Positions 1 through 39,290 of a DNA stretch of 39,290 nt are shown here, one piece after another (position 1 is the first letter of the stretch; each line of letters starts with the position of its first letter). The notes under the pieces were generated by a model that ran no database searches, had not been told where the DNA came from, and saw nothing but the letters and a program-made list of their open reading frames with translations. The stretch is taken from the NCBI GenBank assembly GCA_021323255.1, contig JAJTCL010000008.1:1-39290 (forward strand), in the 5' to 3' direction. The stretch is from Propionibacteriaceae bacterium (GTDB taxonomy: Bacteria; Actinomycetota; Actinomycetes; Propionibacteriales; Propionibacteriaceae). The position numbers and the translations under genes are program-made.

Positions 1-1484
1 GCGGTGTGCAGCACCGTGTCACGCCGCTCAGGATCGTCGCCGAGCTTCCATGGCTCGGTGTCTGAAAGGTACTTGTTTGCTGCGCCAACCAGCCGCATGG
101 CTTCGGTAATGGCCAGCTTGAACCGGTTCCGCCGCAGCAACGCGCCCACGGTGTCGAATGCCTCGCCAGAGGTGCGCAACAGCTCATGATCAACATCCAG
201 GAGTGTGCCCGGTGCCGGGATTGCTCCGTTGTTCCGGTACGCCATGGAGATCGAGCGGTTCACCAGGTTGCCCCACTCATTGGCCAGCTCGAAGTTGGTG
301 CGGCGCACAAACTCATCCCAGGTGAAGTCGCTGTCGGTGGTCTCCGGGCCGGCGACAGCGATGAAGTAGCGCAAGGCATCGGGCCCGAAATCACGCAGGA
401 AATCGCCGACGTAGATCACCCTGCCGCGGCTGGTGGAGAATTTCGAGCCACTCATGGTCAGGTATTCGCTCGAGACGATCTCGTCAGGCAGGCGGAGCTC
501 ACCGAGCGGCCCGACCGTGCCGCCATGATCACCTTCGCCGTTGTGCCCGAGCAGGATTCCCGGCCAGATCACCGTGTGGAAGACGATGTTGTCCTTGCCC
601 ATGAAGTAGTAGCCGCGCGCCTCAGGGTCGATCCACCATTGCTGCCAGGCGTCCGGATTGCCGGTGCGCCGCGCCCACTCAACCGACGCCGAGAGGTAAC
701 CAATCACGGCGTCGAACCAGACGTAGATCCGCTTCATCGGTTGGTCACGCCAGCCCTCGAGCGGTACTGGCACGCCCCAATCCAGGTCGCGTGTGATGGC
801 TCGTGGCCTGAGATCCTTCAGCAGGTTCTGGCTGAACTTCAACACGTTAGGACGCCAGTCGGTACGCGATCCCAGCCACTTCCCGAGGGAGCCTGCTAGC
901 GCCGGAAGGTCAAGGAAAAAATGCTCGGTCTCGATGAACTTGGGCGTTTCCCCATTGATCCGCGATTTTGGGTTGAGCAGGTCGATGGGGTCGAGTTGGT
1001 TGCCGCAGTTGTCGCACTGGTCGCCGCGCGCGCTGGGGTAGCCGCAGATCGGGCAGGTGCCCTCGATGTACCTGTCCGGCAATGTTCGTCCGGTGGACGG
1101 GCTTACCGCACCCATCGCGGTCTTGGGTACCACGTAGCCGTTCCGGTGCAGGCCCAGGAACAGATCCTGAACAACGGCATAGTGGTTGCGGGTGGTGGTC
1201 CGGGTGAAGAGGTCGTATGACAGACCGAGGCTGCGCAGATCCTCCACGATCACCCGGTTGTACTTGTCGGCCAGCTCGCGGTTATCCAGACCCTCCAGCT
1301 CGGCCTGGACCAAGATGGGCGTGCCGTGCTCGTCGGTTCCCGAGACCATCAAGACCTCGTGGCCACTCATCCGCATGAATCGCGCGAAGATGTCGGAGGG
1401 AACCCCGAAGCCTGAGACGTGACCGATGTGGCGAGGGCCGTTTGCATAAGGCCATGCCACTGCGGTCAGGACGCGCGAAGTCAT
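1..1484 (-). CDS. metG: Methionyl-tRNA synthetase (3' end beyond window edge)
   Basis: Minus-strand translation from ATG at 1484: [36 protein letters not shown]..., CPxCG zinc motif, ...[10 protein letters not shown] (KMSKS-like). Open to the window edge, so absent from the ORF track. Confidence 0.95.
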
Positions 1485-1543
1485 GGGCTAAACCCTAGCC
1501 GGGGCGCGACAGGGACCGGTCTGATGTTCATCTGGGGTTCGCT

Positions 1544-2605
1544 CTATCCAGCCGTCGCGATGCGCTGCACGAGCGCCTTGCGGACGCCGTACGCCGCGAA
1601 GACGCTTTTTGCGGCGTTGATCCCGAGCCTGCGCACGTCGTCAAGCGAGTAGTCAAACGCCTCACCGAGCAGCGCGAACTCCCTGGTCAAGGTTGTTGCA
1701 CTCATCAGCCTGTTGTCGGGATTGACCGTTACGCGAAAACCAAGGCGGTCCAAACGATGGATCGGATGCGCCTCGATCGAGGGCACTGTGCCGGTCTGCA
1801 CATTGGACGAAGGGCACATCTCGAGTGGAATCTGTTCGTTGAGCAGGTATCCGGCGAAGTCCCCGAGCACCGCGTCACCCGCATCGTCTTGCTGAATGTC
1901 CTCGATGATCGCGACACCGTGACCAATCCGGTTGGCGCCGCAGACCTTCACCGCCTCGCAGATGGATTCCCAGCCATCGGCTTCGCCGGCGTGAATCGTG
2001 TAGTACGCGCTGTTGCGCCGCAGCAACTGAAAGGACTCCAAAAACCGCGACGACGGATAGCCGTTTTCCGGGCCGGCTAGGTCGAAGCCGGCGACTCCGT
2101 GGTCGCGATAGCTCAGGGCCAGTTCGGCGACATCGCGCGTCGGCTCCGCCTGCCGCATCGCAGTGAGCAATTGCCGGACCTCGATATCCTGCCCGCGCGC
2201 CCGACACCTCGCCATTCCCTCGGCCAGGCCGTCGCGGACGGCTTCGACAGACTGCCGCAGCGTCAAGCCTTCCCTCAGATGCTGTTCCGGTGCCCAGCGC
2301 GCCTCCCCATAGATGACTCCATCGGCGGCCAGATCCGCTACGAACTCGGCGGCCACCCTTCGCAGATTCGCCGCTGTCTGGGTGACTGCGATGGTCTGAT
2401 CAAATGTCTCCAGGTAACGCGCCAAGGATCCCGAGTCGGCCGATTCGGCAAACCACCGACCAAGATCATCAGCGTTGTCGGCCGGCAGCCTGTGCCCGCT
2501 GTCGGCCGCCAGTTCGATGATCGTCTGCGGCCGCAACGCGCCATCAAGATGATCATGCAGCGATACCTTCGGAAACGCCTGCAGCGTTTCCAGGTCGAGG
2601 CTCAC
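1544..2605 (-). CDS. add: Adenosine deaminase
   Basis: VSLDLETLQAFPKVSLHDHLDGALRPQTI..., HAGE and NPDNR motifs. GTG start overlaps the cdd stop (GTGA), so the N-terminal part of the longer ORF is not used. Confidence 0.9.
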   Translation of the reverse strand: MSLDLETLQAFPKVSLHDHLDGALRPQTIIELAADSGHRLPADNADDLGRWFAESADSGSLARYLETFDQTIAVTQTAANLRRVAAEFVADLAADGVIYGEARWAPEQHLREGLTLRQSVEAVRDGLAEGMARCRARGQDIEVRQLLTAMRQAEPTRDVAELALSYRDHGVAGFDLAGPENGYPSSRFLESFQLLRRNSAYYTIHAGEADGWESICEAVKVCGANRIGHGVAIIEDIQQDDAGDAVLGDFAGYLLNEQIPLEMCPSSNVQTGTVPSIEAHPIHRLDRLGFRVTVNPDNRLMSATTLTREFALLGEAFDYSLDDVRRLGINAAKSVFAAYGVRKALVQRIATAG

Positions 2606-3057
2606 GACGGGCGACGTGCCAGGTCGGCCGGCCCGTAGGCCTGGGGCAGCACGGCACTCATCGGAAGGATCCCGGCTGGTGTGTCGACCAGGCACTCGGC
2701 ACCGCCCTGCTCCCAGAGCAGTTGACGGCAGCGACCGCATGGCATCAGCACCGACCCCGTTCCGTCGACGCAGGCAAATGCCACCAGCCGCCCCCCGCCA
2801 CTGGCATGCAGCGCCGAGACCAGACCACACTCGGCGCACAGGGTCGCGCCGTACGCAGCGTTCTCGACGTTGCAGCCGGTCACCACCCGTCCGTCTTCGA
2901 CCAGCGCCGCCGCACCCACCGGGAAGCGAGAGTACGGCGCATAGGCATGCTCGCTGGCCTTTCGTGCTGCGGCACGCAGTTGCTCCCAGTCGACGGTTAC
3001 CGGCCCTTCGACAGACTCAGGGCTCATCTGGACAGGCTCAGGGGACATTGTTCTCAC
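2602..3057 (-). CDS. cdd: Cytidine deaminase (start may be 3057, 3048 or 3026)
   Basis: YAPYSRFPVGAA..., GCNVENAAYGATLCAE, MPCGRCRQLL zinc motif. Confidence 0.92.
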   Translation of the reverse strand: MRTMSPEPVQMSPESVEGPVTVDWEQLRAAARKASEHAYAPYSRFPVGAAALVEDGRVVTGCNVENAAYGATLCAECGLVSALHASGGGRLVAFACVDGTGSVLMPCGRCRQLLWEQGGAECLVDTPAGILPMSAVLPQAYGPADLARRPS

Positions 3058-3189
3058 TACTACTCGAACGGAATGCCGTCGGCTGCCGGCGGTCTGACGC
3101 GACCTACCAACCCGCTACGGCGATGATCTTGGCGACGTACGGGGCTCCTGATGAGGAGTCGGCATCAATCCTGCCGTAGCAGTCCGCGC

Positions 3190-4410
3190 CTAAATCGCCG
3201 GGCGCTCGAAAGTGGTCGCCACTCCGGCAAGAACCTTGACGCCGACCGGGATGCATCTCTCGTCGACGACGAAGTTCGGCTGGTGGATGTCGGGGCAGAT
3301 CTCGCCCGGGGTTCGGACGCCCAGACGTCCTAAGGCACCGGGAACCTGCTGCAACATCCAGGAGAAGTCTTCTCCACCGAGGGACTGCTCAGTCGCCGTC
3401 ACCGAATCCGGCCCGAGCATCTCTTCGGCTGCCCGTGTCAGTCGGCGTACACCGCGCGCATGGTTGACGGCGGGAGGCACTCCTTCGGTGACGGCTACGT
3501 CCACCTCGACGCCGAATGGCCTGACGATCTCGGCGGCTAGCTCGGGGATGAGCTGCTTGGCCAGCTGCCAGCCGGCGGCATCCAGCGCCCGCAGCGTCCC
3601 GACAATCTCCCCAGTGCGAGGGATGGCATTCGCTACTGAACCGGAATGCATGGACCCCCACATCAGCGAGACTCCGCTGCGCGGATCGATCCGTCGAGAC
3701 AACAAGAGCTGGGTCATGGTCGCCAAGGCGCCGAGCGCCCCGATGATGTCCTGCGTCAGCTGCGGCCGCGACGTGTGACCGCCGGTCCCGCTCAGGCTGA
3801 TGTTCACCTGGTCGACTGCGGAGGTAATCGGTCCGACCTTGAGGGCGATCTGGCCAACATCGGTTCGCGGGTCGCAGTGCAGCGCGTAGATCTCGGTAAG
3901 GTCGTGCAGCACGCCACCGTCGATCGCGTCGAGTGCTCCACCGGGGCTGGTCTCCTCTGCGGGCTGAAAGATCAGCCGGACCCCTCGGGGAAGCAGATCG
4001 AGGTCACGGAGCCGGGACAAGACGATGCCGACCCCGAGCAAGATCGCCGTGTGCACATCGTGCCCGCACGCGTGGCACACTCCAGGGTTCTTTGAGGCAT
4101 AGTCGACAGCCTTGCCGTCGGGAATAGTCAGCGCATCAATGTCGGCCCGCAGTCCCACCAGGCCGGTGGAGTCGTCGAAGCCGCCCGGCAACACATCGCA
4201 ATAGGCACCGGTACCAATCGGAAGCACCTTCGCGACAAGTCCGGACCGCTCCAGGTGGTCGACGATCAGCGCAGTGGTGCGATGCTCGTGATTCCCGATT
4301 TCCGGGTGGGCATGAATATCGCGCCGGATAGCAATGAGGCGCTCATTCAGAGCGCCTGCAATGCGTACGATCTCGGCGCGTCGGGCTGCGTCACGGTCGG
4401 CTTCTGGCAT
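3190..4410 (-). CDS. M20 family amidohydrolase/peptidase
   Basis: RRDIHAHPEIGNHEHRT, GLRADIDAL, CHACGHDVHTAILLG, GGEDFSWML. Confidence 0.9.
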   Translation of the reverse strand: MPEADRDAARRAEIVRIAGALNERLIAIRRDIHAHPEIGNHEHRTTALIVDHLERSGLVAKVLPIGTGAYCDVLPGGFDDSTGLVGLRADIDALTIPDGKAVDYASKNPGVCHACGHDVHTAILLGVGIVLSRLRDLDLLPRGVRLIFQPAEETSPGGALDAIDGGVLHDLTEIYALHCDPRTDVGQIALKVGPITSAVDQVNISLSGTGGHTSRPQLTQDIIGALGALATMTQLLLSRRIDPRSGVSLMWGSMHSGSVANAIPRTGEIVGTLRALDAAGWQLAKQLIPELAAEIVRPFGVEVDVAVTEGVPPAVNHARGVRRLTRAAEEMLGPDSVTATEQSLGGEDFSWMLQQVPGALGRLGVRTPGEICPDIHQPNFVVDERCIPVGVKVLAGVATTFERPAI

Positions 4411-4474
4411 CGCGTTCAGTCTTTCACCCCGAGCAGGTGAAGGTCGGAAGGCGTTCCGAGTCGTAACAAGACGG

Positions 4475-6112
<1,638 letters not shown>

Positions 6113-6201
6113 TCCGACGCTCGCAGAGGCTTGTGTCCTGCTCGCGCATCGAGAGGCGGACGTTTCCCATCACAGCCGTCAAAACGACCGGCTCTGTCTC
6201 G

Positions 6202-7440
6202 TCAAACGAGCACCGAGCTCTGCGCCAGCGCGACAGCTGAATCGATCATGCGTATCGTCTCGTTTTCCCAGTTTGGTTCCTGGCCACGATAAGGTCCGGT
6301 GGCGAGCGAGACGATGACTCCGGCCGCCCGCAGCCGCAGCTCGGCCGGATCCACCCGCGTGTCGAAGACCTGTAGCCAGAGATTGATCAAGCGGGCCAAA
6401 CCGGCGGCCTGTTCGGGAGTCATTCGCTGCATCGTGGAGAGGTGCGCGATCATGCATGCAAGATCATCAGCCCGCTGCCCCGGGCCCATGGTGTCGATAT
6501 CGAGCAAACCGGTGATCAAGCCGTCGGAGACGAACAGTTGGCCCTCGTGGAAGTCACCGTGGGTAGGTTCCAGGCCGGGCTGGGCACCAGCCAAGCCCCC
6601 GGAGACCTGAGCCACCAGCCACCCAAGCTGTGGATCCAACGCCGGCAGGGCGGCGGCGATGATCTCTGCGTACGACGCCACTGCACCCGTCCACGGTGGC
6701 CGGCGCGGCAACCCCGCTACAGCAGCAGGCAGAGAGTCGAGCAACATGATCATGCTCTCGGCCGTGCAGGGCATGGCCTCGTCGAAGATGGCTTGGGACA
6801 GCGGTCGGCCCGGCAGCTCGTGCAGCACCAGAACGAAGTCAGCCGTCGCAGCTGCCACCAGTGCTGCAGGAAATCGAGCATGCCGCAGCAGCTCGTGACG
6901 TTGCAGGGTCGGCGCGTACGCGGACTCACGCAGCACCTTGACGAAGAAGGTTCGTGGTCCATCGTTGGTGCTGATCACGGCCTCGAGCACCGCACGTCGG
7001 CGTGGCCGATAGCTGATCATCTTCAGAGAGATGCTGTCGCCCGTCACTTGATGATCTAGAACCCGATGCTCGTTGAGCAGCGCAGCCAGCGCGTTGGGGA
7101 CGGCGGCACGCGGTAAGCCCGGTAGATCAGGGTCGTTCGGGTACAACCAGACCGCAACCTCACGTTCCCCGTCACCGAAGATCACCGCACGTTCGTCGCT
7201 GCCCCGGCGGCCGCCCACTCGGGCGCTGGCGCCAAGCAGTTCGGTGCGGCGGCCGGCCGGCCAGTCAACGGCCGCGGAGTAGGTGGCGGTCGTGGAATGC
7301 CGTGGGTTGGCATCAACATGATCCAGCCGCCACGAGACGAGGCTGCCACCGGCATGCTCGACCGCGGCCGATAGCAGGTCCTTTACCTCGGCCGAAGTCA
7401 GCAAAGTCGACCCGTCGGGGTCCCCCGAAGCGGTCACCAC
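6202..7440 (-). CDS. Aminoglycoside phosphotransferase-fold (APH) family protein
   Basis: THGDFHEGQLFVSDGLITGLLDIDTMGPGQRADDLA catalytic motifs. Confidence 0.8.
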   Translation of the reverse strand: MVTASGDPDGSTLLTSAEVKDLLSAAVEHAGGSLVSWRLDHVDANPRHSTTATYSAAVDWPAGRRTELLGASARVGGRRGSDERAVIFGDGEREVAVWLYPNDPDLPGLPRAAVPNALAALLNEHRVLDHQVTGDSISLKMISYRPRRRAVLEAVISTNDGPRTFFVKVLRESAYAPTLQRHELLRHARFPAALVAAATADFVLVLHELPGRPLSQAIFDEAMPCTAESMIMLLDSLPAAVAGLPRRPPWTGAVASYAEIIAAALPALDPQLGWLVAQVSGGLAGAQPGLEPTHGDFHEGQLFVSDGLITGLLDIDTMGPGQRADDLACMIAHLSTMQRMTPEQAAGLARLINLWLQVFDTRVDPAELRLRAAGVIVSLATGPYRGQEPNWENETIRMIDSAVALAQSSVLV

Positions 7441-7496
7441 ACGATCCTTACATACGGTTTCGACGAGCGATCCGCTCCGGATGGAAGCATGGCAGT

Positions 7497-9383
7497 GTGA
7501 CTATCGCTCTCAGCATCCTGGCCCTGGTCGCCACGGTGCTCGCCGTGACAGCCTTGGCGCATCGGATCCGGTTCTCCGCACCGCTGCTGCTGATGCTGGT
7601 TGGGATCGGGGTGTCCTTCCTGCCCTTCGTCGACATCCCTGAGTTGTCGTCTGAAGTCGTGCTGCTCGGCTTCCTGCCACCGTTGCTGTACGCCGCAGCC
7701 ATCCGAACCTCGGTCATTGACTTCCGCGCGAATCGTCGATCCATCGCGCAGCTTTCGGTGCTGCTCGTGGTCGTCACTGCCTTGGGCGTCGGCCTGATCA
7801 CGTGGCTGATCTTGCCGGTGAGCTTCCCGGTGGCCTTCGCCTTGGGCGCAGTGGTGGCGCCGCCCGATGCCATCGCCGCCACCACGATCGCCCGGCGCAT
7901 CGGACTGCCCCGCCGCTTGGTCACCATCCTGGAGGGCGAGTCCTTGGTGAACGATGCAACCGCAATCACCTGCCTGAGAGTGGCGATTGCCGCCATCGCG
8001 GGCACCCTGACGGCAACCCAGGCGACGGTTGGCTTCCTCATCGCCGCCCTGGGCGGATTTGCGGTCGGCCTGGTAGTGGCCCTGATTGCCATCCCTATCC
8101 GAATGCGGATTACCCAACCTGTTTTCGACACGGCGATCTCGATCCTGATGCCGTTCGCGGCGTACCTGCCTGCGGAGGAGTTGAACATCGGCGGCCTTCA
8201 CGGCTCGGGTGTCATCGCCGTCGTGACCGCAGGCTTGATCCTCGGCCACAAGTCACCGGTCATCCAGTCGGGCCAGTCCCGGCTCAGCGAGCGGGTGAAC
8301 TGGGCAACCATCGAGTTCCTGCTGGTGGGCACAGTTTTTCTGATTATCGGCCTGCAGGCGCGCGGGATCATCGAGGCCAACTCTGAATCCGAGCTTTCCG
8401 GATGGCAGATCGCCGGGTTCTGCGGGGCCGTCCTGGCCGGCGTCATTGGTATCCGGCTGCTCTGGGTCCTCGGCACGCGTCCGATCCTGTTCCGCCGTGA
8501 CAAGGACACTGGCACTGGGCCTGTCCCGTGGTCGTACGCATTGGTGGTCGGCTGGGCCGGATTGCGCGGCGTTGTGACCCTAGCGGCGGCCTTCTTGATT
8601 CCCGAAGGTGTGCCTCTCCGCGAGACGTTGATCTTCGCCGCCATGGTGGTCACCGCCGGAACCCTGCTGCTCCAGGGCCTCACGTTGCCGCTCCTGGTCC
8701 GTGCCTTGAAGCTGCGCGGCCCGGATCCCCGCTCGGACGCCTTGCAAGCCGCCACCGTGCTGCAGACATCGAGTAACGCCGCCATCGCCTACCTTGACGA
8801 CATTGTGGGTCCGGATGACGCACCTCGGACTGTAGAGGTGCTCCGCGCCCGCATCACCTCACGGCCCGAGGCCATGTGGGAGAAGCTCGGCAGGCCTGGC
8901 GACACCGAGACGCCCGCTGAGCAGTATCGGCGGCTCCGGCTGCAGACACTCGATCTCGAGCGGAACGAGGTGTTGAAGATCCGCTCCAGTGGCACGGTTG
9001 ATCACGACATCATCGAGCAGGTGCTCGGATCATTCGACATCGAGGAGTCGATGCTCACCGTTGCCACCGAGCAGTCCGATGGGCTCTCCGAGGACGCGCC
9101 AGTCACAACGCCGACTGTGGCAGCCGGTCCTTGTGGTCACATCGAGCACTCGCCCGCCATAATCGATCCGAGCGGTCCAGGCATCTGCCAGGACTGTCTC
9201 CGCGAGGGTACGCGTACGGTGCACCTGCGCATCTGTCTCAGCTGCGGAAACGTCGGATGCTGCAACTCCTCGGTTGGCCGGCATGCCGAGCGGCACTTCA
9301 TGCAGAGCACCCATCCGGTGGTACGAAGTTTCGAGCCTGGCGAATCGTGGCGCTGGTGCTATGTCGACGAGCGGATCGGGTGA
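7497..9383 (+). CDS. CPA1-family Na+/H+ antiporter with C-terminal UBP-type zinc finger
   Basis: Multiple TM segments; ALGAVVAPPDAIAATTIARRIGLPRRLVTILEGESLVNDATA; C-terminal GPCGHIE...CQDCL...HLRICLSCGNVGCCNSS..HAERHFMQSTHPVV (zf-UBP). GTG start inferred. Confidence 0.9.
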   Translation: MTIALSILALVATVLAVTALAHRIRFSAPLLLMLVGIGVSFLPFVDIPELSSEVVLLGFLPPLLYAAAIRTSVIDFRANRRSIAQLSVLLVVVTALGVGLITWLILPVSFPVAFALGAVVAPPDAIAATTIARRIGLPRRLVTILEGESLVNDATAITCLRVAIAAIAGTLTATQATVGFLIAALGGFAVGLVVALIAIPIRMRITQPVFDTAISILMPFAAYLPAEELNIGGLHGSGVIAVVTAGLILGHKSPVIQSGQSRLSERVNWATIEFLLVGTVFLIIGLQARGIIEANSESELSGWQIAGFCGAVLAGVIGIRLLWVLGTRPILFRRDKDTGTGPVPWSYALVVGWAGLRGVVTLAAAFLIPEGVPLRETLIFAAMVVTAGTLLLQGLTLPLLVRALKLRGPDPRSDALQAATVLQTSSNAAIAYLDDIVGPDDAPRTVEVLRARITSRPEAMWEKLGRPGDTETPAEQYRRLRLQTLDLERNEVLKIRSSGTVDHDIIEQVLGSFDIEESMLTVATEQSDGLSEDAPVTTPTVAAGPCGHIEHSPAIIDPSGPGICQDCLREGTRTVHLRICLSCGNVGCCNSSVGRHAERHFMQSTHPVVRSFEPGESWRWCYVDERIG

Positions 9384-9414
9384 TTTTGGGAGTTGATCGC
9401 TCGCCCAAAGTCAC
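9380..9414. terminator. Bidirectional terminator-like hairpin between convergent genes
   Basis: GTGATTTTGGG agttgatcgctcg CCCAAAGTCAC, 11-bp stem with one G-U wobble, overlapping the antiporter stop codon. Confidence 0.6.
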
Positions 9415-9421
9415 ATCCGAC

Positions 9422-10486
<1,065 letters not shown>

Positions 10487-10532
10487 TCATTGTTCCACGG
10501 AGGTTGTAGTCGCTCGGAGCCCTTCCAGTCCG

Positions 10533-11870
10533 CTAGGGCGCTGCCGGTGTGAAGTCCTTTCCGTCCTGTCGATGAACGACGAATTCGGCTGCCCGACGTC
10601 CGTCCAGCTCGCTGACCCGAAGCTCGACTTGAGCTCGCTCGTCCTCGCGAGGGTCGCTGGAGGCGAGCTCGAGCGAAATCGCATCGCCGACGCTGGGCAG
10701 CTGGCCGAGCCGGGCCATGAAGAAGCCGGCCAAAGTGTCGTAGGGACCTTCCGGCAACACCAGACCAGTCTTCTCAGCGAAGTCGTCCAGCGTGGTCAGG
10801 CCATCGATCACCAGGTCACCCGGTACGCCAATCCGCTCCTCGCCGACGACGTCATATTCATCGGTGATGTCGCCGACGAGCTCCTCGACCAGGTCCTCCA
10901 TCGTCACGATGCCCGCCGTGCCGCCGTACTCGTCCAACACGATCGCCAGGTGCGAGGCGCTTCGTCGCATGTCGCTCAATGCTCGGAGCACCCGCACGGT
11001 GTCCGGCATCGAAAGCACCGGGCGTGCCAGCTCGGCCACCGGCGTGGTACGCGAGCTGACATCAGGGTCGAGCAGGTCGCGCACATGAACGAAGCCGACG
11101 ACGTCGTCCGCGGAGTCGCCGATCACCGGATACCGTGAGTGCGGCGCCTTGCTCAGCTCACGCACCGCGCGGTGCGCTGGCATGTCACCGGGAAGGAAGT
11201 CGACCTCAGTCCGGGGCACCATCACCTCGCGGAGCCCCCGCTCACCTGCGGCGAAGACATCGTCCACGATCCGCCGCTCCTCGTCGCCGAGCGTGGTCGA
11301 GCCGCTCACCATGGTGCGGATCTCCTCATTGGTCACCGCCTCACGGGAAACCCTCGGGTCGCCACCCAAAATTCGCACCAGGACATTGGTCGAGACCCCC
11401 AGCAGCCAGATCAGCGGACGTGCTGCGCGGGCGGTGAAATCCACCAGCGGCGCCACCGTAAGAGCGACCCCTTCTGCGCGCTGCAACGCCAGCCGCTTCG
11501 CGGTCAGCTCGCCAACTACGATCGAGACGTAGGAGATCACGATCGTGATCAAAACCAGCGAGACCGTGTCTGCGACGCCTGGGCTGAGGCCTAGTCGCTC
11601 CAACAGGGGCGCCAGATCTCCCGACAACCGGTCGGCGCCGAAGGCGGCGGCGAGGAAGCCCGACAGCGTGACACCGACCTGGACCGCAGAAAGAAAGAGG
11701 TTCGGATTGGCGGTCAGCTTCGCAACCAGCTGCCCACGCTTGCCGCGGTTGGCAAGCTGGCTCACCTGACTCTCACGGAGTGAGACGAGCGCGAACTCAG
11801 CGGCGACGAAGACGCCCCCGATGATCACCAGCAGCAAGATCAGCAGGATATTGAGAACGGCGCTAGTCAT
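10533..11870 (-). CDS. CNNM/HlyC-CorC family transporter with CBS pair and CorC-HlyC domain
   Basis: TM domain then MVPRTEVDFLPGDMPAHRAV..., VLDEYGGTAGIVTMEDLVEELVGDITDEYD. Confidence 0.92.
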   Translation of the reverse strand: MTSAVLNILLILLLVIIGGVFVAAEFALVSLRESQVSQLANRGKRGQLVAKLTANPNLFLSAVQVGVTLSGFLAAAFGADRLSGDLAPLLERLGLSPGVADTVSLVLITIVISYVSIVVGELTAKRLALQRAEGVALTVAPLVDFTARAARPLIWLLGVSTNVLVRILGGDPRVSREAVTNEEIRTMVSGSTTLGDEERRIVDDVFAAGERGLREVMVPRTEVDFLPGDMPAHRAVRELSKAPHSRYPVIGDSADDVVGFVHVRDLLDPDVSSRTTPVAELARPVLSMPDTVRVLRALSDMRRSASHLAIVLDEYGGTAGIVTMEDLVEELVGDITDEYDVVGEERIGVPGDLVIDGLTTLDDFAEKTGLVLPEGPYDTLAGFFMARLGQLPSVGDAISLELASSDPREDERAQVELRVSELDGRRAAEFVVHRQDGKDFTPAAP

Positions 11871-12043
11871 CGTTGCATGGGCTCAAGGATCTGTCACAGT
11901 CGGCGTCGCCGCTCACCTCAGCAAGCCTAGTGAACGAGTCTCGTCTAGGCATGGTCGGTGCCGAGAACCCCGTGATCGCGCCCACCGCCGTGGCGAGGAG
12001 GAGGGAGGGGACATGCTTCTCTTCCCCGCGCGACGTCGAAAAC

Positions 12044-12137
12044 GCGCGAGCGCAGCCAGCACCAGCCCCAGCGGCGAGCTGTGGGACGAAGGAAGAGGCA
12101 TCCAGAGCGCGATCACCGCGAGCGCAGCGAGCAATCA
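12044..12137. repeat. Two-box dispersed intergenic repeat, copy A
   Basis: Box1 GCGCGAGCGCAGCCAGCACCAGCCCCAGCGGCGAGCTGTG (12044-12083); box2 CCGCGAGCGCAGCGAGCAATCA (12116-12137). Both match copy B at 19481-19617. Confidence 0.7.
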
Positions 12138-12169
12138 GATGTTGGCACATTGTCGCGTCGCTGGGTTGG

Positions 12170-13324
12170 ATGAAGCACATGGCCGATGCGAATCCACCGG
12201 CGCTGCTCACGGCCCGGACGTTCCCCGCCGGAGTGCCGACTCTGATTGATGCAGCGGCCGGCGTCAAGCTCCGGGCGGCTGGCAGCGGCGACCTTGCGGG
12301 AATGGTGGAGCAATGCCGCGATCCCGAGACGATCCGCTGGACAAGCGTCCCTACCCCGGATGATGGCTACCAGCTCCGAGACGCCGCGGAATTTCTGGCA
12401 CAGATTGCCGCCGATTGGACGAGTGGTGAACGGCTCGCCTGGACTATCGAGGCTCATCGAGACTCCGCGCGGGGCTTCTGTGGCAGCATCGACCTTCGGC
12501 TGGAGGGCGACGGGATTGCCGAGGTCGGCTTTGGCTTGCATCCGCAGGCACGCGGCCGCGGCATGATGACTGCGGCATTGCGGTTGGTCTGCGATTACGG
12601 GTTCGAGGTTGCCGGGCTCCAGATCATTCGCTGGCGCGCGGTGGTCGGCAACTGGGCATCGCGGCGTGTCGCGGCGAATGTCGGTTTCATCTTCGACGGC
12701 ACCGTGCGGCGCCTGCTGGCACACAGAGGTGAGCTGCTGGACGGCTGGATCGCCACCCTGACCCGCGAAGACCCTCGGGTACCGCAACCATGGCTGCAGC
12801 CGGTTGAGCTGCAAGGGGCCGGGATCCGGCTGCGAGCCTTCCGTACCTCTGATGTCGACCGCATCGTCGAAGCCTGCTCTGATCCGCATACCGCGCATTG
12901 GCTGGTCTCGATGCCACGGCCGTACCAGACACACAACGCTCTCGCCTACCTGGACTCGGTTCGCGAGCTGGCCGCGCGAGGGATCGGCGTCACCTGGTGC
13001 ATGGCTGACCCCGAGGACGACCGGTGCTTGGGTTCGATCAGCCTGGACGGTCTCCATGGCTACGCGAGGCGAGGCGAGATCGGTTATTGGGCGCATCCCG
13101 ACACCCGGGGTCGCGGCGTGGTGAGCGAGGCTGTCCGGGTGGTGACGCAGCACGCCAGAAGCACCGGTCTGGTGAGGTCGCTCATCATTCGCTGTGCGCG
13201 CAGTAACACGGCGTCGCGACGGGTGGCCGAACGCGCTGGCTACACCAAAGTCGGCATTCAGCCCGCCGCGGAGCCGCTGGGCGACGGTCAGCTGGCCGAC
13301 TTGGTGCTCTATTCCTGCCCATAG
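12170..13324 (+). CDS. Protein with two tandem GNAT acetyltransferase domains
   Basis: GFGLHPQARGRGMMTAAL and GYWAHPDTRGRGVVSEAV, one per half. The ORF-track start at 11873 runs through repeat sequence and is probably wrong. Confidence 0.85.
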   Translation: MKHMADANPPALLTARTFPAGVPTLIDAAAGVKLRAAGSGDLAGMVEQCRDPETIRWTSVPTPDDGYQLRDAAEFLAQIAADWTSGERLAWTIEAHRDSARGFCGSIDLRLEGDGIAEVGFGLHPQARGRGMMTAALRLVCDYGFEVAGLQIIRWRAVVGNWASRRVAANVGFIFDGTVRRLLAHRGELLDGWIATLTREDPRVPQPWLQPVELQGAGIRLRAFRTSDVDRIVEACSDPHTAHWLVSMPRPYQTHNALAYLDSVRELAARGIGVTWCMADPEDDRCLGSISLDGLHGYARRGEIGYWAHPDTRGRGVVSEAVRVVTQHARSTGLVRSLIIRCARSNTASRRVAERAGYTKVGIQPAAEPLGDGQLADLVLYSCP

Positions 13325-13336
13325 AGCTCTAGTCGT

Positions 13337-14043
13337 CTATCCCGGAAGGGTCCCGCGGACCTGACTGTTCTGTGAGTGCAAGACGTTGCCGTCGTACGGC
13401 TCGATTGAGACGTCGACGATGTTAAAGCGCTCCAGGGAGCTGCCCAGCCGCGCCGGAAGCGGATAGGTTCCGGTACCTGCGGCCGAGAGCACGCCGAGGG
13501 AGTACATCCGCTTGCCGTCGGCGTTGATCAGCCACACCTCGCGGAACTCCTGCTGCGGCGGTGCACCCTCCACTCTGACCCGCAACTCGGTGGTCTCACG
13601 CTCTCGGATCAGCTCGGCAGTTCCTTCGCCTGAATGACCCGGTAGGGCGACGAGCGGGGTGCTGGAGAGAACCTGTGCATCATCTGTCTGCATGAAGTTG
13701 GCTATTGCTGTTGCCCCAATGCCGACGATCACACCGATTGCCGCCGCCAGGACGACCAAGACTCGGGATCTACGTCGCACGGGTGGTGACGGCGAATCGC
13801 TGCTGACCTCGTGGGTCGGAAGCATCGGTTCAGCCAGAGGAGCCGGACTGGAGCCCACGGTTTGCTGACCCGCGCCCGATTCGGAGCGCGACAATTCGTC
13901 CCGGATGCCGCGCCAGACTGCGTCCAGGGGCATCTGGCTAGCGCCGGGTCAGGCTCTTGCTGGCTGAGCTCGACAAGTCGGCTGAGCTCGGCGCGACATT
14001 GAGGACAGCCTGCCACGTGCTCGAGTGTGGCGATGCTCGTCAC
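13337..14043 (-). pseudogene. Anti-sigma factor (RskA-like) with apparent frameshift after the zinc-binding HxxxCxxC segment
   Basis: GTG at 14043: MTSIATLEHVAGCPQCRAELSRLVELSQQEPDPALA, then continuity only in another frame (ORF 13337-13933): MPLDAVWRGIRDELSRS...TM...REVWLINADGKRMYSLGVLSAAGTGTYPLP. Confidence 0.6.
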
Positions 14044-14124
14044 TGGGCAACTGCGGAGGCGAATAGTCGGGTGGGTTGACGCAAACGGGGCGACACTCGG
14101 GGCAAGTCGTGCGAAGATCTGCTG

Positions 14125-15441
14125 GTGACATTGCAGGTGAGCGTCATCGGCACGAACTATCTGGGTGCTACCCACGCTGCAGGCCTAGCGGAATTCGGCC
14201 ATCAGGTCATCGGGGTTGACATCGATGTTGATCGCGTCAAGACGCTGAATGCTGGCCAGTCGCACATTTTCGAAGTTGGACTGGAGCCGCTGCTCGAGAG
14301 GCACACGGCGTCCGGACGACTGCGCTTCACCACCGACTACGCCGAGATTGCGGACTGGGCCGACGTACATTTCCTGGCCCTGGGGACCCCATCGGGCCCT
14401 GGCGGCGCCGCTGACCTGAGTCAGTTGTATGCGGCTGTTGACACGCTGGCACCGTTACTGACCAAGCCGACTCTGGTGGTCGGGAAGTCCACGGTGCCAG
14501 TTGGTACGGCGATGGCACTCGAGGAGCGACTGCGCAGCTCCTCGCCAGCGGGAAACGCCATCGAGGTGGCCTGGAATCCAGAATTTCTGCGTGAGGCCTA
14601 CGCCGTTGAAGGCACGCTGCGTCCTGACCGGCTCGTCTTCGGGACGCACTCCCGGCACGCTTTGGAGCTGCTGGAGGAAATCTATGCGATTCCCATCACT
14701 GACCGCGTTCCGGTTATTCGATGCGATATCGCGACCAGCGAGTTGATCAAGGCCGCTGCAAACGCGTTCCTGGCGACAAAGATCAGCTTTATCAACGCGA
14801 TGGCGCAGATGTGCCAGGCGGCAGGCGGCGATGTTGTCTTGCTGGCAGACGCCATCGGATATGACGAGCGAATCGGGCGGGAGTTCCTCAACGCCGGGTT
14901 GGGTTTCGGCGGCGGCTGCCTGCCGAAGGACATTGCGGCCCTGGCGGTACAAGCCGAGCAGCTTGGCGTCGATGTGCTGAGCGACTTCATTCGCTCAGTG
15001 GAGGCGATCAACGCCGGCCAGCGGACCGAACTCGCAGAGCTGGCAATCGATCAGGCTGGTGGCAGCGTGGCCGGCAAGCGCATTGCCGTCCTCGGGGCGG
15101 CGTTCAAGCCTGGTACCGATGACACCCGGAACTCCCCCGCGCTGACCGTGGCAGATCAGTTACACGCGGCAGGCGCAGACGTACGCATCTATGACCCGCA
15201 GGCGAGACTCGCTCCGCGCGAGGGCTTCACTCAGGTGGCCAGCGTCGAGCAGGCGCTGCTGGGCGCGGAGGTAGTGCTGCACCTGACCGAGTGGCCCGAG
15301 TTCCGTCAGCTCGACCCAGAACGGCTTGGTGATCTGGTCCGATCCAGGGTGATCATCGACGGCCGGCTCAAGCTTCATGCCCCCACGTGGCGCAATGCCG
15401 GCTGGAAACTCGTCCAGATCGGGCGCGCCAACAGCCTCTGA
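14125..15441 (+). CDS. ugd: UDP-glucose 6-dehydrogenase family protein
   Basis: SVIGTNYLGATHAAGLAEFGHQVIGVDID..., GFGGGCLPKDIAAL, GAAFKPGTDDTRNSPAL. Confidence 0.93.
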   Translation: MTLQVSVIGTNYLGATHAAGLAEFGHQVIGVDIDVDRVKTLNAGQSHIFEVGLEPLLERHTASGRLRFTTDYAEIADWADVHFLALGTPSGPGGAADLSQLYAAVDTLAPLLTKPTLVVGKSTVPVGTAMALEERLRSSSPAGNAIEVAWNPEFLREAYAVEGTLRPDRLVFGTHSRHALELLEEIYAIPITDRVPVIRCDIATSELIKAAANAFLATKISFINAMAQMCQAAGGDVVLLADAIGYDERIGREFLNAGLGFGGGCLPKDIAALAVQAEQLGVDVLSDFIRSVEAINAGQRTELAELAIDQAGGSVAGKRIAVLGAAFKPGTDDTRNSPALTVADQLHAAGADVRIYDPQARLAPREGFTQVASVEQALLGAEVVLHLTEWPEFRQLDPERLGDLVRSRVIIDGRLKLHAPTWRNAGWKLVQIGRANSL

Positions 15442-15450
15442 CGCCGACTT

Positions 15451-15516
15451 CCTAAGCCGACTTGTCAGAATCTCAGCACCATATGTGGTGCTGAGATTCT
15501 GACAAGTCGGCTTAGG
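15451..15516. repeat. Long palindrome P1, 30-bp perfect arms, 6-bp centre
   Basis: CCTAAGCCGACTTGTCAGAATCTCAGCACC atatgt GGTGCTGAGATTCTGACAAGTCGGCTTAGG. Confidence 0.98.
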
Positions 15517-16469
15517 CGACGGGTGGTACCCCCATTGCTCTGAGGTCAGCGACGATCACACGCGGCTCTAGGCGCACCTCGAGAGCGGTAGCTCGCATTA
15601 CCCTGAGCTACGTCCATATGATGCGCGCCATCAATCTCAAGAACCACGATCTCACCTGAGGGAAGATCCCATTCGCAGTCCAGATAGCGCCATGCACCCC
15701 GCTGATCCCGGCGACGACTCTGGCGCTGGGGAGGGACCAGACGGTATCTACGACAGATGGCGGCGATATCCAGCTCACCGAGTGAGTGGGCACCACGTGA
15801 AATGTCGGCCAGTGCGACACGGAGGTAGGCCTTGTGACGTACGCGTCCGACGTAACTCAGAGCGTGGTCAAGCTCGGCTGGCGTACACAGCCTCTGCTGG
15901 ACCGCAGCGGCGAGCATCAGGCACGCAAAGCGCGGCCACGGCTGCCAAGCTGCCGCGTCAATGACAGAGCGGGAATCTTCGGTCCGTCTGAGACCGCGAT
16001 CCCGCGTCCAACGTGCCTCGCCGAGCCGCCGCGATTCATGGACAACGACCCCTGGAAATTGGGTAACTTTCGCACCGCGCGGGACGAGCAAGTGTATCTG
16101 CTTGGCCTCCGTTGCGAAGGTTCTGAAACCGGCTAGTTCCAGAGACGTATGACTGCACAGCGCCGCGATCGGGCTCGCATCCAGGATTGCAATCCACATC
16201 AGCTGTCGACGGCTAGGTTGAGCATTCTGCAGCAGAAGCACCTTGTCGCCGCACGCTGTCCATCGCTCAGCATCGAGCTGATTGCGAATGTAAGAACGGT
16301 GGAGGCCCATAGCCCGACACTGGTCTCGATGGATGACGCCGTTTTGGGAACGAGCCGTACGGCTGAGCTCAGGAAATCCATCTGTTGCTGCGTACACGGC
16401 GCCGATTGTCGACGCGCGGTGACCGCGGAAGGAACCAGCTGCAAGAGATCTGTGGATAACTCGACCCAC
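15512..16469 (-). pseudogene. DUF559-type (Vsr/PD-(D/E)XK-like) protein with AbiEi-like N-terminal region, frameshifted near the C-terminus
   Basis: ORF gives ...RYLDCEWDLPSGEIVVLEIDGAHHMDV then loses homology. The adjacent frame gives RVMRATALEVRLEPRVIVADLRAMGVPPVA* (typical DUF559 tail), ending at TAA 15514-15512 inside palindrome P1. Confidence 0.75.
16451..16459 (-). promoter_or_regulatory. Perfect DnaA-box-like 9-mer (TTATCCACA)
   Basis: Plus strand TGTGGATAA, at the 5' end of the DUF559 gene. Confidence 0.4.
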
Positions 16470-16474
16470 ATTTT

Positions 16475-16526
16475 CGAGTTGTCAGAATCTCAGCACCAAA
16501 TTTGGTGCTGAGATTCTGACAAGTCG
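16475..16526. repeat. Long palindrome P2, 22-bp perfect arms (25 bp with one mismatch)
   Basis: CGAgTTGTCAGAATCTCAGCACCAAA|TTTGGTGCTGAGATTCTGACAAgTCG; arms identical to P1. Confidence 0.98.
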
Positions 16527-16529
16527 GTG

Positions 16530-17747
16530 TTAGGAGAGGCGGGTGGAAAGGTTGCTGTCCAGCGTGGCAAGAAACTCCTCGGTGGTCTGCCATGGCTGGT
16601 CGGGACCAACGAGCATGGCGAGATCTTTGGTCATGGCGCCGGCCTCCACCGATTTCACGACCACGTCTTCCAACGACTGAGCGAAGGCAATGACATCGGG
16701 TGTGCTGTCGAGCTTGCCCCGGTGCTTGAGGCCGCCGGTCCAGGCGTAGATCGAAGCGATCGGGTTGGTCGAGGTTGGCTTGCCCTGCTGATACTGCCGG
16801 TAGTGCCGGGTCACCGTGCCGTGGGCAGCCTCGGCCTCGACCGTCTTGCCATCCGGCGTCATCAGAACGCTCGTCATCAGTCCCAGCGAGCCAAAGCCCT
16901 GGGCGACGGTGTCGGACTGCACGTCGCCGTCGTAGTTCTTGCAGGCCCAGACGTACCCCCCGCCCCACTTGAGCGATGCCGCGACCATGTCATCGATCAA
17001 ACGGTGTTCATACGTCAGGCCGGCAGCCTGGAAATCGGCCGCGTATTCGCTCTCGAAGACCTCAGCGAAGATGTCTTTGAAGGCACCGTCGTACGCCTTC
17101 AAGATCGTGTTCTTGGTCGACAGATAAACCGGGTAGCCGCGCTCCAGTCCGTACGCGAACGACGCTCGCGCGAAATCGGCGATCGAGGCATTGAAGTTGT
17201 ACATGCCCATCGCCACGCCGCCGTCGGCTGGGAATTTCGCGACCACGTGCTGGATCGGCTCGCCGCCGTCTTCAGGCGTGAAGGTGATGGTGAGCTGCCC
17301 GGGACCTGGCACCTTGAAGTTGGTTGCTTTGTACTGGTCACCGTGCGCATGACGGCCGATCACGATCGGCTTGGTCCAGTTGGGCACCAGTCGCGGGATG
17401 TTGGAGATGATGATCGGCTCCCGGAAGACCACGCCACCCAGGATGTTGCGAATCGTCCCGTTGGGCGAAACCCACATCTGCTTGAGGTTGAACTCCTGCA
17501 CCCGAGCCTCATCCGGCGTGATGGTGGCGCACTTGACACCGACGCCGTGCTTCTTGATCGCGTTCGCCGCATCGACGGTGACCTGATCATCGGTGGCGTC
17601 GCGGTGGGTGATGCTGAGGTCGTAATACTCCAGGTTCACATCGAGATAGGGGTGGATCAGGCGGTCCTTGATGAATTGCCAGATGATCCGCGTCATCTCG
17701 TCGCCGTCGATCTCCACGACCGTGCCTTCGACCTTGATCTTCGCCAT
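16530..17747 (-). CDS. icd: NADP-dependent isocitrate dehydrogenase
   Basis: [31 protein letters not shown]..., [16 protein letters not shown]. Confidence 0.96.
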
Positions 17748-17792
17748 GCCGCCAACCTATCGAACGACCCCGTGGTGCATCGACCGGCGCCG

Positions 17793-17815
17793 TCCTGAGC
17801 CTGTCGAAGGGCTCA
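17793..17815. repeat. Short dispersed repeat CCTGAGCCTGTCGAAGGG
   Basis: TCCTGAGCCTGTCGAAGGGCTCA at the 3' end of the uridine-kinase-like gene; related copies at 3004-3047. Confidence 0.6.
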
Positions 17816-18370
17816 CGTGCGATCCGGCGGCCGGTAGACCAGGTCGACCCGATCCTGTGGGCGTTGCGCCGCTTCGTACGCGTCCTCACTCGGCATCCAG
17901 TCCTTCAGCCAACGGCCAATCCGCTCCGGACCGTCCCGCTCCACGGCTCGCGCCAGCCGTTCCAGGTACGGCACCTCGACCCAGATGGTGAAGTCCCACG
18001 GAACACCGAGCCGTTCGTCGGTTGCGGATACTCCTTCGACAACGACCGGCACCCCGATCGGGACGGTGTGCCACTCCGCGCCCACATTGCGGTCGAAGTC
18101 CCAACGCTGATACCGCCCCGGTCGCCCGGCGAGCAGCGGCTTCAACACTTGGCGTACGAACCGGTCCCGCTCCCAGCCCTGAACATCTGGCCGGGCAAAG
18201 TCATCGATGTGCACTACCACCGACCCAGGCAGCGCTGCCGCAATCCGTGCCGCAAGTGTCGTCTTGCCCGTCGCACCCTTGCCGTCGACCCCGATCCAGC
18301 GGGTGCCTTGTTTGCCATCGAGAGCGGCGACGACAGCTGCGACCGGATCGACCGCAGAGTTGGGATCCAT
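17813..18370 (-). CDS. Uridine kinase-like P-loop protein
   Basis: Walker A GKGATGKTTLAARIAAAL, HIDDFARP, RWDFDRN. Confidence 0.75.
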   Translation of the reverse strand: MDPNSAVDPVAAVVAALDGKQGTRWIGVDGKGATGKTTLAARIAAALPGSVVVHIDDFARPDVQGWERDRFVRQVLKPLLAGRPGRYQRWDFDRNVGAEWHTVPIGVPVVVEGVSATDERLGVPWDFTIWVEVPYLERLARAVERDGPERIGRWLKDWMPSEDAYEAAQRPQDRVDLVYRPPDRT

Positions 18371-18458
18371 CGCCAGACCTCACCGTGCCGGGAATGCTCG
18401 ACCTTGCTAGCGTCACCCTACGAACCCCAGCTAGCCCACATCTGTTCGAGGAGTCTCC

Positions 18459-19448
18459 GTGAGCACACCCGTGAAGGTTGCTGTCACCGGCGCCGCCGGC
18501 CAAATTGGTTACAGCTTGCTGTTCCGGATCGGCAGTGGTTCGATGCTGGGCCCTGACCAGCCAGTCGAGTTGCGGCTGCTCGAAATCACCCCAGCCCTCA
18601 AGGCGCTGGAGGGTGTGGTGATGGAGCTCGACGACTGCGCCTTTCCGTTGCTGAGCAAGGTCGAGATCGGGGATGACCCCAAGGCCATCTTCGATGGAGT
18701 CAATCTGGCTTGCCTGGTCGGCGCCCGCCCGCGCACCAAAGGCATGGAGCGCGGCGACCTCCTGGAAGCCAACGGGGCGATCTTCAAGCCGCAGGGTCAG
18801 GCCTTGAATGATCACGCGGCCGATGATGTCAAGGTTCTGGTCACCGGCAACCCCGCGAACACCAATGCGCAGATCGCTATGCGCAATGCAGCCGACATCC
18901 CCCCTGAACGGTTTAATGCGTTGACCCGGCTCGACCACAATCGGGCCAAGGCTCAGCTTGCTGCGAAGACCGGTGCGAGCGTGAACGAGGTCACCCACAT
19001 GACGATTTGGGGCAATCACTCGGCTACTCAGTACCCGGATCTGTTCAATGCGCTGGTCCGCGGCCAGAACGCTGCCGAACTGATCGACGATCAGGACTGG
19101 CTGGAGTCCACCTTCCTGCCGACCGTGCAGCAGCGGGGGGCGGCCATCATCGAAGCCCGAGGGGCTAGTTCGGCCGCTAGCGCAGCCAACGCAACTGTGG
19201 AGCACATGCGGGACTGGGTACTCGGGACGACCGAGGGCGATTGGGTGTCGATGTCGGTACCCTCCGACGGCTCGTACGGGGTACCAGAGGGCGTGATCTC
19301 CTCATTCGCGTGCACGGTCTCCGGCGGCGCATACCAGATCGTGCCGGGGCTGGAGGTCAATGACTTTTCCCGCGGCAAGATCGACGCCAGTGTGGCCGAA
19401 CTCATCGAGGAGCGTGACGCGGTTCGGGCGCTCGGTCTCATCGACTAG
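18459..19448 (+). CDS. mdh: Malate dehydrogenase
   Basis: [21 protein letters not shown]..., [26 protein letters not shown]. Confidence 0.96.
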
Positions 19449-19480
19449 CGATGTTCGCGCCGCCGATCTCCCAACAAATT

Positions 19481-19617
19481 GCGCGAGCGCAGCGAGCACC
19501 AACCCAGCGGCGAGCTGTGTGCAGGAGGAGATGGCGGAACAACGCTTTACGTTCTGACAGATCCGACGAAGACGGCGGCAACCCAGCGAACATCGCCGCG
19601 AGCGGAGCGAGCAATCA
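19481..19617. repeat. Two-box dispersed intergenic repeat, copy B
   Basis: Box1 GCGCGAGCGCAGCGAGCACCAACCCAGCGGCGAGCTGTG (19481-19519); box2 CCGCGAGCGGAGCGAGCAATCA (19596-19617). Confidence 0.7.
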
Positions 19618-19673
19618 AACAGAGCGCGATGCGTGCGCGAGCAGCTTACGACTTGTGCGTCACACTGGTTCCC

Positions 19674-20228
19674 ATGAGTGAAAGCCAGCCACCGAACCCG
19701 TTCAGCCGCGAGGCGTCAGAACCCGCAGACGGGCGCAACGCGAATCCGGACCCCGGTTCGGCAACGCCTCCGACCTATCAGCCGACAGGTGGCGAATCGC
19801 CCGCTCAAAACCCCGGTGACTGGCCCTCTTACCCCGCGACCGACCCTTACGGACGGCCCGCGACCGACCCTTACGCCGTGCCCGGTGAGTCCTACAGCGA
19901 CCCAAGCGCCAACTCCAGGTACGCCGGACCAGAAGCTGGCTTCGCGCCGCAGCGGTCTTCGCCGTACGGTGATTTTGGCCACAGCTATGGACAGCCAGCC
20001 GGCTATGAAAGCTCTCTCTATGAGTCCAACCCGTATCAGCCGGCCTTTGGCGCGGTGACCCCGTACGGCGCGGCGCCGGAGGTCACACCGACGGAGCAGC
20101 ATCCACAAGCCACCCTGGCGCTGATTGGGCGGTATCGTCACCGGCATTATCGGAGTGGCGATCTTCACCCTCGTAACGGTATTGATCGTACTTCTGGTCG
20201 TTGCCGGCATCGCCAGCACTGACTTTTA
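19674..20228 (+). pseudogene. Pro/Tyr-rich DUF4190-like small membrane protein, apparent 1-nt frameshift before the TM segment
   Basis: MSESQPPNPFSREASE...EQHPQATLALI, then the next frame gives GGIVTGIIGVAIFTLVTVLIVLLVVAGIASTDF*. One extra G in GGG at 20127-20129 explains it. Confidence 0.65.
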
Positions 20229-20290
20229 GCGCCTGATGAAATGTGGCCCGTCTCAACCAGCCCTCTGCGCTGTCCGGCCCTTGAGGAACA

Positions 20291-20779
20291 ATGTTCAACA
20301 TGACCAACCCTTACGAGGAAAACCCCCCGACTCAGCCGAGCCAGCAACCGCCTTACTCTCAGCCCGGGCAGTACCCCCAGAGTGGCGAGCAACCCGGGCA
20401 GTACGCCCAAAGTGGCGAGCAGCCCGGTCAGTACGCCGGCGGCCAGCCCGCACCATACGGCCAGCAGTCAGCTATGCCATACGGACAGCAGCCCTACACC
20501 ATGCCGCCCATGCAGGAGCATCCGCAGGGCACCATGATCTTGATCTTCGGGATCCTCGGCATTTTCATCACCATCTTCGCGCCCATCGCCTGGTACCTGG
20601 GAAATAAAGCGAAGAAGGACGTTCAGACCTCGGGTATTCAGTACTCCAATGAGCAGAACATCAGCGTTGGACGCATGCTTGGCAAGGTCTTCACCATCAT
20701 CGCTATCGTGTCCATCGTCCTTGTGATCATCTTCTGGATTGTGATCGCCGTTGTGGCAGCAGGGCAATCCGGCGGCTAA
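20291..20779 (+). CDS. Pro/Gln/Tyr-rich DUF4190-like membrane protein
   Basis: MTNPYEENPPTQPSQQ...QEHPQGTMILIFGILGIFITIFAPIAWYLGNKAKKDV, two hydrophobic segments. Confidence 0.8.
   Translation: MFNMTNPYEENPPTQPSQQPPYSQPGQYPQSGEQPGQYAQSGEQPGQYAGGQPAPYGQQSAMPYGQQPYTMPPMQEHPQGTMILIFGILGIFITIFAPIAWYLGNKAKKDVQTSGIQYSNEQNISVGRMLGKVFTIIAIVSIVLVIIFWIVIAVVAAGQSGG
20363..20437 (+). repeat. In-frame 30-bp tandem repeat (about 2.5 copies)
   Basis: cccgggcagtacccccagagtggcgagcaa / cccgggcagtacgcccaaagtggcgagcag / cccggtcagtacgcc, encoding PGQY(P/A)QSGEQ. Confidence 0.85.
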
Positions 20780-20795
20780 CCAGCTACACGACAGC

Positions 20796-21113
20796 TCAAC
20801 GGCCTTCAGGTACCGCTATCGCTAACGCGATGATTGCCGCTGCTGTGACCGCGAGAACTGTGACATCGAAAGCTTTGCTACGCACCTGAAGCAGTCCGGC
20901 GTCCCGGGTCGGTAACGCGATCCGTTCCACAGCGCCGATTCCCAGCGAAGCGCCGATGAGCAGGCAGCCCAGGCGCCAGGTGGACTCGCCGAGAAGGCTG
21001 ACCACCAGGCCCGCGAGCACACCGATCACCACGATCAACAGGGGCCACTGCCGAAGTGATCGGGTAGCCGCACTTGTCTCAGGCCGCGGCACGAGCCACC
21101 AGATGTTCGGCAC
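20796..21113 (-). CDS. DUF3017-like membrane protein
   Basis: About 105 aa with three hydrophobic segments, next to folD as commonly seen in actinobacteria. Confidence 0.7.
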
Positions 21114-21942
21114 GTTCTACAACGTTGCTGAGCAGCATGGCTCGGGTCATCGGTCCGATGCCGCCCGGCATCGGCGCCACCCAGCCGGCAACCTCGCGAA
21201 CGCCCAGATCAAGATCGCCAACCAGTCCGGCCTCGGTACGGGTAATGCCGACGTCGACGCAGACGGCGCCCGGTTTGATCATGTCAGCGGTGACCAGGCC
21301 TGGCCTCCCTGCTGCCGCAACCACGATGTCAGCCCCTCGAGTGTGGCGGGACAGCTCGACAGTCCCGGTGTGGCACAGGGTGACCGTGGCGTTCTCGCTC
21401 TTCCGCGTCAGCAACAGTCCCAGCGGTCGGCCGACCGTGGTCCCACGTCCGATCAGGCAAACCGCTGCGCCGCTGAGCGCAATGCCATTGCGGCGGAGCA
21501 GTTCGACGATGCCACGCGGAGTGCACGGCAAGGGACCGGGCACTCCCAGCACCAGCTTGCCGAGGTTGACCGGATGCAAGCCGTCGGCATCCTTGTCTGG
21601 CTCGACCAATCCGAGTGCCGCGTTGTCATCCAGACTGCCTGGCAGTGGTAGTTGCACGATGTAGCCGGTGCAGGCCGGGTCCGCGTTCAGCTCCGCGATC
21701 ACCGCTGCCAGCTGCTGCTGAGAGGTTGTGTCGGGCAGCTCAACTTGAATCGAGGCGATGCCCACCTGGGCACAGTCGCGGTGCTTACCCGCCACGTAGG
21801 AGCGGCTGCCAGGATCATCGCCGACGAGCACGGTACCCAGACCGGGCACGATGCCCCGCTCAGCGAGGGCGGATACCCGGCCCTTGAGCTCAGCCTTGAT
21901 GGTCTCCGCCAAAGCCTTGCCGTCAAGAATCCGCGCGGCCAT
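21079..21942 (-). CDS. folD: Bifunctional methylenetetrahydrofolate dehydrogenase/cyclohydrolase
   Basis: [41 protein letters not shown]. Confidence 0.95.
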
Positions 21943-21965
21943 GATCCCCTCGATTTTGATCAGCG

Positions 21966-23549
21966 TCAGTGCAAAAAGTGTCGCGCACCGGTGAAATACA
22001 TGGATGCGCCGGCGGCCTCGACCGCCGCAATGACGTCCCCATCGCGCACCGAGCCGCCCGGCTGCACGATAGCCGACACTCCGGCAGCCAGCAGGATCTC
22101 CGGTCCGTCCGCAAAAGGGAAGAAGGCGTCGGAGGCAGCGACCGAACCCCCGGCGCGGGCACCCGCCCTCTGCACCGCTAGCCGGCAGGAGTCCACGCGG
22201 TTCACCTGCCCCATGCCAACGCCCACTGAGGCCCCGTCGTGTGCTATCAAGATGGCGTTCGACTTCACCGAACGCGCCGCCTGCCAGGCGAACTCGAGGT
22301 CGGTCAATGTCTCGTCTGAGACCGGCTGGCCGGCGGCCAGCTGCCAGTTGGCGGCCTGGTCGTGAGCAGAATCAACGGTGTCGGAGAGTTGAACCAGGAG
22401 CCCACCGTCGATGCGCCTGCTCTCGGCACCGCCGCGCGCGGGCGGCTCGACTATGAGGATCCGGAGATTCTTCTTGGCCACGAGCACATCGAGCGCATCG
22501 TCGGCGTATCCGGGGGCGATGATCACCTCGGTGAAGATCTCCGCGACCTGTCGCGCCATGTCACCGCTGACCGGCCGATTGGCAGCGATCACGCCCCCGT
22601 ACGCCGAGACTGGATCGCACGCGTGGGCCTTTCGATGAGCCTCGGCAATGTCCAACCCGACGGCGACGCCGCACGGGTTCGCATGCTTGATGATCGCGAC
22701 GGCGGGCTTATCGAAGTCACCTGCGCACCGGCGGGCGGCGTCGGCATCGACATAGTTGTTGTACGACATCTCCTTACCGTGGAGTTGTTGCGCAGCCGCT
22801 AGGCCGCGCGTCGTACCGCTGGTGCGATACAGGGCTGCCGGCTGATGTGGGTTCTCCCCGTAGCGCAGCCCGGTGACCTTCTCCCAACTGCCTCCGATCC
22901 ACCGCGGGAAGCCGGTGCCCTCACTGAGGTCAGTTACGACGTTGCCCATCCAGCTCGCGACCGCCACGTCATAGCTGGCCGTATGCACGAACGCCGCCGC
23001 TGCCAGCGCTTGCCGTTCCGGCAGGGTGAAGCCACCGGCCGCCACTGCCGCCAGCAGTTGCGGATATTGCCCCGGGGAGGTGATCACAGCCACCGAAGCA
23101 TGGTTCTTGGCCGAGCTGCGGACCATCGCCGGGCCACCAATATCGATTTGGGAGATGCAGGCCTCCGGAGTAGCACCGGAGGCAACCGTCTCGGTGAACG
23201 GATACAGATTGCTGATCAAGAGATCGAACGGCTCGACACCAAGCTCGGCAATCTGGGTGCGATGGGAGGCCAGTCGCAGGTCGGCGAGTAAACCGGCATG
23301 GACCATCGGATGCAAGGTCTTGACCCGGCCGTCCAGGCACTCCGGAAATCCGGTGACCTTCTCGACCGGCGTGACCGGAAGACCCGCCTCGGCGATCGTC
23401 TCGGCCGTGGAGCCGGTGGAGACGATCTCCGCCCCAGCTTCGACCAAAGCATCCGCCACTAGCAGTAGGTCGGTTTTGTCATAGACCGAGACCAAGGCGC
23501 GCTTGATCGGCCGTCGGCCCAGCTCATCCCCATTGACTCCATTGGTCAT
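21966..23549 (-). CDS. purH: Bifunctional AICAR formyltransferase/IMP cyclohydrolase
   Basis: [32 protein letters not shown]..., [19 protein letters not shown] overlap with purN. Confidence 0.96.
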
Positions 23550-24178
23550 CTCCAGAGCACCTTCCTGTCCGCGACTCGCCAACTCCGGGTGACGAGTTGA
23601 TGAGTGATCGTGACGAGTAGCTCGCGTTCGGCGACCTTGATCCTTTCGTGCAAGGTCTCCACCGTGTCATCCTCGGCGACCGGCACCGCCCGCTGATCAA
23701 GGATCACGCCGCTGTCGATCCCCGAGTCCACCAGGAACACCGTGGCGCCGGTGATCTTGACGCCGTACGCCAACGCGTCCCGAGGACCATGTGTGCCAGG
23801 AAATGAGGGCAGCAACGTCGGGTGGGTGTTGATCATGCGCCCTTCGAAGCGGGCCAGAAACTCAGGTCCCACGAGCTTCATGAAGCCGGCGCTGATCACC
23901 AGATCCGGCTCGTAGGCTGCAACATCTGCAGTCAGAGCATGATCCCACTCGGCTCTCGTGGCGTGGCCCTGCAACGACTCGACGAAGGTTGGAATATCGG
24001 CGCGCACGGCCCGCTCCAACCCTTGGATGCCCGGACGATCCGAGCCGACGGCGACAATCTCGGCACCGTACGCAGGATCGGAGCAGGCATCGATCAATGA
24101 CTGCAGCAGGGTGCCGGTACCCGAGACCAGGACCACGAGCCGGGCTGCCCGGCCTAGGGTCGCAAAGGGCTCGGGCAC
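23546..24178 (-). CDS. purN: Phosphoribosylglycinamide formyltransferase
   Basis: [52 protein letters not shown]. Confidence 0.94.
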
Positions 24179-24188
24179 GACGCACAGC

Positions 24189-25409
24189 CTAGCGATCAGC
24201 GCGGGCGGCCAATCCCAACGCCAGCCCGGTGATCAGACCCGACAACCCCATCGTGGTACCGGCCATGATCAGCAACGGGAAGAGGCGTGGCCCGACGTCG
24301 GCCAGCCGGAGTGTCCCGAGATCCCCACCGGCCGCCCAGGCCAATCCGACTAACATCGCCCCGGCGAGCAAACCGCAGGCCCCGCCTGCCAAGCTGGCCA
24401 TGTCGAACCGGGGAACTGGCCGGGAACCGAGCAACACCCAACACGCTACTGCGCCGGCAACCGCGCCAGCAGCAAGCCACCAGAGCTGCGTTGGTTCGCC
24501 GGGGCCCGGGGCCGGCAGCGCGCCCAGCAGCGGGATGCCGGGGACCATTCCCAGCTGAGTAGCGGCCGGGGCGATGACCGATCCGGCGCCAACGGAAAAC
24601 CCGGAGCCGAGCGCGTACGAGGCGGACCAGACAATGGCGTTCGGCGCAAACGCCAGCTGGAGGAGCACTAACGCGATGCCACCGGCAACGCCGGGCTGCA
24701 GCGTCTGATGCAACGCCTCCACCTGCTTGAGATGCATCCAGAGACTGGTGACCAACACCGCCGCGCCCGCTATCAGCATGACCAGCTGGGCGGCCAGGAC
24801 GGCATGGATGATCGTCCGGGTCCGGCCGCGCGACTCCAACTCCCCCAGACGCATAGCTCGGCTGCTGCCCCACCACGCGGCCAGCAGAAATGCGGCGATT
24901 ACTGCAGCCCAGCGTCCTGGGGCATGCCACGGCTCGCCCCAGAGCATGGCCACCACAAGAACGGATAGCAAGTAGCTGACGACCGTGACGACGCTGGTCA
25001 TCCAGGCCCCGGTCCGCTGGCCGGCGCGAACCTTGCGAGCGCTCGCCGCAGCGAACCGCGAGATCATGAACGCGATCACTATGGTCGCGCCCCACGGCAC
25101 CAGCGTGATCGGGGTGTCGCCAACCCGCACGCCGACCCCATTACTCAGCAACCAGAGCAGCGTGCCGATCCGCAGCGCGTCGCCCAGAGTTCCAGGCTCG
25201 GCCGCAAGCCAGCCGAGCACCGTCACCCCAGCGCAGAGAATCCAGCTCGCGAGAGCCGTCACCGCACCACCCACGATGGCCATGACCGGCCAGCTGATCG
25301 GCGGTGGCACCAACTGCCCCGGGGACCTTTGAGCCTTTCGGTTCCGCGCCGAAGTGGCGTGCAGGGTGACCCCGGCACCGGCCCGTCGGGAGGAAAGTAC
25401 GGAAGCCAT
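24189..25409 (-). CDS. DUF6350/PerM-like polytopic membrane protein
   Basis: Many hydrophobic helices, and position next to purN as for perM in actinobacteria. The ORF-track start at 25562 is likely too long. Confidence 0.7.
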   Translation of the reverse strand: MASVLSSRRAGAGVTLHATSARNRKAQRSPGQLVPPPISWPVMAIVGGAVTALASWILCAGVTVLGWLAAEPGTLGDALRIGTLLWLLSNGVGVRVGDTPITLVPWGATIVIAFMISRFAAASARKVRAGQRTGAWMTSVVTVVSYLLSVLVVAMLWGEPWHAPGRWAAVIAAFLLAAWWGSSRAMRLGELESRGRTRTIIHAVLAAQLVMLIAGAAVLVTSLWMHLKQVEALHQTLQPGVAGGIALVLLQLAFAPNAIVWSASYALGSGFSVGAGSVIAPAATQLGMVPGIPLLGALPAPGPGEPTQLWWLAAGAVAGAVACWVLLGSRPVPRFDMASLAGGACGLLAGAMLVGLAWAAGGDLGTLRLADVGPRLFPLLIMAGTTMGLSGLITGLALGLAARADR

Positions 25410-25560
25410 AGCGCCTCCATGCTCGCCCAGCCCGCGACCACGGGTGTGCGAGACACGCCAGCCCAGGTAAAGTCTCGGATGGTCGCCGTTCGATCGATCC
25501 GAGCGACAGCCCAAGGAAGCCTGCGATGGCACTCCGAAACTCGGGGGGAGCACTTTCAGC

Positions 25561-27291
25561 ATGGTCGACCAGAAGTCAACGACCTACCGGCCCCGGCGGG
25601 CCTTCATAGAACCTGATCACGAGACTGCCGAACCGAAACAGCCGGCGGGTCCTGAGCGCGGCAACGGGAAATCGATCCCGCCGCCCGTCTTCGATGAGGA
25701 TCAGCCGAAGCCGCTGTATCGAGACGAGACGCGAACCAACGGCTGGTCTGCGGTGGCCGCGCGCGCCGCGGCGGTTCCCGAAGCAGATCCACCGACTGAT
25801 GAGACCGTGCGACCCACCTCCCCCGCACCACAGCGCACGCGCGCGTTCGAGGAGGAAACCACCGCAATCCTCCCGCGCAGTCGGCAGGCCCAGCAACGTG
25901 GTTACACGCCTGTCGACGCGATCCACGACTACGACGAGGACGAGCGCACGCCGCTGGGCCGGCGTACCAAACTGGCCCTGCTGATAGGCGGAGTCGCCGT
26001 GGTGGTCGTGATCGGTCTCCTTGTCGGTTATGCGGTGCTCAGCGCCTCCAGCCAGCGTCAAAACCAGCCCGGGGCCGAGCGCCCGCCGTCCGGCACCGGC
26101 GCTGCCAGCGACGGCGCTTCTGCCGACGCCAGCCAACCGCCGGCTCAGACCGGGACGGCATTGTTGAGCGACGCCTCGATGCTCAGCCCGGCCCAGGCCA
26201 AGACTCTCGACAGCGATCGCACCTGGAAGGTGGAATCGACCCAGCACAATCCGCCGGAGCATGCGAGGACTGCGGCCTGCTTCGGTGGCGAGCCGCTACA
26301 GGGCCGGCCGACGCCGCAACAAGAGATCCTGCGAGTGCTCAGCAGTAGCGGCAAGAACGGCCCCACCGCACTGCATGAGGCCACGGCATACAACTCGCTC
26401 GAGGATGCCTCGCAGGCGTACGCGATCGCTTCCGGGACACTCGGCGGCTGCCCAGTCACCGGCTCCTACCTCGAGTCCGGCCGCGTAGTCAGCGGGGTTG
26501 GCAACCAGGCAGCCGGCGTAGTGGTCAAAGTGGTCGATGGCAACAAGAGCCAGGCCCACGCCATTGTGCTCAACCGCACCGGCCGTGTCGTAAACGTCGT
26601 CGACGCCGTTCAGCCGTCGCAGGCGCTCGCCATAACCGCCGTCGCCAAGGCGCTGCAGCAGGTCAACACCGTCCAGTGCGGCCCGGCCGCCGGAGAGTGC
26701 GGTGGCACCCCTTCTGTCAAGGACGGACCGCCGCCGCTCGGTGGGGATAAGCCAGGGTTCCTGGCCACTGGGGACCTTCCTCCTGCTAAACCCAAGGTCG
26801 CTTCGTGGGTGGCTACCGAAATCGAGCCGCCGAAAGACAACTTCGAAGGATCCGGGTGCGAGAACGTGAACTGGAAAACCATTCCGGCCGAGTCGAAGGA
26901 CGCACGGACCTACCTGATCCAGGACACTAGGACGAACTTCTTCGGCTTGGACGAGATCGTGCTGACCACCAAGGACGCCAAGGCGGCCAAAAAGCAGGTG
27001 GACAGGATCAAGTCCAGCGTGGCGAGTTGCAAGAACCGCACGCCGACCGCGACCGTCTCTACCAAGAAAGTCAGCAGCATTGGCGCCAAGAACACCAAGG
27101 TGGCCGGCTGGACGGCAGTGGTGTCGCAGAAGTCGACCGGTGCTACCCACAAGTATCGGGTAGGGATCGTGTCTGCAGGAAAAAAGGTGGTCTACACCTT
27201 CCTGAACCCCAGAGAGGATTACGACTTCAGCGGTGATCAGTGGAACACGGTGGCAGTCCGCGCCGGCGAGCGCGCCACCCAGGTCAACTGA
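25561..27291 (+). CDS. Single-pass membrane protein: disordered N-terminus, TM helix, Cys-containing extracellular PknH-sensor-like region
   Basis: RRTKLALLIGGVAVVVVIGLLVGYAVL TM; then ...AACFGGE...LGGCPVTGSYLESGRVVSGVGNQAAGVVVKV... and ...GCENVNWKTI...VASCKNR... Confidence 0.65.
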   Translation: MVDQKSTTYRPRRAFIEPDHETAEPKQPAGPERGNGKSIPPPVFDEDQPKPLYRDETRTNGWSAVAARAAAVPEADPPTDETVRPTSPAPQRTRAFEEETTAILPRSRQAQQRGYTPVDAIHDYDEDERTPLGRRTKLALLIGGVAVVVVIGLLVGYAVLSASSQRQNQPGAERPPSGTGAASDGASADASQPPAQTGTALLSDASMLSPAQAKTLDSDRTWKVESTQHNPPEHARTAACFGGEPLQGRPTPQQEILRVLSSSGKNGPTALHEATAYNSLEDASQAYAIASGTLGGCPVTGSYLESGRVVSGVGNQAAGVVVKVVDGNKSQAHAIVLNRTGRVVNVVDAVQPSQALAITAVAKALQQVNTVQCGPAAGECGGTPSVKDGPPPLGGDKPGFLATGDLPPAKPKVASWVATEIEPPKDNFEGSGCENVNWKTIPAESKDARTYLIQDTRTNFFGLDEIVLTTKDAKAAKKQVDRIKSSVASCKNRTPTATVSTKKVSSIGAKNTKVAGWTAVVSQKSTGATHKYRVGIVSAGKKVVYTFLNPREDYDFSGDQWNTVAVRAGERATQVN

Positions 27292-27312
27292 GGTCGATAC
27301 CAGGCCGGCCGC

Positions 27313-28194
27313 TCAGAGGTTCGTCATGATCTGGCGCATCAAAGACGCGGTCTCGCTGGGCGTCTTGCCGACCCTGACTCCGGCAGCCTCCAACGCCTCT
27401 TTCTTGGCGGCAGCGGTCCCAGATGAGCCGGACACGATTGCGCCGGCGTGTCCCATGGTCTTGCCTTCAGGTGCAGTGAAGCCAGCGACGTAGCCGACCA
27501 CCGGCTTGGTGACATGGGCAGCAATGTAATCCGCTGCCCGCTCCTCCGCGTCGCCACCGATTTCTCCGATCATCACCATCGCGTCGGTGTCGGGGTCGGC
27601 CTCGAACGCCTGGAGAGCGTCGATATGTGTCGTCCCGATGATCGGGTCACCGCCAATACCCACTGCTGAGGAGAAGCCGAAGTCGCGCAACTCATACATC
27701 ATCTGATAGGTCAGAGTGCCGGACTTGGAGACCAGCCCGATACGCCCAGCCTTGGTGATGTCGGCTGGAATGATTCCGGCGTTGGACTGCCCGGGTGAAA
27801 TCAGTCCTGGGCAGTTGGGACCAATGAGCCGCGTCGCGCTGCCCTGGGAACGTGCGAAGAACTCGGCCGTGTCCTTGACCGGAACGCCCTCTGTGATCAC
27901 CACGGCCAGCGGGATACCCGCTTCAATCGCCTCGACGACCGCTGACAGGGTGAACTTTGCTGGGACGAAGATCACAGTGACGTTGGCGTCGGTGGCGGCC
28001 ATCGCTTCGCCGACGGAATTGAACACCGGTACGCCGCCCCGTTCGAACTCCACAAGCTGTCCGCCTTTGCCTGGGGTGACCCCGCCGACGATCTGGGTGC
28101 CGGACGTCAGCATCCGATGAGTGTGTTTACGCCCTTCCGAGCCGGTCATGCCCTGGACGACGACCCTGGAGTCGGAGTTCAGAAAGATTGCCAT
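27313..28194 (-). CDS. sucD: Succinyl-CoA synthetase alpha subunit
   Basis: [29 protein letters not shown]..., [25 protein letters not shown]. Confidence 0.97.
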
Positions 28195-28208
28195 GGTGTC
28201 GTCCGCCT

Positions 28209-29399
28209 TCAGCTCGCTGCCAGCTCGGCGACCCGGCGGGCCGCACCGTCCATCGTGTCCACCTGCTCCAGCCGCGGCAGGTTTGCGGCAGCCAGGATCT
28301 GACGACCCAGCTCGGCATTGTTGCCGTCCAGGCGTACCACCAGTGGGACATTGACACGCTCGTCCCGGCTGGCCAACAACTCGAATGCATGCACGATTCC
28401 ATCGGCCACCGCATCGCAGGCGGTGATGCCGCCGAACACGTTCACGAAGACACTCTTCACCTGCTCGTCGCCGATGATGATCTCCAGACCGCTGGCCATG
28501 ATCTCGGCGCTTGCTCCGCCACCGATGTCGAGGAAGTTCGCCGGCTTCGGTGATCCTGGAAACTCCTCGCCCGCGTAGGCAACAACGTCGAGGGTGCTCA
28601 TCACCAGGCCGGCGCCATTACCGATGATCCCCACTGAACCGTCGAGCTTGACATAGTTCAGGCCCTTTGCCTTCGCCGCCGCCTCGAGCGGGTTCTCGGC
28701 CGACTTGTCGGCTAGCGCCGCATGATCTGGATGGCGGAATTCGGCGTTCTCGTCGAGAGAGACCTTGGCGTCCAACGCGATGATCTTGCCGTCAGCTGTC
28801 TTGACCAGCGGATTCACCTCGACCAGCGTGGCATCCTCTTTTTCGTACACGGTGCCAAGCAGTTGGAGGAGGCGAGCGATCTCTTCGGCGTCGGGGCCCG
28901 AGAAACCGGCTGCGGCCACGATTTCATCGGCCTTGGCCTGGTCGATGCCGACTCGCGGATCGACCGGGATGCGGGCCAAGGCGTCGGGGCGCTCGACCGC
29001 AAGCGTTTCGATATCCATTCCGCCCTCCTTGGAACACATGGCGAGATATCGGCGCTCTGCGCGGTCGAGCAACAAGGAGAAGTAGTACTCCTCGGCAATG
29101 TCGGCGCCCTCAGCGACCATCACGGTCTTGACCAGATGTCCTTTGATGTCCAGGCCGAGGATCTCAGCCGCCCGAGCCTCTGCCTCATCGGGGCTTTTGG
29201 CGACTTTGACACCACCCGCCTTGCCGCGGCCGCCGGCCTTGACCTGTGCTTTGACGACCACGACGGGGCTACCGATGGTGGCAGCGGCTTCCTTGGCCTC
29301 GGCGGGGGTAGTTGCCGTGATGCCTCGGAGCACCGGAACCCCATAGCCCTCGAAGAGGTCTCGCGCTTGATACTCGTACAGATCCACACTTGCCTCCAT
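28209..29399 (-). CDS. sucC: Succinyl-CoA synthetase beta subunit
   Basis: [22 protein letters not shown]..., [18 protein letters not shown]. Confidence 0.96.
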
Positions 29400-29524
29400 G
29401 CTCGCGTCACGTCGGACAGACCGGCTCCGTGGCGAAAGTCCGATTCCGGCACGCCCGCCAGCCAGACGCTCCGAAGCCTATCCATGACCACTGGCTTACA
29501 TGCAGAAGGCTGAGCTGATCATCC

Positions 29525-29690
29525 TCAAGACTGTGCCGCTGGTTTGCCGCATCCGCAGGATTCGCGGATGACGAGGTCGGTGGCGAAGCGCTGATACCTG
29601 AGCAGCCATGGACGAAGTCATGACCGGCAAGGCTCCTCCGGAGTCGCTGCCGAAGCCATTACCAGGTCAACCAACTGTTCGGGTAACTCC
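29525..29690 (-). pseudogene. C-terminal remnant of a LacI-family regulator
   Basis: Minus-strand ...WLLRYQRFATDLVIRESCGCGKPAAQS* (LacI-type FATDLVxRESCGC tail), with LEELPEQLVDLVMASAATPEEPCRS in an adjacent frame upstream. No DNA-binding domain present. Confidence 0.5.
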
Positions 29691-29695
29691 TCAAG

Positions 29696-29730
29696 GGGCG
29701 CCAGCCGGGGCTTTGCTCCCGCTGGCGCCC
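29696..29730 (-). terminator. Terminator-like hairpin downstream of B12-binding gene
   Basis: GGGCGCCAGC cggggctttgctccc GCTGGCGCCC, 10-bp perfect stem. Confidence 0.6.
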
Positions 29731-29745
29731 TTCCGGCCGCCACGT

Positions 29746-30177
29746 TCACGCGCGCCGCGCGGCCCCCACATTTCCCCGCACCCAGGTAACAATCTCGCTC
29801 ATCGTCGCCCCGGGCGTAAAAACTTCGGCAACGCCCATCTCCGCCAGGGACTGCCGATCGGCGTCCGGGATGATCCCCCCGCCGAAGACCACAATGTCGT
29901 CCGCGCCGGCCGCCTTCAGCAGATCCACCACTTTGGCGAACAGCGTCATATGCGCACCGGAGAGGACCGAGAGCCCAATGGCGTCGGCATCCTCGGCAAT
30001 CGCCGTCGCGACGATCTGCTCCGGCGTTTGGTGCAGCCCGGTGTAGATGACCTCCATGCCGGCGTCACGCAGCGCGCGTGCCACCACCTTGGCGCCGCGA
30101 TCGTGACCGTCCAGCCCCGGTTTAGCTACCACGATCCGCAGTGGAGCCGAGGACGGAGACCCGACATCAGATTCCAC
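29746..30177 (-). CDS. Stand-alone cobalamin-binding subunit of methylmalonyl-CoA mutase type
   Basis: [48 protein letters not shown]..., DxHxx[18 protein letters not shown]. Confidence 0.93.
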
Positions 30178-30187
30178 GACGCCAAAC

Positions 30188-30199
30188 TACTACCGAGTA
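30188..30199. promoter_or_regulatory. Inverted repeat TACTACCGAGTA in a 32-bp divergent promoter
   Basis: TACT-N4-AGTA between divergent starts 30177(-) and 30210(+); TAATAT -10-like box at 30198-30203. Confidence 0.35.
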
Positions 30200-30209
30200 A
30201 TATTTCGCC

Positions 30210-31079
30210 GTGCGGCAGAGTGCCATTGGAGGCATTTCATTCGCAAGGCTTTCGCGGCTCGCGACACGGGAGCTCCCGCACCTGGTGTCCGGACTTGCCC
30301 TCGAGGCCGCCTGGGCCGCCACACACGTCATGTTGTATCCGCTCGGCTTGCTGTCCGCGCCGAGTGGTGCCACCGGCGGGCATCGCCGTTACGATCTCAG
30401 CGGCCTCAGTCCCGAACAACGCGGACTCCTCCATCACAACGTGGACGCAGCGGCGACGCCCATCTTGCTGGTACACGGGTTTTTCGACAATCACGCGATC
30501 TTCACCGTTATGGAACGCGCACTCCGCCGCCGCGGCTTCCAGACGCTGACCAGTTATGACTATGGCCTGCTCACACACGACATCCCGCGGGCGGCCACAC
30601 GGCTGGGCGAGACGATCGAGTACTTGGCGACGAACAGCGGGTACGAACGCATCCACGTCATCGGCCATAGTCTCGGGGGCCTGATCACCCGCTATTACGT
30701 ACAACGCCTCGGCGGTGACAGCCGGGTCCACACGCTGGTGACGCTAGGTACGCCGCATCAGGGCACCCAACTAGCAAAAGCCGCGCCCCTGCTACCGCTG
30801 GTGCGCCAGCTGGCTCCTAGCTCGGCGGTGATTCAGGAACTGGCGGAGCCGGCACCGGGATGTCGGACCCGGTTCCTGGTATTTCACAGCGACATCGACC
30901 CACTGATCGTGCCCAGCAGCAACGCCCGGCTAGAGCATCCTGACCTGACTGTGCACAACATCGCTGTCCGTGGCGTCGGCCATCTCTCGATGCCTCACAA
31001 CGGAGGCATCGCCTTCACCATTGCTCGAGCGTTACGACAGCTTGATCACGACGGAGCAGCAACCACGCTTAACGCTTAG
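30210..31079 (+). CDS. Alpha/beta hydrolase, lipase/PGAP1-like
   Basis: ILLVHGFFDN, HVIGHSLGGLITRYYVQRLGG, TLGTPHQGTQLA. Confidence 0.88.
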   Translation: MRQSAIGGISFARLSRLATRELPHLVSGLALEAAWAATHVMLYPLGLLSAPSGATGGHRRYDLSGLSPEQRGLLHHNVDAAATPILLVHGFFDNHAIFTVMERALRRRGFQTLTSYDYGLLTHDIPRAATRLGETIEYLATNSGYERIHVIGHSLGGLITRYYVQRLGGDSRVHTLVTLGTPHQGTQLAKAAPLLPLVRQLAPSSAVIQELAEPAPGCRTRFLVFHSDIDPLIVPSSNARLEHPDLTVHNIAVRGVGHLSMPHNGGIAFTIARALRQLDHDGAATTLNA

Positions 31080-31114
31080 GTCCGACAAAATCCGAGCAGA
31101 AGGGTTGAGGTTCC

Positions 31115-31131
31115 GTAACCTGTTTGTTATC
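31115..31131 (+). promoter_or_regulatory. Direct repeat GTAACC-N5-GTTATC, MtrA-like site
   Basis: 11-bp period direct repeat upstream of an M23 peptidase gene; counterpart at 32499-32515. Confidence 0.4.
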
Positions 31132-31270
31132 TTTCTCCAGTTGTCTGGCCTACTTCGGGGGTCCAGTCAAAGACGGAACTAGATCAGACAAACAGTTGGC
31201 GCACACATCCAGCAGGGTTCCCTCCGCTGGATGCCGACTCGGGCCGTGGCCCGATCAGGTGCCAGCACCA

Positions 31271-32362
31271 GTGAGGATGAGGGAGCTGTCCGGGGAACAG
31301 CAGACCGAACGCGAGTGGGATCCAGACGTCAGTGCTGGAGACGCGCCCCAGGCCAGGGCGGCCTGGCTGAGAGACATATTCGCCGCCTTGTGCATCTCTG
31401 GCCTGGGCCTCGTGGTTGCAGCGTCCGTAGGCCTAACGACCAAAGCGGAGACTACCGAAAATGGGTTGACCGCTCTGCCCGAGACTTCCTCGGCGGTCGT
31501 AGTGGCTGCCGACAAGAAGCAGTCGACCACCGAGACTGGTGCGCTGGCTGTGTTCGCACCGCCGGAGACATCGGTGACTGATCGCCCGGCCAGGACTGCC
31601 GACCTCCAAGTCGCGATGGTGAAAGAGCAGGCTGCCCAGCGAGATGAGCTGCTGGCCAAGACAGCCGAGGAAGTCAGTCGAGCTGGGAGAGCGGCCAGCG
31701 GTGAGGCGCGGCAGAAGGACCTTACCGATGCGGACCGGGCGATTCGCGAAGCCGGAGCCCGAATCGCGGCTGAGAACCTGCGTCGGGCAACCGCTGCTCG
31801 AGTGGCTGCGGCGAACCGGCGGCAGGCCGCAGAGAGCGCGTCGGAGGATCATGAAGCGGCTTCCGGGTCAGACCGCGGAAACACCGATAGCAGTTCTGGT
31901 GGCGGGTCTACCGGCGGTGGTGGGTCGGGCAGCGGTGGAGGTTCCGGCGGTGTGGCGCCGGTGCTGGGTGCCGTGATTGGTTCCCACTTTGGCGAATACG
32001 GGAGTTGGTCGCGCTATCACACCGGGATTGATTTTCGTGCCGCGCATGGCACACCGATTCGCGCCGTGAGGTCTGGGGTGGTGCTCTACGCCGGCAACTC
32101 CGGTAACTGGGCGGGCAACCATGTCGCGATCAAGCACGGGGATGGCATGACCACCATGTCCTCGCACATGTCCTCCATGGCGGTCAGGGCTGGCCAGCAT
32201 GTGCAGGCGGGGGAGGTCATCGGTCGCGTCGGCCAGACCGGACGGGCCTTCGGCGCTCACCTGCACTTCGAGCTTTACCCCGCGGGTGTCAAGTACGGGG
32301 ACGTCTACCGGGCCATCAATCCGCAACCATGGCTCCGGGCCAGTGGAGTCACAACCCACTGA
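31271..32362 (+). CDS. M23 family metallopeptidase
   Basis: TM/signal segment, coiled region, Gly/Ser linker, then YHTGIDFRAAHGTPI...GQTGRAFGAHLHFELYPAGV. Confidence 0.9.
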   Translation: MRMRELSGEQQTEREWDPDVSAGDAPQARAAWLRDIFAALCISGLGLVVAASVGLTTKAETTENGLTALPETSSAVVVAADKKQSTTETGALAVFAPPETSVTDRPARTADLQVAMVKEQAAQRDELLAKTAEEVSRAGRAASGEARQKDLTDADRAIREAGARIAAENLRRATAARVAAANRRQAAESASEDHEAASGSDRGNTDSSSGGGSTGGGGSGSGGGSGGVAPVLGAVIGSHFGEYGSWSRYHTGIDFRAAHGTPIRAVRSGVVLYAGNSGNWAGNHVAIKHGDGMTTMSSHMSSMAVRAGQHVQAGEVIGRVGQTGRAFGAHLHFELYPAGVKYGDVYRAINPQPWLRASGVTTH

Positions 32363-32498
32363 TCTCTTCGGAGCAACCAGCGGACCGCAGCGAGCTCTAA
32401 ATATCGTGCAACGGGCGATGAGCTCGGAATCAACTCCCGAGATTTTCATCACATTGCGAAAAACACGCGCCAAACTTGCCGAGATCAGCTTGCGTCGC

Positions 32499-32515
32499 GT
32501 TATGCATCCGTTATT
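32499..32515 (+). promoter_or_regulatory. Direct repeat GTTATG-N5-GTTATT, MtrA-like site
   Basis: Same 11-bp period and similar distance to the downstream M23 start as at 31115-31131. Confidence 0.35.
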
Positions 32516-32634
32516 GTTTCGGGCAGCGTCCACCGTTTGAAGTCAAAACGCGGGCCTCCAAGCAGACCATCAAAGACTTGTGCTGCGGCAGAGGCAGGAC
32601 TCGGGGAACCTGTCGTCGTGCGAGGAGATTTGGA

Positions 32635-33522
32635 GTGCCCAACTCGTCGTCGGAGCGCACTTTTGCGCGTCGCGCGTTGATCGAGGACATCAGAGAAGAC
32701 CGGAGAAGCTGGCTACGCCACGGGGTGGCAGCGCTCGCGGTGTCGTTTCTGGGACTTGGCGTCGCGGGATCAGTGGCCCTAACGGGTGCGGCACAAAACA
32801 CCACATTGACGGCAACGGTAGCGACGAACGATCTTGTCAAAAAGACCAGCCGCGCGGCCGAGCGGCCCAGCCTCGACCCGGCGAGGATCAAAAGCATCGC
32901 TGACCAGCGGGACGAGGAGCTCAGCAAGATCGGTGCCGAGGTACTTGAGGCCTCCATGGACAGCTCGGAGAAGGCCCGCGCCAAGGCTCTCCAGGAGCTC
33001 TCCGACTCGACGCGGCGTCAAGCCATACTGCTCAAACGCGGGCAGGCCAAGCGCAGCGATTCGCCGCCACCTGATACGAACACGGGCTCTGGTGGCGGCA
33101 GGGGCTGCCTGCCTATTCGGAGTGGCTACAGCATTGCTGCCGGCTTCGGCCAGGTCGGTCCATGGTCGCGTTACCACACCGGCTTGGACTTCTCCTCTCC
33201 CGTCGGTACCCGGTTGTACGCTCCTGCCGCTGGGGTCGTGACCAATGCCGGGATTGGACGAGCCAGCGGCTGGGCCGGTAACTATGTCGCAATTAAGCAC
33301 GCGAATGGCACCCACACGCTGCTGGCGCATATGTCCAACGTCTCGGTCCGCCTGGGCCAGAGTGTGTCGGCCTGCCAGAACGTGGGAGCGGTTGGCATGA
33401 CAGGAAGGACCTTCGGGGCCCACGTTCACTTCGAGGTTTACCCCCCTGGTGTGCAACCCGGTGACATCTACCGTGCGATCAACCCAGTGCCATGGCTCAG
33501 GGCCCGCGGAGTCAACCCCTAG
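32635..33522 (+). CDS. M23 family metallopeptidase (tandem paralog)
   Basis: SWLRHGVAALAVSFLGLGVAGSVAL; RYHTGLDFSSPVGTRL...MTGRTFGAHVHFEVYPPGV. GAGGAGA ahead of the GTG start. Confidence 0.9.
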   Translation: MPNSSSERTFARRALIEDIREDRRSWLRHGVAALAVSFLGLGVAGSVALTGAAQNTTLTATVATNDLVKKTSRAAERPSLDPARIKSIADQRDEELSKIGAEVLEASMDSSEKARAKALQELSDSTRRQAILLKRGQAKRSDSPPPDTNTGSGGGRGCLPIRSGYSIAAGFGQVGPWSRYHTGLDFSSPVGTRLYAPAAGVVTNAGIGRASGWAGNYVAIKHANGTHTLLAHMSNVSVRLGQSVSACQNVGAVGMTGRTFGAHVHFEVYPPGVQPGDIYRAINPVPWLRARGVNP

Positions 33523-33539
33523 GGGCGCATTCTCGAGAG

Positions 33540-35957
33540 CTAGAGCTTCTCCAGCGGTGCATACCGCAGCGACAGCCGCTTGAGACCTGAGGATCCAAAG
33601 TCCACATCAGCCATGGCTTTGTCGCCTTCACCGGATGTTGCGACAACGGTGCCCATGCCGAACGTGGTGTGCAGCACTTTGTCCCCGGCCACCAGCGAGG
33701 GGATCTCGCGGCTGGTCCGCCTTGCCCCGTAGCCGACCGCATTCCGCCACGTCTGGGTCGCTGTCGCGGAGGTGTTTTGCCAGCTCGTGACCGCAGCTTC
33801 GGTACGTCGCCAGTCGACAAGCTGGCTCGGCACCTCGTTGAGGAAGCGGCTGGGCGGATTGTGCTGCGGAGAGCCCCACGAAGACCGAGCGATAGCTCGT
33901 GAAATGTAGAGCTGCTTGCGGGCGCGGGTGATCCCGACGTAGGCGAGCCGCCGTTCCTCCGCCAGCTCGTTGCCGGTGCGTTCCGCTATCGCTCGCTGAT
34001 GAGGAAAAACTCCGTCTTCACAACCGGTGAGGAAGACCGTATCGAACTCCAGGCCCTTCGCTGTGTGCAGCGTCATCAAGGTGACGACGCCGACCTCTGC
34101 CTCATCCGGAGCGTGGGGGATCTGATCCGAGTCCGCGACGAGCGCGACTCGCTCCAGGAACGCGCCCAGCGACGCATCAGGCTCAGCCGCCCCCGCCGCC
34201 AGGTCGGCCTCCGGGTCGAGTGCGGCGGCGACGTCATCATCCGGCGGTGCTGCTGAGTCGCCGCCCGGAAGCCCGAAGTCGTCCAGCTCCTCTTCTGGAA
34301 CAGTCAGGGTTGCGACGCCGGTGACGAATTCCCGCGCCACCGTGATCAGTTCTTTCAGGTTCTCCAGTCGAGTCTCGTCCTGCGGATCAGTCGAGTTGTG
34401 CAGCTCTGCCAGATACCCCGATCGGTCCAGCACGCTGGTCAAGATGGCGTCTGCCGGCATCCCCTCGGCCACCATGGCTTCGTGGTCATCAAGGAATCTG
34501 GCAAAGGCCGTGAGCTGGTTCAGGGAGCGGGATGGCAAACCTGGTATCTCCTCGACCCGGCGAAGTGCGTCGCCGAAGCTGATACCCTCCCGAGCCGCCA
34601 GATCGGCCACGGCAGCTTCCGCCCGATCACCGAGACCCCGCTTGGGAACGTTCAGAATCCGGCGGAGGGAGACGTCATCGGCTCTGTTGGCGATGGCACG
34701 AAGGTAAGCGATGGCGTCCCGCACCTCGCGCCGCTCGTAGAACCGCACCCCACCAACCACTTTGTATGGCATACCGACCCGGATGAATGCTTCCTCGAAC
34801 GCACGCGACTGTGCGTTGGTGCGGTAGAACACCGCCGTATCGCCGTACCGGTGCCCCTCCTCGCTGAGCCGCTTGATCTCCGCGGCCACGAACTTCGCTT
34901 CGTCGTGCTCGGTGTCAGCGACGTAGCCGATGAGCTGCTCACCGTCGCCGGCAGTGGACCATAGGTTCTTCGGCTTCCTGTTCTCGTTACGCGTGATGAC
35001 AGCGTTGGCAGCATTCAAGATGGTCTGCGTGGAGCGGTAGTTCTGCTCGAGCAGGATCACTCTTGCTCCGGGAAAGTCCGACTCGAAGTCGTTGATGTTG
35101 CGAATGGTCGCACCACGGAAGGCATAGATCGACTGATCGGAGTCACCTACCACCATGAGCTCCGGCGACTCAATGCTCACCACATCTGGATCGGGTGAAG
35201 GATCGGGCGCACAGAGCTCCCTGATCAGGACGTACTGAGCATGGTCGGTGTCCTGGTACTCATCAACGAGCACGTGCCGGAAGCGGCGGCGATATTGCTC
35301 GCGAAGCTCTGGAAAGGCCTGGAACAGGTGCACCGTGGTCATGATCAGGTCGTCGAAGTCCAGCGCGTTAGCCCTGATCAGCCGCCGCTGATACTCCCGG
35401 TACGCCTCGGCGTAGCTCTCCTCCATGGGCGAGCGCGCTCGAGATGCCGCCGACTCATGATCGACGAGCTCGTTCTTGCAGCCCGACACCCAGTTCATGA
35501 TCGCGCGCACCGGGAAGCGCTTCGGATCAAGATCGAGATCCTGAGCCACTAGCTGCATCAGCCGCTTGGAGTCGGCATCGTCGTAGATCGAGAACGTTCG
35601 TGTGATGTTGAACCGGCTGATCTCGGCTCGCAGGATCCGGACGCAGGCAGAGTGGAACGTGGAAACCCACATCAGCTTGGCCCGATTGCCCACCAGGTCC
35701 ATCACCCGGCCGCGCATCTCGGCGGCTGCCTTGTTGGTGAAGGTGATGGCGAGAATCGAGGCCGGGTGTGCCCGGCGCTGCGTCACCAGATAGCAGATCC
35801 GACGGGTCAATACGCGCGTCTTGCCCGAACCGGCGCCCGCCACTACGAGGACGGGACCGCCCTCATGCAGCACCGCCTCCCGCTGTGGCGGGTTGAGTCC
35901 TTCCAGCAACTGCTCGACGGTCAGTCTTGCCGGTCTCGCCTGCGCCGTACTCGTCAT
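33540..35957 (-). CDS. pcrA: UvrD/PcrA-type ATP-dependent DNA helicase
   Basis: GLNPPQREAVLHEGGPVLVVAGAGSGKTRVLTRRI, VDEYQDTDHAQY, GDSDQSIYAFRGA, TLHTAKGLEFDTVFLTG. Confidence 0.95.
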   Translation of the reverse strand: MTSTAQARPARLTVEQLLEGLNPPQREAVLHEGGPVLVVAGAGSGKTRVLTRRICYLVTQRRAHPASILAITFTNKAAAEMRGRVMDLVGNRAKLMWVSTFHSACVRILRAEISRFNITRTFSIYDDADSKRLMQLVAQDLDLDPKRFPVRAIMNWVSGCKNELVDHESAASRARSPMEESYAEAYREYQRRLIRANALDFDDLIMTTVHLFQAFPELREQYRRRFRHVLVDEYQDTDHAQYVLIRELCAPDPSPDPDVVSIESPELMVVGDSDQSIYAFRGATIRNINDFESDFPGARVILLEQNYRSTQTILNAANAVITRNENRKPKNLWSTAGDGEQLIGYVADTEHDEAKFVAAEIKRLSEEGHRYGDTAVFYRTNAQSRAFEEAFIRVGMPYKVVGGVRFYERREVRDAIAYLRAIANRADDVSLRRILNVPKRGLGDRAEAAVADLAAREGISFGDALRRVEEIPGLPSRSLNQLTAFARFLDDHEAMVAEGMPADAILTSVLDRSGYLAELHNSTDPQDETRLENLKELITVAREFVTGVATLTVPEEELDDFGLPGGDSAAPPDDDVAAALDPEADLAAGAAEPDASLGAFLERVALVADSDQIPHAPDEAEVGVVTLMTLHTAKGLEFDTVFLTGCEDGVFPHQRAIAERTGNELAEERRLAYVGITRARKQLYISRAIARSSWGSPQHNPPSRFLNEVPSQLVDWRRTEAAVTSWQNTSATATQTWRNAVGYGARRTSREIPSLVAGDKVLHTTFGMGTVVATSGEGDKAMADVDFGSSGLKRLSLRYAPLEKL

Positions 35958-36099
35958 GGCCGCTCGTCGCTGGGACAAGAGTTCGCATCGCCCCCGCAGA
36001 GTTTTCTCATAACCCAGCCCACCCTAGACGTCAGCAAAGACACCATGTTTGACCGCCTTGCGGCGCCTGTCCGCCTGGCGCCAGCGTAAATTGGTCGCT

Positions 36100-37332
36100 A
36101 TGCGGGTGCCTACGATCTCGCTCGGCACGCTGCTCAAGCGCGTCGTGCTGGCCGTGGCCGCAGTGCAGGGGGCTACTTTACTCGCCTTGGTGGTGGTCGA
36201 CTATCGGCGAAAGAAGCTCCGCAAGCCGGCGACCTTCCCGCGACTTCCGCCCGGCTCGGTCACGGTGGGCGGCTCCGAGGTCACCGTCTACACCTACGGC
36301 GAAGACCTCTATCGCGACATGCTGAACGCCATCGGTCAAGCCAAGTCGCGGATCTTCTTCGAGAGTTTCATCTGGAAGAGCGACGCCGTCGGCCAGGCGT
36401 TCAAGGATGCGCTGATCGAAGCAGCCAATCGCGGCGTCAAGGTCTACGTCGTCTTCGACGAGTTCGCCAACCTGGTAGTGCCACGCTCCTTTTTTGTCTT
36501 CCCGAAGAACATCGCAGTACGGCGCCACCCACTGATCGCATCCGGTTTTCGTTTCCCGCGCAACACCGGCCGTGACCACCGCAAACTGCTAGTGGTCGAC
36601 GACCTCGTCGCGTTCATCGGCGGCTACAACATCGGGAGCCTGTACGCGACCGATTGGCGCGATACTCACGCGCGACTCACCGGCGACATCGTGTGGGACG
36701 TGCAGAACGCCTTCATTGACTTCTGGAATCTCTGGTCCGGGCGGCGCCGCGCCGCGTTGCCCGATTTCGGCAGCGCTACCTGGCAGCCGGACATTCGGAT
36801 CCACCGAAACATGCCGCGCAACATGGTTTATCCCATTCGCGGAATGTATCTGAGTGCCATCGACCGGGCGTCCCACCACATCTACCTGACACACGCGTAC
36901 TTCATCCCCGACCAGGACATCCTGCACGCCTTGGTGCGAGCTGCACGTAGGGGCGTGGACGTACGAATCATCATTCCCGCCGAGTCCAACCACATCGTGG
37001 CTGACTGGCTCTCCCGCGGCTTCTACAGCCAGCTGCTCCGCAACGGCGTACGGCTGTTTTTGTATCAAGGCGCCATGGTGCACGCGAAGACCGCCACTAT
37101 CGACAGTCAGTGGTCGACGATCGGCACCGCAAACATCGACCGGATTAGCCTGATGGGCAACTACGAGATCAACATGGAGGTCTTCAATCCCGCGGTAGCG
37201 CGGCAGATGGAGGAGATCTTCTCGATCGACTCCTCCAACACCATCGAGCTGACCTTGGCCGACTGGCAGCGGCGGCATGCCATGGTGAAGTTCTCCGAGA
37301 CCGTGCTGACCCCGCTGCGCCCCCTCCTTTGA
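36100..37332 (+). CDS. Phospholipase D/cardiolipin synthase-like protein
   Basis: Two HKD motifs: GRDHRKLLVVDD and MVHAKTATIDSQWSTIGTANID; N-terminal TM segment. Confidence 0.92.
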   Translation: MRVPTISLGTLLKRVVLAVAAVQGATLLALVVVDYRRKKLRKPATFPRLPPGSVTVGGSEVTVYTYGEDLYRDMLNAIGQAKSRIFFESFIWKSDAVGQAFKDALIEAANRGVKVYVVFDEFANLVVPRSFFVFPKNIAVRRHPLIASGFRFPRNTGRDHRKLLVVDDLVAFIGGYNIGSLYATDWRDTHARLTGDIVWDVQNAFIDFWNLWSGRRRAALPDFGSATWQPDIRIHRNMPRNMVYPIRGMYLSAIDRASHHIYLTHAYFIPDQDILHALVRAARRGVDVRIIIPAESNHIVADWLSRGFYSQLLRNGVRLFLYQGAMVHAKTATIDSQWSTIGTANIDRISLMGNYEINMEVFNPAVARQMEEIFSIDSSNTIELTLADWQRRHAMVKFSETVLTPLRPLL

Positions 37333-37462
37333 GCCCGAAGTAGGCGCACCGAGGGATGGTCGGCGCCTTATGCCCCCAATAACTGACACGCGTTCTCACG
37401 ACACGCGGTGCAGATGCCAGCTGAGTGTGACTGGCGTCAGCTTCTAAGAGATCTCGAATCCA

Positions 37463-37903
37463 TCATTCGCGGATCGGCGGCACACCAGTCAAAGTCGCGG
37501 CCTTGATCAGGGTGCGCAAGGCGGGGTCGTGGACCTGCTCAAGTGAGGTGATCCGCAGGCTACGCATGGTGAGAGAGCCCCCGACCTGCCTGCCACCAGC
37601 CTCAGGCAGCAGCCCGCGCGGATCAGGCAGCTCGCCGCCGTGATAGAAGCCCAGGGTGACATGCCGCTGGAACGGCATCAAATACGCGAACTGCTCGGTG
37701 AACTTCTTCGGCCCTGTTCCCCAGCCGACCGAGCCCTGCCGTGGCCACACGACTTCGACCGTTTGCGGCAGCACATCGTAGATCAAGTCGCGAACCGCTC
37801 GTGCGAGCTCCTGGATGGCATCGGATGACTCCGCGATGATCTCGGCAAAGGCAGCGTCGTCCTCTCGGCCCCGATCATTGACGCGTCCTGCCGGCTCAGC
37901 CAT
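37463..37903 (-). CDS. DUF1801 protein
   Basis: VEVVWPRQGSVGWGTGPKKFTEQFAYLMPFQRHVTLGFYHG...LRTLIKAA. Confidence 0.75.
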   Translation of the reverse strand: MAEPAGRVNDRGREDDAAFAEIIAESSDAIQELARAVRDLIYDVLPQTVEVVWPRQGSVGWGTGPKKFTEQFAYLMPFQRHVTLGFYHGGELPDPRGLLPEAGGRQVGGSLTMRSLRITSLEQVHDPALRTLIKAATLTGVPPIRE

Positions 37904-37945
37904 ATGGTCTCCCTGGTCGGTTCGGGTGAGCATCGCCTAGCGCAA

Positions 37946-38317
37946 CTACTGCTTGGACTGCTCCTCGAGTCGGGCTCGGATGATCTTCTCCACGAGCTCC
38001 CTCGGAAGGGGCTGATCAGCGCTGAAGTGGATCGTGGCTCCGGAGACTTTGTGTGTTTTGGTGATCTCATCCTTCATCGCTTTGGCGAGCTGAGGGCTCA
38101 TGGTGAAGAAGGACAAGTGGTTCTGCTGAGCAGCGAAGCCGACCAGGTCCGGCCGCACCGCGAAGATCACCGCCCCTCCGTAGGAGATTCGCTCCTGCAC
38201 ATCCGGCACTGACGCCTTGATCAACTGCCGTAATTCTTCGAGAGTCTTTCGCTCCTGGTCCGGCAGCGCCGCCAGGTAGCCGTCCACCGCTTCCGGGTCA
38301 TCCTTGCTTCGTGGCAT
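37946..38317 (-). CDS. DUF1801/iron-chaperone-like protein
   Basis: VDGYLAALPDQERKTLEELRQLIKASVPDVQERISYGGAVIFA...FSADQPLPRELVEKIIRARLEE. Confidence 0.8.
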   Translation of the reverse strand: MPRSKDDPEAVDGYLAALPDQERKTLEELRQLIKASVPDVQERISYGGAVIFAVRPDLVGFAAQQNHLSFFTMSPQLAKAMKDEITKTHKVSGATIHFSADQPLPRELVEKIIRARLEEQSKQ

Positions 38318-38359
38318 CCGGTTCGGAACCTCCGCTCGATGTTCCTGATCAGCGGCCGG

Positions 38360-38545
38360 TCAGACGTTGGCCGATTCCAACGCTACTTCGCCGCTTGGCA
38401 CCGCAGCCCTCCGCCTGGAGCGCACCGCGGCGAGATAGAGGCCAGCAGCTGTGACCAGCAGGACAGCGATTAGATCGGAACCCTCGCCACATCGGGGACC
38501 TCTAGTGCGCTGAGGTGCGTGCGGGTGTTGGTCACTCAACTCCAT
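38360..38545 (-). CDS. Possible small membrane protein overlapping the rrf2 stop
   Basis: 61-aa ORF with one hydrophobic segment SDLIAVLLVTAAGLYLAAV; ATG overlaps the end of the Rrf2 gene. Confidence 0.35.
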   Translation of the reverse strand: MELSDQHPHAPQRTRGPRCGEGSDLIAVLLVTAAGLYLAAVRSRRRAAVPSGEVALESANV

Positions 38546-38982
38546 GCGGAGGGGTTCGCGACCAAAGTGGCAACCGGCTTCGGCATCTCGCCAGAAACCA
38601 CATGCGCAAGCGTGACGCCCTCCAGAATCGCCCGTTCCGAAGCCCGCAAAGCTATCCAGACCTCCTGCAGTGCCGCTGCCGATCCGACGTAGGCCAAGTT
38701 CTCTGGCCGACTGCCGCGCACGTTGGCTAGCTCGCCGTCAAGGGCCCGGATCACATCGGCGATGCTGATCGTCCCAGCCGGCCTTGCCAGGCGATACCCA
38801 CCCTCGGGCCCGCGTTGGCTGCGCAGCAGTCCCGTGCGCCGCAGCTCACCGAGGATGCTCTCCAGGTATTTGTTGGGGAGACGCTGCGCTTCGGCGAGCT
38901 GCTCCACGGTACGCGGCGCGTCGGCGGCGGCCAGCTCCGACATCGCCCGGAGCGCGTAGTCCACTCGAGCCGAAAGCCTCAT
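38536..38982 (-). CDS. Rrf2 family transcriptional regulator (no cysteines)
   Basis: MRLSARVDYALRAMSELAAADAPRTVEQLAEAQRLPNKYLESILGELRRTGLLRSQRGPEGGYRLAR. Confidence 0.9.
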   Translation of the reverse strand: MRLSARVDYALRAMSELAAADAPRTVEQLAEAQRLPNKYLESILGELRRTGLLRSQRGPEGGYRLARPAGTISIADVIRALDGELANVRGSRPENLAYVGSAAALQEVWIALRASERAILEGVTLAHVVSGEMPKPVATLVANPSAWS

Positions 38983-39041
38983 CCGAGCAGACCCCTCTTA
39001 CCACCACAATCTCCGGTCACGGCTTCACCTCACGATCGACC

Positions 39042-39290
39042 TTACTGCCACAACACAGCGACTGCGGCGCTGGTCAGCGTGAGGCCGCCGATCAGCCCCC
39101 AGAGCCCACGCGGGATGGAGGCGAACTTCCGGTTCTTCACCACCAGCAGTACTACCAAACCCGTCAACAGGAGCTTAAGGGCGATCTTGACGTGGTTCAC
39201 CGGAGTGGGGCCGATCTCCTCCAGCCAGACCAGCGCCACACCTGTGATCAAAAGCGTCAGGGACCCGTGCAGCATCGCTGCATTGACCTC
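39042..39290 (-). CDS. Small integral membrane protein (5' end beyond window)
   Basis: ...EVNAAMLHGSLTLLITGVALVWLEEIGPTPVNHVKIALKLLLTGLVVLLVVKNRKFASIPRGLWGLIGG...; frame open to the window edge. Confidence 0.6.
   Translation of the reverse strand, partial: EVNAAMLHGSLTLLITGVALVWLEEIGPTPVNHVKIALKLLLTGLVVLLVVKNRKFASIPRGLWGLIGGLTLTSAAVAVLWQ

Follow-up and report, generated by a model that had tools for sequence, protein, structure and literature searches.

REP-like repeats are common in bacteria, and to our knowledge the enzyme known to accompany them is the RAYT transposase. Vsr-like homing endonucleases, for example I-Bth0305I, provide a precedent for a Vsr-type nuclease in the service of a selfish element. 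The RAYT gene lies between two palindromes, the abundances of gene and repeat are correlated, and evolution is fast (PMC2817692). AbiEi, the antitoxin of the type IV AbiE system, binds as two monomers to two 23-bp inverted repeats 3 bp apart and bends the DNA (PMC7319586). For the palindromic repeats tagged with GTAG or CGTC, the text of PMC3733652 contained none of the actinobacterial terms that we looked for.

Here, we analyzed a stretch of 39,290 nucleotides from a Propionibacteriaceae bacterium (the window), in which two long palindromes in the region 15451-16526 flank a DUF559-type gene between icd and ugd. As in REP/RAYT systems and REPINs (PMC2817692, PMC3116915), the gene is bracketed by two copies of a palindrome that is also dispersed in extragenic copies; moreover, copy abundance follows the gene (with exceptions such as genome G094), palindrome and protein lineages match, and the gene is fast-evolving. 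However, the protein combines AbiEi with a PD-(D/E)XK-like nuclease where RAYT has a Y1/HUH transposase, and the palindromes are about 54 bp long, carry no GTAG or CGTC foot tag and reside in actinobacterial hosts. The tagged repeats of PMC3733652 are likewise small, dispersed and extragenic, but differ in length and feet. A hidden RAYT as the driver was rejected, since PF01797 was absent from 20/20 genomes of the genus while the control genomes gave matches. Given that there is neither a Y1 transposase nor a GTAG/CGTC tag, the system works like REP/RAYT but is not one. The matched brackets, dispersed copies, co-occurrence and covariation described below lend strong support to the suggestion in the first-pass annotation of a REP/RAYT-like pair whose enzyme is a Vsr/DUF559-like nuclease. 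We consider it probable that this is a palindrome-enzyme partnership in actinobacteria, of which the window holds one decayed member; in the open-access literature we found no earlier description of it and no report linking DUF559 or AbiEi to palindromes.

The window gene and its two palindromes

The two long palindromes next to stop codons were found as first annotated (Table 1). P1, to which 30-bp arms had been assigned, is indeed a perfect palindrome, in which we count 31 perfect pairs around a loop of 4 nt; as DNA it folds at -39.6 kcal/mol, with a shuffle z of -19. For P2, the same count of 22 perfect pairs was obtained (16479-16522), rising to 26 pairs when one mismatch is allowed, and its DNA fold has a shuffle z of -11. 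The icd stop context reads TCC TAA CA, followed by CCGACTTGTCAG. No inverted repeat other than P1 and P2 exceeded the score cut-off in the 39-kb window, and Rfam returned only sub-threshold, chance microRNA-like hairpins. A further partial foot, GCCGACTTCCTAAGCCGACTT, lies between the ugd stop and P1 (15442-15465) and may be left over from another palindrome arm.

Table 1. Coordinates of the features at the icd-ugd locus of the window
Feature	Position	Strand	Basis and remarks
ugd	14125..15441	+	ORF; neighbor on the P1 side; orthologues in L077, L132, L133, L074, L108
P1 palindrome	15451..15516	.	downstream of the gene; core 54-bp unit 15457-15510
AbiEi-DUF559 pseudogene	15512..16397	-	probable span, GTG 16397 to TAA 15512-15514; alignment to four intact homologues; ORF open from 16469; weak AbiEi_4 match
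DnaA-box-like TTATCCACA	16451..16459	-	between P2 and the likely start codon
P2 palindrome	16474..16527	.	upstream of the gene, 2 bp past the icd stop
icd	16530..17747	-	ORF; stop abuts P2; orthologues with and without the element

The gene itself had been described as nuclease-like. It is not live: compared with four intact homologues, it carries a clean 50-nt deletion with a frameshift at the junction 15603/15604, which takes out the conserved W..D(M).RER motif. The window gene is a pseudogene because of this clean deletion with frameshift and, the window copy being dead, the system must be read from relatives. Homology favors the GTG as the likely start over the ORF start at 16469, while the ancestral frame does end in GCC TAA as proposed, its stop lying within the extended arm of P1.

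The AbiEi half and the nuclease-like half

Residues ~10-185 of the protein match AbiEi antitoxins, with E up to 8e-20 (PADLOC profile). The protein of Microlunatus speluncae gave an AlphaFold model with a pLDDT of 84.5, and Foldseek with this model returned AbiEi 6y8q as the sole PDB match below 1e-3 (E 2.4e-5). The C-terminal half has the invariant residues E208, D240, E254, D256, H260, D269 and R272 and matches DUF559, MTES_1575 and PvuRts1I weakly, below the curated cut-off for most members; its matches to nuclease folds are weak as well. Judged by these profiles and the model, the protein is an AbiEi-fold DNA-binding half joined to a divergent Vsr/PvuRts1I-like putative nuclease half. The first half resembles AbiEi of AbiE (PMC7319586, PMC3985639) in its fold and probably also in paired binding to inverted repeats of ~23 bp, the AbiEi repeat geometry being close to that of these palindromes; unlike AbiE, it is fused to a nuclease-like half, and its targets would be dispersed at gene ends. 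The second half, in which E, D, ExD, H, D and R positions are conserved, resembles the PD-(D/E)XK nucleases of the DUF559, Vsr and PvuRts1I type through these weak matches; it differs from them in its fusion to an AbiEi half and its association with a palindrome family.

These affinities allow the gene to be read as a defense or toxin-antitoxin component with incidental palindromes, as PADLOC matched a methyl-directed restriction profile besides AbiEi. However, no AbiEii-like toxin partner was recognized among the neighbors, whose translations were judged by eye (icd, ugd, glycosyltransferase, transglycosylase and methyltransferase genes), and the palindrome association would go unexplained; we find this reading hardly credible.

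A palindrome family dispersed at gene ends

The exact arm that was to be searched for, TTGTCAGAATCTCAGCACC, is restricted to P1 and P2 in its own genome, and the exact window arms had no further copy there or in 98 relatives. The private palindrome suggested by these exact-arm searches was dropped once relaxing the search to the feet exposed a family, which has 26 foot-sharing members in the window genome. This family is a 54-bp palindrome, CCGACTTGTCAG-N30-CTGACAAGTCGG, scattered at gene 3′ ends. With the feet CGACTTGTCAG...CTGACAAGTCG, we found 69, 20, 17 and 13 copies in G003 (M. speluncae), G015, G005 and G000 (the window genome), respectively, nearly all spanning exactly 52 bp. The looser pattern TTGTCAGN{28,32}CTGACAA gave 268, 75, 38, 26, 8 and 4 copies in G003, G005, G015, G000, G018 and G010, and these six are the genomes that encode a homologue more than 50% identical (family present in 6/6). 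Another 13, 6, 4, 2 and 1 copies were found in G075, G004, G011, G019 and G029, all without a close gene, and none in the remaining 47 of the 58 genomes surveyed; the reversed-pattern control gave 0-2 matches. Co-occurrence of gene and family had a Fisher p of 1e-5 across the 58 genomes and 0.002 within the genus, uncorrected for shared ancestry. The feet in the Microlunatus family read CCGACT or CCGAGT. An asymmetry between CCGAC and CCGAG feet was considered as an orientation tag and rejected, as most palindromes carry CCGACT at either foot and the copies in brackets show a mixture. The 13 copies in G075, which belongs to another family, are nearly identical to one another and represent a different TTGTCAG palindrome, TTGTCAGAGGTTTCTCGG.

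We then read the positions of 46 solo copies in G000, G005 and G015, with gene calls from a simple codon-usage finder. A predicted stop codon lay within 25 bp of 38 copies (median 5 bp), against 47% expected from random intergenic placements (p 1e-6), while start codons were not enriched (17/46 versus 44% expected). Thirteen copies lay between convergent and four between divergent genes, which is a trend only (p 0.16). These positions bear on the possibility that an AbiEi-type repressor uses the palindromes as operators: the upstream copy would serve autoregulation, the downstream copy would act as another operator or as a terminator, and the copies scattered elsewhere would form a regulon. 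AbiEi does autoregulate through inverted repeats of the same geometry (PMC7319586), and P2-type copies lie directly upstream of the gene. However, scattered copies that sit behind stops, show no preference for starts and fall between convergent more often than divergent genes are not what a regulon would lead one to expect; the matched downstream copy is left unexplained, and the residues of the nuclease half are conserved. We regard the operator reading as unlikely.

Among 68 distinct copies, inner arm positions mostly vary. Nevertheless, arm positions 8-18 are paired in 68-97% of copies versus 29-50% in shuffles, and each position shows three or four types of pair. The conserved feature is thus the palindrome and not its letters, and the changes in the arms are compensatory.

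To compare gene loci more widely, we scored each for mutually similar palindromes, one on either side of the gene, using genes from four families of the order and from Promicromonosporaceae and Cellulomonadaceae. A matched pair was present at 31/52 homologue loci (30/51 without a locus fetched twice) versus 0/98 control genes of similar length; at about 40% of the homologue loci it was absent under the scoring used. The palindromes differ between gene clades: Microlunatus and relatives have TTGTCAG, clade f2 has ACGTCCGAA, f4 has GAGACTTACGGG, much of f3 has CGTCAT, and there are others elsewhere. Arm similarity tracks protein identity (Mantel r 0.68, p <= 2e-4, 38 loci). The f2 palindrome is dispersed as a second, independent family, with 48 copies in G058 and four each in G092 and G076, all of which have a close homologue; G064 has 23 f2 copies, its gene being reduced to a remnant of ~350 nt between its own two palindromes, and G094 has 20 f2-type palindromes with the close gene absent. 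The f4 family numbers 1-6 copies in each of four genomes. At locus L180 (G058), the palindrome on the gene-start side is doubled in tandem, between the gene and a methyltransferase-like gene.

The same results weigh on the plain-terminator alternative of the first-pass annotation, by which strong bidirectional transcription terminators would flank the gene by chance. Stable hairpins behind stop codons, often between convergent genes, are in keeping with it. However, family abundance follows the gene, the flanking copies match at a majority of homologue loci and at none of the controls, and palindrome sequence tracks protein lineage; moreover, no T-run terminator site was found in 15400-16600, so that a Rho-independent terminator (GC-rich hairpin plus T-run) is lacking there. 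As a full account it fails, given the gene association, and we consider it highly improbable, although the palindromes may also terminate transcription as a side effect.

Upstream of the gene, the motif [TC][TC][GAC]TCCACA (consensus TTGTCCACAGG), which we take to be a DnaA box of the actinobacterial type, was present at 42/51 related loci (one locus counted twice) versus 29/1118 control genes. The TCCACA cores are mostly oriented with the gene (51 versus 13). The motif also occurs at loci without a palindrome pair and is not enriched near solo palindromes (1/46); therefore, it belongs to the gene. The end of Tn5/IS50 carries a DnaA box, which provides a precedent, and the motif hints at a tie between the gene and replication.

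Presence, loss and arm turnover at shared sites

The icd-ugd site holds palindrome, gene and palindrome in G000 and G015, a single decayed palindrome without the gene in G004, and an unrelated hairpin in G016. The gene-free icd-palindrome-ugd arrangement that had been predicted therefore exists, in G004. The accompanying proposal, that the unit inserted recently behind icd and duplicated a palindrome already there, is not supported, as the element adjoins icd in L075 and L076 and ugd in L074 and G005. Since the element stands beside icd or ugd in these other members of the clade, the solo palindrome of G004 is more simply explained as a scar of loss, which it probably is, and the element seems to have been at this locus for a long time. 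The window-type icd is missing from most genomes of the genus sample. In G018 (right flank of L013), the element adjoins an apparent monomeric-type isocitrate dehydrogenase, as judged by eye from the translation.

The f2 site, between transglycosylase-like and methyltransferase-like genes, contains the whole unit in G058, G092 and G076 and a remnant in G064. These neighbors are directly adjacent, with no unit, in G070 (93% identical neighbor), G073, G086, G067, G088, G082, G094 and G090, and no palindrome is present at these empty sites. The unit thus comes and goes as a whole at this site, by gain or loss. At the same site, L185 (G061) and L186 (G084) have other, unrelated long inverted repeats and no gene.

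For a comparison of turnover, four G000 sites (three solo copies and the icd-ugd element) were placed in 1.45 Mb of G015. A palindrome was present at 4/4 orthologous sites with the same feet, while the inner arms were only 0.23-0.5 identical, random family members reaching 0.45, and the flanks were 78-87% identical. Likewise, the gene copies of the window and of G015 at the icd-ugd site share 56% DNA identity, whereas the icd proteins are 93% identical; the two genes are not sisters in the tree, with marginal significance (AU p 0.034), and the window arms (AATCTCA) match those of the tree neighbors L075 and L076. For this small sample of four sites, the pattern suggests that other family members have taken the place of palindromes, and perhaps of whole units.

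Could the unit be a homing-type element, in which the nuclease cuts an empty allele at its resident palindrome so that palindrome, gene and palindrome are copied in by repair? The unit is wholly present or absent at the Kribbella-like f2 site, the icd-ugd site is shared by proteins that are not sisters, and I-Bth0305I is a Vsr-type nuclease serving a selfish element. However, the empty f2 sites offer no palindrome as a target, and hundreds of gene-free copies are left unexplained; unlike with I-Bth0305I, there is no intron, intein or split target gene, and palindromes stand at either end of the unit as well as in other parts of the genome. The homologous gene is, moreover, mostly single copy and found at shared loci in related species. 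Homing is in our view very unlikely. A second homologue in G023 (C1:1602816-1603628), 17 kb from the first and split in two pieces, is apparently a decayed copy. No homologue of the protein was found in the plasmid search, and the phage search gave one match, 31% identical (MT837139.1:3658-4395, a 7.6-kb unannotated record from human faeces).

A far-reaching reading, in our view slightly less likely than not, is that a nuclease family unrelated to RAYTs, an AbiEi-nuclease fusion, has independently evolved the REP/RAYT lifestyle, with its expression or action tied to replication via the DnaA box, and that it cuts its own palindromes, thereby spreading and homogenizing them at the gene ends of actinobacterial genomes. 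In the explanation that we prefer and consider probable, the two arms would be recognized by two protein monomers, in the manner of AbiEi on its inverted repeats, and the nuclease half would nick or cut the palindrome. Repair or copying would then spread palindromes to new gene ends and overwrite resident ones; gene ends would accommodate them, perhaps as terminators. Once the gene is dead, the copies would persist and decay, as may be the case in G004, G064 and the window.

If this is true, the lifestyle of an enzyme plus dispersed palindromes has evolved more than once, and many uncharacterized AbiEi/DUF559 genes of actinobacteria would gain a role. What keeps such palindromes alive would then become testable by comparison between families and by biochemistry.
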